Assembly: GCA_003228735.1 (NCBI GenBank) | Contig: QIFG01000048.1 | Coordinates: 1-33,682 of the forward strand | DNA length: 33,682 nucleotides | Reading direction: 5' to 3' | DNA from: Zetaproteobacteria bacterium | Lineage (GTDB): Bacteria; Pseudomonadota; Zetaproteobacteria; Mariprofundales; Mariprofundaceae | In this document: piece by piece, positions 1 through 33,682 of the stretch | How the letters are laid out: every line of letters begins with the position of its first letter | Numbering within the stretch: the stretch's first letter is position 1 | The notes under the pieces: model-generated | Told to the model about the DNA's origin: nothing | Databases searched by the model: none | What the model saw: only the letters and a program-made list of their open reading frames with translations | Program-made: the position numbers and the translations under genes

Positions 1-36
1 CTCATCGACCTCTGGCATGTCTTCGATAACGGCTAG
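1..36 (+). CDS. possible C-terminal end of an upstream gene (partial)
   Basis: The first frame reads LIDLWHVFDNG followed by a TAG stop at position 36, so the window may open inside the last codons of a plus-strand gene. Eleven residues are too few for a family assignment; the ending loosely resembles the tails of zeta-toxin-like P-loop proteins. It could equally be a chance open stretch. Confidence 0.25.
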   Translation, partial: LIDLWHVFDNG

Positions 37-131
37 TGCATCAATTCCCCTCATGACAAGAAGATAGTAATAATTGGCAAAGTGTGCCAGTACCTAAGGA
101 TGTCAAAGGGGTCTGGTCTAGCATTGATGCA
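37..131 (+). ncRNA. candidate structured RNA upstream of the DUF3800 gene
   Basis: Nested complementary segments lie just before the DUF3800 start codon. TGCATCAAT (37-45) pairs with ATTGATGCA (123-131), CCCCT (47-51) with AGGGG (107-111), TGACA (54-58) with TGTCA (101-105), and TGGCA (75-79) with TGCCA (85-89). The stems are collinear with unequal internal loops, which suggests an RNA fold more than a transposon palindrome. Conserved RNA motifs next to DUF3800 genes are known (the DUF3800 RNA motif series); membership of one of those classes is inferred, not shown. Confidence 0.4.
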
Positions 132-192
132 TGCTGTCCTGAACAAGAGGGCTTCCCTTTTGCTTCAAGCGCCCTGATATTAGCCTGGTGAA

Positions 193-867
193 ATGAACAA
201 GGATAAGAAAACGCTCTATCTCTTCATCGACGAAGGTGGAAACTTCGATTTCTCTCCCATTGGTTCGAACTATTTCATCCTGACCTGTCTGGTCGAGGAG
301 CGACCATTTCCCAGTTACGACAAGCTGCGGACGTTGCGGTATGACCTGCTCGAAGGGGGAATGAATATCGAATACTTCCATGCCTCGGAAGATAGGCAAG
401 CCGTCCGCGATCAGGTGTTTTCCATCATTCAGGCCAATCTGGAGCATATCGATATCTGCTCCATGATCGTGCAGAAGAACAAGTTGAATCCCGCATTGCG
501 TGAGGAGAGCAAATTCTACACCACGGTTTTCAGCATGCTGATGAAGTGGGTCATTGAAAAGCATGTCCATGGCAAGGGATATGAGCGGGTGATTTTGTTT
601 ACCGATTTGATGCCGGTTGCCAAAAAGCGAAAGGCCATGGAGAAGGGCGTGAAGTCCGAACTGACATCCATATTGCACGAGGGTGTGGAGTATCGGATTT
701 ACCACCACCAGTCGAAATCCAACCTCAATCTGCAAGTGGTGGACTACTGCAACTGGGCGATCTATCGGAAATGGTCGCGGGGCGACACCCGCTCATACAA
801 CCTGATCAAGGGTGGAATCGATGCTGAATGGGATGTTTTCAAAGATGGAAGCACAGAATATTACTAG
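193..867 (+). CDS. DUF3800 domain-containing protein
   Basis: A 224-residue protein with the DUF3800 hallmarks: an N-terminal strand ending in an acidic pair (FIDEGGNF, residues about 11-18) and a C-terminal VVDYCNWAIYRKWSRGD segment typical of the family. No signal peptide or membrane helix is visible, so it is probably cytoplasmic. The biochemical role of DUF3800 is not established; conserved acidic residues have led to suggestions of a nuclease-like fold, and members often sit in accessory regions. The start has GGTGA shortly upstream (GCCTGGTGAA before ATG). It stands alone, flanked on both sides by strong inverted repeats that may be structured RNA, and is unrelated in role to the leucine gene next door. 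Confidence 0.85.
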   Translation: MNKDKKTLYLFIDEGGNFDFSPIGSNYFILTCLVEERPFPSYDKLRTLRYDLLEGGMNIEYFHASEDRQAVRDQVFSIIQANLEHIDICSMIVQKNKLNPALREESKFYTTVFSMLMKWVIEKHVHGKGYERVILFTDLMPVAKKRKAMEKGVKSELTSILHEGVEYRIYHHQSKSNLNLQVVDYCNWAIYRKWSRGDTRSYNLIKGGIDAEWDVFKDGSTEYY

Positions 868-879
868 CCAGAAATGCGA

Positions 880-936
880 CCACCCCGGCTATCCCTCGAA
901 GGGGAAGAACTCCATGAGTTCTTGTTACCGGGGTGG
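880..936 (+). ncRNA. candidate three-way-junction RNA after the DUF3800 gene
   Basis: Thirteen bases after the DUF3800 stop, CCACCCCGG (880-888) is perfectly complementary to CCGGGGTGG (928-936). Enclosed are two adjacent hairpins: CCCT-CGA-AGGG (893-903) and AAGAACT-CCATG-AGTTCTT (905-923). Together they form a compact three-way junction of 57 nt. No T-run follows, so it is not a standard terminator. The neighbourhood suits a DUF3800-associated RNA motif. Confidence 0.5.
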
Positions 937-966
937 AACCTTTAACTGATGAGCCGGATTATGGGT

Positions 967-1067
967 TCCCCTGCAGGAGAAGGCAAGCTTGGTGAAGATC
1001 TTGATAAGGTCTGGCTTGCGTTATTGGCTTATTGGCAGGCTGGCTTGAGATACAGCGATGCAGGGGA
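967..1067 (+). ncRNA. second branched inverted-repeat structure after the DUF3800 gene
   Basis: TCCCCTGCA (967-975) pairs perfectly with TGCAGGGGA (1059-1067). Inside, GCAAGC (983-988) pairs with GCTTGC (1014-1019), and AGATCTT (996-1002) pairs with AAGGTCT (1006-1012, one G-U) around a 3-base loop. This accounts for much of the gap between the DUF3800 gene and the end of leuA. It could be a separate RNA, part of one RNA with the preceding junction, or a palindromic repeat. Confidence 0.4.
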
Positions 1068-1146
1068 TGCTTTTCACTGAAGGCATCTTGAGCCATTCCG
1101 CGCCGGGCGGTTTTCCTATTCTCAGATCACTACCAGACAGATCGGA

Positions 1147-2691
<1,545 letters not shown>

Positions 2692-2702
2692 TGCTCTTCT
2701 CC

Positions 2703-2875
2703 TTAAACCTAGAAACAGCAGTTGGAAACACCCACATGGCGCAAGCTCTTGATTCGCCTGGCTATACGGAAAAAGTCTTATCACCAACAAGGTGACTGCT
2801 ATTTTTTCCGTTACGCCCTTCAAATCAATATCTTACACCCTGCACGCACTTCCAACCGCCGTTTCTAGGTTAAAC
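2703..2875 (-). repeat. long imperfect palindrome in the leuA 5' region (MITE-like)
   Basis: The whole stretch is symmetric about position 2788. Outer arms of about 22 bp at 2705-2727 and 2850-2872 (AACCTAGAAAC...GTTGGAA) differ at two sites, both transitions. Further in, TTGATT (2749-2754) pairs with AATCAA (2823-2828), CGGAAAAA (2767-2774) with TTTTTCCG (2803-2810), and TCACC (2781-2785) with GGTGA (2791-2795) around AACAA. It contains no transposase. It ends next to the leuA ribosome binding site, so the leuA mRNA would carry a long hairpin. Confidence 0.6.
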
Positions 2876-2877
2876 GA

Positions 2878-2907
2878 AAAAGGCCGCAGGGGGTTCCCGC
2901 GGCCTTT
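2878..2907 (-). terminator. intrinsic terminator, candidate leuA attenuator
   Basis: AAAAGGCCGC and GCGGCCTTTT form a 10-bp stem around a GGGAA-CCCCCT loop, and the minus-strand copy is followed by a T-run (CCTTTTTCGTTT). It lies between the Leu-rich leader ORF (stop at 2930) and leuA. The stem is symmetric enough to act on both strands. The segment GCGGC in the end of the leader ORF can pair with GCCGC of the first terminator arm, a possible antiterminator. Confidence 0.7.
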
Positions 2908-2929
2908 TGTGTTCAGTTAACCTGGATGG

Positions 2930-3001
2930 TCAGTCAGTACACATGCCGCTGCAAGCCTCAAGTAGAAGCTCGTCAAGCAGGGTGAAGTACAACTGCGCCA
3001 T
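2930..3001 (-). CDS. leuL: leucine leader peptide (candidate attenuation leader of leuA)
   Basis: A 23-codon ORF beginning MAQLYFTLLDELLLE, with six leucine codons among codons 4-14 including the usually rare CTA, ending at TGA and followed about 23 bases later by the terminator. This is the layout of a transcription-attenuation leader: leucine starvation would stall the ribosome on the Leu run and let transcription continue into leuA. There is no ribosome binding site before ATG 3001. The predicted transcription start falls near that ATG, so translation could be leaderless. An in-frame TTG at 3037 with AAGGA upstream would be an alternative start if transcription begins earlier. Confidence 0.5.
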   Translation of the reverse strand: MAQLYFTLLDELLLEACSGMCTD

Positions 3002-3007
3002 GTCGGC

Positions 3008-3037
3008 ATTATGAACACTGCCGACACGGACGGTCAA
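3008..3037 (-). promoter_or_regulatory. predicted sigma70 promoter for leuA leader
   Basis: On the minus strand TTGACC (3032-3037) and CATAAT (3008-3013) are separated by 18 bases, each one mismatch from consensus. The predicted start of transcription is close to 3001. A perfect 8-bp inverted repeat, TGTCGGCA (3001-3008) and TGCCGACA (3019-3026), overlaps the -10 box and start site and could be an operator or an RNA hairpin. Confidence 0.5.
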
Positions 3038-3050
3038 TCATTCGCTTTCC

Positions 3051-3257
3051 TTAGGAAGCTCTGAACAAGTCTTCCATGAGCAGCAAAGCTGTCCCAATCG
3101 GGATGATCGCAAGGAAGGCGACGCAGCTCAAAGCCATAGCTACGATGCCAAGGAGTCTGACGAAGCGAGGACCCGATTGGGGCGCAACCTTTACAGGACA
3201 AGGCTTTGCAGGCGGTCTGCTTACGTTGCTCGGCGCATGCATGGAACCACCATACAT
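3051..3257 (-). CDS. small predicted single-pass membrane protein
   Basis: A 68-residue ORF starting MYGGSMHAPSNV, with GAGGTGAA directly before the ATG. The C-terminal half (FVRLLGIVAMALSCVAFLAI and following) is a convincing hydrophobic helix. A longer in-frame start at 3293 lacks a ribosome binding site. It sits 68 bases after pssA on the same strand and could be the last gene of the psd-pssA operon. I do not recognise a family; its reality rests on the start signal and the membrane segment. Confidence 0.45.
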   Translation of the reverse strand: MYGGSMHAPSNVSRPPAKPCPVKVAPQSGPRFVRLLGIVAMALSCVAFLAIIPIGTALLLMEDLFRAS

Positions 3258-3325
3258 TTCACCTCGCGCCTTGGGATTTATTCCCCATGGCATCCCGCAA
3301 AGCCGCTGTCGCGGCCATGTGAGAC

Positions 3326-4096
3326 TTATTCAGAACTTCCTTTATGCTCCCCGCCCTTGCGCCGGGCCACCCGGTATCTCAGTGCCCGTTGACGCTGCCA
3401 GACGCTGATCAGTGGGCCGTGCAGGCAATAGGCTGAAGCCAGCACAAACAGGTTGATATAGGGATCGGCCACAATGAGCACCAGCACGATCAACATGCCC
3501 ACCAGCGACACAAAGGGGCGGCGGCGGCGCAAATCCACATCTTTGCCCGAAATAAAACGAACACGGCTGACCATCAGATAGGCCAGCGTTACTGCAACGC
3601 CAAACCACAGCCATGATACGGGTTCGGCCACCATTTTTTCATGGAAAAGCACCGCTGTGCTGATCAGCATTGCCGCCGCCGGTGTCGGCAATCCCTGGAA
3701 GTACTGCTTGTCCTGATGCGCCAGTTGTGTGTTGAAACGCGCCAGTCTGAGGGCGGCGCAGGCGGCAATCAGAAAGGCCGCCAGCCAACCCAGTTTGTTC
3801 AGAGGCGTCAGCGCCCACAGATAGATCAGCACAGCCGGGGCGATGCCGAAGGAAAGCATATCGCACATCGAATCATATTCGGCCCCGAAGGCGCTCTCGG
3901 CCTGCAACAAGCGGGCCACCCGCCCATCCATAATGTCGAATATAGCCGCCACGACGAGAGCCCAGGCGGCCAGTTCAAACCGCCCCTGAATAGCGGCAAT
4001 CAGGGCATAGAAACCGGCAAACAACCCGGCTGTGGTAAACAGACTGGGCAAAACATAAATGCCGCGAGCCTTTGTTCCGTCTTTCTTATCAAGCAT
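3326..4096 (-). CDS. pssA: CDP-diacylglycerol--serine O-phosphatidyltransferase
   Basis: A 256-residue inner-membrane enzyme that joins serine to CDP-diacylglycerol to give phosphatidylserine, the precursor of phosphatidylethanolamine. The CDP-alcohol phosphotransferase signature DGRVARLLQAESAFGAEYD (residues about 57-75, then SMCD) has the DG-x2-AR-x8-G-x3-D-x3-D spacing. Several hydrophobic helices precede and follow it. The ATG overlaps the psd stop codon by 8 bases, so the two genes are translationally coupled and the product is handed to the decarboxylase encoded just upstream. The C-terminus is basic and hydrophilic. Confidence 0.95.
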   Translation of the reverse strand: MLDKKDGTKARGIYVLPSLFTTAGLFAGFYALIAAIQGRFELAAWALVVAAIFDIMDGRVARLLQAESAFGAEYDSMCDMLSFGIAPAVLIYLWALTPLNKLGWLAAFLIAACAALRLARFNTQLAHQDKQYFQGLPTPAAAMLISTAVLFHEKMVAEPVSWLWFGVAVTLAYLMVSRVRFISGKDVDLRRRRPFVSLVGMLIVLVLIVADPYINLFVLASAYCLHGPLISVWQRQRALRYRVARRKGGEHKGSSE

Positions 4097-4742
4097 TTTT
4101 TCCCGCCAGTATCGTTTTGCCTGCCTTTACCTGCTGCCCCGCGCGTACGCATAATTCAAGGTCGGCTGGAATCTCGCAATTCACGCGCGAGCCGAAACGG
4201 ATCATGCCAATGCGCTGACCGGCCGTCACATAATCCCCCACCGCCACATAGGACACGATACGCCGCGCCAGCAGACCGGCAATCTGCGTAAAGGCAAACT
4301 GCTGGCCGTTATCCGTCTCCATTTCCATGCGATTGCGCTCATTGTGTTCACTGGCCTTGTCAAAGCTGGCATTGATAAAGCGGCCGGGGAAATACTGCAT
4401 ATGCGTCAGGCGGCCTGTCATCGGCGCCCGGTTTACATGCACATTGAACACATTCATGAAGATATCCACCCGGCTGCCTGCATCTGAATAGTCTGCGCGT
4501 ACGACCCTGCCGTCCGCGGGGGCCAGATAGACATCATTCCGAACAGGCGTATTGCGTTCCGGATCACGGAAGAAATTAACAACAAGGGCAAGCAATATGG
4601 CAGCGAGTAGCGCCGGAATCCACCAGCACAACCATAACATCACCCCGAGAACCGCCAGCATGGAGAAAATAAAGGGCCAGCCCTCACGGGCCAGCGGCAA
4701 AGCACCTCTGGGACGGCCGGAAAGAGCTTTCTCAACATTCAT
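4089..4742 (-). CDS. psd: phosphatidylserine decarboxylase proenzyme
   Basis: A 217-residue short-form Psd. It converts phosphatidylserine to phosphatidylethanolamine at the inner membrane. Two hydrophobic segments lie near residues 22-57, followed by the APADGRVV motif (74-81) and VHVNRAPMTG (101-110). The self-cleavage site that makes the pyruvoyl group is FGSRV, Gly184-Ser185. The frame is open upstream to 4934, but the start at 4742 (MNVEKALSG) matches the length of the family; its ribosome binding site is weak. It is followed by pssA with an 8-base overlap. It is divergent from the cyclic-nucleotide-binding gene at 4842, leaving 99 bases for both promoters. Confidence 0.93.
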   Translation of the reverse strand: MNVEKALSGRPRGALPLAREGWPFIFSMLAVLGVMLWLCWWIPALLAAILLALVVNFFRDPERNTPVRNDVYLAPADGRVVRADYSDAGSRVDIFMNVFNVHVNRAPMTGRLTHMQYFPGRFINASFDKASEHNERNRMEMETDNGQQFAFTQIAGLLARRIVSYVAVGDYVTAGQRIGMIRFGSRVNCEIPADLELCVRAGQQVKAGKTILAGKNA

Positions 4743-4841
4743 GGGCGCAAACCTACATGCAAGCGCCCACAAAAAAAGCCTGCTGCAAAGGCCCATGGGC
4801 AGCTTGCGTGCGCAGGCATACGGTCTAAGATCAGCCCCGAT

Positions 4842-5966
4842 ATGGCCCTGAACGAACAGGAAACCAGACAAGTGCTGCGAGCACTGTATGCGGCCTTCCC
4901 TGAAGACCTGCACATCGCGCGCCTGCTTATCCACGAATTAAAACGTACCGATTCTCTGGAAGAGGCTCGTGACAAAGCCTTGGCTTCGGCTCGGCGCATG
5001 GTCTCTCTGGGCAAGGCAAGCAGCGCTGCCGGATTTCTGGAAATATGCCGCCAACTTAAACATGAAGATGTTGATGAAATTGAGGCACTGTCTTCACTGG
5101 CGCGATTTACCGGAGATGGCGGCGTTGGGCTGGAGCCGGATGAAGGCAAGACTTTCCTGCTGTTGGAGCAACTGTCCGATCAGGAGGTTTTCAATTTTCT
5201 GCGCCAGGGCCGTTTGAGCCCTGTTAAGGCAGGCGTAGAGGTCGTGCACCAGGGAGAAGTGGAAAGCACCTTCCACCTTATCCTGGAAGGCGCCATGCGA
5301 GTGGAAATGGACACTACCGCCGGCCACCACGTCGAATTGGGAAGCCTGGGAACCGGCCATTTTTTCGGCGAAGTGGCCTGTGTTTACCGCCTGCCGCGCT
5401 CAGCCACTGTCACCTCAACAGAACCCAGCCTGATTCTGGAGTTTTCCGCCCTGGCCATCAGCCAGCTCATGCAACGCTCGCCACTGGCCGGGGAAAGCCT
5501 GATCCGCGTCATCCAGACCCGCATGATAAGCGCCATGTCCCACAGCCACCCGGCTTTGGAAAGCCTGCCGGAGAATGACCGCCAATGGCTGGCGGAAGAA
5601 TCCCAGCTTCTGGAATTAAAGGACAAGGAAGTTATTGCACGCCAGTCCGAGATGGAAAACGACTGGTATATCCTCGTACACGGTGAGGCTGATACGCGCA
5701 CCCCGCGGGCCAATGGTGAAGCAGTCATCGTACCACTGGAGTCCGGCGCCATATTCGGCGGCATAGATTCCAACATAGGGCTGCCGCCACATTCCGAAGT
5801 AACCGCCACCAGCCGTTGCCTGGTCTGTTGTGTGCCGAAGGAGATATTCTGCTCCTTTATCAATGTCTACGATGGATTCGAGCGCTGGATCAATCATCAG
5901 GGCAAGGAACGCCTCGAACAATGGAAACAGGTTCTCAGCGAGAAATCATCCGGCGCTGCCAAATAA
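4842..5966 (+). CDS. protein with two cyclic-nucleotide-binding-like domains
   Basis: A 374-residue soluble protein. Residues 1-100 are helical and lack a recognised domain. A cNMP-binding (Crp-like) domain spans about 105-230, with the phosphate-binding-cassette-like FGEVACVYRLPRSATV at 175-190. A second, more diverged cNMP-like domain spans about 245-355 and lacks an obvious FGE...RSA cassette (FGGIDSNIGLPPHSEV instead). There is no helix-turn-helix DNA-binding domain, so it is not a classical CRP or FNR regulator. The ligand is unknown. Its last 21 bases overlap the end of lipB on the other strand. Confidence 0.8.
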   Translation: MALNEQETRQVLRALYAAFPEDLHIARLLIHELKRTDSLEEARDKALASARRMVSLGKASSAAGFLEICRQLKHEDVDEIEALSSLARFTGDGGVGLEPDEGKTFLLLEQLSDQEVFNFLRQGRLSPVKAGVEVVHQGEVESTFHLILEGAMRVEMDTTAGHHVELGSLGTGHFFGEVACVYRLPRSATVTSTEPSLILEFSALAISQLMQRSPLAGESLIRVIQTRMISAMSHSHPALESLPENDRQWLAEESQLLELKDKEVIARQSEMENDWYILVHGEADTRTPRANGEAVIVPLESGAIFGGIDSNIGLPPHSEVTATSRCLVCCVPKEIFCSFINVYDGFERWINHQGKERLEQWKQVLSEKSSGAAK

Positions 5967-6611
5967 CTCCTGCGCACAGGGCTGCAGTACGCTTTCTACA
6001 CCCATCCGGCTGGCATTAACGCCCAGGGTCTGCATGGACGTGACGGGCGCATTGGGCATGCCACACGGAACTATGCCTGCAAAGTGCTTCATGTTCGGAT
6101 TGATGTTCAGGGCCACGCCATGATAGGTGACCCAGCGGCGGCAACGCACGCCGATAGCGGCGATTTTATTGCCTTCCACCCAGATGCCGATGCCGCGCGC
6201 ATCCCTTTCGCCTGCCAGCCCGAACGCTTTCAACACCCGGATGATCATCTCTTCCAGACGCCAGACATGGCGGTGCAGATCCTGCTCCTGCCTTAAATCC
6301 GCCAGCACATAACACAACAATTGCCCTGGCCCGTGATAGGTAACCTCGCCGCCGCGTCCCGACTTAAAGACCGCTATATCCTCCCCATCAATCTGCGTAC
6401 GCAGAACATCTGATTCGCTGCCCGAAGCGCCGATGGTGAAAACAGGCGGGTGTTCTGTCAGGATGATGCAAGGGGAACCACCGCCACTCAAAATACGGTT
6501 CACTTCCGCTTCCTGCTCGGCCAGGGAGACGGGATAAGCCTGAGCTTCGTGACGGATGACGCGTATGTTGCCTATGTGCGATTCAGAAGTGGAATTCGAT
6601 GCCTGATGCAT
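5946..6611 (-). CDS. lipB: octanoyltransferase (lipoyl synthesis)
   Basis: A 221-residue LipB, which moves octanoate from acyl carrier protein to lipoyl domains, the first step of protein lipoylation. The family signature RGGEVTYHGPGQL is at residues 86-98. The catalytic pair is Lys149 (NKIAAIGVR) and Cys183 (GIVPCGMP). The start overlaps the end of the barrel-protein gene upstream by 29 bases and has only a weak ribosome binding site, which suggests translational coupling. The 3' end overlaps the convergent cNMP-domain gene. No lipA lies in the window. Confidence 0.95.
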   Translation of the reverse strand: MHQASNSTSESHIGNIRVIRHEAQAYPVSLAEQEAEVNRILSGGGSPCIILTEHPPVFTIGASGSESDVLRTQIDGEDIAVFKSGRGGEVTYHGPGQLLCYVLADLRQEQDLHRHVWRLEEMIIRVLKAFGLAGERDARGIGIWVEGNKIAAIGVRCRRWVTYHGVALNINPNMKHFAGIVPCGMPNAPVTSMQTLGVNASRMGVESVLQPCAQELFGSAG

Positions 6612-7356
6612 AAGTTATATCCGTCCTTTTCACCTGCTGAGGTGGACGGCTATCGTGCCGGATTTCCAGGGAAAGTTTCAGATCCGTGGATTCGGTAAGC
6701 TTAACGTTCAGAGCTACATTCTCCAGCAGCCGGAAGTCCGCAGCATTCGATACATCCGGCTGATAATAAGTGATGCTAAGGATGCGTGCATGCTCATTCA
6801 ATTGATGTTTGAGAACCAGATACGTATTCCCTCGAAGCGCATTAGTTGCAAGGGCATCGGTTGCTCTGGACTGGGATTTGAGCCGCTCACGCTCAAACAT
6901 GGCGCCAAGCCCCAAATATACAGCCTGGCGGCCCGGATTATAGGCGATACGCCAACGCAAACCGCCACCGGCAAGCCCCCGGAATGACAACCTGGCAAAA
7001 TCATCCTTCCCCGCCTGCAGAAAACCCTCCACCGACCATGCCCTGGAAAGGCGTAAGCGGTGACGCGCATGCAGAAAGCCCCGGTTGATGTAGGTTCGGC
7101 CCTGGCTTTTGCCATAAGCGTAACTGACAATTCCGATGTTGATGTGCTTGTCATGCCGCGATTGCAGGAAAATGCCGGCCTGCACGCCCAGTTTGTTACT
7201 GTTTCCCGAGTTGCCGTTCGCAGATGCATCCGCCTGCCCGCTAATGCCCTCATCGGGCTCGGAAATGGATATGTCTTCCACATTGATGATGGCATGCGCA
7301 TACAGGGGCCAGAAAAGTACCAGCAAAAGCGGCAGCCAGGCTATGAATTTTCGCAT
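6583..7356 (-). CDS. secreted beta-barrel-like protein (DUF481/YdiY type)
   Basis: A 257-residue protein with a clear signal peptide (MRKFIAWLPLLLVLFWPLYA, cleavage near AHA-I). A low-complexity Ser/Gly/Asn spacer (about 38-55) follows, then alternating hydrophobic strands with aromatic residues. It ends YASGIEFHF, a terminal aromatic residue typical of outer-membrane barrels. This fits the DUF481 salt-induced outer-membrane protein group; pores, adhesion or structural roles cannot be separated from sequence. It is upstream of lipB with a 29-base overlap and divergent from the xseB operon. Confidence 0.7.
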   Translation of the reverse strand: MRKFIAWLPLLLVLFWPLYAHAIINVEDISISEPDEGISGQADASANGNSGNSNKLGVQAGIFLQSRHDKHINIGIVSYAYGKSQGRTYINRGFLHARHRLRLSRAWSVEGFLQAGKDDFARLSFRGLAGGGLRWRIAYNPGRQAVYLGLGAMFERERLKSQSRATDALATNALRGNTYLVLKHQLNEHARILSITYYQPDVSNAADFRLLENVALNVKLTESTDLKLSLEIRHDSRPPQQVKRTDITYASGIEFHF

Positions 7357-7402
7357 GGCGGCGAGCCTATGAGCCTGCCGGACTTATGACAAATCTACTG
7401 CG

Positions 7403-7430
7403 TTGACCCGGAACACATCGCCCTTACAAT
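7403..7430 (+). promoter_or_regulatory. predicted sigma70 promoter of xseB-ispA-dxs
   Basis: TTGACC (7403-7408) and TACAAT (7425-7430) are separated by 16 bases, close to consensus, 30 bases before the GTG of xseB. Confidence 0.55.
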
Positions 7431-7460
7431 GGTCAATCCCAAACCGTATGGAGTGACGCC

Positions 7461-7679
7461 GTGGCAAAACCCGAGCAATCCGACATCAGCGAATTAAATT
7501 TTGAAGAAGCATTGTCCCGCCTGACAAAGCTGGTGGAAAAACTGGAAACGAATCAGTTGCAACTGGAGGAAAGCGTTGCCGCATTTGAAGAGGGGGTGAA
7601 GCTCTCCCGCCGCTGTGAGTCCCTGCTTGATAGCGCAGAGAAACGCCTGCAAGTCCTTAGCGATCAGGAAAATAACTAA
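7461..7679 (+). CDS. xseB: exodeoxyribonuclease VII small subunit
   Basis: A 72-residue helical protein with the XseB pattern: NFEEALSRLTKLVEKLE (residues 10-26) then LEESVAAFEEGVKLSRRCE. It forms a complex with XseA, which degrades single-stranded DNA; xseA is not in this window. The start is GTG with GGAG 9 bases upstream. It is the first gene of the xseB-ispA-dxs operon, an arrangement common in proteobacteria. Confidence 0.93.
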   Translation: MAKPEQSDISELNFEEALSRLTKLVEKLETNQLQLEESVAAFEEGVKLSRRCESLLDSAEKRLQVLSDQENN

Positions 7680-7685
7680 AACATC

Positions 7686-8567
7686 ATGTCAGTAGCCGAT
7701 TTCGTGCAGCACCACGCTGCCAGCGTTAACCGCGCTCTGGAGCAAATACTCGCAGAGCAACAGAAATCAATCCCTGACCGCTTATGGCAGGCCATGCATT
7801 ACAGCCTGATGGCCGGAGGCAAGCGCATCAGACCCGTATTGATGCTGGAGTGCTTTGCCGCCTGCGGCGGTAAAAGCAATATCATGCCGGCAGCATTAAG
7901 CATCGAGTGCATGCACACCTATTCGCTCATCCACGATGATCTGCCCTGCATGGACGATGACGATCTGCGGCGCGGCATGCCGACCTGTCATAAAAAATTC
8001 GATGAGGCCACCGCCATTCTGGCTGCGGATGCCCTGCAGGCATTAAGCTTTGAACTGCTCTGCCAGCTTGATGCCCCACTTGAACACCGTGCCGAACTTG
8101 TAATGCGCCTCACTAAAGCTGCCGGTGGACAGGGTATGGTTGGCGGCCAGATGCTGGATATGCAGGCCGAAGCACATAGGGTTGAGGATGTATTACAGGT
8201 TGAGCGCATTCATGCTCACAAAACCGGAGCCATGTTGCGCTATTGCTGTGAGGCCGGCGCCATTCTTGCCGGGGCAGGAGAAGATGCCATTGAGGCCTGC
8301 TCCAGATACGGCAAATCAATCGGGCTGCTGTTCCAGGTTGCCGATGACATTCTGGACGCTACCGCTACGGAGACCGAACTGGGTAAAACCGCTGGCAAGG
8401 ATGCCGCTCAGCACAAAGCGACTTATGTCTCGATCCTCGGACTGGATCGAGCCAGGGAAGTTGCCGACGAGATGCGGGGCCTGGCACTGGAGGCAATCGA
8501 ACCCATGCAAGCCCGTGCAGACCATCTCAGGACGCTTGCCAACTACATTCTGGAGCGTCGGCAATGA
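7686..8567 (+). CDS. ispA: farnesyl diphosphate synthase (short-chain prenyl transferase)
   Basis: A 293-residue trans-prenyltransferase that adds isopentenyl diphosphate to dimethylallyl and geranyl diphosphate to give farnesyl diphosphate. GGKRIRP is at residues 44-50, the first Asp-rich motif is HDDLPCMDDDDLRRG (83-97), and the second (QVADDILDATATE) is near residue 220. It begins 6 bases after xseB and ends in an ATGA overlap with dxs, so enzyme and precursor supply are co-expressed. Confidence 0.95.
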   Translation: MSVADFVQHHAASVNRALEQILAEQQKSIPDRLWQAMHYSLMAGGKRIRPVLMLECFAACGGKSNIMPAALSIECMHTYSLIHDDLPCMDDDDLRRGMPTCHKKFDEATAILAADALQALSFELLCQLDAPLEHRAELVMRLTKAAGGQGMVGGQMLDMQAEAHRVEDVLQVERIHAHKTGAMLRYCCEAGAILAGAGEDAIEACSRYGKSIGLLFQVADDILDATATETELGKTAGKDAAQHKATYVSILGLDRAREVADEMRGLALEAIEPMQARADHLRTLANYILERRQ

Positions 8568-10426
8568 GCACGCATTCCCTTCTATCCGGCATCCACAGCC
8601 CTGCGGATGTTAAACGGCTGCAGCCTGAACAACTTCAACAACTGGCTGAAGAAATGCGCGATTATATCATCAAGACGCTGGCCCCGATCGGTGGCCATGT
8701 TGGCGCCGGCCTGGGCGTGGTCGAGTTGACAATCGCCCTGCACTATCTGTTCGATTCCAGCCACGATCGTATTGTCTGGGATGTCGGCCATCAGGCCTAC
8801 CCACACAAGATGCTGACAGGGCGTCTTGAGCAGATGCCCAGCATCCGCCAATACGGCGGCCTGTCCGGCTTTACCAAGCGGGCCGAATCCGAACATGATG
8901 CATTCGGCGCTGGACATGCATCCACCTCAATCTCCGCCGCCTTTGGCATGGCCGTGGGTTGTGAACTTAGTGGAGAAGACCGCCATTGCATTGCCGTCAT
9001 CGGTGACGGCGCACTTTCCGGCGGCATGGCCTTTGAGGCATTGAACCACGCCGGCGCCAACAAAAACCGCCTGCTTGTCATTCTCAACGACAATGAGATG
9101 TCCATCGCCCCCAATGTCGGCGCCATGTCCGCATATCTGGCCCGGTTGATTACCGGTAAGACCTATACCTCTGTCAAGGACGCCACGCGCAAGGTTCTCG
9201 AAAAAATGCCCCTGGCCTACGAGGCAGTAAAACGCCTGGATGAACACGTCAAGGGCATGATCATCCCCGGCACCCTGTTTGAGGAAATGGGCTTTCGTTA
9301 TATCGGCCCCATCAACGGACATGATTTCAATCACCTTCTGCCGACTCTGGAAAACTGCGGGAATCTTGATGGCCCGGTATTGCTGCATGTGCTGACCAAA
9401 AAAGGCTTCGGCTTCTCTCCAGCCGAAGAAGACCCGGAAACATGGCATGGCCTCGGCCCCTACGACCCGGAAACCGGTGAGCCAGTCAAGACGGAAGGTG
9501 CTGCGCCTGCCTATACACAGGTGTTTGCCGATACGCTTTGCGAGCTTGCAGAAAAAGATGGGCGCATTGTCGCCATTACCGCTGCCATGCCTGCCGGCAC
9601 CGGCCTGACAGACTTTGCCAAGCGCTTTCCGGATCGCTTTTTTGATGTCGGCATTGCCGAACAGCATGCGGTAACCTTTGCCGGCGGTCTGGCCGTTGAG
9701 GGCATCAAGCCCGTGGTTGCAATCTACTCCACGTTCATGCAGCGCGCCTATGACCAGATCATCCATGACATCTGCATCCAGGGCCTGCCCGTTGTCTTCT
9801 GCATGGATCGGGCCGGCATCGTCGGCGCCGATGGCGCCACGCACAGCGGCAGCTTTGATATCGCCTTCCTGCGCTGCATCCCGAACCTGACCATCATGTC
9901 TCCCAAGGATGAGATGGAGCTGAGAAACATGCTGGCGACGGCCATGTCCATGAATTCCCCCTGCGCCATTCGCTACCCACGCGGACAGGGATACGGTGTC
10001 GAGCTTGGCAGCCCGGAGATACTGCCCGTAGGCAAAGCCGAGGTGCTGGAGGCGGGTAAGGATGGCCTGGTCGTGGCCGAAGGAAGCCGCGTGCGCGACT
10101 GCCTGGCTGCCATTGAGCAATTGCGCCGGGAGGAAAGCAAACACTACACCCTGATCAACCTGCGCTTTATCAAGCCGCTGGATGAAGATGCCTTGCTCAA
10201 GCACCTGAAGAAGAACAAGCCACTGCTGGTTGTCGAAGAAGGCTGCCGGCAAGGTGGCATCGGCGAACACATCGCTGCGGTTGCGCTCAATGCCGGCTGG
10301 CGCGGCAGATTTGCCCACTTGGGGCTACCGGACGAGTTTCCGGAACATGGCACACAGGCCGAAATCAGGCGTGATCTCAAGCTGGATCAGAATGCCATCG
10401 CATCCAGACTGCGTGAGCTTGGGTAA
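8564..10426 (+). CDS. dxs: 1-deoxy-D-xylulose-5-phosphate synthase
   Basis: A 620-residue thiamine-diphosphate enzyme that condenses pyruvate and glyceraldehyde 3-phosphate, the entry to the MEP isoprenoid pathway. The ThDP/Mg site is visible as GDGALSGGMAFEAL followed by NDNEMSI (residues about 147-181). The catalytic glutamate lies in GIAEQHAVTFAGG, and the C-terminal transketolase domain follows. Length is normal for Dxs. ATG overlaps the ispA stop (ATGA). Confidence 0.97.
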   Translation: MSTHSLLSGIHSPADVKRLQPEQLQQLAEEMRDYIIKTLAPIGGHVGAGLGVVELTIALHYLFDSSHDRIVWDVGHQAYPHKMLTGRLEQMPSIRQYGGLSGFTKRAESEHDAFGAGHASTSISAAFGMAVGCELSGEDRHCIAVIGDGALSGGMAFEALNHAGANKNRLLVILNDNEMSIAPNVGAMSAYLARLITGKTYTSVKDATRKVLEKMPLAYEAVKRLDEHVKGMIIPGTLFEEMGFRYIGPINGHDFNHLLPTLENCGNLDGPVLLHVLTKKGFGFSPAEEDPETWHGLGPYDPETGEPVKTEGAAPAYTQVFADTLCELAEKDGRIVAITAAMPAGTGLTDFAKRFPDRFFDVGIAEQHAVTFAGGLAVEGIKPVVAIYSTFMQRAYDQIIHDICIQGLPVVFCMDRAGIVGADGATHSGSFDIAFLRCIPNLTIMSPKDEMELRNMLATAMSMNSPCAIRYPRGQGYGVELGSPEILPVGKAEVLEAGKDGLVVAEGSRVRDCLAAIEQLRREESKHYTLINLRFIKPLDEDALLKHLKKNKPLLVVEEGCRQGGIGEHIAAVALNAGWRGRFAHLGLPDEFPEHGTQAEIRRDLKLDQNAIASRLRELG

Positions 10427-10478
10427 AAATCGGCCCCCTCTCTTTGACAGGCATGCGCAGATTGCCTATAGATTCTGT

Positions 10479-10985
10479 ATGAGCCGCCTCCTTTTCTGTC
10501 TTGTTTTTGTCACGGGTTTTGTCGCTTCTGCAATAGCAGCCGACACAGATGAATATTATATCAGCCCGCGTACCGGTATTGATATGCTTGAAAATGCAAA
10601 GCGTGATGCCGCTACGGTTTCGCACCTGCCACGGCTTACCCCCGTCGCGCCTCTCAGAAAGCAACGCTCATGGCAAAAGATTGAAGTCACAGTCAAGCAT
10701 CAAACGCTGGAAGGCTGGGTGCCTGAAGGCGCGATTCGCAAGCGCTATCAGGCCAGCGACATCGAAAAAAAGAAAAGCATGTTCTCGGGCATCAGTTCTC
10801 TGTTCCGGAGTCCGGCAGACACACGGAAAACAGCGGTATTAGGTGCGCGCGGACTCGAAGAGGAAGGCGCATTACTCAAACCGGCTGGAGGAGTTGACAA
10901 AAACATGGTGCGCTGGATGGAAGGCCTGCACGTCAATGATTCAGAGGTTGCCGCATTTATCTTGGAGGGTGATCTGAACCCGTGA
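10479..10985 (+). CDS. secreted SH3-like domain protein
   Basis: A 168-residue protein with a signal peptide (MSRLLFCLVFVTGFVASAIA, cleaved near AIA-AD). Its short domain (YYISPRTGIDMLENAKRD to LEGWVPEGAIRKR, about residues 26-90) resembles a bacterial SH3 domain. The rest is polar. The frame is open further upstream, overlapping dxs, but this start puts the signal peptide at the N-terminus. Its stop overlaps the GTG start of the M48 protease (GTGA), so the two exported proteins are probably made together. Function unknown; a cell-envelope role is likely. Confidence 0.65.
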   Translation: MSRLLFCLVFVTGFVASAIAADTDEYYISPRTGIDMLENAKRDAATVSHLPRLTPVAPLRKQRSWQKIEVTVKHQTLEGWVPEGAIRKRYQASDIEKKKSMFSGISSLFRSPADTRKTAVLGARGLEEEGALLKPAGGVDKNMVRWMEGLHVNDSEVAAFILEGDLNP

Positions 10986-11815
10986 GACGCTGTCTTTTCG
11001 CCTCCATTCTTTTACTACTGAGCCAGCCGGCATATGGCTTCGGCCTGGGAGACATTGGTGAAACTCTCTACCGGGCCGAGCAGGCGCTAAATCTTGCCAA
11101 GGCCCTGATTCCGATTTCTGATGAAGAGGAGTTGATTCTCGGGCGCGCCGTTGCTGCCAGGGTTATCGGCCGCTATGGCGTCGCACAAACGCCGCAACAA
11201 ACCTATTACCTGAACCTGATCGGCACGGCCCTGGCCCAGCGCTCGGATCGCCCCGATATCGCCTATCATTTCGCCATTCTCAATACGAACGACGTCAATG
11301 CCTATGCCTGTCCCGGCGGCTTTATCTTCATCACCTATGGTGCGCTGACCATGGTGCGAGACGAAGCCGAGTTAGCCGCAGTCCTGGCGCACGAAATTGC
11401 CCACGTCAGTGAGCGCCACATCGTCAAGGCCATGCAGAAATCAAAGCTCATGAAGGTCGGCGCCAATGTTGCCTCGGAAGCCCTTGCCTATGGCGGCCCC
11501 CTGTTTGACCAGATGACGGAATTCGCCACCAACGCCTTGTTCGAAGGACTCAGCAAGTCGGATGAATATGACAGCGACACGAAGGCCATCGAGTACCTCG
11601 ACCGCCTCGGATACGATTATCCGGCCATGTTCGATGTTCTCGACCTGCTCGACGAGCGGCGAAAGGCAGGAGAAACCCAGGTGCTGGCCAAGACCCACCC
11701 AACACCCAGGATGCGCCGGAAGGAACTTCAGAAGGCCGGCAGGAAACTTAAGCTCGAAGAACCCACATCCATCCGCCTGAAGCCCCGCTTTGCCCAACAA
11801 ATCCAGAGCCAGTAA
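10982..11815 (+). CDS. periplasmic M48 family zinc metalloprotease
   Basis: A 277-residue protein with a signal peptide (MRRCLFASILLLLSQPAYG). The zinc-binding HEIAH motif is at residues 137-141 within VLAHEIAHVSERH, and a downstream EYDSDTKAIEYL segment carries the third ligand. This is the BepA/LoiP-like group of envelope-quality-control proteases, without the C-terminal TPR domain of BepA. The start is GTG, overlapping the SH3-like gene by four bases. The 3' end overlaps the TlyA gene by 26 bases. Confidence 0.88.
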   Translation: MRRCLFASILLLLSQPAYGFGLGDIGETLYRAEQALNLAKALIPISDEEELILGRAVAARVIGRYGVAQTPQQTYYLNLIGTALAQRSDRPDIAYHFAILNTNDVNAYACPGGFIFITYGALTMVRDEAELAAVLAHEIAHVSERHIVKAMQKSKLMKVGANVASEALAYGGPLFDQMTEFATNALFEGLSKSDEYDSDTKAIEYLDRLGYDYPAMFDVLDLLDERRKAGETQVLAKTHPTPRMRRKELQKAGRKLKLEEPTSIRLKPRFAQQIQSQ

Positions 11816-12551
11816 AAAACGCCTCAACCACCTGCTGACCGGGCTTGGTCTGGCCGAAAGTGACGAAAAGGCAAAGCGCCTGATCATGGCCGGCCTGGTT
11901 TATGTCAACGGACAGAGGTGTGACAAACCCGGTACGCAGATAGCAGAAGATGCCGATATCGAGGTGCGCGAAACCCTGCGATACGTTTCCCGTGGCGGTC
12001 TGAAGCTGGAAGCAGCACTGGATCATTTCAATCTGGATCCTCGAAATGCCACATGCCTGGATGTCGGCGCTTCAACTGGCGGCTTTTCCGATTGCCTGCT
12101 GCAACGAGGGGCATCAAGGGTATTTGCCGTGGATGTCGGCCGCGGCCAGTTGCACTACAGGCTCCAGAACGACGAGCGCGTCATCAATCTTGAGCGCACC
12201 CATATCCGCGACCTGACCGATACGGACGTACCGGCGCCAGTGGATGCGCTTGTCATCGACACCTCATTCATTTCACTGAGCCGCGTGCTGCCTCCAGCCT
12301 GGAAGTTCCTGAAACCCGATGGCTGGTGTGTCGCACTGATCAAGCCGCAGTTCGAGGTCGATGTGAAAAACATCGGTAAGGGCGGCGTGGTGCGTGGCCC
12401 TGAAATCAGGCGGCGCTGTGTGGACAGGGTCGTCGAAGAAGCCCGGAGCCTGGAACAGGCTAAAGTTCTGGGCGTCATCGAATCGCCCATTACCGGCCCC
12501 AAGGGCAATATTGAGTACCTGCTGGCTCTGAGCAGAGCAGCCGGAACCTGA
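11790..12551 (+). CDS. tlyA: TlyA-family rRNA (cytidine-2'-O)-methyltransferase
   Basis: A 253-residue protein with an N-terminal S4 RNA-binding domain (RLNHLLTGLGLAESDEKAKR, residues 11-30, then GLVYVNG). An FtsJ-type methyltransferase domain follows, with the SAM motif LDVGASTGGFSD at 90-101. TlyA enzymes 2'-O-methylate cytidines in rRNA and some act as hemolysins; the rRNA role is the better supported one. The start is TTG at 11790 inside the end of the M48 gene; there is no clear ribosome binding site, consistent with coupling. Its position after dxs is seen in several proteobacterial groups. Confidence 0.9.
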   Translation: MPNKSRASKKRLNHLLTGLGLAESDEKAKRLIMAGLVYVNGQRCDKPGTQIAEDADIEVRETLRYVSRGGLKLEAALDHFNLDPRNATCLDVGASTGGFSDCLLQRGASRVFAVDVGRGQLHYRLQNDERVINLERTHIRDLTDTDVPAPVDALVIDTSFISLSRVLPPAWKFLKPDGWCVALIKPQFEVDVKNIGKGGVVRGPEIRRRCVDRVVEEARSLEQAKVLGVIESPITGPKGNIEYLLALSRAAGT

Positions 12552-12585
12552 TCATCCATTTTTCATCTGTTATGATTTCAACATG

Positions 12586-12601
12586 AAATAAAATTTTATT
12601 T
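12586..12601. repeat. perfect 16-bp AT palindrome before ybjQ-like gene
   Basis: AAATAAAATTTTATTT is perfectly self-complementary and lies just upstream of the ribosome binding site, 10 bases after a -10-like TATGAT (12570-12575). It could be an operator or simply an AT-rich leader. Confidence 0.35.
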
Positions 12602-12616
12602 TGAGGAGGCCTGAGC

Positions 12617-12937
12617 ATGATTATTACAACCACGCCTGATATCGAAGGCAGGAAAATCACACAGTACCACGGCATCGTCACCGGTGAAGCGGTCATGGGC
12701 GCGAATATTTTCAGGGATATGTTCGCCAAGGTAAGAGATATCATCGGCGGCCGTTCCGGCGCCTACGAGAAGGAGCTGAAAAAAGCCAGAGAGATTGCCC
12801 TGCAGGAGATGGAGGCCACAGCCACCGAACTTGGCGCCAACGCCATAGTAGGAGTGGATATCGACTATGAAGTGTTGGGCGCTGACAACGGCATGCTGAT
12901 GGTCAGCATCAGTGGTACGGCCGTTACCAGCCAATAA
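12617..12937 (+). CDS. YbjQ/UPF0145 family protein
   Basis: A 106-residue protein with the family pattern: N-terminal [11 protein letters not shown], central [14 protein letters not shown], the [21 protein letters not shown] segment, and a C-terminal SGTAV strand. Members form cytoplasmic oligomeric rings and are annotated as putative heavy-metal-binding, with no proven reaction. GAGGAGG lies 7 bases before ATG. It is monocistronic and converges on the acetyltransferase at 13010. Confidence 0.9.
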
Positions 12938-13009
12938 ACACCTTTTTATTCACGCAGTTTCTTCCCTTGGCACACTAGTGCCGTAGGGGGCCGAACAGGG
13001 TCTGTCCTG

Positions 13010-13531
13010 CTAAGACTTACCCACTTCGATGACCGGAGTCGCCGCCATCGGTTCAATCGGCGCATCGGACAGGCGCTTTTGCACAGCGATCTCATCACAG
13101 TGAGAAAACTTTTCGCAGTGAATACACACCGTCCATATTTTCTGTGGCAGACTTTCCTTGGCTACCCGCTCAAAGCCAAGCTGAAGAAAGAAATCGGGCA
13201 CATAGGTCAGGGCAAAAATACAGGCCACACCCAGTCCCGCCCCCCATTTCTCACAGGCCTCGACCAGCAGCCGCCCGATACCCAGGCCGTGATGCCCCTC
13301 ATCCACAACCAGTGAGCGCACCTCCGCCAGATTGGAGCCGTAGATATGCATGGCTGCAACGCCCGCCAATGCACTGTCATACACCGCAACCTTGAATTCC
13401 TGCAAATGCTCAAAGATGTCATCCCGGCTTCGCGGGAGAATGAGATGCTTTTCCGCAAAGGGAAGCAGAATACGATAAATCGCGTCCACATCGCCGGCTT
13501 CTGCGGCACGGATACTGATGTGATGGGGCAT
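13010..13531 (-). CDS. GNAT N-acetyltransferase, ArgA-like (short N-acetylglutamate synthase type)
   Basis: A 173-residue GNAT protein. The acetyl-CoA loop is in EVRSLVVDEGHHGLGIGRLL (about residues 70-89), and TYVPDFFLQLGF is typical of the amino-acid acetyltransferase subgroup. A small cysteine cluster, CIHCEKFSHCDE, follows. Stand-alone proteins of this type serve as N-acetylglutamate synthases in bacteria without the kinase-fused ArgA, so arginine synthesis is the likely pathway; other substrates are possible. The start at 13531 is one base after the recN stop, making it the last gene of the cytochrome-nadK-recN operon. Confidence 0.75.
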   Translation of the reverse strand: MPHHISIRAAEAGDVDAIYRILLPFAEKHLILPRSRDDIFEHLQEFKVAVYDSALAGVAAMHIYGSNLAEVRSLVVDEGHHGLGIGRLLVEACEKWGAGLGVACIFALTYVPDFFLQLGFERVAKESLPQKIWTVCIHCEKFSHCDEIAVQKRLSDAPIEPMAATPVIEVGKS

Positions 13532-13532
13532 T

Positions 13533-15209
13533 CTAAGAGCTTGCGTGCGCCATTTGCCCTCGCTGGAGCATCTGGGCGGCATGCTCACGGCTTTTTACGT
13601 TGGCTCCACCCAGCATGCGGGCAATTTCATCGCGCCTGTTGTCTGCCTCCACGGATTCGATAAAGGTCAGCGTACGCTCGTCCTGCTGGTGCTTGCTGAT
13701 ACGGGCCTGATGATCCGCGCAAGCCGCAACCTGTGGCAAATGAGAAACGACCAGCACCTGGCGATCCTTGCCCATGGCTGCCAGCAGTCCCCCCACATGC
13801 CAGGCGGTTTCACCGCCGATGCCTGCATCCACTTCATCAAAAACGGCGATATCGGGAGCCGTCTGCAATGCACCGCAGCCCTTGAGCGCCAGCACCAGGC
13901 GCGACATCTCACCGCCTGATGCGATACTGGCAAGCGGCCGGAATGGCTCGCCGGGATTCGAGGCGGCCATAAACTGCACCTCATCCCAGCCATGCTCCGA
14001 CCAGTGCATATCATCTTCGGCAAACGCCCGCACCTCGATTTCCACCTGCATTCCCTGCAGAGCCAGTTGGTCAAGATAGGGCCGCATATCACCAACCAGT
14101 GCCTGCGCCGACTCCTGCCTTGCCCGACTGAGCTGTTTTGCCCCCGCCTGATACTGGCGTCTCACCTCTTCCAGATTGCGCTGCTGCTCATCTGCATCCC
14201 AGGCCGCCGTATCCAGCCCTTGCACCTTTTTTCCCATATCTTCAATCAGGGCAATGAGTCCCGCCTCATCCACCTGATGGCGGCGCATGGCATCATGCAA
14301 GTCCATCAGGCGTTCTTCCGCCTGCGCCAACTCCTGCGGATCAACGGCTTCATCAAGCACCGAGCGTAAGTCGGGAACAAGTTCGCCCAGCAGGGCATCC
14401 ATTTGCTTCAGCAACTCCAGGCTTTCATCAAGGTCCTGCCTGTAGCCCACTACCTGATCCAGCGATTTCTCCACCTGAGCCAGCAGGCTGCGCACATTGG
14501 TGTCTCCGTCCTCCAGGGCGGCAATGCCAGTAGCCGCAGCTTCCTGAATCTGGGCAAAATGCCTGCCTGTCTCAACCAGCGATTGCAGCCTGGGCTCAAT
14601 ACCCGGCTCGATCTCAAGAGCCTGCAAGCGCCCGTGCTCTTCCCTGAGCCAAGCCTCATTGCGCACCGTTTCTTCGTGTGCAGTCAGAATCTGATCGAGC
14701 TTTTTCTGTTCCTGCTTCCATTGCTGATACGCCGCTTGCACCGACTGAAGCAATGCGCCGGCAATGCGCGCATCAACGATCTGGCGTTGAAAATCACTGT
14801 GCATAAGTGCCTGATGCTCATGCTGGCCATGCAGATCCAGGCATGCATTGCCAATCTGTTGCAGTGCTTTCAGGGGCACAGGGACGCCATTGATGTAGGC
14901 GCGCGAACGTCCGTCCGCATTGATTACGCGGCGCAGGATAAGCTGGTCGCCGCCATCCATGTCCTGCCCGGCCAGCAATGACTGTACGCCCTCGCCAACA
15001 CCCTCAAGCACGGCAGTCACCTCGGCGCGCTCGGCTCCGAACCGTACCCACTCGCTGCTGGCGCGCGCGCCAAAGGCAGCGCCCAGGGCATCCACCAGAA
15101 TGGATTTGCCTGCACCTGTCTCGCCGCTGAAGACGGTCATGCCCGAGCCCAGTTGCAGATGCATCTGTTCCATCAGTGCGAACTGCTTGACGATGAGTTC
15201 AGTCAGCAT
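13533..15209 (-). CDS. recN: DNA repair protein RecN
   Basis: A 558-residue SMC-like ATPase involved in recombinational repair of double-strand breaks. Walker A is SGETGAGKS (residues 28-36). A long coiled-coil-forming middle follows (about 150-370). The C-terminal half carries SGGEMSRLVLALK and the Walker B VFDEVDAGIGGETA. The frame is open upstream to 15575, but 15209 (MLTELIVKQFALMEQ) is the family start. This start overlaps the end of nadK by 11 bases, as in many proteobacteria where nadK and recN are adjacent. Confidence 0.96.
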   Translation of the reverse strand: MLTELIVKQFALMEQMHLQLGSGMTVFSGETGAGKSILVDALGAAFGARASSEWVRFGAERAEVTAVLEGVGEGVQSLLAGQDMDGGDQLILRRVINADGRSRAYINGVPVPLKALQQIGNACLDLHGQHEHQALMHSDFQRQIVDARIAGALLQSVQAAYQQWKQEQKKLDQILTAHEETVRNEAWLREEHGRLQALEIEPGIEPRLQSLVETGRHFAQIQEAAATGIAALEDGDTNVRSLLAQVEKSLDQVVGYRQDLDESLELLKQMDALLGELVPDLRSVLDEAVDPQELAQAEERLMDLHDAMRRHQVDEAGLIALIEDMGKKVQGLDTAAWDADEQQRNLEEVRRQYQAGAKQLSRARQESAQALVGDMRPYLDQLALQGMQVEIEVRAFAEDDMHWSEHGWDEVQFMAASNPGEPFRPLASIASGGEMSRLVLALKGCGALQTAPDIAVFDEVDAGIGGETAWHVGGLLAAMGKDRQVLVVSHLPQVAACADHQARISKHQQDERTLTFIESVEADNRRDEIARMLGGANVKSREHAAQMLQRGQMAHASS

Positions 15210-16062
15210 GCTCGATCTGGCCAACCCAGTGCAGCTTGGAGCGGAGAACCTCATAATAATTCCGGCCCGGCAGATAAACCAGGGATACCGAGCCGTCCTT
15301 TTCCACACGAATGCAGTCCCCTTCCAAAAGCTCCATATGCTCCTGACCGTCCAGATCGAGAGCTGCCTGGGCCGCGCTTTGTATAATGTGGAGTTCGATA
15401 ACCTCATCAGCCGGAACCACGATGGGACGATTCGAGAGGGTGTGCGGACAGACCGGCACGACGCTGATGGCAGAAAGACGAGGGTGCACGATCGGGCCAC
15501 CGGCAGAAAGCGAGTATGCGGTGGATCCGGCAGGCGTTGCCAGAACCAGGCCATTGGCGCGCAGGCGGAAAACAAACTGCTCCTGCACGCGCATTTCGAA
15601 TTCGATCATGCGTGGATTTTTATTGCGTTGCAGCACCACATCGTTGACGGCATATCCTTCCTTCATTTTCTTGCCGTCCCGAAAACATTCGGCCTGCAGA
15701 CTGAAGCGCTGCTCTATCCTGCCCCTTCCCGCCAGCACCTGATCAACCGCATCAAACATGCCACCGGCCGGCGTTTCGGTAAGGAATCCCAAATGTCCCA
15801 GATTAATGCCCAGAATCGGCGTATCCGAACCGATAAAACGCCTTGCCGTATGCAGCAGTGTACCGTCCCCTCCAAGCACCACCATGAGATCCACCTGTTT
15901 CGGCATATCCTCCAGTGGTATACAGCTGTCAGCATCCACATCCTTCAGGCAATCCGCCAGCACCACCTGTTTCCCCTGCTTGTGCAACCACGCGAAAAGT
16001 TCGCTGGCAAGGCTGTGCGCCCTCTCGTCCACGGGCTTGATGGTGATACCTACTGTTTTCAT
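15199..16062 (-). CDS. nadK: NAD kinase
   Basis: A 287-residue ATP-NAD kinase that makes NADP. The diagnostic GGDGTLL is at residues 64-70, and the NAD-binding ATPAGSTAYSLSAGGP segment lies in the second half. The start at 16062 has TAGGAG 8-13 bases upstream and overlaps the stop of the diheme cytochrome gene by four bases. The 3' end overlaps recN. Expression is therefore tied to both a redox protein and a repair protein. Confidence 0.96.
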   Translation of the reverse strand: MKTVGITIKPVDERAHSLASELFAWLHKQGKQVVLADCLKDVDADSCIPLEDMPKQVDLMVVLGGDGTLLHTARRFIGSDTPILGINLGHLGFLTETPAGGMFDAVDQVLAGRGRIEQRFSLQAECFRDGKKMKEGYAVNDVVLQRNKNPRMIEFEMRVQEQFVFRLRANGLVLATPAGSTAYSLSAGGPIVHPRLSAISVVPVCPHTLSNRPIVVPADEVIELHIIQSAAQAALDLDGQEHMELLEGDCIRVEKDGSVSLVYLPGRNYYEVLRSKLHWVGQIEHAD

Positions 16063-16337
16063 GGCTTGTCTCCTACCCATTGCTCGGGCTGTAAATGGCA
16101 TTGAAAACACTGATCTGCTTTTGTATGGCCTGCCGGCTGTGGCTGGACACCTTCGGAGTCATGGCAGGCCAGGCACCCGTTGCGGGAACCCGCCTGGATA
16201 TGTACCGCATCGTTGGGTGTGGCGGCAGTACGGCGTTCCTGACTGCCAAGGCTCAACGCTACGACGACAGCCGCAACTATCAGAAAAAAAATGGTATCTC
16301 GCTTACCAATTCGCCAGCTTTTCCTGGACTCGGGCAT
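16059..16337 (-). CDS. small membrane-anchored diheme cytochrome c
   Basis: A 92-residue protein with an uncleaved or signal-like hydrophobic helix (TIFFLIVAAVVVALSLG, residues 15-31) and a short periplasmic domain bearing two heme c motifs, CLACH (55-59) and CFQCH (77-81). His71 between them and other residues could serve as distal ligands. It resembles fragments of NapB/NrfB-type multiheme proteins but is too short for a named family. A possible ribosome binding site (GGAGATAGG) precedes the start. It is the first gene of the operon with nadK, recN and the GNAT gene. Confidence 0.75.
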   Translation of the reverse strand: MPESRKSWRIGKRDTIFFLIVAAVVVALSLGSQERRTAATPNDAVHIQAGSRNGCLACHDSEGVQPQPAGHTKADQCFQCHLQPEQWVGDKP

Positions 16338-16528
16338 AACCTATCTCCGGCATGTCTACATCTGTGCTCATGCAGCCTGCATAATCCGTGAGTGAAGCGC
16401 AAAAAGCATCCTTTGCCAAGTGCTGCGTCATGATTCCAGGCCAATCCCATGCAATATTTATGTGCTTGCAACTGTATATCCGAGGTATAGTTGGCGCCGC
16501 CAATAATTTCGGCTTAGGAGAAATAACA

Positions 16529-17095
16529 ATGAAGGTTTTTCTGAATCATCGTCTAACCATTGCCGCCGGCTTTATTCTGGCCATTGCACTGGTTGCGTTC
16601 TGCCCGACAAGCTGGGCTGTTCTGGCTGAGAACTGGTACCCGGCAATCACCCGCTGGGGACATTTTCTGGCTGGCATCACCTGGATCGGCATTCTTTACT
16701 ACTTTAATTTCATTCAGGCTCCTTTCCTGAAAAACGCCTCGGCAGAAACCAAGGCCGAGATGTTCAAGGAAGGCGGTCTGGTGCGCAATGCCCTGTGGTG
16801 GTTCCGCTGGGGCGCCATGCTTACCCTGATCTTCGGCCTCAGCCTGTATGGCCAGATGGCTGCAGGTGCTGGTTGGGATATTCGCATCGGCGCGGGCCTT
16901 GGCATCATCATGTGGTTTAATGTCTGGTTTATCATCTGGCCTGCGCAAAAGAAGGTTGTCGGCATTGTGGAAGCAACCGCTGATGAAAAGCTTGCCGCTG
17001 GCAAGATGGGGCTGATTGCCTCGCGTACAAATACGCTGCTGTCCATTCCGATGCTGTTCTTCATGGCGTCTTCCGCCCACTTCCGAATCTTTTAA
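16529..17095 (+). CDS. integral membrane protein, urate hydroxylase PuuD-like (DUF989)
   Basis: A 188-residue protein with about five hydrophobic helices. WGHFLAGITWIGILYYFNF (residues about 39-57) and NALWWFRWGAM (about 88-98) match the N-terminal membrane domain of PuuD urate hydroxylases. The C-terminal cytochrome c domain of true PuuD is absent. Conserved histidine and tryptophans suggest heme binding. TAGGAG lies 8 bases before ATG. It is divergent from a gene for a small diheme cytochrome, which might be a partner; no purine genes are nearby, so a urate role is doubtful. Confidence 0.75.
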   Translation: MKVFLNHRLTIAAGFILAIALVAFCPTSWAVLAENWYPAITRWGHFLAGITWIGILYYFNFIQAPFLKNASAETKAEMFKEGGLVRNALWWFRWGAMLTLIFGLSLYGQMAAGAGWDIRIGAGLGIIMWFNVWFIIWPAQKKVVGIVEATADEKLAAGKMGLIASRTNTLLSIPMLFFMASSAHFRIF

Positions 17096-17118
17096 TCTGG
17101 AAACAGGCACAGACCTTA

Positions 17119-17145
17119 TGGGGCGCTTCGGCGCCCCATTTTTTT
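17119..17145 (+). terminator. intrinsic terminator with UUCG tetraloop
   Basis: TGGGGCGC-TTCG-GCGCCCCA forms a perfect 8-bp stem with a stable UUCG loop followed by seven Ts, 24 bases after the PuuD-like gene stop. Confidence 0.93.
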
Positions 17146-17160
17146 AGAGCTATCGCTGAT

Positions 17161-17440
17161 TAGCGGGAAACCCGGAAGGGGTAACAAGGCCTTTTGGCCC
17201 CCTAGCAGTCTGCCGAGACAAATATCCAAAACCGGCTAGAGCGGCAGAGCCGCGACCGGTTATGGATATGCAGGATCGGGCGCCCGCAGGGCAGACTGGT
17301 TCCGGGGTGCCCTTCTTTCGTTCTTTCTTGACTCGGGCCATTTGCCCCTCGCCCTGCGGGCGGCCTTTGGCCGTCCAAACGGCTCCTGCCTTTTTGTGGG
17401 CACGCAAAAAAGGACAACAAATCTTCTGCCTATAGCGAGC
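17161..17440. repeat. hairpin-rich intergenic element, likely multicopy
   Basis: No convincing gene lies here. A near-perfect hairpin spans 17222-17269: ATATCC/GGATAT, AACCGG/CCGGTT and GCGGC/GCCGC with short internal mismatches. Smaller GGCC-T-GGCC hairpins lie at about 17189-17200 and 17370-17383. Minus-strand open frames of 72 and 85 codons cross it, in a style (SFFACPQK...) often seen over repeated intergenic elements in proteobacteria. Copy number cannot be tested in this window. Confidence 0.45.
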
Positions 17441-17551
17441 GAGTGACTTCCTTCATTATGGTCGTGACGGAGTGTTTTCCAGACTTCCGCGATGAATCAT
17501 ATTTTAGTCCATCATTGCCAGCTTGCATGCGCCTCTTTACTGTTTCCGACC

Positions 17552-18115
17552 ATGTCCAAACCTGATATTCACGCCGTATTGCTGGATCGTGACGGCGTCA
17601 TAAATTTTGAATCGAAAGACTACATCCTCGCGCCGGAACAGTGGCGCCCCATTCCCGGCAGCCTTGAAGCCATCGCCCGATTGAGCAGCGCGAACATTCC
17701 CGTGGCCATCTGCAGCAATCAGTCTGCGCTCGCACGCGGCTATTTCGATAATTCCACCATGCAGGCCATTCATGCCAAGATGATCGGCGCCATTGAGAAA
17801 GCCGGTGGACACATCGCACACACAGCTTACTGCCCGCATGGGCCGGATGATGGTTGTGCCTGCCGTAAGCCCAAACCCGGGCTGGTGATTGAGGCCTTGG
17901 AACAGTTGGGCATGACTGACAAACCGCACAATGTGGTGTTTATCGGCGATTCATCGCGCGATGTTCAGGCGGCCCTGGCCGCTGGTGTTGTTCCCATGCT
18001 GGTAAAAACCGGCCATAGCGATATCGACGTCATATACACGGAATCGGTAAAGCTCTATCCCGATATACAGATATTTGCAGATCTGGCTTCTGCTGTAAGC
18101 GCGATATTGGAATAG
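17552..18115 (+). CDS. gmhB: D-glycero-beta-D-manno-heptose-1,7-bisphosphate 7-phosphatase
   Basis: A 187-residue HAD-family phosphatase of LPS inner-core heptose synthesis. The HAD nucleophile motif LLDRDGVIN is at residues 10-18, the zinc-binding CPHGPDDGCACRKPKPG follows in the second half, and VFIGDSSRDVQAA is HAD motif IV. The frame is open to 17492, but 17552 (MSKPDIHAVLLDRDG) fits the family N-terminus; neither start has a strong ribosome binding site. plsC follows after three bases, a pairing seen in many Gram-negatives. Confidence 0.92.
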   Translation: MSKPDIHAVLLDRDGVINFESKDYILAPEQWRPIPGSLEAIARLSSANIPVAICSNQSALARGYFDNSTMQAIHAKMIGAIEKAGGHIAHTAYCPHGPDDGCACRKPKPGLVIEALEQLGMTDKPHNVVFIGDSSRDVQAALAAGVVPMLVKTGHSDIDVIYTESVKLYPDIQIFADLASAVSAILE

Positions 18116-18118
18116 ACC

Positions 18119-18838
18119 ATGCTCTTCATCCGTTCAACCCTTTTCAACCTGTGCATGATTCTTCTGACCCTTGTGTTTTCTGTCCTGATCTTGCTCTCTC
18201 GTCCCTTCAGTTTTGATGCGGTCTGGTTCTGGGCGAAGTTATGGACTCGCTCAATTCTGGCGGCGGCACGCTGGATATGCGGTATCCGTCTGATCGTGGA
18301 AGGGCGAGAGCACTTTCCCGATGAAGCATGTGTGGTTCTGGCCAAGCACCAGTCTGCCTATGAAACCATCGCCATGCCGTATCTGGTGCCGCCTTATGTC
18401 TGGGTTCTTAAACGCGAGCTGTTCTATATCCCGATATTCGGCTGGGCTCTGTGGGCGGTGGACGCCATCGCCATTCACCGCGCCAATGCTCGTGAAGCAC
18501 TGAAACAGGTTCTGGAGCAGGGACAGGCATTCCTGCGCAAAGGACGCTGGGTTGTGATGTTCCCGGAAGGGACTCGCATCGCTCCGGGCAAAGCAGGCAC
18601 GTATCAGGCCAGCGGCGTCATGCTGGCCCAGCGCGCCAAGGTCGGCATCCTGCCCATGGCGCACAACTCCGGCACCGTATGGCCGCGCCGTGGATTTATC
18701 AAGAAGCCGGGAACCATCCGTGTGCGCTTCCTGCCGCTTATTCCAGCCGATGAGGTTGTAGATACGCCTCGAAGTGATTTGCTGGAAACAGTAAAAGAAC
18801 GGATCGAGACCGCCTGCGGCGAACTGGACAAGCAATAA
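18119..18838 (+). CDS. plsC: 1-acyl-sn-glycerol-3-phosphate acyltransferase
   Basis: A 239-residue membrane acyltransferase that makes phosphatidic acid. Two hydrophobic helices are at about residues 8-27 and 40-58. The catalytic motif is KHQSAYET, so the usual HxxxxD is HxxxxE here, a variant found in the PlsC paralogues beside gmhB. FPEGTRIAPG is the glycerol-3-phosphate-binding motif. It is in an operon with gmhB; the product feeds the CDP-diacylglycerol route used by pssA/psd in this window. Confidence 0.93.
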   Translation: MLFIRSTLFNLCMILLTLVFSVLILLSRPFSFDAVWFWAKLWTRSILAAARWICGIRLIVEGREHFPDEACVVLAKHQSAYETIAMPYLVPPYVWVLKRELFYIPIFGWALWAVDAIAIHRANAREALKQVLEQGQAFLRKGRWVVMFPEGTRIAPGKAGTYQASGVMLAQRAKVGILPMAHNSGTVWPRRGFIKKPGTIRVRFLPLIPADEVVDTPRSDLLETVKERIETACGELDKQ

Positions 18839-18954
18839 ACCCCTGACAATAGATAGCCGAAGTGCAGCGCCTTCTTCAACGGAACTCCAAGTAATACCCA
18901 ATAAACAAACTGCTTTTCTTGGGCTGAAATCAAATTGAATCCCTTATCGAACCG

Positions 18955-18980
18955 TCAGACAACAATCCGCGATTGTCTGA
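18955..18980. promoter_or_regulatory. palindrome overlapping a possible rpfF promoter
   Basis: TCAGACAA (18955-18962) and TTGTCTGA (18973-18980) are perfect inverted repeats; CAATC-CGC-GATTG also pairs inside. The right arm supplies a -35-like TTGTCT (18973-18978), with a weak -10 TACGCT at 18997-19002. This could be an operator controlling rpfF. No T-run follows on the plus strand, so it is not a terminator for plsC. Confidence 0.4.
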
Positions 18981-19100
18981 AAAACAAAAAATAGTCTACG
19001 CTTAAAGCTGCTGTCTTCGGAAACCCCGTATTCAGCAGCAACGACGTGGCTGCTTTTTACAAGCATATCACTTCACATTTCGATCACGGAGGAAGAACAA

Positions 19101-19976
19101 ATGGCCTTAGCAAACCAAGTAAATGTTTTACCTATTGACACGAGCAAACCAAAGTATTCCCAGTTAACCACGCATTTCGATGAGGGCTATCAACTCGCAT
19201 GGTATTACATGCATGCAGCACCGCGACCTTGTTTTACCCCAACATTATTGAAAGATATCCAGAGCTGGTTTGAAGAGACCACTATGAAAATTGATGGCTC
19301 AAAAGAACATCATATTCAATACATGGTCTTGGCTTCTGATGTTCCAGGGGTATTTAACCTCGGAGGTGATTTAAACCTCTTTAGGAACCTAATTCAGCGA
19401 AAGGATCGTGACGGCCTATTTCAATACGCAAAAGCCTGTATCGATGTCCTGTATCAGAACATTATCAACTTAAATCGGGATATAACTACGATTTCACTGG
19501 TTCAGGGCGATGCACTTGGAGGTGGTTTTGAAGCAGCCATATCCAGCAATGTGCTAATTGCAGAACGTAGCGCCAAGATGGGAATGCCAGAGATTCTGTT
19601 CAATCTTTTCCCCGGCATGGGAGCTTATAGTCTTCTGTCCAGAAAGATTGGCGCTTCCCAGGCTGAACGCATGATACTCAGCGGCAAAATCTATACGGCC
19701 GAGGAACTCTATGAGATGGGCGTGGTAGATGTGCTGGCTGAAGACCTCCATGGAGAGATGGCTGTCTATGATTACATCAAGAAAGAAAACAGGTCATCCA
19801 ATGGTTATCGTGCGCTTCGAAAAGCAAAAGCTCACTGCAACCCGGTTACCTATGAGGAACTGAAAAACATAACCGAGGTTTGGGTAGATGCCGCATTACA
19901 TCTGGAGCACAGAGACCTGAGAATGATGGAAAGGCTTGTTGCAAGGCAATCAACGATTTCTCAGGGCACCGCGTAG
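19101..19976 (+). CDS. rpfF: DSF synthase (crotonase family)
   Basis: A 291-residue enoyl-CoA hydratase-family enzyme that makes the DSF signal, a cis-2-unsaturated fatty acid, from acyl-ACP. Residues diagnostic of RpfF are present: oxyanion segment FNLGGDLNLF (85-94), first catalytic Glu144 in GDALGGGFEAA, second Glu164 in GMPEILFNLFPGMGAYS. These match Xanthomonas RpfF E141 and E161. GGAGGAAG lies just before ATG. It converges on rpfC with five bases between stops, and rpfG follows, as in Xanthomonas. It looks more AT-rich than its neighbours, which might reflect transfer. Confidence 0.95.
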   Translation: MALANQVNVLPIDTSKPKYSQLTTHFDEGYQLAWYYMHAAPRPCFTPTLLKDIQSWFEETTMKIDGSKEHHIQYMVLASDVPGVFNLGGDLNLFRNLIQRKDRDGLFQYAKACIDVLYQNIINLNRDITTISLVQGDALGGGFEAAISSNVLIAERSAKMGMPEILFNLFPGMGAYSLLSRKIGASQAERMILSGKIYTAEELYEMGVVDVLAEDLHGEMAVYDYIKKENRSSNGYRALRKAKAHCNPVTYEELKNITEVWVDAALHLEHRDLRMMERLVARQSTISQGTA

Positions 19977-19981
19977 TTCTG

Positions 19982-22513
19982 TTATTCGGTCAATGCATCT
20001 CGCCGCCTGTTGGCATGTTCCGTCAGGGCTGTACAGGTTGCGTCAAATACTTCGCTGATTTCTGATGCAACTGTAGATGGTTTTGGTGTGCCAAAATCAT
20101 ATGGCTTGAGCTTTCTCGCCTCTTTGCAAAGGTGGGCAAGCATCGTGCCGCCCAGTTCACCGGCGCTTCCCTGCAAGGCATGCACCGCATCCTGAAATTT
20201 TGGGAAGTCTCCCTTTTTGGCGGCAGCCCGCAGGTTGGTCATGATGGCTTGGCCATCACGGGAAAACCCCTCAATCAAATCCTTCAAAAAGTCAGGACTC
20301 TTCCCCAGTTGCGCCAGTCGATCCAGAGCAACCGCATCCACCTTGGGAGGAGTAACCCCGGAGCCTTCATTATTTACCAATTTATGAAAACTGACATCTT
20401 TTCTTTTGCTTGCCTTCGGGGCAAAGCGGGCAATTGTATCAAGCAATGTTCTGGCATTGATGGGTTTAGTCAGATAGGCATTCGCTCCCGCCTGTTCACA
20501 AACCTCTATTGCTTCAGGAGTCGCATTGGCTGTCAGCATAATAACCGGGATAGAAGCGCTCGTATCCATAAAACGGAAGGCTTTCAGCACATCAATCCCG
20601 CTGACCTTGGGCATATTCATATCCAGCACAACCATGTCACAGGCAAATGATTCATCGGCCAGCAAATCCAGAGCCTTTTCGCCATCATCCACAATAGAAG
20701 GTCTGTGTCCTGCCCGTTCAAGAATGCCTTTTATCACTTTCTGGTTCGTTTCGTTATCCTCTGCGACAAGAATACGAAGGTGTCTTGCACTGCCTCGCTG
20801 TTTATAGTGATCTGCCAGCGAAACAACATTCTCCAGATGCTCATGCTCAGCGCGTGCGGCATGGATGGCATTATATAGCAGTGCTGTATCCAGCGGCACA
20901 GTGAGCACAGAGGAATACCCCTCCTGGAATGACATATCCATGCCCTTGTTAGAGTCGCTTGTTATGAGCACTAGCGAGAGCTGCTTTATCAACTCTTCAT
21001 CTCTGATAGAAGAGGCAAACTGACTAACCTTTATGTCAATCTGCTGCTGTTCAATGAACGCCACCTGATAAGGTGCACCTCTCTCTGCGGCCTCTGTGAG
21101 CAGAGAAAAGGCCTTGGCAGTGCTTGCTGCCGCATCATATTGAATTCCCCAGCTATCCAGATGGGGCCTGATAGTGTTTCTAAGCGCATCCCCAGCAAAT
21201 ATCAGGGCTCGGACATTCCCCAGTACAGGATACTCTTGAACTTGCGGTGCCTTAGGCTGCCGCTCGAATGGCAGTTCGAACCAGAAGGTCGTTCCCCTTC
21301 CTTCCTGGCTGCTAAGGCCTATTCGCCCGCCCATCAATTCAACAAGCTGACCAGCGATTGTGGTTCCAAGCCCCGTACCGCCATAACGTCGAGTAACAGA
21401 AGCATCTGCCTGCGTGAATTTCTCAAAGATGCGCTCCTGCGCATCCTCCGGAATGCCAATACCCGTATCCTTGACCTCAAAACGGACTCGAAGATCACTT
21501 GCTGTTGTGCTCACAGGGTAGACCTTGATATCTATCGTACCGCTATGGGTAAATTTAACGGCATTGCCAAGAAGGTTGATCAGCACCTGACGCAAATGCT
21601 GTGAATCGCCACGCAACTGAAATGGTGTTTCCGGCGCAATATGGCTGCCAAATGCAATGCCTTTCCGGCGCGCCTGGGGATCAAACATCATGGCTGTGTG
21701 ATTTACAAGGGAGTGCAGGTCAAAGTCTTCATGAACGCTGTCGAGCTTGCCGGATTCGATCCTTGAGATATCCAATATATTCTCGATCAGATCAAGAAGG
21801 CTGTGTGCCGAAGTCTGAACTGCATGCGCCAGCTCTTTCTGTTCTTCATTCAGACGGGTGTCAGCCAACAGGTCACTCATGCCGATCACGCCATTCAAAG
21901 GTGTGCGCAACTCATGGCTCATATTGGCCAGAAATGCCGACTTTGCCTGGTTGGCCTCATTGGCCTGGGCAATGGCATCGTTAAGCCTATGCAATAAAGC
22001 TGCCATATATGCCGGCAAAACAACCAGCACAATCATAAAACCGGCACTGAACATAAAATGAAGCGCCCAGAAATCACTCAGAACATAAGCTGCCGCAAAA
22101 CCAGTCACACTCATGCCTGTTGCGGCAAACAGGTAATTCGCTCCATATCGGAAGCCATTACCCATGGTTACCCACAAATAAACTGCCAGCAATGGAGTTC
22201 CAGCTTCACCACTTATGGCTAATACGTAAGAAGTAGCACCAAGATCTGCGACCATGCCGAGGATGCGCCGCAAAGGTGACCTGTCAGGCCATATAACAAT
22301 TGCTGACAACAGCATTGCAGAAAAACACAATACAAGGCCAGCTATCACCAAGGGCGATTGAAGGTCGAGCACACCAGATGTAACGCCTCTTAGGTGCGCA
22401 ACAAGAAAATAAACAAAAATGAGGGAAACGATGACCACGCGAATGATCGCCTGCTCGTGTTCGGAATCAGGTCGATTGGACAGGCGCTGTCTGAGCATGC
22501 CGATCAAGTTCAT
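19982..22513 (-). CDS. rpfC: DSF sensor hybrid histidine kinase
   Basis: An 843-residue membrane kinase. The N-terminal input, [13 protein letters not shown] (13-25) plus five or so helices to residue 175 and the [10 protein letters not shown] segment (118-127), matches Xanthomonas RpfC. HisKA follows with His200 in [11 protein letters not shown], then HATPase (about 300-415), a true receiver (579-695, Asp631 in VVLDMNMP) and an HPt domain (His778 in [14 protein letters not shown]). Between kinase and receiver (about 433-555) is an extra receiver-like domain lacking the Asp and Lys. Start 22513 aligns with the family; 22546 is an alternative. It lies downstream of rpfG and should phosphorylate RpfG on DSF binding. 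Confidence 0.94.
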
Positions 22514-22609
22514 GCTACGCGTTTCCTTGTTAGCCTGGACTTCCATGCCTCTTGGACATCACTTACCAGGGCTCTATTAAATTGCATCTTCAGCATTCGT
22601 GATCCCCGC

Positions 22610-23836
22610 TCAGGCACTATTCCCGGAATCGTCTTCATCAGGTATGGCCTCATCCCTGAGTTGCTGCCGCACCTCGCTGATCGCATCAAACTGGGCCAGA
22701 AATGCATTCACGCATTGTGGGTCGAAATGCTTGCCGGATGCCCCGGTAATATAATCTACGGCCTTCGCAGAGAGCCATGCCGACTTGTACGGACGGACTG
22801 TTGTCAGGGCATCGTATACATCAGCCACTGCCACGATACGCGCCACTAACGGAATATCTTCTCCAGACAACCCGTGAGGATAACCGCTGCCGTCATATTT
22901 TTCATGATGTCCCAGTGCAATAACAGCACCCAGTTGAATATAGTTTGATGGGCTACCGCTGAGTATTTCATAACCAATGGTGGTATGCGTCTGCATAATC
23001 CGGAATTCCTCTCTGGTGTGCCTGCCCGGTTTCAGAAGAATCGTGTCAGAAATACCAATCTTGCCAATATCATGCATCGGCGCTGCCTGCTCGATTGCGG
23101 AACAGTCCAGCTCACTCTGTCCAAGCGCTTCGGCAATAAAGTGGGAATATTTAGCCATGCGCAACACGTGGTTACCGGTTTCTTCATCGCGATATTCGCC
23201 CGCTTTTGCCAACCTTAAGAGCGTTTCCCTTTCCCGGCTATGCACCCGCTTTGTAGCCAGCGCCACCTGTTCTTCCAGCCATCTCGCCCTGTTCCGGATA
23301 ATCTTCTGTTGCCGGCGCATGGTCAGTAGATTTGTACAACGCGCCAGACATTCGTGATAATCAATAGGGCGTGTCAGAAAATCCGTGGCCCCTGCATCCA
23401 GGGCCTCATAGCGGATACGGCGATCCTGCACGATCGTCACCACCATCAACGGCACATCGGCACATGAGGGCAATGCGCGAACGCGCTTGGTAAATTCAAC
23501 ACCGTTCATGACTGGCATCTTGTAGTCCGTTATGATCAGATCCGGTGTGCGAGCTGTTGCCCGGCCAAGAGCCTCAAAAGGATCTTCATAGCTCTCTATC
23601 AGCATATTCGAATCAACGGAACGCGCCAGCTCTTCCAGAATTTTCCGGCTTGTGGATTGATCATCAACAATGAGAACAAATGGCCTGCGCCTGCTTTCTT
23701 CAAGCGTGGCGTCTTCTTGCAATAGATTGCCGGAATGAGCCAAATGCAGACTTGGCTGCTGCTTGCTGGAGACCTTCTTCACACTATTGAGAATCGGCGC
23801 CCTTTTGCTTTCGATATCACGAACATTGTCTTGCAT
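22610..23836 (-). CDS. rpfG: response regulator with HD-GYP c-di-GMP phosphodiesterase domain
   Basis: A 408-residue output protein of the DSF pathway. A receiver domain spans about 54-170: acidic pocket VDDQ (57-60), phosphoacceptor Asp104 in TDYKMP; the usual Lys position is Arg156 in FLTRPID. A linker helix leads to the HD-GYP domain (about 200-395) with HD at 255-256 (MHDIGKIG) and HHEKYDGSGYP at 310-320. All metal and GYP residues are intact, so it should hydrolyse c-di-GMP. GGGGAG precedes ATG 23836. It is the first gene of rpfG-rpfC; rpfH of Xanthomonas is absent. Confidence 0.95.
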   Translation of the reverse strand: MQDNVRDIESKRAPILNSVKKVSSKQQPSLHLAHSGNLLQEDATLEESRRRPFVLIVDDQSTSRKILEELARSVDSNMLIESYEDPFEALGRATARTPDLIITDYKMPVMNGVEFTKRVRALPSCADVPLMVVTIVQDRRIRYEALDAGATDFLTRPIDYHECLARCTNLLTMRRQQKIIRNRARWLEEQVALATKRVHSRERETLLRLAKAGEYRDEETGNHVLRMAKYSHFIAEALGQSELDCSAIEQAAPMHDIGKIGISDTILLKPGRHTREEFRIMQTHTTIGYEILSGSPSNYIQLGAVIALGHHEKYDGSGYPHGLSGEDIPLVARIVAVADVYDALTTVRPYKSAWLSAKAVDYITGASGKHFDPQCVNAFLAQFDAISEVRQQLRDEAIPDEDDSGNSA

Positions 23837-23956
23837 TGGCTTCTCCCCTGTTTTGCATATCGGCCTCTGCGAATCCAGCCAGTCCGGCTTTCTGCCCGTC
23901 AATCAAGCAGCAACCAGAAACGGCTGACCATTCAAGTTAATCCCTTCATTATTGAA

Positions 23957-23986
23957 TGTATAGACCCATGCACGTCCGGTGCGCAA
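23957..23986 (-). promoter_or_regulatory. possible promoter of rpfG-rpfC
   Basis: On the minus strand TTGCGC (23981-23986) and TATACA (23957-23962) are 18 bases apart, about 120 bases before the rpfG start, in the 265-base gap after arsM. Match to consensus is only moderate. No terminator for arsM is evident in this gap. Confidence 0.3.
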
Positions 23987-24101
23987 GTGCCCTACTGCGT
24001 TTGCCCGTACCAATGGCTTATTCCAGATACTGATCAGGCGCTGCAAAAAACAGAAACCAGTCATCAGGCCGGGCTGGTTGATGGAGAAAAATCCGACCTT
24101 A

Positions 24102-24911
24102 TTACAGCGGCCTTACTGCCTCAATATTGGCCGAAACAACATAGTCCTCCACGCCACGGCCCGGCGCCCAATCCTTGATGAATTCCCGCGACTCATCCTT
24201 GGGGGCTATCGATATATCGGTAAACCCCGCTGCCCGCAGCATGGATTCGATATCCGCAATCAACGAGGCCCCGGCCATGCAGCCGGCATGCAGAATTGGA
24301 TCGTTTTTCATTTCATCGGGAAGTTCAACCGTGGCTACAATATCCGAAATCGCCAGCCTGCCGCCGGGCTTCAGAACTCGAAACATGTCGCGAAAAACCT
24401 GTGGCTTATTCGGAGACAGGTTGATGACGCAGTTTGAGATAATGACATCGACAAGATTATCGCCAACCGGCAGGTGCTCGATCTCACCAAGCCGGAATTC
24501 AACATGATTGTAATGCCCTTTCCCGGCATTGCTCCTTGCTTTGCTCACCATCTCGTGCGTCATGTCCACACCGATGACATGGCCGGTTTCTCCGACCTCA
24601 TGAGCTGCCAGAAAGCAATCGAAACCGCCACCACTGCCAAGATCCACAACGGTTTCGCCCTGCCGCAGCCCGGCGATCGCACGCGGGTTGCCGCAGCCCA
24701 GCCCCATATCGGCGCCACCAGGAACCCTGCCGATATCTTCCTCTGAATATCCCAGCCGCGTCGAGATCAGCGTGTTGATGGCGTCATCCGAAGCCACCCC
24801 GCAGCAACTCGATTCAACGCCACAGCATGAGCCGTTATCACTGGCTTCCGCAACCTGGGCATAGCTGCCACGTACATGCTTTCTGACATCATCCGCCTGC
24901 TTATGCTTCAT
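24102..24911 (-). CDS. arsM: arsenite methyltransferase
   Basis: A 269-residue SAM-dependent enzyme that methylates As(III). The SAM motif is VVDLGSGGGFDCF (88-100). The three arsenic-binding cysteines of ArsM are present: Cys73 (GLGCGNP), Cys161 (SNCVINLSP) and Cys211 (HAGCMAGA). Two extra CC pairs (SCCGVESSCCG, 28-38) near the N-terminus are common in bacterial ArsM. The start at 24911 has GTGAGG upstream; a TTG at 24959 is less likely. No arsR, arsB or arsC is nearby. It follows nnrS on the same strand and precedes rpfG. Confidence 0.93.
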   Translation of the reverse strand: MKHKQADDVRKHVRGSYAQVAEASDNGSCCGVESSCCGVASDDAINTLISTRLGYSEEDIGRVPGGADMGLGCGNPRAIAGLRQGETVVDLGSGGGFDCFLAAHEVGETGHVIGVDMTHEMVSKARSNAGKGHYNHVEFRLGEIEHLPVGDNLVDVIISNCVINLSPNKPQVFRDMFRVLKPGGRLAISDIVATVELPDEMKNDPILHAGCMAGASLIADIESMLRAAGFTDISIAPKDESREFIKDWAPGRGVEDYVVSANIEAVRPL

Positions 24912-24985
24912 TCGATTCGCCTCACTAGGAATTTCTTCTTGGTTGCACTTTATCTTCAATCCTTACAACACAATCCTCTAACGAC

Positions 24986-26176
24986 TCAACCGGGGCGCCC
25001 ATCTGCCCTGGGTCTGGTGAGTATCGGTATGTATACAACGGCAAATATCAGGAAAGCCACGCTCCATATCAGGCCGGAAACAGCAACAAACCCTTCCGCC
25101 ACATCCGCGTCCGAAAAGATGCGCAGGATGGCGGCGAATAAAACCAGCAAAAAAGCAACAATCATAGCCTTCGATGCCTGAATCGACCGGCCGGTATGGC
25201 CCAACGCTACCCTGGCCATCATGCCCAGCGTAAACATTCCGATGGCGCCCGCAGTAAACGCATGCAGCGCCTGCGCCCTGGCAATGAACCCAACAGCAGA
25301 TAGCGCGTACAGCACAAAGCCCGCCACCAGCCAGCCATAGGCAAGATAAAGCACGCTCAACATCGGATTTCGCCATATTTTCCAGCTTCCCCAGCCATAA
25401 AGCCGGACAGCATGGATCAGCGCCACGATGAGAGCCATCAATACAGTGGCCAGCGAATCCGGCAACAGCAGATCGGTTGCGGCAAATATGATGATGCTGA
25501 CGTAGGCAAGAGTCTCCAGCCATGGCCAACGGCTGGCCGTGACACCGGGCAATGCGCGCTCGGTAAAAAACGGCATCACACGCCCACCTACCAGCGTAAT
25601 CAGCAACACCACAAGATATACCGCCAGATATAAGCCGGACTGCGCGGTGTCCCCGGTCATGCCGAGAACCTCCATATGCACCAAGGCATTAGCAACCGTC
25701 AGCAACAATAATAACGGTAATACAAAGTAGTTGCGCGTCTGTCCTGCCTTGAAAAGCGGCCGGCTCAAGATGGCGGCCAGAACAGGTAAAAATGCCAGAT
25801 CAATGATGGCGACCAGAATCGGTGGCAGGCCGGGAATCGCCGGAGCAAGACGTCCGCAAATCCAGAGCATCACCAGCCACTTCAGCTTTGAGCCAGTGAC
25901 AGTTTCCAGCCCTGTCCAGTTGCGCACAGCAGTCAGCAGGAAACCGGCGATTACTGCTACTGTAAAACCAAACAGCATTTCATGGCCATGCCAGACCATC
26001 ATGTCGAAATAATTGTAATGCCAGATATTCGTCGCCTGTGCAGCAACAAACCCCAGCATCAGTACGGCAGCAGCAATCCCGGCGGCCAGAAAGAATGGCC
26101 GAAACCCCAAGGCGTACAGGGTCTTGCCGGGCGGTTTCTGCCCAGTGCTTTCTACGTCTATCTGAATTGGCTGCAT
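24986..26176 (-). CDS. nnrS: NnrS family heme-copper membrane protein
   Basis: A 396-residue protein of about 12 hydrophobic helices. GFRPFFLAAG (about 24-33), HGHEMLFGFTVAVIAGFLLTA (about 63-83) and MMARVALGHTGR near the C-terminus are typical NnrS motifs with conserved histidines. NnrS proteins bind heme and copper and help protect cells against nitric oxide, especially its damage to Fe-S clusters. It begins 15 bases after the Rieske ferredoxin stop, at the end of the suf cluster, which fits a stress-protection role. Confidence 0.93.
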   Translation of the reverse strand: MQPIQIDVESTGQKPPGKTLYALGFRPFFLAAGIAAAVLMLGFVAAQATNIWHYNYFDMMVWHGHEMLFGFTVAVIAGFLLTAVRNWTGLETVTGSKLKWLVMLWICGRLAPAIPGLPPILVAIIDLAFLPVLAAILSRPLFKAGQTRNYFVLPLLLLLTVANALVHMEVLGMTGDTAQSGLYLAVYLVVLLITLVGGRVMPFFTERALPGVTASRWPWLETLAYVSIIIFAATDLLLPDSLATVLMALIVALIHAVRLYGWGSWKIWRNPMLSVLYLAYGWLVAGFVLYALSAVGFIARAQALHAFTAGAIGMFTLGMMARVALGHTGRSIQASKAMIVAFLLVLFAAILRIFSDADVAEGFVAVSGLIWSVAFLIFAVVYIPILTRPRADGRPG

Positions 26177-26191
26177 TTGGAAGAAAGGGTG

Positions 26192-26503
26192 TCAGTCAAT
26201 ATCGACCTGAACCATGCCGTTTTCGACACGCACCGGAAACGTTTCAACATCTTCATAGGCCGGCGGTGTCAGAGCTCTGCCGTCCCGAATACAGAAACGG
26301 GCGCCATGCCGCGGGCAGATAATCTGATCGCCCTCGCAAACACCTGTGGCCAGCTCACCGCCGTCGTGCGTACAGGCATCTTCTATGGCATAGAGATCGC
26401 CATCCAGATTGAATACGACCATGCGCCCGGCCGGAGTAGCTACAACCTTGCGGCTACCCGGCGGCAGATCATCCTGCGCTGCCACATCAACCCATTCAGC
26501 CAT
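26192..26503 (-). CDS. Rieske [2Fe-2S] ferredoxin-like protein
   Basis: A 103-residue soluble Rieske protein. The cluster ligands are Cys44-His46 in ACTHDGG and Cys63-His66 in CPRHGARF, the spacing of dioxygenase-type ferredoxins and the NirD group. The frame extends upstream to 26686 through a palindromic repeat, but ATG 26503 has AGGAG upstream and the family N-terminus (MAEWVDVAAQDDLPPG). It sits between sufT and nnrS on the same strand. Such proteins are frequent members of extended suf operons; the electron partner is unknown. Confidence 0.92.
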   Translation of the reverse strand: MAEWVDVAAQDDLPPGSRKVVATPAGRMVVFNLDGDLYAIEDACTHDGGELATGVCEGDQIICPRHGARFCIRDGRALTPPAYEDVETFPVRVENGMVQVDID

Positions 26504-26528
26504 AAATACTCCTGTAAGTTGGAAAATC

Positions 26529-26642
26529 ACCACAAAGACGCCAAGACACAAAGGGGGAATATAGTGTTCAGACATGTCTGCCTGTGGCGGTTCCAGTTGC
26601 CAATTGAATAAACTCTTCTTCGTGTCTTTGTGCCTTGGTGGT
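26529..26642. repeat. palindromic intergenic repeat, copy 1 (sufT / Rieske gene)
   Basis: Left arm 26529-26553 (ACCACAAAGACGCCAAGACA...) and right arm 26618-26642 (CTTCGTGTCTTTGTGCCTTG...) are complementary at 20 of 25 positions, with a 64-base loop. The arms resemble those in the sufU-sufS and sufC-sufB gaps. The long frame across it is not a gene. Confidence 0.65.
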
Positions 26643-26651
26643 AAATCTCCT

Positions 26652-27194
26652 TTAAAACAAACCCAGTTCCAGCCTGGCCGTCTCACTCATCATGCTGCGA
26701 TCCCAGGGTGGATCGAACACCAGTTCGACATTTGCCTCAACAATGCCCGGCAATTCAAGCAGCTTGTTGCGCGCATCCTCGATGATGAAAGGCCCCATAC
26801 CGCAACCGGCTACCGTCAGCGTCATCGTCACCTCGACCCGCTGGCCGTGCTCCACCTCGACAAGATTCACCTCATAAATCAGGCCCATATCGACGATGTT
26901 GACCGGTATTTCCGGATCATAGCAGTTTGACAGTGCCGCCCAGGCCTGCTGTTTCGTCACCGGTTCCCGGCTTTCCTTCTGCTCGGTATGCGCCTGTTCT
27001 ACCGGCAAGCCCAGCGCATCGGCATCCTTGCCATCGATACGGACAAGATTGCCGTTCACATTGACGGTAAAGCTGCCGCCAAGCTCTTGCGTGATGACCA
27101 CCTGGCTGCCAGCCGGAATCGTGATCGGCGTGCCGATGGGAATATGCGCGCCTTCGCAATCTCTGAGCGTCGTGATTGTCTCGCCAATCGTCAT
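26652..27194 (-). CDS. sufT: Fe-S cluster assembly protein SufT
   Basis: A 180-residue protein with an N-terminal SufT region (LRDCEGAHIPIGTPITIPAG, residues about 11-30). A C-terminal MIP18/DUF59 domain follows: YDPEIPVNIVDMGLIYEV, then MTLTVAGCGMGP, DPPWDRSMMS. SufT is an accessory factor in Fe-S maturation under high demand. ATG overlaps the sufU stop (ATGA). Confidence 0.94.
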   Translation of the reverse strand: MTIGETITTLRDCEGAHIPIGTPITIPAGSQVVITQELGGSFTVNVNGNLVRIDGKDADALGLPVEQAHTEQKESREPVTKQQAWAALSNCYDPEIPVNIVDMGLIYEVNLVEVEHGQRVEVTMTLTVAGCGMGPFIIEDARNKLLELPGIVEANVELVFDPPWDRSMMSETARLELGLF

Positions 27195-27646
27195 TCTGTT
27201 TTCACCGTCTCACCCGTATTGGCCAGGGCAGCCGTCATCGTATGCCAGCACAACGTGGCGCACTTGACGCGCGACGGAAACTCGCGCACGCCGGCCAGTG
27301 CGGAAAGTTTGCCCATTGTGGCGCTATCTACGGGCGCATCCACATCCGAGACCGCCATATCGTGAAAGCCATTAAAAATGGACTGTGCTTCGGCTTCGGT
27401 CTTACCCTTGAGCCGTTCGGTCATCAGTGAGGTGGATGCCGTGAAAATCGCACAGCCCGAGCCCTCGAAGCTGACATCCTCGATCGCCCCGTGATCATTG
27501 ACCCGCATATACAGCGTCAACCTGTCGCCACACAGCGGATTAAAGCCCTCTGCTATACGGTTGGCATCCGCCATCCTGTGGAAGTTCCTCGGGCTGCGGT
27601 TGTGATCGACAATCACTTCCTGGTACAAATCCTTCAAATCAAACAC
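27191..27646 (-). CDS. sufU: SufU-type Fe-S scaffold / sulfur transfer protein
   Basis: A 151-residue U-type protein. Cluster or zinc ligands are Cys39 and Asp41 (NPLCGDR), Cys65 (EGSGCAIFTAS) and Cys129 (VKCATLCWH, with Cys133). The roughly 60-residue spacing between Cys65 and Cys129 includes the insertion that separates SufU from IscU. SufU accepts sulfur from SufS. It is coupled to sufT downstream; a palindromic repeat separates it from sufS. Confidence 0.95.
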   Translation of the reverse strand: MFDLKDLYQEVIVDHNRSPRNFHRMADANRIAEGFNPLCGDRLTLYMRVNDHGAIEDVSFEGSGCAIFTASTSLMTERLKGKTEAEAQSIFNGFHDMAVSDVDAPVDSATMGKLSALAGVREFPSRVKCATLCWHTMTAALANTGETVKTE

Positions 27647-27663
27647 GTTTCAGCCTCATTTTG

Positions 27664-27730
27664 CACCACGAAGTGCACGAAGAAGAAAAACCTGTGTTTC
27701 CCCTTCGTGCTCTTCGTGCCCTCTGTGGTG
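27664..27730. repeat. palindromic intergenic repeat, copy 2 (sufS / sufU)
   Basis: CACCACGAAGTGCACGAAGA from 27664 mirrors TCTTCGTGCCCTCTGTGGTG (27711-27730), 15 or so of 20 positions complementary, and fills most of the gap between sufS and sufU. It shares the ACCAC...AAG pattern with copies 1 and 3. Confidence 0.65.
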
Positions 27731-27736
27731 AGTCCA

Positions 27737-28953
<1,217 letters not shown>

Positions 28954-28957
<4 letters not shown>

Positions 28958-30276
28958 ACGATATCCTCCAAAACAGCCCCCTGCGGCAGCTTGCCCAGCA
29001 CGACACGCTCCAGAAATTTTCGCACTGCTATATGCGGCATGCGGGCCAGCACATCGCCGGCAAAGGCGAAGGTCAGCACATTGCGGGCATCGGCCTCGCT
29101 CAGGCCCCGCGTGCGCAGATAAAACACCTGATCCTCATCCAGTTGGCCGATGGTGGCGCCGTGTGCGCATTTCACGTCATCGGCGTAAATTTCAAGCTCC
29201 GGTTTGGTATCGATCTCGGCCCTGGCGGACAGGAGCAGGTTGCCGTTGGACTGCTGCGCGTCGGTCAATTGTGCGTTTTTGTGTACAACCACCTTGCCGT
29301 TGAACACGGCCCGCGAACGCCCATCCAGAATGCCCTTGTATATCTCGCGGCTCGTGCAGTTCGGCACGGCGTGATCGATGCGCGTATGGTGATCGGCATG
29401 CTGACGACCGCCGGTGACATACAGCCCGTTCAACAGGCACTCGGCGCCCTCGCCATTCAGATTAACCCTGATATCCGTACGCGACAGGGCCGCCCCCAGC
29501 GCAATCGAATGGGAGGCATAGTAACTGTCACGCGCCTGTTCGACCTCGACCCGGCCGATATGAAAGCGGCTTTCGGGCTCCTGCTGCAACCGGTAATGCG
29601 ACAGCCTCGCGCCTTGCCCCAGTCGTATGTTCGTCATGGTATTGGTCAGACCAGTGCCATCTGAAATGCCGCTGAAGTGTTCGATCACAGCAACCTCGGC
29701 ATTAGAGCCCAGCGAGATGGCATGGCGGATATGCGCCACCTGACCTGAAGGGCCAGCGAGATGAAGGATATACAGCGGCTTGTCTAAGGTTACGCCGTCC
29801 TTGATGCAGACACACAGGCCATCAGTCGCCATAGCGGCATTCAGGGCCACAAAACCATTATAGAGCGGTGCGGCTTCATCCAGTTCAAGCGGCTCCAGCG
29901 CCTGCTCAGGCTCACTCTCCAGTAAATCGGCAAGCGGTCGAATCGTCACGCCTTCTGGAAACTCAGACTCTCCGTGATCGAATCTGCCATCGGTAAATAC
30001 AATTCGATAGGCGTCCAGGTCGGGAATCGCCTGGCCTTCGATCACCCCGGCGTCCACCGCGGATATTTCCGGCTGGCCGGAGGATTCCCACCAGTTATCT
30101 CCCAACGCCGCCGTCAGGCGGGACAGATCGGTATATTTCCAGTCTTCATCCCGCCTGGTCGGCAGGCCGCGCGCGGCAAATGCCCTGGCGGCACGCTGGC
30201 GATGCGTCCGCACCACATCATGCCGGGAACCCGGCAGGGACGAGATGGCGGCGTTCAACCTAGTGCCCTGTCCCAT
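28954..30276 (-). CDS. sufD: Fe-S assembly scaffold subunit SufD
   Basis: A 440-residue SufD, partner of SufB and SufC. GLPTRRDEDWKYTDLSRL lies near the N-terminus (about residues 37-54) and the C-terminal beta-helix carries CAHGATIGQLDEDQVFYLRTRG. The start is uncertain. ATG 30276 lies inside the terminal inverted repeat of a MITE-like element and has no good ribosome binding site; TTG 30258, just outside it, has AGGG 7 bases upstream, also supplied by the repeat. The frame runs on to 30480 through the element, but those residues are not SufD-like. Confidence 0.93.
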
Positions 30277-30529
30277 AGAAGAGCATACCATCAGAGTCGC
30301 CCCAAGGAGCCAAGGCAAGGCGCGTCCGGCAGCCAATGGCGCGCCATTGGCAAGGGGCGCAACGCCGCATTGGCTCCTTGGGGCGGCTCCCTTCGGGCGA
30401 GTCCTGGCGGGCGGGCGGCTGCGTTGCACTCGCTTGAATTGGCCACAGCCAGTCCTGCACTCGCACGCCTTGCCGCACATCCCGCCAGAACTAGCTGATG
30501 GCGCGCTCTTCTATGGGATAGGGCACTAG
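30260..30529. mobile_element. MITE-like element between sufC and sufD
   Basis: CTAGTGCCCTGTCCCATAGA... (30260-30284) and its inverted copy at 30505-30529 match at 24 of 25 positions; weaker similarity continues about 10 bp inward (CCATCAG). Both ends are CTAG, which may be the target duplication. Inside are CGCCCCAAGGAGCCA and its reverse complement (about 30297-30387) and a perfect palindrome CCAATGGCG-CGCCATTGG. No transposase is encoded. One end touches the sufC stop codon (30530-30532), the other provides the sufD start region. Confidence 0.75.
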
Positions 30530-31285
30530 TCATGCCGCAGCCGCTTCCTGCTTCACCCAATCGTAGCCGCGCTCTTCAAGCTCAAGCGCCAGCGACTTGT
30601 CGCCGGATTTCAATATTTTCCCATCAACCAGCACATGCACGACATCCGGCTGGATGTAGTTGAGCAACCTTTGATAATGCGTCACCAGCACGATAGAGCG
30701 TTCGGGCGTACGCAACTTGTTGACGCCATCCGACACAATCCTCAATGCATCAATGTCGAGGCCGGAATCGGTTTCGTCGAGAATGGCCAGAGCCGGCTCC
30801 AGCACCGCCATCTGGAAAATCTCGTTGCGCTTCTTTTCACCACCGGAAAAGCCTTCATTAACCGAACGGCTGACCAGCGACTCATCCATTTGCACGAGTT
30901 GCATCTTCTCTCTGACCACCGCCATGAAATCCATCGCGTCCAGTTCGGGCTCGCCCCGATGCCTGCGAATGGCATTCAGGCCAGCCTTCAGCAGGTAGAC
31001 ATTGTTCACGCCCGGAATCTCAACTGGATACTGAAAAGCCAGAAACACGCCTTCCCAGGCGCGTTCTTCGGGGCTCATGTCCAGCAGGTTCTTATCCTTG
31101 TAGGTCACCGTGCCGCTGGTGACCTCATAGCCACCACGGCCGGCAAGGACATTGGCCAGCGTAGACTTGCCCGAGCCGTTCGGCCCCATGATGGCGTGCG
31201 CCTCGCCCGGTTTTACCTCCAGGCTGAGACCCTTGAGAATTTCCTTGTCACCTACAGTGGCATGCAGTTTTTCAATCTTCAGCAT
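30530..31285 (-). CDS. sufC: Fe-S assembly ATPase SufC
   Basis: A 251-residue ABC-type ATPase. Walker A is GPNGSGKST (residues 34-42), the signature is FSGGEKKRNEIFQM, and Walker B is LAILDETDSGLDIDAL. It lacks membrane helices and works with SufB-SufD as the SufBC2D complex. The stop codon lies immediately beside a MITE-like element; a palindromic repeat precedes the start, separating it from sufB. Confidence 0.97.
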   Translation of the reverse strand: MLKIEKLHATVGDKEILKGLSLEVKPGEAHAIMGPNGSGKSTLANVLAGRGGYEVTSGTVTYKDKNLLDMSPEERAWEGVFLAFQYPVEIPGVNNVYLLKAGLNAIRRHRGEPELDAMDFMAVVREKMQLVQMDESLVSRSVNEGFSGGEKKRNEIFQMAVLEPALAILDETDSGLDIDALRIVSDGVNKLRTPERSIVLVTHYQRLLNYIQPDVVHVLVDGKILKSGDKSLALELEERGYDWVKQEAAAA

Positions 31286-31299
31286 AAAAAATTCCTTTC

Positions 31300-31370
31300 A
31301 CCACTAAGGCACTAAGACACAAAGTTTTCATAACACATAGCTTCTCTTTGTGCCTTTGTGCCTCTGTGGT
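31300..31370. repeat. palindromic intergenic repeat, copy 3 (sufB / sufC)
   Basis: Left arm 31300-31324 (ACCACTAAGGCACTAAGACA...) and right arm 31346-31370 (CTTTGTGCCTTTGTGCCTCT...) are complementary at 21 of 25 positions with a short loop. It is the clearest of the three related copies. Confidence 0.7.
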
Positions 31371-31382
31371 TCATCTTTCCGT

Positions 31383-32806
<1,424 letters not shown>

Positions 32807-32828
<22 letters not shown>

Positions 32829-33301
32829 CGCTCTCCCGTCTCGGAGCTGATCGGAATGGTGTTCGACTGCTGCTTCTGAAGCTGAATCACCGGCTCGAAA
32901 TGCGGCTGCACCATGTCGACCAGCGTGATATCCGCCAGCGCGCGCCGAACGGCATGGTTGATGCGTCGCCAGTTGCCGCTGACGGAACAGTGCGGCTTCT
33001 GTTCACAGTCGCTGGAGATCAGGTTGCATTCGGTCAGGGCAATCGGGCCTTCGAGCGCCACGATGATGTCCTGTACCGAAACGTCCTCCGGCTTACGGGC
33101 CAGGCGATAACCGCCGCCCGCTCCACGAATCGATTCAAGCAGGCCTTCCTTCAAAAGAAGCTTCAGAACCTTGCTGACCGTGGGCACGGACAGGTGCGCG
33201 GCCTCGGCCAGACCGGCGGCATTGCGCAGGCGCTCCGGCTCAGACGCAAACTCGGTCATCAACATCACGCCATAGTCCGTTAACCTGGTAATTCTGAACA
33301 T
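32807..33301 (-). CDS. sufR: Rrf2 family SUF regulator
   Basis: A 164-residue Rrf2/IscR-like repressor. The winged helix-turn-helix is near residues 25-68 ([20 protein letters not shown], then [11 protein letters not shown]). The cluster-binding cysteines are Cys92, Cys99 and Cys105 ([15 protein letters not shown]). It should sense Fe-S status and control the suf operon it heads. The frame is open to 33370, but ATG 33301 has AGGTGA upstream and the family N-terminus [11 protein letters not shown]. The label sufR is by position; the protein is Rrf2 type, not the DeoR-type SufR of cyanobacteria. Confidence 0.92.
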
Positions 33302-33329
33302 TTCACCTGCCTGCCAATAAAGTGGCACC

Positions 33330-33357
33330 AATATAGTACTCTTTATAGCAGGTGCAA
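33330..33357 (-). promoter_or_regulatory. promoter and possible operator of the suf operon
   Basis: On the minus strand TTGCAC (33352-33357) and TATATT (33330-33335) are 16 bases apart. GCACC and GGTGC, about 21 bases apart, and an AT-rich half-palindrome lie over the promoter, a suitable place for Rrf2 autoregulation. The operator itself is a guess. Confidence 0.5.
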
Positions 33358-33401
33358 GCGTATTTACCAATAAATCTTGTAGGGGATTGGCCTGTAACTA
33401 C

Positions 33402-33682
33402 TGATTTCAGGGAGTTTATGGCCTATATAGTTAGGCTAATCGGTGAATTGATTCAACACCTGTAAAAGCGGGGGACTTTGGCCCCGTAAGCATTCAAAAC
33501 CTGAGAAACAAGTTTTCAGGGCGGAAAAAATTTATAGCATCAGGGCTTGCAAAGAGCCCATCCCATTTTACCCGAAAGATTAGCCTAGACCCACAGCTGT
33601 CCGGTTAAGGAAAGGGTGGCAGTAAAAAAGGTCTGAATTCCCAGGGGATATGGTAGATTTATTGTTGAAGAGACAGCAAATC
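33402..33682 (+). other. hairpin-rich non-coding region at the window end
   Basis: No gene of normal size is visible. A 15-codon ORF (33418-33465, MAYIVRLIGELIQHL) follows AGGGAG. Successive inverted repeats are GCCTA/TAGGC (33421-33436), CGGGG/CCCCG (33469-33486), CCTGA-AAA/TTTTCAGG (33500-33520) and GGGCT/AGCCC (33543-33559). It may be a structured leader of a gene beyond the window, or the end of an insertion sequence starting near CTGTCCGGTTAAGG (about 33597). Confidence 0.35.

Follow-up and report, generated by a model that had tools for sequence, protein, structure and literature searches.

A covarying three-way-junction RNA, apparently encoded by a small gene of its own, accompanies DUF3800 genes in many bacterial phyla

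Introduction

The RNA motifs associated with DUF3800 genes, the original description of which is said to be that of Weinberg et al. in 2017, are catalogued, and in the literature that we consulted we found no explanation for them. The PADLOC family DUF3800_VII, which we take to be the DUF3800 effector of type VII retrons, is presumably also tied to a noncoding RNA; the loci described here differ from such retrons in that no reverse transcriptase occurs among their leading neighbour families. Published work assigns DUF3800 proteins an RNase H fold in which the catalytic residues are rearranged, and links them to noncoding RNAs and to Cas12a2 and VI-F loci (PMC10910872, PMC12669027).

In another defence system, the abiF-motif RNA RCd22 neutralises the protein AbiF through direct binding (PMC12373285). 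The pair studied here resembles that system in that a motif RNA is encoded next to a defence protein, but the abiF RNA consists of two repeats on the upstream side and AbiF does not have an RNase H fold. The type III toxin-antitoxin systems ToxIN, CptIN and TenpIN would be similar as two-part modules of a nuclease and a structured RNA, although their RNA is upstream, repeated and co-transcribed, whereas here it is downstream, convergent, apparently equipped with its own promoter and usually single. In TnpB and IscB systems the RNA carries a variable guide at the end of the element, whereas none is attached to the core of the present RNA. The anticodon nuclease PrrC of EcoprrI is encoded between hsdS and hsdR and is held by the restriction complex. 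The DUF3800 genes described here often occupy the same position; to our knowledge PrrC has no RNA partner, whereas DUF3800 has a candidate for one.

Results

A branched fold conserved downstream of DUF3800 genes

The window, by which we mean the whole stretch of 33,682 nucleotides of Zetaproteobacterial DNA that was analysed, contains a DUF3800 gene followed, 12 nt past its stop codon, by a structured element with a convergent leuA gene on its far side (Table 1). An earlier note had read this element as a 9-bp closing stem enclosing two hairpins, a fold improbable by chance, and folding returned precisely that shape, with minimum free energies of −30.8 kcal/mol on the plus and −31.6 kcal/mol on the minus strand. 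Compared with dinucleotide shuffles the z-scores were −4.3 and −4.7, respectively, with 0 of 200 shuffles equally stable, so that the chance claim held on either strand, which the fold suits equally well. The third stem (P3), given in the note as 7 bp, has 8 bp on the plus strand, and the 7 bp apply to most relatives, in which the outermost pair is A.C in the minus-strand reading. The plus strand lacks a T-run, as claimed. Since the element is present in a single copy within the source genome, a dispersed repeat was ruled out.

Table 1. Features of the DUF3800 gene and its RNA (positions in the window)
Feature	Position	Strand	Details
DUF3800 gene	193..867	+	224 aa; Pfam PF12686 E 1e-9; PADLOC DUF3800_VII E 1e-14
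Small-RNA three-way-junction core	880..936	-	Fold; covariation (10 + 92 sequences); strand test
P1 closing stem	880-888/928-936		9 bp
P2 hairpin	893-896/901-904		4 bp
P3 hairpin	905-912/916-923		8 bp on +
Putative small-RNA transcript	868..951	-	Predicted start ~951, predicted end ~868; fold z −4.5; T-tract statistics
Predicted sigma70 promoter of small RNA	958..986	-	−35 TTGCCT 986-981, 17 nt, −10 CATAAT 963-958

An initial single-sequence search of the genome contigs gave no matches. The element was found in 7 of the 74 genomes of the source family, being preceded by an intact DUF3800 gene in two other genomes of that family (G050 and G007), and the same architecture occurs on Phaeobacter and Ruegeria plasmids (protein identity 46% and 40%). 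A covariance model was built from ten copies, and a search of 399 genomes with it (R1) retrieved three further copies, each after a DUF3800 gene. We then searched 84,980 genomes for proteins similar to this DUF3800 and examined the best 80 of 157 relatives; the RNA was directly downstream of DUF3800 in all 80 of these loci, a linkage that applies to the sampled DUF3800 subfamily and not to DUF3800 proteins at large. The sampled carriers span Proteobacteria, Verrucomicrobia, Omnitrophota, Planctomycetes and others. Among viral contigs, four of five had the RNA after DUF3800 and the fifth had a weak match. Beside remoter DUF3800 relatives (34% identity) we saw diverged three-way cores, in L156 (2587-2628) and L150 (3717-3761).

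In a MAFFT alignment of ten sequences, 92% of the cells in stem positions were paired, and 10 of the 21 base pairs had changed on both sides. The corresponding values for 92 sequences were 96.4% and 16 of 21, in an alignment that was fitted to the model and so leans towards the structure, a bias from which the MAFFT alignment is free; controls in which the 92-sequence alignment was slid gave 45-58%. Two-sided compensatory changes filled 261 cells of the larger alignment, a number reached in 0 of 500 shuffles. The junctions of the core are conserved as well (TAG and TGAC, minus strand).

The proposal that the DUF3800 protein and a small trans-acting RNA form a module is strongly supported by the linkage, the covariation and the apparent promoter of the RNA (see below), and the covariance-model check downstream of DUF3800 genes that the note had called for recovered the structure throughout the sample. 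A structure upstream of the gene, which the note had counted as part of the module, lies outside the conserved unit, whose homology begins near the start codon.

The RNA appears to be a separate gene convergent with DUF3800

In its plus-strand form the closing stem has 25 A.C mismatches and 0 G.U pairs; on the minus strand, the mismatches become G.U pairs. Over all stems of 31 clustered representatives, the plus-strand reading gave 11 A.C against 1 G.U (p = 0.006). A plus-strand RNA was rejected on this wobble bias.

The promoter listed in Table 1 is the sole promoter-like site within 800-1150. Across 88 loci, the score for sigma70-like promoters on the minus strand, just to the right of the element, averaged 7.8, compared with 4.3 in shuffled sequence, 3.7 on the other strand and 2.4 when taken 150 nt away (p ~1e-11, a value that overstates independence as the loci are related in groups), and many of the relatives' promoters are near consensus, such as TTGACA-16-TATAAT in L112. 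On the minus strand, the 12 positions after the closing stem contained a group mean of 5.9 T, against 3.4; the window's own terminal U-tract is weak (CATTTCTGG), and the T-run is longer in most relatives. The flanks of the core are also conserved (AAGGTTCC on the 5' and GGTC on the 3' side).

The wobble bias, the promoter-like sites on the minus strand and the enrichment of T after the stem therefore indicate, at the level of sequence, that the functional strand is the minus strand and that the RNA is a separate small gene convergent with DUF3800. The earlier description of the RNA as lying directly after the DUF3800 gene thus stands for its position, but not in the sense of a shared message.

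A sister family of DUF3800-IX

Rfam gave no match in the window at the gathering threshold. Below it, DUF3800-IX (RF02968) matched on the minus strand with 21.1 bits, against a gathering value of 36.8. None of 28 relatives reached the threshold of any Rfam DUF3800 family, ten relatives had no match to an Rfam DUF3800 family at E<=1, and at gathering the relatives yielded only tRNA and int-alpA. The window RNA shares with RF02968 the three-way junction, a long GC closing stem followed by a U-run (weak in the window), the TAG in the last junction and the strand, but its hairpin sequences differ and its match remains sub-threshold. In genome G098 a true RF02968 RNA, preceded by TTGACA and followed by U7, is convergent to a DUF3800 gene, a likeness in layout that comes from this one example (L157); a second RF02968 match (L158) had no DUF3800 gene linked within the stretch read. 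Given the sub-threshold match, the results for the 28 relatives and the layout in G098, the window RNA is a sister family of DUF3800-IX: its general kind, a conserved structured RNA beside a DUF3800 gene, is known, and the family is uncatalogued in Rfam. In L143 (3811-3877 and 1185-1274), an int-alpA RNA (RF02996) follows the DUF3800 RNA at a distance of ~80 nt, with a sub-threshold sRNA-Xcc1 match nearby.

The DUF3800 protein is predicted to be an RNase HII-like nuclease

A sequence search of the PDB with the DUF3800 protein gave no matches. Its AlphaFold2 model (pLDDT 90.9) had RNase HII (1eke; E 3.8e-6, TM 0.55) as the nearest PDB fold, followed by terminase nuclease and Argonaute domains; RuvC and Argonaute PIWI were among the structural matches with an RNase H fold. 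D13, E14, D138 and D184 are invariant among 50 relatives, as would fit the acidic active-site residues of RNase H enzymes; we infer that they correspond to residues of RNase HII. The model thus points to an RNase HII-like nuclease.

Compact units in defence islands, with duplicated flanks and decayed members

The DUF3800-RNA pair is found in defence islands and frequently separates hsdS from hsdR in type I restriction operons, with HsdS upstream in 13 of 77 loci and HsdR downstream in 22 of 76. DUF3800 and the RNA move together as a compact unit of ~0.75-1 kb. Verrucomicrobial units are 85-91% identical in DNA over ~745-785 bp, and in most pairs the similarity sets in at the start codon and ends 5-20 nt beyond the RNA.

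Of 83 loci, 10 had a gene end duplicated on the two sides of the unit, whereas the controls gave 4 cases among 297 pseudo-units and 0 among 83 swapped flanks. Duplicated gene ends flank the unit in L070 (104 bp, 99%), L071, L082, L091, L121, L128, L066 and L035 (genome G376). The duplicate is often the 5' end of an hsdR-like gene, on the left of the unit, or the 3' end of a gene, on its right. We assigned by eye the duplicated ends in L071, L091 and L121 to hsdR-like 5' ends; in G050 a methyltransferase 5' end is duplicated and in G376, where the unit stands alone between nagZ and scpA, the nagZ 3' end. The duplicate copies in G050 and G376 differ mainly at synonymous sites (counted by eye), which points to an origin in two coding lineages, the pattern that horizontal transfer leaves when one flank is homologous. 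Relatives with nagZ-scpA and without the unit exist, and their comparison gave no exact junction, because they are only ~60-73% identical in NagZ. The suggested likeness to mobile elements thus gains partial support, from the duplicated flanks and the compact transferred units.

Several loci retain only part of the pair. The DUF3800 gene is truncated at its 5' end in G055, G057 and G015, where the 3' pieces begin near codons 121, ~45 and 201, respectively; in G052, where gene and RNA are both decayed, approximately the last dozen codons are left, as judged by eye. The truncated genes of G055 (L013/L003), G057 (L016/L006) and G015 (L015/L005) are fused to other sequence, including TIR and DNA methylase, and are still followed by an intact RNA. 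On a Phaeobacter inhibens plasmid (L021, 3998-4061), the RNA follows an unrelated 62-aa ORF without DUF3800, and its neighbours are TniQ-type transposition genes and an integrase. L088 and L139 have an intact RNA but a broken DUF3800 frame (near codons 54 and 172, respectively); these could be pseudogenes or assembly errors. Since both partners have decayed in G052, the loci with RNA but no full-length protein (G055, G057, G015 and P. inhibens) are no proof of lasting selection on the RNA by itself.

Discussion

For this uncatalogued RNA family, which spans many phyla, we now have an assigned strand, a putative promoter and a covariance model, together with the predicted nuclease fold and four invariant acidic residues of the neighbouring protein and a recurrent location in restriction operons. 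The RNA and DUF3800, found together in many bacterial phyla, are probably a module complete in itself that passes from genome to genome and acts in defence or in the manner of a toxin-antitoxin system.

As its mechanism, an RNA-controlled nuclease resembling a type III toxin-antitoxin system fits best, because of the universal pairing in the sampled subfamily, the constitutive-looking RNA and the defence neighbourhoods; we consider the chances that it is right to be about even. The ~80-nt three-way-junction RNA (868-951, minus strand) would be made constitutively from its own promoter, and free RNA would bind the DUF3800 nuclease directly and hold it silent. A disturbance such as phage infection might then free the nuclease, so that phage or cell would be stopped. 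Transcription, binding, inhibition and trigger are all proposed steps; for a motif RNA that silences a defence protein, RCd22 and AbiF are a proven precedent. The convergent, downstream and usually single-copy layout, unlike that of classic type III systems, speaks against this resemblance, and the occurrence of the RNA without full-length protein in G055, G057, G015 and P. inhibens may speak against silencing. The RNA might just as well be a cofactor that activates the nuclease. Whether the RNA silences or activates the DUF3800 nuclease is a directly testable question.

Activation would be expected if the RNA were an obligatory cofactor, a scaffold or guide holder for an RNA-requiring effector in defence or in the unit's own mobility. 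The protein of this subfamily is essentially never without the RNA (among the best 80 of 157 relatives), and the Argonaute PIWI and RuvC matches of its predicted fold would suit such a role. We nevertheless find it doubtful, as the conserved blocks abut the stem on either side, leaving no variable guide-like segment, and the predicted transcript start allows just ~5-15 nt before them. A guide-bearing RNA was rejected on the conservation of these flanking blocks.

A minimal mobile or homing element is another possible, though unlikely, reading of the unit: the nuclease would cut the end of a target gene, and repair would copy in the nuclease gene and the RNA under one-sided homology. The closely similar Verrucomicrobial units, with similarity mostly lost at their edges, the excess of flank duplications over both controls, and the 5'-truncated genes with the RNA kept (G055, G057, G015 and G052) would follow from such a process. 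However, copy number is low, with one unit per genome nearly everywhere, there is no fixed target, the synonymous differences in G050 and G376 point to ordinary transfer through homology at one flank, and defence islands recombine likewise without dedicated machinery. That the unit spreads itself in an RNA-dependent manner, its nuclease opening the ends of target genes, frequently hsdR, so that repair copies the unit in from the RNA side, we regard as distinctly improbable; if true, it would account for both the duplicated gene ends and the 5'-truncated DUF3800 genes that retain the RNA.

The RNA might instead only regulate DUF3800 expression as a type I-like antisense to the 3' UTR, to which it is convergent and fully complementary. 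Such a role requires no conserved fold, and the covariation together with the minus-strand wobble bias argues for selection on the folded RNA itself, making this reading quite improbable. An attC-like site, at which a gene cassette would recombine through folded DNA, is hardly credible: gene and 3' structure do travel together and a tyrosine recombinase adjoins the unit in G050 and P. inhibens, but the minus strand carries a predicted promoter and a U-tract, the RYYYAAC/GTTRRRY boxes are absent from the aligned flanks (by eye), and the phage-integrase family accounts for just 4 of 77 upstream neighbours.

Tandem copies of the RNA were seen in two loci only. In L100, a second, more diverged copy lies ~170 nt further on. 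In G530 (L155, ~3350-3776, minus strand of the locus), three copies follow one DUF3800 gene, of which one is cut by an N run and the two complete ones have the consensus-like promoter TTGACA-17-TATAAA.
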